Source of the DNA: Candidatus Zixiibacteriota bacterium
Lineage (GTDB): Bacteria > SM23-81
Assembly (NCBI GenBank): GCA_030628225.1
Contig: DAOVRJ010000060.1
Span: 1 to 11,057 of the forward strand
Direction of reading: 5' to 3'
Length of the DNA stretch: 11,057 nucleotides
A program made the position numbers and the translations under genes. Every line of letters begins with the position of its first letter. Position 1 is the first letter of the stretch. Of this stretch, positions 1 through 11,057 are shown in pieces. The notes under the pieces are model-generated. The model worked only from the letters and a program-made list of their open reading frames with translations, had not been told where the DNA came from and ran no database searches.

Positions 1-631
1 CCTCGGCAATCTTGCTGATGGCATAAGCATTGAACGGATTATGGTACTCCTCTTTAAGTCTCAGAAACTCCATGGGCTCACCGCATCTCGGACAGAGAAT
101 CTCCCACTGTCCTCTCTTTAACTGCTCCTGTGATCGGCTGATCGGTTGTATGATGGTGCCCTGTTTATCACCCGCCATGCCCCCCAATTCATTTGCCTGG
201 CCATGGCAGGCTGCGCGGGCACAGCGATACTGGCCCTCGCCATAAACCGCCTGACTGGATGCCACGATCACCTTTTCCACAGCCCTACCTTTTTCTCTCA
301 GCTCCTTGCTCTGATCAAGTATCAACTCGTGGATCATCGCCGTGCTGACGCTGTTTACATGCAGAAACTTGCTGAAATCGTGCATATAATCCTGGTAAGC
401 AGCCTGGTGAAAGATCACCTGTACCCCATCCATGGCCCTTGCTAACGTCTCCCTGTCTCTTACATCTCCTTGAATGAACTCAAAATCTTTATGAATCCAG
501 GGGGGTTTGCCCTTGGGATGTACTCTAGATTCTAAGCTGTCCAATATCCGAACTTCATATCCCTCTTCCAGCAAACGGTCGGCAATGTGCGACCCTATGA
601 ATCCCGCACCCCCAGTGACCAATGCTTTCAT
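1..631 (-). CDS. NAD-dependent epimerase/dehydratase with Cys-rich insertion (partial, C-terminus beyond left edge)
   Basis: This open frame starts at ATG 631 and runs off the left edge with 210 complete codons. It is an extended-SDR NDP-sugar epimerase or dehydratase, a cytoplasmic enzyme that would make a sugar-nucleotide precursor. Seen: a Rossmann motif VTGGAGFIG (residues 5-13, Gly7/10/13), an acidic residue after beta-2 (Asp31), ASSQAVYG (124-131), and the catalytic pair Tyr203/Lys207 in NAYAISK. Between the Ser region and the Tyr lies an extra segment of about 60 residues with four cysteines, C137, C142, C180 and C183 (the last two as CPRC). From memory, similar insertions occur in proteins annotated as dTDP-L-rhamnose 4-epimerases, so that is my best guess; the substrate is uncertain. 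It lies 95 nt downstream of the sugar-phosphate transferase on the same strand. A GGGA/GAGAG purine stretch precedes the ATG, but the ribosome site is weak. Confidence 0.88.
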   Translation of the reverse strand, partial: MKALVTGGAGFIGSHIADRLLEEGYEVRILDSLESRVHPKGKPPWIHKDFEFIQGDVRDRETLARAMDGVQVIFHQAAYQDYMHDFSKFLHVNSVSTAMIHELILDQSKELREKGRAVEKVIVASSQAVYGEGQYRCARAACHGQANELGGMAGDKQGTIIQPISRSQEQLKRGQWEILCPRCGEPMEFLRLKEEYHNPFNAYAISKIAE

Positions 632-726
632 CTCTCGTCCCAAGACATTTCCATTAAGGGTTCAACAACATTATAATTTATCGGCACAATCCGCCCTGGC
701 GCTCACCGCGTATTGGCTGCTACTCT
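632..726 (-). promoter_or_regulatory. Short intergenic gap with a possible -10 box
   Basis: This 95-nt gap separates the sugar transferase stop from the epimerase start. On the minus strand it is AT-rich in the middle and holds a perfect TATAAT at 675-670, about 40 nt before the epimerase ATG. No good -35 hexamer sits 16-18 nt upstream of it, so a sigma-70 promoter is only a weak possibility. I see no hairpin followed by a T-run, so readthrough from the gene upstream is equally plausible. Confidence 0.2.
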
Positions 727-1344
727 TTACTTGCCTGTTCCCTTGATCACAATCTTCGCCGTATCCAACAATATCTTCATGTCCAGCCAGAAGCTGCGCT
801 TTTGAATATATTCCAGATCAAGTTTCACCCACTTGTCGAAATCGAAAATCTCATTTCGGCCCTGCGTCTGCCACAAACAAGTAATACCCGGCTTAACAGC
901 CAATTTCTGCTTCTGCCAATCATTAAACCGTTCGTACTCAGTTTGCAACGGAGGCCGCGGTCCCACCAGGGACATATCACCCTTTATTACACTCCATAGT
1001 TGGGGAAGCTCGTCCAGACTGAATTTGCGCAAGAATTTTCCGACCGGAGTAATCCTCGGATCGTCGCTCAGCTTGAACATCGGGCCTGTCATCTCATTCC
1101 GTAAAAGAAGCTTCTCTTTGAGATGCTCCGTATTCTGAAACATCGAGCGAAATTTGTACCCGGTAAAATAGCGACCTTCCTCGCCGACTACCGGCCATCT
1201 GTAAAAAACAGGACCTTTCGATGTTGCCTTGACAGCAATGGCAATGGCAATAAGAACGGGAGAGAGCGTCAATCCGAGAAGAGATGCGGTTACGAGATCA
1301 AAAAATCGTTTGGTTTTATCGTAAATGCTCTTCATTTTCTTCAT
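727..1344 (-). CDS. Undecaprenyl-phosphate sugar-1-phosphate transferase (bacterial sugar transferase family)
   Basis: The 205-residue product is a complete small-form polyprenyl-phosphate sugar-1-phosphate transferase (Bac_transf family, the catalytic core shared by WcaJ and PglC). It would move a sugar-1-phosphate from a nucleotide sugar to undecaprenyl phosphate at the inner membrane, the first step of repeat-unit assembly. Seen: KRFFD (12-16); one hydrophobic stretch at about 17-39 broken by Ser28-Pro29, as in the re-entrant helix of this family; the catalytic Asp-Glu dyad D111-E112 in SLDELPQ; SLVGPRPP (125-132); and KPGITCLWQTQGR (151-163). There is no long N-terminal multi-helix domain, so it resembles the short rather than the five-helix WbaP form. 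A second ATG at 1335 (residue 4) is an equally possible start, because neither has a clear Shine-Dalgarno. Whether it is expressed with the large operon upstream or separately is unclear. Confidence 0.93.
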   Translation of the reverse strand: MKKMKSIYDKTKRFFDLVTASLLGLTLSPVLIAIAIAVKATSKGPVFYRWPVVGEEGRYFTGYKFRSMFQNTEHLKEKLLLRNEMTGPMFKLSDDPRITPVGKFLRKFSLDELPQLWSVIKGDMSLVGPRPPLQTEYERFNDWQKQKLAVKPGITCLWQTQGRNEIFDFDKWVKLDLEYIQKRSFWLDMKILLDTAKIVIKGTGK

Positions 1345-1642
1345 ATCTTCATCTGTACCGGCTTTTTACAAGAAACAGATTATGGGCACTTTTCAATCGC
1401 CGGAAATCGCGATAATACCGTTTCAAATAAATACAGCTTTTCCGCTTCGCCCTAATTTATATCTCTTCTCAAGTAAAGAATCCGCATCAATCACCTGAAT
1501 AAGCTCTTAACATCTCGTCATCAGATCGCCCGCGGCACATCCACAAATAACAAAGGCTCCTAGACGTATGAGCCGATAGGAACTTTATTATCTCCGAGAA
1601 TCTGGTCCCAGATTCTCGGCCGGCGATTACGTTTCCAAAGAA
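1345..1642. other. 298-nt gene-free stretch between glycosyltransferase and sugar transferase
   Basis: This is the longest gene-free stretch in the window. Its right end holds a strong hairpin (listed separately). The rest is AT-richer than the neighbouring genes and contains the small palindrome ATCGCGAT (1406-1413). I looked on the minus strand for a promoter for the sugar transferase. TATAAA-, TATTAT- and CATAAT-like -10 candidates exist, but none has a convincing -35 at 16-18 nt, and I saw no sigma-54 GG-N10-GC box. No tRNA, small ORF with a ribosome site, or riboswitch core that I recognise is present. It probably holds a transcript end and the sugar transferase leader. Confidence 0.5.
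1594..1619 (-). terminator. Perfect 12-bp inverted repeat, candidate operon 3' end hairpin
   Basis: CCGAGAATCTGG (1594-1605) and CCAGATTCTCGG (1608-1619) are exact reverse complements separated by 2 nt; in RNA this would be a 10-11 bp stem with a 4-6 nt loop. It sits 23 nt after the stop of the last gene of the large operon, where a terminator is expected. On the minus strand it is followed by AGATAATAAAG rather than a T-run, so it is not a canonical intrinsic terminator. It may instead protect or process the mRNA 3' end, or pause polymerase. It could also be a protein-binding palindrome. Confidence 0.5.
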
Positions 1643-2731
1643 CTACCTGGAGAATGATCGGTACAGCTTTTCCAGTCCCTCTGTCACCGCATCCCAGTTA
1701 TAGCACTGAACGATGCGGTTTCGGGCTTTGATCTGATATTCCTTCACTTTTTGGGGATGATCGACTAAGTCCTGGAGCTGTTTCCGCAAATCTTCTACAT
1801 CATTTTTCCGGAAGCAGACGCCAGCATCCCCTATTGTCTCACAATTCTCTGGCAGCGCGTTCACCACTACACAGTTTCCGTAACCCATGGCCGATAACAA
1901 AGCCGGGGAGGTCCCCTCTATCTCAGAGGCGGTTACATATAAATAGGCGTTACAACATAGCTGCTTATAATCCTCACCATAAACAAATCCCAAAAATTTC
2001 ACGTTGGGATTTGTGGTGCTCTTCAACGAACGGATGTAATCCCGGCTGAAGACATCGTCCCCCACGATAGCCAATTTCTTATCGGTGTTCAAACCATCAA
2101 AGGCTTGGATGAGCCTGTGAACACCTTTCTCCGGCTTCAGCCTGCCCACGAACAGCAGATAGCCATTCTTTTCCAGATTGAATTTCTTAAGCGCATCCAT
2201 TCTCTCTGTTCGCTGAATCTCCGCTCCATAGGGCAAGTATTCAGTTCGCGCACGGAATTCCTCCCAGTAATAACGCCCGATAACTCTGCTGTCGACGACG
2301 ATGCGGTCGGCGAACCTAGTGGCTACCCGTTCGGCCAACCGGAGATACCAGCTAGCGAACTTGCTCCACTTGGCGCGTTTCCAATCCAGAGCATCCACGG
2401 AGATGACAACTTTTTTAGAGACACAACGCAAGAACGGAATCATCGCGGAACTTCCTACGCCGTAAATATGGATGATATCTACATGCTTCGAGGCCAGTGA
2501 AATTGTGGATAAAAGCGAGGAAATCAATGTGGCCAGATGCTTGCTTTCCAGCGTGGGAACCCTGATCATCTTGACACCCCGATATGATTTGCTGGTGTTG
2601 TCACTGGATCGATGGTAAACAATTACCTGATGGCCCCGTTCTGCCAGCCTTGTGCTCACTTCCTGTACGCAGGTCTCAAAACCACCGTGTCTCGCCGGGA
2701 TTCCCTTGGTACCTATAATTGCAATCTTCAT
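1643..2731 (-). CDS. Glycosyltransferase family 4 (GT-B fold)
   Basis: The complete 362-residue protein is a GT4-type retaining glycosyltransferase that would add a sugar from an NDP-sugar to the lipid-linked repeat unit on the cytoplasmic face of the inner membrane. Seen: the N-terminal acceptor domain opens with IIGTKGIPARHGGFET (5-20), a start typical of DUF1972-containing rhamnosyltransferase-like GT4 enzymes. The C-terminal donor domain has FVGRLKPEKGVHRLIQAF (194-211), GDD (224-226), and the loop EIEGTSPALLSAMG (270-283). In that loop the first Glu of the EX7E signature (E272) is present, but the second position is Ser280. The gene begins 3 nt after the stop of the MshEN-SIS gene, with purine-rich sequence (GAAGGGGAAG) overlapping that gene's end, so the two are probably translated together. 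Donor and acceptor cannot be read from sequence. Confidence 0.92.
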   Translation of the reverse strand: MKIAIIGTKGIPARHGGFETCVQEVSTRLAERGHQVIVYHRSSDNTSKSYRGVKMIRVPTLESKHLATLISSLLSTISLASKHVDIIHIYGVGSSAMIPFLRCVSKKVVISVDALDWKRAKWSKFASWYLRLAERVATRFADRIVVDSRVIGRYYWEEFRARTEYLPYGAEIQRTERMDALKKFNLEKNGYLLFVGRLKPEKGVHRLIQAFDGLNTDKKLAIVGDDVFSRDYIRSLKSTTNPNVKFLGFVYGEDYKQLCCNAYLYVTASEIEGTSPALLSAMGYGNCVVVNALPENCETIGDAGVCFRKNDVEDLRKQLQDLVDHPQKVKEYQIKARNRIVQCYNWDAVTEGLEKLYRSFSR

Positions 2732-2734
2732 CTT

Positions 2735-4357
2735 TTAAGCTTCCCCTTCTCCTGGCCCCGATGAGACACCTCTATCAGAGGAGTTCGGCTTCAGAGCTTC
2801 GATACGCCGTCTCAAATATGTAGAGATCAAGTGTGCTAAAATCAGGTGTAAATCTTCCACCCGCTGCATATTGTCGCTGGGCACGATAAGATACTCCTGG
2901 GCCAGATCTTTCAGCTTTCCGCCGGAAAATCCGATGAACCCGATGGTCTTTCCGCCAACGGAATTGGCGTAGGCGATGCCGTTGAGCACGTTCTGAGAGT
3001 TGCCGCTTCCACTGATACCGATAACCACATCCCCTGAATTCATCAAATTCCTCAGTTGCTCGGCAAACCCAAAGAAGTAATGTGTGTCGTTGGACCAGGC
3101 GGTGAACAGGGGAAGATTCTCCGTCAGGGACATGGCCCGAAGTCGGTGGCCACAGCCGGCCACGTATGTCTTGGACAGATCACAGGCGAAATGAGAGGCA
3201 TTGGAGGCGCTGCCGCCGTTGCCCATGATGAAGATATGACGGTCCTCCCGGTAGGCATCTAACAAGATAGAGCCCATTCGCTCGATCTTCTCTTTGGGGA
3301 TAGCATCCATGACAGATTTCAACTTCTTAAAATATTCCTCGGCGAACTCCTCAGCGCTGGGCACCTCTCCAGCCGATTGCTGCTGCCGTTCCAGGGCCAT
3401 TTTCAGCTGATGGGAGGTGATAAATCCACCCTCCAGCAGATATTCCCCGATTCGCTTGGTGGGGGTGAAGATCTTGGGAAACTCCCGTCTGGTATGGCCG
3501 TAAATCTCGTTCAAGGCCGCCTCGATGGCACCTGTGGAGCTTATCACCGGTCGGATCAAGTATCCCGTTTTGCCGGCGATCACCTCCCGGGCCAGCTCGT
3601 CCTGTGGATCGGCCATGGCCGTGACCAAAACGTTGAGCTGCTTGGCGATGGGAATGAGACAATAATGACGGGCCAGCTCTTCGGGGATGGTCTTCACTAC
3701 CTCTGGGTGCAAACCGTAATTGGCCAGGTGCACATAGGGTATACCCAACTGCATGCCCAAAGCCTGCATCCAGTTCTCTTCGGAAATCACCCCCAGCTCA
3801 ACCAGAGTGTCGCCCAGGCGACTGCCATTGGCTCGCTGATGCTCCAGAGCAACCTGCAGTTGTTCCTGGTTAATGAATCCCCCCTCCAATAAAAACTCAC
3901 CGATCTTCTTGTGAAAGCCGTCGGCCGATTTTTCCTCATCGGGCCGGCCTGGTCCATATACGTGATCCAGACACTTGTGAATTTCCCCCTCCGTGGAGAT
4001 GACCACCTTTACTTTCAAGCCCGTAATCAACTCTACCTCCCGACAGGCCCGGTCATTCAAGGGATCAGCCATGACCAACACTAATTTGTCCGAGCCCTCT
4101 TTTCTCAGGGGGATCAGATCGAACCGACGGGCAACTTTCTGCGGGATTAGCCGGACCACCTCTTTCGAGACCATTGAGGGTGAAATCCGGACATAGGGCA
4201 GGGAAAGCTGAGCACTCAGAGCTTTAAGGAGATCTTCTTCCTGAATATAACCGAGCTTCACGGCTGCTTTGCCCAACCGTTGGCCCGTTTTCCGGTGTTC
4301 TGCCAAAACCCTGGCTAATTGCTCCTCGGTGATATTTCCCTTTTTTCTGGAGACCAT
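2735..4357 (-). CDS. MshEN-repeat / phosphoheptose-isomerase-like SIS domain fusion protein
   Basis: One uninterrupted 540-codon frame joins two unrelated modules. Residues 1-325 hold GspE N-terminal/MshEN repeats. Copy 1 (1-136) lacks the front of its first motif but has RLGKAAVKLG (27-36). Copy 2 (about 150-288) is complete: KIGEFLLEGG (151-160), the 5-residue spacer RANGS (175-179), RLGDTLVELG (180-189), then the second subdomain with IPYVHL and VTAMADPQDE (245-254). Copy 3 keeps only motif I, RIGEYLLEGG (302-311), ending at Q325. Residues 334-522 are a SIS domain close to GmhA: GNGGSASNASHF (379-390), GISGSGNS (447-454), VEDLHLILAH (500-509). GmhA converts sedoheptulose-7-P to D-glycero-D-manno-heptose-7-P. 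MshEN modules are known c-di-GMP receptors, so second-messenger control of the isomerase is inferred. Start 4357 was chosen because it lies 8 nt after the GHMP kinase stop behind GAGAGA; the 85 codons upstream in frame overlap that kinase gene and show no family match. The end lies 3 nt before the GT4 start. Confidence 0.88.
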   Translation of the reverse strand: MVSRKKGNITEEQLARVLAEHRKTGQRLGKAAVKLGYIQEEDLLKALSAQLSLPYVRISPSMVSKEVVRLIPQKVARRFDLIPLRKEGSDKLVLVMADPLNDRACREVELITGLKVKVVISTEGEIHKCLDHVYGPGRPDEEKSADGFHKKIGEFLLEGGFINQEQLQVALEHQRANGSRLGDTLVELGVISEENWMQALGMQLGIPYVHLANYGLHPEVVKTIPEELARHYCLIPIAKQLNVLVTAMADPQDELAREVIAGKTGYLIRPVISSTGAIEAALNEIYGHTRREFPKIFTPTKRIGEYLLEGGFITSHQLKMALERQQQSAGEVPSAEEFAEEYFKKLKSVMDAIPKEKIERMGSILLDAYREDRHIFIMGNGGSASNASHFACDLSKTYVAGCGHRLRAMSLTENLPLFTAWSNDTHYFFGFAEQLRNLMNSGDVVIGISGSGNSQNVLNGIAYANSVGGKTIGFIGFSGGKLKDLAQEYLIVPSDNMQRVEDLHLILAHLISTYLRRRIEALKPNSSDRGVSSGPGEGEA

Positions 4358-4365
4358 AGATTCTC

Positions 4366-5343
4366 TCAGCGATGAATGTTGAAGATGATCCTGCTGCCCT
4401 GATTCTCGAAACGGAAGGGCAATTCTGTCAGATGAGACAACGCCTGGCGCACATTCTCCTGTTTCTCTCCCAGGCAATAGAGCAACAGGAATCCACCCCC
4501 ACCGGCTCCGGTGATCTTCCCCCCCAGGGCACCTGCCGCCAAAGCTCTCTCGTAGAGATCGTTGATCTGCCCATCGGTAATCCCACTGGCCAACTGCTTT
4601 TTGTGCTCCCAATTCCGGTTAAGGATGCGGCCGGCCTCGTCCAAATCGCCATTGCTGAGGCTGGCCTGGAAACTGTCCGGCAAAAGGCTCATCTGGTGAA
4701 GAATCTCCCGGTGCTGGGGAAGACGTTCCCGCTGCTCTGTCAGGATAGAGGATGCGCTTCGGGTCTTGCCCGTGTAAAAGAGCATTAGCCGCTCGTTGAA
4801 CCTGCGACGCAGGCTGTAATCGAGCTTGACCAACTCTACATCCACTTTTTCGTCAGGGAAAAAAGTGATCTTTCGAATATTGCCGTAAGCGACGATGTAC
4901 TGATCTTGTTTGCCAATAGGGGCTCCCAGGATCTCAATTTCGATCTCACAAGCCTCCTGGGCCAGGGTCTCGGCATCTTTGAACTCACCGGTGTATGCAT
5001 AGAGGGCATTGAGCAACCCAACGGTGAAACTGCTGGAAGAGCCTAATCCCGTTCCTCGGGAAGGAATATCCGCCAGGGTGGTAATTTCCACACCTCTGTC
5101 CACACCAGTTTTTTTCATGGCTTCCCGCACCAAATCATGCTGGATTTCATCCACCCTGTCCACGATCTCTTTCTGGGAGTAATTCAACACAATTTTATCG
5201 TCGAAACGTTCTTTGACTATGGCAAATACATACTTGTCGATAGCCGTGCTGAGCACACACCCCGGCTCGTGGCTGTAAAAACCTCGCAAATCAGTTCCAC
5301 CACCCACGAAACTCACCCTCAAAGGCGTCTGGGTGATAATCAT
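4366..5343 (-). CDS. GHMP-family sugar kinase, likely D-glycero-D-manno-heptose-7-phosphate kinase (HddA-like)
   Basis: The 325-residue cytoplasmic protein is a full-length GHMP kinase. Seen: TPLRVSFVGGGTD (6-18), the first family motif in the form used by HddA-type heptose kinases; the phosphate-binding loop PSRGTGLGSSSSFTV (94-108); and the third motif KITGAGGGGF (276-285). HddA phosphorylates C1 of D-glycero-D-manno-heptose-7-phosphate on the way to GDP-heptose. The neighbours support this: a nucleotidyltransferase directly before it and a GmhA-like isomerase domain directly after it. L-fucose kinase or other GHMP sugar kinases are less likely alternatives. ATG 5343 was chosen over the codon 8 residues upstream because it starts at the conserved MIITQTPLR, forms an ATGA overlap with the preceding gene's stop, and has GGGAGG (5349-5354) 5 nt upstream. 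Confidence 0.88.
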   Translation of the reverse strand: MIITQTPLRVSFVGGGTDLRGFYSHEPGCVLSTAIDKYVFAIVKERFDDKIVLNYSQKEIVDRVDEIQHDLVREAMKKTGVDRGVEITTLADIPSRGTGLGSSSSFTVGLLNALYAYTGEFKDAETLAQEACEIEIEILGAPIGKQDQYIVAYGNIRKITFFPDEKVDVELVKLDYSLRRRFNERLMLFYTGKTRSASSILTEQRERLPQHREILHQMSLLPDSFQASLSNGDLDEAGRILNRNWEHKKQLASGITDGQINDLYERALAAGALGGKITGAGGGGFLLLYCLGEKQENVRQALSHLTELPFRFENQGSRIIFNIHR

Positions 5344-6089
5344 GGCCGCCTCCCTTCCCAACCACACTGCACTTCATCCTCAGCGGTGGACTCTATAATT
5401 CCCCGCCACCCCCTCAGGGCATTTAGATAGCTTTGCATGGTTCCGATGTCTTGCAAATATTCTTGAATTACATACCCGTACATCCGGCCCACGACCTTGG
5501 GCAACACATGGTGGCCAAGATCAACCTCCGCTCCCCGGGGAATGTATGATAACAGATCCGGGGAAGCTACCAGAACGCCGGCATTGGCCAGATCGCTTTG
5601 CGGATGCACAGGCTTCTCCACAAAAGAAGTGATCAATCCCCTGCAGTCCAACTCCACAACACCGCATTGCTCCGGAACAGACGTGTGAAACAAACCCATG
5701 GTCACAAGACCGTCGTGCGCTCTGTGAAATCTCAGCAGGGATTTGAAGTTTACGTTGGTCAGGTTGTCGGCATAGAGGATAAAAAAATCCCTTTCCTTGC
5801 GGACGAAACCGGAGTTGGCCGCGATCGTCCCGGCGCTGCCCAGCAGACGATCCTCCGGAAATATCTTGAACTTCACGCTATGATTTTCCAGCTTTTGGAG
5901 ATACGCTTCCACCACTTCCGGGTGGTGATGTAGATTAATGAGCAGCTCCTTGATACCATATCTCTTGCAGAGAGAGAACCAGTAGTGAAGAAGTGGCTTC
6001 CCGGCGATGGGAACCATACACTTTGGAAGATCATTGGTGAGCGGCCTCAATCTCTTGCCCACTCCAGCAGCCAGAAGAAATGCCTTCAT
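5340..6089 (-). CDS. Sugar-1-phosphate nucleotidyltransferase (HddC / GDP-mannose pyrophosphorylase-like)
   Basis: The complete 249-residue protein has the nucleotidyltransferase (Rossmann-like, GT-A) fold that joins a sugar-1-phosphate to an NTP. Seen: LAAGVGKRLRPLT (6-18), where Lys12 replaces the Thr common at this place; PKCMVPIAGKP (22-32); LGSAGTI (83-89); the metal-site Asp108 in YADN; FVEKP (156-160); and NAGVLV (169-174). There is no left-handed beta-helix or cupin extension, so it is the short form. Next to a heptose-type GHMP kinase and a GmhA-like domain, the best assignment is D-glycero-alpha-D-manno-heptose-1-phosphate guanylyltransferase (HddC). A glucose-, mannose- or other hexose-1-phosphate enzyme cannot be excluded. 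It starts 19 nt after the CpsD-like stop, with GGAGGA (6099-6104) 9 nt before the ATG, and its TGA overlaps the kinase ATG. Confidence 0.9.
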   Translation of the reverse strand: MKAFLLAAGVGKRLRPLTNDLPKCMVPIAGKPLLHYWFSLCKRYGIKELLINLHHHPEVVEAYLQKLENHSVKFKIFPEDRLLGSAGTIAANSGFVRKERDFFILYADNLTNVNFKSLLRFHRAHDGLVTMGLFHTSVPEQCGVVELDCRGLITSFVEKPVHPQSDLANAGVLVASPDLLSYIPRGAEVDLGHHVLPKVVGRMYGYVIQEYLQDIGTMQSYLNALRGWRGIIESTAEDEVQCGWEGRRP

Positions 6090-6108
6090 CCAGAATTTTC
6101 CTCCGACC

Positions 6109-6867
6109 TCATAACCGTTTGTAGACCCGTTTTGGAATCACATACTGCCGCCTGTTCAGGACCACGCCCAAAAAGTTAGCCTGGGCATTGTTCAGGGTAT
6201 CCTGGGCCTTTCGAATCACCTCCCAACGGGTCTTCCCTGCCTGAACCACCAGGACGACACCATCTATCAGACGACTGAGAATCGCGGCGTCGGCATAGGC
6301 AAGCACGGGGGAGGAATCAAACAAGATATAGGAATAACTTCGTTCCCATTCGGTCAGGGCCTCTTTGAGACGGGAGGAGCCCAACAGATGCGGGGGGTCC
6401 TCGGTTGGTTGTCCCGATGTGATCACAAAAAGGCCTGGGAAATTAGTTTCCTTAACCACCTCCTTCCCCGAGACCTTCCCCTCCAACAGCTCAACAATCC
6501 CATTCTTCCGTTCCAAACTAAAGAGATCGTGGAGCACCGGGCTTCGCAAATTTGCATCCACCAGCAACACTTTCTCCTGCCCGCTCTGGACAAGAGAACG
6601 GGCAAATTGAGAACAGACAGAGGAAGTCCCCTCACTATGAACAGAGCTAAGGATGAGGACAGATCTAACCTCGTGGTTGGAGTTCGCTGCTTTTATTATG
6701 TCGTGCATCTTTCGGTATTCCTCAGCGGCAGCCGAGGATAACGAGGAGTCACCCTCCCTCGGGCGTGATGGAGTTTCCTCGGCAGACGGCTGTGGCACCT
6801 CTTTTTTCAGAGCAGTGCCTTCTTTTTCCCGCTCAGCTTTTTTCAAGGCCTCGTAAATTTTACTCAT
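6109..6867 (-). CDS. CpsD/CapB-family BY-kinase-like protein with degenerate P-loop
   Basis: The 252-residue protein has the architecture of a stand-alone bacterial tyrosine kinase partner of a Wzz-type co-polymerase (CpsD/CapB, TyrKin of XrtA loci). Seen: a charged N-terminal start MSKIYEALKKAEREKEG shared with XrtA-type members; a variable linker (18-48); the Walker A region SSVHSEGTSSV (74-84); Walker A' VLLVDANLRSP (100-110, Asp104); Walker B ILFDSSPV (181-188, Asp184); and DGVVLVVQAGKT (202-213). In Walker A the invariant Lys is Thr81 and a Gly is Ser78, so normal ATP binding is doubtful. The C-terminus has only two tyrosines near its end (Tyr242, Tyr249) rather than a dense Tyr cluster. 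It may be a pseudokinase that regulates polymerisation through Wzz. ATG 6867 was chosen because it gives the family start, overlaps the ATPase stop as ATGAGTAA, and has AAGGAG 7 nt upstream; the 56-codon upstream extension is coding sequence of the ATPase gene in another frame. Confidence 0.9.
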   Translation of the reverse strand: MSKIYEALKKAEREKEGTALKKEVPQPSAEETPSRPREGDSSLSSAAAEEYRKMHDIIKAANSNHEVRSVLILSSVHSEGTSSVCSQFARSLVQSGQEKVLLVDANLRSPVLHDLFSLERKNGIVELLEGKVSGKEVVKETNFPGLFVITSGQPTEDPPHLLGSSRLKEALTEWERSYSYILFDSSPVLAYADAAILSRLIDGVVLVVQAGKTRWEVIRKAQDTLNNAQANFLGVVLNRRQYVIPKRVYKRL

Positions 6868-8326
6868 CCCCCGACTCCTTAAGAGGAGGAAAATTAGGAA
6901 ACTGGTATGCCTCTCCAGCAAGCTCGCCACGTTCATCTTCCTCGATCTCACTGACGGTCCGAAGATAGGCATAACGAAATGTACCAGACTCCAGATACCG
7001 TTTTGCAGTCCGTAGGGCAAGATCTCTATTTTCATAGTCGCCCACCAGCACTCGGTACCAGTGGCCCAAATCGGGCAGTTGAACGGATGCGATGAAGATC
7101 GGCTCGAATCCTTTCCGCCTCAGGTTGTCCACCAGCTGTTCCGCCCTAGCCGGCTCCCGAAACGATGCTACGTGCACCGAGAAAAAAGTATGCCCATCAT
7201 CCTCAATCACATCTCCATCTAACTTCTCTGGGGACGATTTGAAAATCCCCGTAACAGGGCTTGTTTCTTCCCCAGCCTGGACATGGGCGTGACGTAACTC
7301 CGGCATTGCCAGCACTCCCCAGTTCGCAGAGCCGGAAGCAAAGTTGCCCTCAGGCCCACTCACTAACGGGGGCATGCTGAAAAGCACTACCCCCAGCAAA
7401 AAACAAGACGTCACGGCCAGAGGTCGTAAAACACGGCGCCACCATGGAAAACGCTTTTCTCGTTTTGCCCCAACACCTCCCGCTGGAGAATCAGGCTCTG
7501 AGAAATCAGAGGAAACAACTCCCAGGGCCTTCAGGTCGGTGATAGTTTCATCGATGATCAGAGCGCCAATTTCTCTTTTCCCATAGGTATAGCCCAAAAG
7601 CATGGCACTATCGCAAATCACGTTGATCAGGCGAGGAATTCCTGTGGACCAACGATACACTTTCTCCACGGCTATTGTGTCGAAGATAGAGCCCTGGGAA
7701 AGACCCGCCACCCTCAGTCTGTGCTGAACATACCGGGCGGTCTCCTGGCTGTTGAGAGGTCTAATTTGATATCGGGAGCTGATTCTCTGCCGCAGCTGTC
7801 GAAGCTGGGGCAGAGCCAGTTTTGTAGCCAACTCCGGCTGGCCAACCAAGATAATCTGGAGCAATTTTTCCCGGCCTGTTTCCAGGTTGGAGAGCATACG
7901 GATTTCCTCCAACAGGCCAAAGCTCAGATGCTGAGCCTCGTCCACAATAAGAACGGAGTTTGCCCCGGCGGCGAACTGCTGGAGGAGAAAATGGTGAAGG
8001 TCAAGCAAAAGCTCGGTCTTTGTCCTGGCCTTGCTTTTGATGCCAAAATCAGAGACCATCATCCTCAACAGGCCCTTTGCCGTAAGAGAAGTGCTGAAGA
8101 TAAAGGCTGTCTTGGTATTTGAATTCAACCTGTTCAGCAAAGCGTGAACCAATGTGGTTTTGCCGGTGCCCACCTCCCCGACGATGGCCACGAACCCCTT
8201 GCGTTCCTGAACCCCATATTGCAGATGAGCCAAAGCTTCCCGGTGGTGTTGGCTCATATAGAGAAATCTCGGATCCGGGGTCACGTTAAAGGGTTTCTCG
8301 ATCAGGCCATAGAATTTTTCATACAT
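6860..8326 (-). CDS. ExeA-type AAA+ ATPase with transmembrane segment and C-terminal SPOR domain
   Basis: The 488-residue protein starts MYEKFYGLIEKPF, as in XrtA-associated and ExeA/MshM-type ATPases. Seen: Walker A GEVGTGKTT (50-58); Walker B VLIVDEAQ (125-132); GQPEL (162-166); an arginine-finger-like RQRISSRY (179-186); WSTGIPRLINVICD (226-239); a basic stretch then one hydrophobic segment (about 303-318); a low-complexity linker; and a SPOR-like domain (about 378-456) with FFSVHVASFREPARAEQL and WYRVLVGDY. SPOR domains bind denuded peptidoglycan, so the protein probably has its ATPase in the cytoplasm and its SPOR domain in the periplasm. The order resembles DamX. A likely role is energising or positioning the polysaccharide export machine at the cell wall. 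ATG 8326 has GAGG 8 nt upstream and lies 17 nt after the Wzz stop; the 15 residues upstream would overlap Wzz and do not match the family. Confidence 0.9.
   Translation of the reverse strand: MYEKFYGLIEKPFNVTPDPRFLYMSQHHREALAHLQYGVQERKGFVAIVGEVGTGKTTLVHALLNRLNSNTKTAFIFSTSLTAKGLLRMMVSDFGIKSKARTKTELLLDLHHFLLQQFAAGANSVLIVDEAQHLSFGLLEEIRMLSNLETGREKLLQIILVGQPELATKLALPQLRQLRQRISSRYQIRPLNSQETARYVQHRLRVAGLSQGSIFDTIAVEKVYRWSTGIPRLINVICDSAMLLGYTYGKREIGALIIDETITDLKALGVVSSDFSEPDSPAGGVGAKREKRFPWWRRVLRPLAVTSCFLLGVVLFSMPPLVSGPEGNFASGSANWGVLAMPELRHAHVQAGEETSPVTGIFKSSPEKLDGDVIEDDGHTFFSVHVASFREPARAEQLVDNLRRKGFEPIFIASVQLPDLGHWYRVLVGDYENRDLALRTAKRYLESGTFRYAYLRTVSEIEEDERGELAGEAYQFPNFPPLKESGDE
6875..6880 (-). promoter_or_regulatory. 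Ribosome binding site deciding the CpsD-like start
   Basis: The minus strand reads AAGGAG here, 7 nt before ATG 6867. It lies inside the 3' end of the ATPase gene and supports the short start (MSKIYEAL) over a start 168 nt upstream. Confidence 0.75.
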
Positions 8327-8334
8327 CTTAGCAG

Positions 8335-8338
8335 CCTC
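8335..8338 (-). promoter_or_regulatory. Ribosome binding site deciding the ATPase start
   Basis: GAGG on the minus strand, 8 nt before ATG 8326, lies in the 17-nt gap after the Wzz stop. It supports the MYEKFYGL start over the ATG at 8371, which lies inside the Wzz gene. Confidence 0.6.
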
Positions 8339-8343
8339 GAAAC

Positions 8344-9792
8344 TTAAAACCGTTTCATCTCGGGGATACAAGCCAAAACGGGAAGATTGAGATAGTGTTC
8401 CACATCCTCGCTGGTCTTCAGGGAGTGGTCCAAGTACTCAGTCACAAAAGCCAGCCCGAACCCGCCGATGAATCCGATGAGACACCCCACGAAGAGCAAC
8501 AGTCCCTTTTGGGGTCGAACGGGCTTGAGGGGCAGAGTAGCCGGGCTGATCACAGAGACATTGGCAATCCGTCGGTCACTGGCCTCGGAAACCTTGGCCT
8601 CCTCTCTCTTCAACACCAGCATGGTATAGACCCCTTTATGATTCTCGATGGCTCTTTGCAGCCGATCGATGGTCAGCTCCTTCTCCGGAAAAGTCTTCAC
8701 CTCCGTATACAACATGCTGACGGTAGAACGCAACACACCCTCCTCAGCCTGCAAAACCGCCAGGGAGGATTCCTCCAGATCAATCACTTTCTCCACCTCT
8801 GCCTTCAGCTCGGCCTCGCCCATGGCGATTTCTTTTCTGAGGTTTAAAATCTCCCGATGCTCCTCGGTATATTTTGTGAGCAACTCGTTGAGCCGCATAC
8901 GAAGGTCTATGAGTCTATCATGAAGAGAAGATATGATCCTTTCCTCTCTAATCTCCACGGAAGGAACCAGGGGTTGACGTGGAGATGCCATGATGTCACG
9001 TATTATTACCAACTTAGCCTCTGTGCTGATGATATCTTTGCGGACTTTTGTCAAGGATGTCTCGAACTCGTTGAGCTTCTGCAGAAGTATCATCTCCTGT
9101 GTTTCATAGGACAACAAAGCTTCTTGCTCCCGGTAATCCTTCAGTGCCGACTCCAGTTGGTCCAAGTTACGCCTGGCAATCTCGATCTGCTCATCAAAGA
9201 AATCAACGGCCCCGCTGGCCCGGTAGATTTTGGCTCGATATTCGATGTACATCTCGGCCACGGCGTTGGCAACATCCATTGCTCTCTTGGGATCGGGGGA
9301 GCTATACCGGATCTGGATGATATCGGACTTCTTCACGGGCTCGGCGACGATGTCCTTTTGGAGCGCCAAGATTCTGCTTTCACGGCTTTGCTCCGAATCT
9401 TTGCCTTCTCCCTCAGTAGCAGTAACATCTTCCGTTGAAGTGGCCTGTGGAGAAGAAATATCCTGGGCCGCAACCTCCAAATCCAGCTTTTCTATGGCCG
9501 CTTCAACAACCGTCCGACTTTTGATCAGCTCAATTTCGGAGTTGATCTCCTCCTCCAGCTCAAATCTCCTCATCAACGGATACCAGGGTGCTACCCTGAG
9601 CACCGCCTCGCTCACCTCCCTGTTGAGCATAACCTTGGTGGAGCTTTCGTAGATGGGCGTGCTAAGGAACACCCCAATAGTGACCGTGGCCACTGTGATG
9701 AGAAAGATGGCGATGATCATCTTCTGTCGTTTGAAGATGACAAACAGCACATCTCTCATGGAAACGATCCTACCTGGGGACTGATCAGTCAT
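8344..9792 (-). CDS. Wzz/GumC-family polysaccharide co-polymerase (chain-length determinant)
   Basis: The 482-residue inner-membrane protein has the two-transmembrane layout of polysaccharide co-polymerases. Seen: a short cytoplasmic N-terminus; TM1 at about 25-44; the Wzz N-terminal beta segment PIYESSTKVML (46-56); an acidic Ser/Thr-rich insert (about 110-138); a long periplasmic coiled-coil region (about 200-350); the proline-rich PLKPVRPQ (421-428) just before TM2 (about 430-451); and a short cytoplasmic tail DHSLKTSEDVEHYLNLPVLACIP (455-477) of the type that meets a CpsD kinase. No kinase domain is fused, consistent with the separate CpsD-like gene two genes on. It would set chain length and connect polymerisation to the Wza channel. 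The start has AGGAGAG (9800-9806) 7 nt upstream and lies 23 nt after the Wza stop. Confidence 0.95.
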   Translation of the reverse strand: MTDQSPGRIVSMRDVLFVIFKRQKMIIAIFLITVATVTIGVFLSTPIYESSTKVMLNREVSEAVLRVAPWYPLMRRFELEEEINSEIELIKSRTVVEAAIEKLDLEVAAQDISSPQATSTEDVTATEGEGKDSEQSRESRILALQKDIVAEPVKKSDIIQIRYSSPDPKRAMDVANAVAEMYIEYRAKIYRASGAVDFFDEQIEIARRNLDQLESALKDYREQEALLSYETQEMILLQKLNEFETSLTKVRKDIISTEAKLVIIRDIMASPRQPLVPSVEIREERIISSLHDRLIDLRMRLNELLTKYTEEHREILNLRKEIAMGEAELKAEVEKVIDLEESSLAVLQAEEGVLRSTVSMLYTEVKTFPEKELTIDRLQRAIENHKGVYTMLVLKREEAKVSEASDRRIANVSVISPATLPLKPVRPQKGLLLFVGCLIGFIGGFGLAFVTEYLDHSLKTSEDVEHYLNLPVLACIPEMKRF

Positions 9793-9815
9793 GGGTTAGC
9801 TCTCCTGAAAAATCA

Positions 9816-10628
9816 TCAATGCCGCCACGCACGATCCGGATGCGCAACATCCCATCCTTTTAGATAAAAGTCCATGGGCAGCATCATCTTGGTAAATAAT
9901 TGATCCATAAATTCATTAAGCTGAGCGATAAAAGTGGCCGGTACGTAAACGATCTCGTTGCCCTGCAAGAAAGGATCATTCTCCCTCCCCCTACCACCCA
10001 CGGCCCGGGTCAGATTCAGTCTGCTGGCCACTGGTACTCCATAGATATCCTTGTTGATAATGATAACGCTGCTGAGTTTGGCGGTTGGCTTAAACCCCTG
10101 CGCCATGGCGATAGCGCCCAGAACAGTCGTTCCATTGGGATTCAGCGGATACCCCCCGGGCTTGTTCACCTCCCCCAAAATGTAGACTACCTGTTCCCCA
10201 ATTTCGCGGACGATAACCGTGACATCGGGCTCTCTGATGATCTCGGAGTACTTTTCGGTAATTAGCTCATCCAACTGGGCGGGGGTCATGCCTACCACCA
10301 GAACATCGCCCAGACGGGGAAGGGTAACCCGGCCATCGGGTCTGATGGTCAAGGTTTCGTCGAAAGTCGGATTGTAGAAAAACTTCGCCTCGATGATATC
10401 CCCGTATCCAAACCGGTATTCCGGCATAGAATCTGGCTCCCCGGCAAATCCGGTGGTTAATGCTCCTGCGGGGGATACTGTCTCCGGGACAGGAGCACGC
10501 CCACGCAACCGCACACAGGATAGGCAACCAAGGGACAGGGCCAACAGCCAGATGATGGTGAATCTTGCCACTCTGCCGATCACGCGCCGTTCCCTCCTTA
10601 TAAAATCCGTGAGTTGGTTTTCACGCAT
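9816..10628 (-). CDS. Wza-family polysaccharide export protein (Poly_export + SLBB)
   Basis: The 270-residue protein matches the outer-membrane polysaccharide export family. Seen: a hydrophobic signal-like segment (about 21-38) with Cys35 and Cys38; the Poly_export domain starting YRFGYGDIIEAKFF (71-84) with IRPDGRVTLPRLGDV (95-109); an SLBB domain VVYILGEVNKPGGYPL (147-162) through TTVLGAIAMAQGF (167-179); a NEIVYVP ending (224-230); and an amphipathic C-terminal stretch (231-257) that could be the membrane-crossing helix of the octameric channel. It is shorter than E. coli Wza. Neither Cys has a canonical lipobox (LSLGC, CLSC), so lipidation is uncertain. ATG 10628 overlaps the upstream epimerase stop (ATGCGTGA); its own ribosome site is weak, suggesting translational coupling. 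The longer frame from 10700 would overlap the epimerase and precede the signal with unrelated residues. Confidence 0.92.
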   Translation of the reverse strand: MRENQLTDFIRRERRVIGRVARFTIIWLLALSLGCLSCVRLRGRAPVPETVSPAGALTTGFAGEPDSMPEYRFGYGDIIEAKFFYNPTFDETLTIRPDGRVTLPRLGDVLVVGMTPAQLDELITEKYSEIIREPDVTVIVREIGEQVVYILGEVNKPGGYPLNPNGTTVLGAIAMAQGFKPTAKLSSVIIINKDIYGVPVASRLNLTRAVGGRGRENDPFLQGNEIVYVPATFIAQLNEFMDQLFTKMMLPMDFYLKGWDVAHPDRAWRH

Positions 10629-11057
10629 TCTGCCGTCTTTGAAACCACTGAACGAACAGCGGAATGCCCTTCTCAATGGGCACCTTGGGACTGAACCCAA
10701 GCAGCCGGTGAGCCTTCTCGATGCGGGCGCAGGTTCTCTTCACATCCCCTGGCTGCTCGGCAAGATTTTTAATATGCGCCTGACGAGAGAGACTTTCCTC
10801 GATAAGGGTAATCATCCGGTGCAGGAACACAGGCTGAGAGCCACCTAAGTTGATGATCTCAAAACCAAAATCAGACTCCAGAGCAGCTACCAGACCATCG
10901 ATAATGTCGTCGATATAAGTGTAATCGCGCTCGGAGCTGCCGTCTCCAAAAACAGGCAGTTCCTCTTCTTTCCAGATCAAGCGGGTAAACTTGTGGATGG
11001 CCATCTCCGGCCTTTGGCGAGGACCATAGACCGTGAACAGCCGCAAACATGCCACCG
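10621..11057 (-). CDS. NDP-sugar epimerase, C-terminal part (partial, N-terminus beyond right edge)
   Basis: The last 145 codons of an extended-SDR NDP-sugar epimerase are present; the frame is open through the right edge, so the true start and the Rossmann and YxxxK motifs lie outside. Seen: RLFTVYGPRQRPEMAI, FGDGSSERDYTYIDDI and INLGGSQPV, typical of the C-terminal substrate-binding half of UDP-glucuronate or UDP-galactose 4-epimerase-like enzymes in polysaccharide loci. The segment PGDVKRTCARIEKAHRLLGFSP, split here only by naming its key residues (Asp-Val before the Lys/Ala-rich helix, then LLGFSPKV), is the usual end of this family. A UDP-glucuronate 4-epimerase is the best guess from RQRP. 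Its TGA overlaps the Wza ATG by 8 nt, so it is the first visible gene of the operon. Confidence 0.9.
   Translation of the reverse strand, partial: VACLRLFTVYGPRQRPEMAIHKFTRLIWKEEELPVFGDGSSERDYTYIDDIIDGLVAALESDFGFEIINLGGSQPVFLHRMITLIEESLSRQAHIKNLAEQPGDVKRTCARIEKAHRLLGFSPKVPIEKGIPLFVQWFQRRQNA

Follow-up and report, generated by a model that had tools for sequence, protein, structure and literature searches.

A tandem MshEN module fused to a phosphoheptose-isomerase-like SIS domain is encoded as one 540-aa protein in a polysaccharide operon of a Candidatus Zixiibacteriota bacterium (assembly GCA_030628225.1, contig DAOVRJ010000060.1; the window referred to below is the whole stretch of 11,057 nucleotides that was analysed). 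The domain combination is new, and the protein is plausibly a c-di-GMP-responsive enzyme, here described as putative. The gene occupies 2735..4357 of the minus strand, from an ATG at 4357 to a TAA ending at 2735, and translation of this open reading frame meets no internal stop (0 between 4357 and 2735). The original prediction of a single frame without a stop at the join, and of MshEN repeats and a SIS domain in the same protein, is borne out by this translation and by the domain matches that follow.

The MshEN repeats account for residues 1-325 and the GmhA-like SIS domain for approximately residues 333-522. PF05157 (MshEN) matches the protein in two stretches (Pfam; 1.8e-38, 130.8 bits against a curated cutoff of 23.1), the c-di-GMP_motif model NF053729 matches it in three (NCBIfam; 1.3e-38, 130.6 bits against a cutoff of 38), and SIS_2 matches residues 341-475 above its gathering score (Pfam; 2.4e-16). 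Copy 1 of MshEN (residues 1-138; 3944..4357, minus), as delimited by Pfam, the motif scan and the structural model, has a degenerate motif I and an intact motif II. Copy 2 (residues 145-289; 3491..3925, minus), delimited by Pfam, the model and structural matches, is the candidate c-di-GMP site. Copy 3 consists of a lone motif I, without a motif II, which continues directly into the N-terminal helix of the SIS domain (2792..3361, minus), itself placed by Pfam, the model, structural matches and alignment.

The published relaxed 24-residue motif, of which two copies separated by a 5-residue spacer make a tandem pair, was scanned for in the form given in passages of PMC5013675. It is matched four times, by motif II of copy 1 (RLGKAAVKLGYIQEEDLLKALSAQ, residues 27-50; 4208..4279, minus), motif I of copy 2 (KIGEFLLEGGFINQEQLQVALEHQ, residues 151-174; 3836..3907, minus), motif II of copy 2 (RLGDTLVELGVISEENWMQALGMQ, residues 180-203; 3749..3820, minus) and motif I of copy 3 (RIGEYLLEGGFITSHQLKMALERQ, residues 302-325; 3383..3454, minus), with one tandem pair at residues 151-203; in 20,000 shuffles of the protein, single motifs averaged 0.0014 and no tandem pair arose. 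The tandem layout that had been claimed for copy 2, including its spacer, is exactly the one recovered, and because the two motifs are set at the required distance copy 2 is complete. Among the positions described as key to binding in passages of PMC12002112 and PMC5013675 are G at position 3, the Q that closes each motif and the R that opens motif II; copy 2 has kept Gly, Arg and Gln where they are required, with K first in motif I. Because K at this position is found in high-affinity c-di-GMP sites (PMC11731258), it would be compatible with tight binding. Judged by these residues, copy 2 appears to meet the published binding requirements, with nearly all of the needed residues present, and is likely to be a c-di-GMP site. 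The strict consensus RLGxx...LxxxLxxQ is not satisfied in both motifs (K151, I152, W196), and the main doubt over binding probably lies in Trp196, which falls at position 17 of motif II, a contact position normally occupied by Leu. A restored consensus does not itself guarantee binding, since such MshEN domains can still fail (PMC12002112). In copy 1 the first RLG is missing and the first Q is replaced by H, the same Gln-to-His change as H33 of the non-binding PilF GSPII-A (PMC12002112); for both reasons copy 1 is predicted not to bind, and it probably does not bind c-di-GMP on its own.

In minus-strand order, the operon comprises a Wza-type polysaccharide export protein (9816..10700), a Wzz/GNVR chain-length determinant (8344..9792), an ExeA-like AAA ATPase with a fused SPOR domain (6860-8371), which at 317 bits falls just short of the 324.5-bit cutoff of the XrtA/PEP-CTERM-associated ATPase model, a polysaccharide tyrosine autokinase of the EPS family (6109..7035; NCBIfam), whose true start is probably internal, an HddC-like sugar-1-phosphate nucleotidyltransferase (5340..6089), an HddA-like kinase (4366..5367), the fusion, a GT4-type glycosyltransferase directly downstream of it (1643..2731), an initiating polyprenyl sugar-phosphate transferase (727..1344) and a truncated epimerase. 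The export protein, the chain-length determinant and both transferases were assigned by Pfam and NCBIfam. The stop of the HddA-like gene lies 8 bases before the start of the fusion gene. HddA is the best NCBIfam model for the former (1.2e-43) at 149.9 of 600 bits, under the cutoff, as is the HddA homologue of one locus containing a relative (L009), and the HddC model is likewise under its cutoff at 78.9 of 300 bits (4.2e-22). The shared polysaccharide operon proposed earlier is thus what was found, with the HddA- and HddC-like genes, Wza-type and Wzz proteins and glycosyltransferases beside the fusion. An Rfam scan of the window returned no element, hence no known c-di-GMP riboswitch above threshold. 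The contig ends fall inside two epimerase/dehydratase genes on the minus strand (2-643 and 10621-11055), the first of which bears a zinc-ribbon-like CxxC insert; a circular contig was considered and rejected, as the window ends show no terminal overlap.

An AlphaFold model of the fusion, built on an alignment of 17 sequences, has a mean pLDDT of 85.6 and a pTM of 0.45. Each part is confidently predicted to fold; the arrangement of MshEN arms on the SIS core is not predicted, because the pTM is only 0.45. Modelled copy 2 has the MshEN fold, aligning with MshE bound to c-di-GMP (5htl) at Z 18.4 and 2.5 A rmsd over 138 residues, and Foldseek gave a like result. The best match of the modelled SIS domain is the phosphoheptose isomerase 1tk9 (Z 26.5, 2.1 A, 184 residues; Foldseek likewise); with DiaA only slightly behind (Z 25.9), the fold alone is no proof of isomerase activity.

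Isomerases with this SIS fold assemble as tetramers in which the active sites are paired. If the fusion protein is likewise a tetramer, ligand binding would be expected to alter arm packing and, with it, activity or coupling to HddA, because the module runs through copy 3 into the first SIS helix. In the mechanism proposed here, the tandem MshEN module is set before the phosphoheptose-isomerase-like SIS domain of a GDP-heptose-type branch (SIS, HddA, HddC); when c-di-GMP is high, copy 2 would bind one molecule of it, binding would shift the packing of the MshEN arms on the SIS core, and the shifted packing would change either isomerase activity or coupling to HddA, with a sign that is not predictable. 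That the fusion is real and that one c-di-GMP bound by copy 2 acts in this way within a GDP-heptose-type exopolysaccharide branch is held tentatively, at somewhat less than an even chance. A stronger version, in which c-di-GMP exerts direct allosteric control, through the tandem MshEN, on an enzyme at a committed step in the supply of sugar-nucleotide precursors for exopolysaccharide, and in which the two unpaired motifs, I of copy 3 and II of copy 1, could in addition form a second site between tetramer subunits, is doubtful. The sensor-enzyme of the original prediction is retained in part, favoured by the MshEN identity, the fit of copy 2 to the binding requirements, the polysaccharide operon and the diguanylate cyclase domains of the genome, which has 7 GGDEF matches.

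The main rival to a c-di-GMP-responsive enzyme is a docking or scaffold role, in which MshEN, by binding c-di-GMP or another component (a PilZ protein or the export machine, for instance), would recruit the isomerase to the polysaccharide apparatus and leave its catalysis unchanged. The position of the gene inside a polysaccharide operon would suit such a role, two of the three MshEN copies are partial, as expected of interaction surfaces, and among the structural matches to the MshEN part is a structure (7lkm) of the PilB N-terminal domain, which has the same fold, bound to a PilZ protein. However, copy 2 retains ligand-contacting residues that a pure scaffold does not need, and this explanation is considered unlikely.

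Because the SIS domain scores 104.3 bits with the GmhA equivalog TIGR00441 (NCBIfam), under the cutoff of 209.45, it is not filed as GmhA proper. The zinc ligands of GmhA are H64, E68, Q175 and H183 (PMC5705639), and the corresponding residues of the fusion are H389, D393, E501 and H509, so that two of the four differ (E68 to D, Q175 to E). Across 127 relatives in the fetched loci (L009-L131), H, D, E, H occupy these positions in 116-117 and H, E, Q, H in 10-11, by which the fused domain falls in a subfamily sister to GmhA, defined in sequence by the paired exchange of two metal ligands. It retains all residues strongly conserved among these relatives, with only two mild changes, and it shows the features of the SIS subfamily found beside HddA, HddC and GmhB, namely the SIS_2 match, the D/E ligand pair and the heptose-gene neighbourhood. 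The earlier description of the domain as GmhA-like thus stands for the SIS_2 match and the fold; a canonical GmhA it is not. Among 110 loci, an HddA homologue lies directly upstream of the subfamily SIS in 33, an HddC homologue upstream in 26 and a GmhB homologue directly downstream in 19, and SIS-GmhB fusions occur in two genomes (L037, 1183-2670; L040, minus strand, approximately 886-2055). Because of these neighbours and fusions, a role as heptose 7-phosphate isomerase is likely, and the fused SIS domain likely converts sedoheptulose 7-phosphate to heptose 7-phosphate, an activity that we infer, since the domain's subfamily is sister to GmhA and has the two ligands swapped.

Alternatively, the SIS domain may act on another phosphosugar, such that the sensor step is not heptose synthesis, which would be compatible with c-di-GMP sensing. 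The metal-ligand positions unlike those of GmhA, the HddA and HddC matches under curated cutoffs and a canonical GmhA already present on another contig of the genome favour this possibility. It is nevertheless quite unlikely, because HddA-, HddC- and GmhB-like genes are neighbours of the subfamily, of which two genomes have members fused to a GmhB-like heptose bisphosphate phosphatase. In addition to the canonical GmhA gene, the genome has a GmhB-like gene, next to one that resembles a heptosyltransferase, and a gene that scores over the cutoff for rfaE_dom_II (jointly, L168 on contig C141, 2763-4379; L005 on C26; L177 on C109); because of these genes, a second, separate heptose route of the LPS type is probable. 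Their products could add to the pool of the intermediate that the fused SIS domain is expected to make, or deplete it. As the canonical GmhA would make the same heptose 7-phosphate, precursor control at the fusion step would be leaky, except in a channelled pathway or with a different substrate; a role of the fusion as a simple gate on precursors is weakened by this shared intermediate and is uncertain.

The original prediction knew of no described example, and neither the domain search nor the literature search yielded one. The search for fusions covered first 60 and later 386 relatives, as well as several entire phyla, approximately 470 genomes in all, and found no second MshEN-SIS fusion among them, SIS and MshEN always matching separately. 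Nor was there a fusion among the matches listed for 80 named-genome loci, for which frames were read in most and tblastn with the MshEN part was run in all. Among the plasmid matches listed, MshEN ATPases and SIS proteins occur only separately and none covers 80% of the query; no relative was found in viral contigs, and the nearest relative genome examined, of the same family, gave no match of the fusion's SIS type. Long frames in L009, L031, L032, L037, L040 and L041 were rejected as MshEN-SIS candidates, being frame artefacts or other fusions on reading. In Ktedonosporobacter rubrisoli, a weak MshEN-like match (24%; L090, 6036-6404, minus) lies near a SIS gene on the opposite strand. The partners of MshEN named in the main text of PMC5013675 are ATPase, glycosyltransferase, REC, HD-GYP, CheA, CheX, cyclase and kinase, with no SIS in that text. 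The literature search found no publication that pairs a SIS domain, or phosphoheptose isomerase, with MshEN, and the titles and abstracts of work on c-di-GMP, gmhA and heptose describe no direct control of the enzyme.

This singleton distribution (for the named genomes, among the matches listed) would also be expected if the MshEN repeats were decayed or purely structural, without ligand, and the SIS domain constitutive, as would the missing motif I of copy 1 and motif II of copy 3 and the Trp196 of copy 2. Such decay should erode the Gly and Gln positions, whereas the complete tandem motif of copy 2 is far beyond chance, the frame has no internal stops and the fold is confident; this explanation is rather improbable. 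It is highly improbable that the fusion is an artefact, in which two genes were joined through misassembly or a sequencing error removed a stop or frameshift: although the assembly is fragmented into 306 contigs, the fusion is known from one metagenome-type contig and a second example was not found (for named genomes and plasmids, among the matches listed), the MshEN block separates HddA from SIS, two genes that in 33 other loci adjoin each other across small gaps with no MshEN between them, so that a misassembly would have had to make two joins, both in frame; G+C along the gene is even (0.53, 0.56, 0.58, 0.52); the genome holds no donor copy, as its only other MshEN genes are those of two pilus/secretion ATPases, approximately 35% identical; and the frame has no ATG between residues 321 and 349 for a separate SIS start. 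Simple misassembly is thus unlikely by these features of the locus.

Taken as a c-di-GMP-responsive enzyme, the fusion can be compared with several known systems. In its SIS part it resembles GmhA (1tk9, 2x3y and others), with which it shares the SIS fold, conserved loop residues and two identical zinc ligands of four; it differs in the two exchanged ligands, in an Asn at the D61 position and in its score under the equivalog cutoff, and solved GmhA chains, of approximately 190-220 aa, are without an added regulatory domain. In its MshEN part it resembles GSPII-A/B/C of Thermus PilF and the PilB/MshE ATPases, which likewise have tandem repeats of the same fold, of which some are functional and the first copy is degenerate, although their output is a traffic ATPase, absent from the fusion. 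The N-terminus of the model for EpsG-type EPS tyrosine kinases (TIGR03029) matches the MshEN region of the fusion (6.6e-20), and MshEN-like halves are therefore already annotated in polysaccharide operons, but there the output is a kinase and not a sugar enzyme.

The literature reports consulted place c-di-GMP control of polysaccharides at the polymerising enzyme or at transcription. Were c-di-GMP also to act on a soluble isomerase where heptose supply begins, its reach would extend into central carbohydrate metabolism, and the outputs of MshEN would come to include an enzyme of small-molecule sugar metabolism; such control would be directly testable in vitro, given a simple two-domain protein. 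A further likeness is to Escherichia coli NfrB, in which MshEN is also attached to a polysaccharide enzyme and whose model matches the MshEN part of the fusion (1.7e-40). The MshEN domain of NfrB is reported to bind c-di-GMP, and allosteric activation of the glycosyltransferase has been proposed (PMC8669469). In NfrB, however, the enzyme is the glycosyltransferase itself and MshEN is C-terminal, whereas in the fusion a soluble precursor isomerase is preceded by an N-terminal MshEN.
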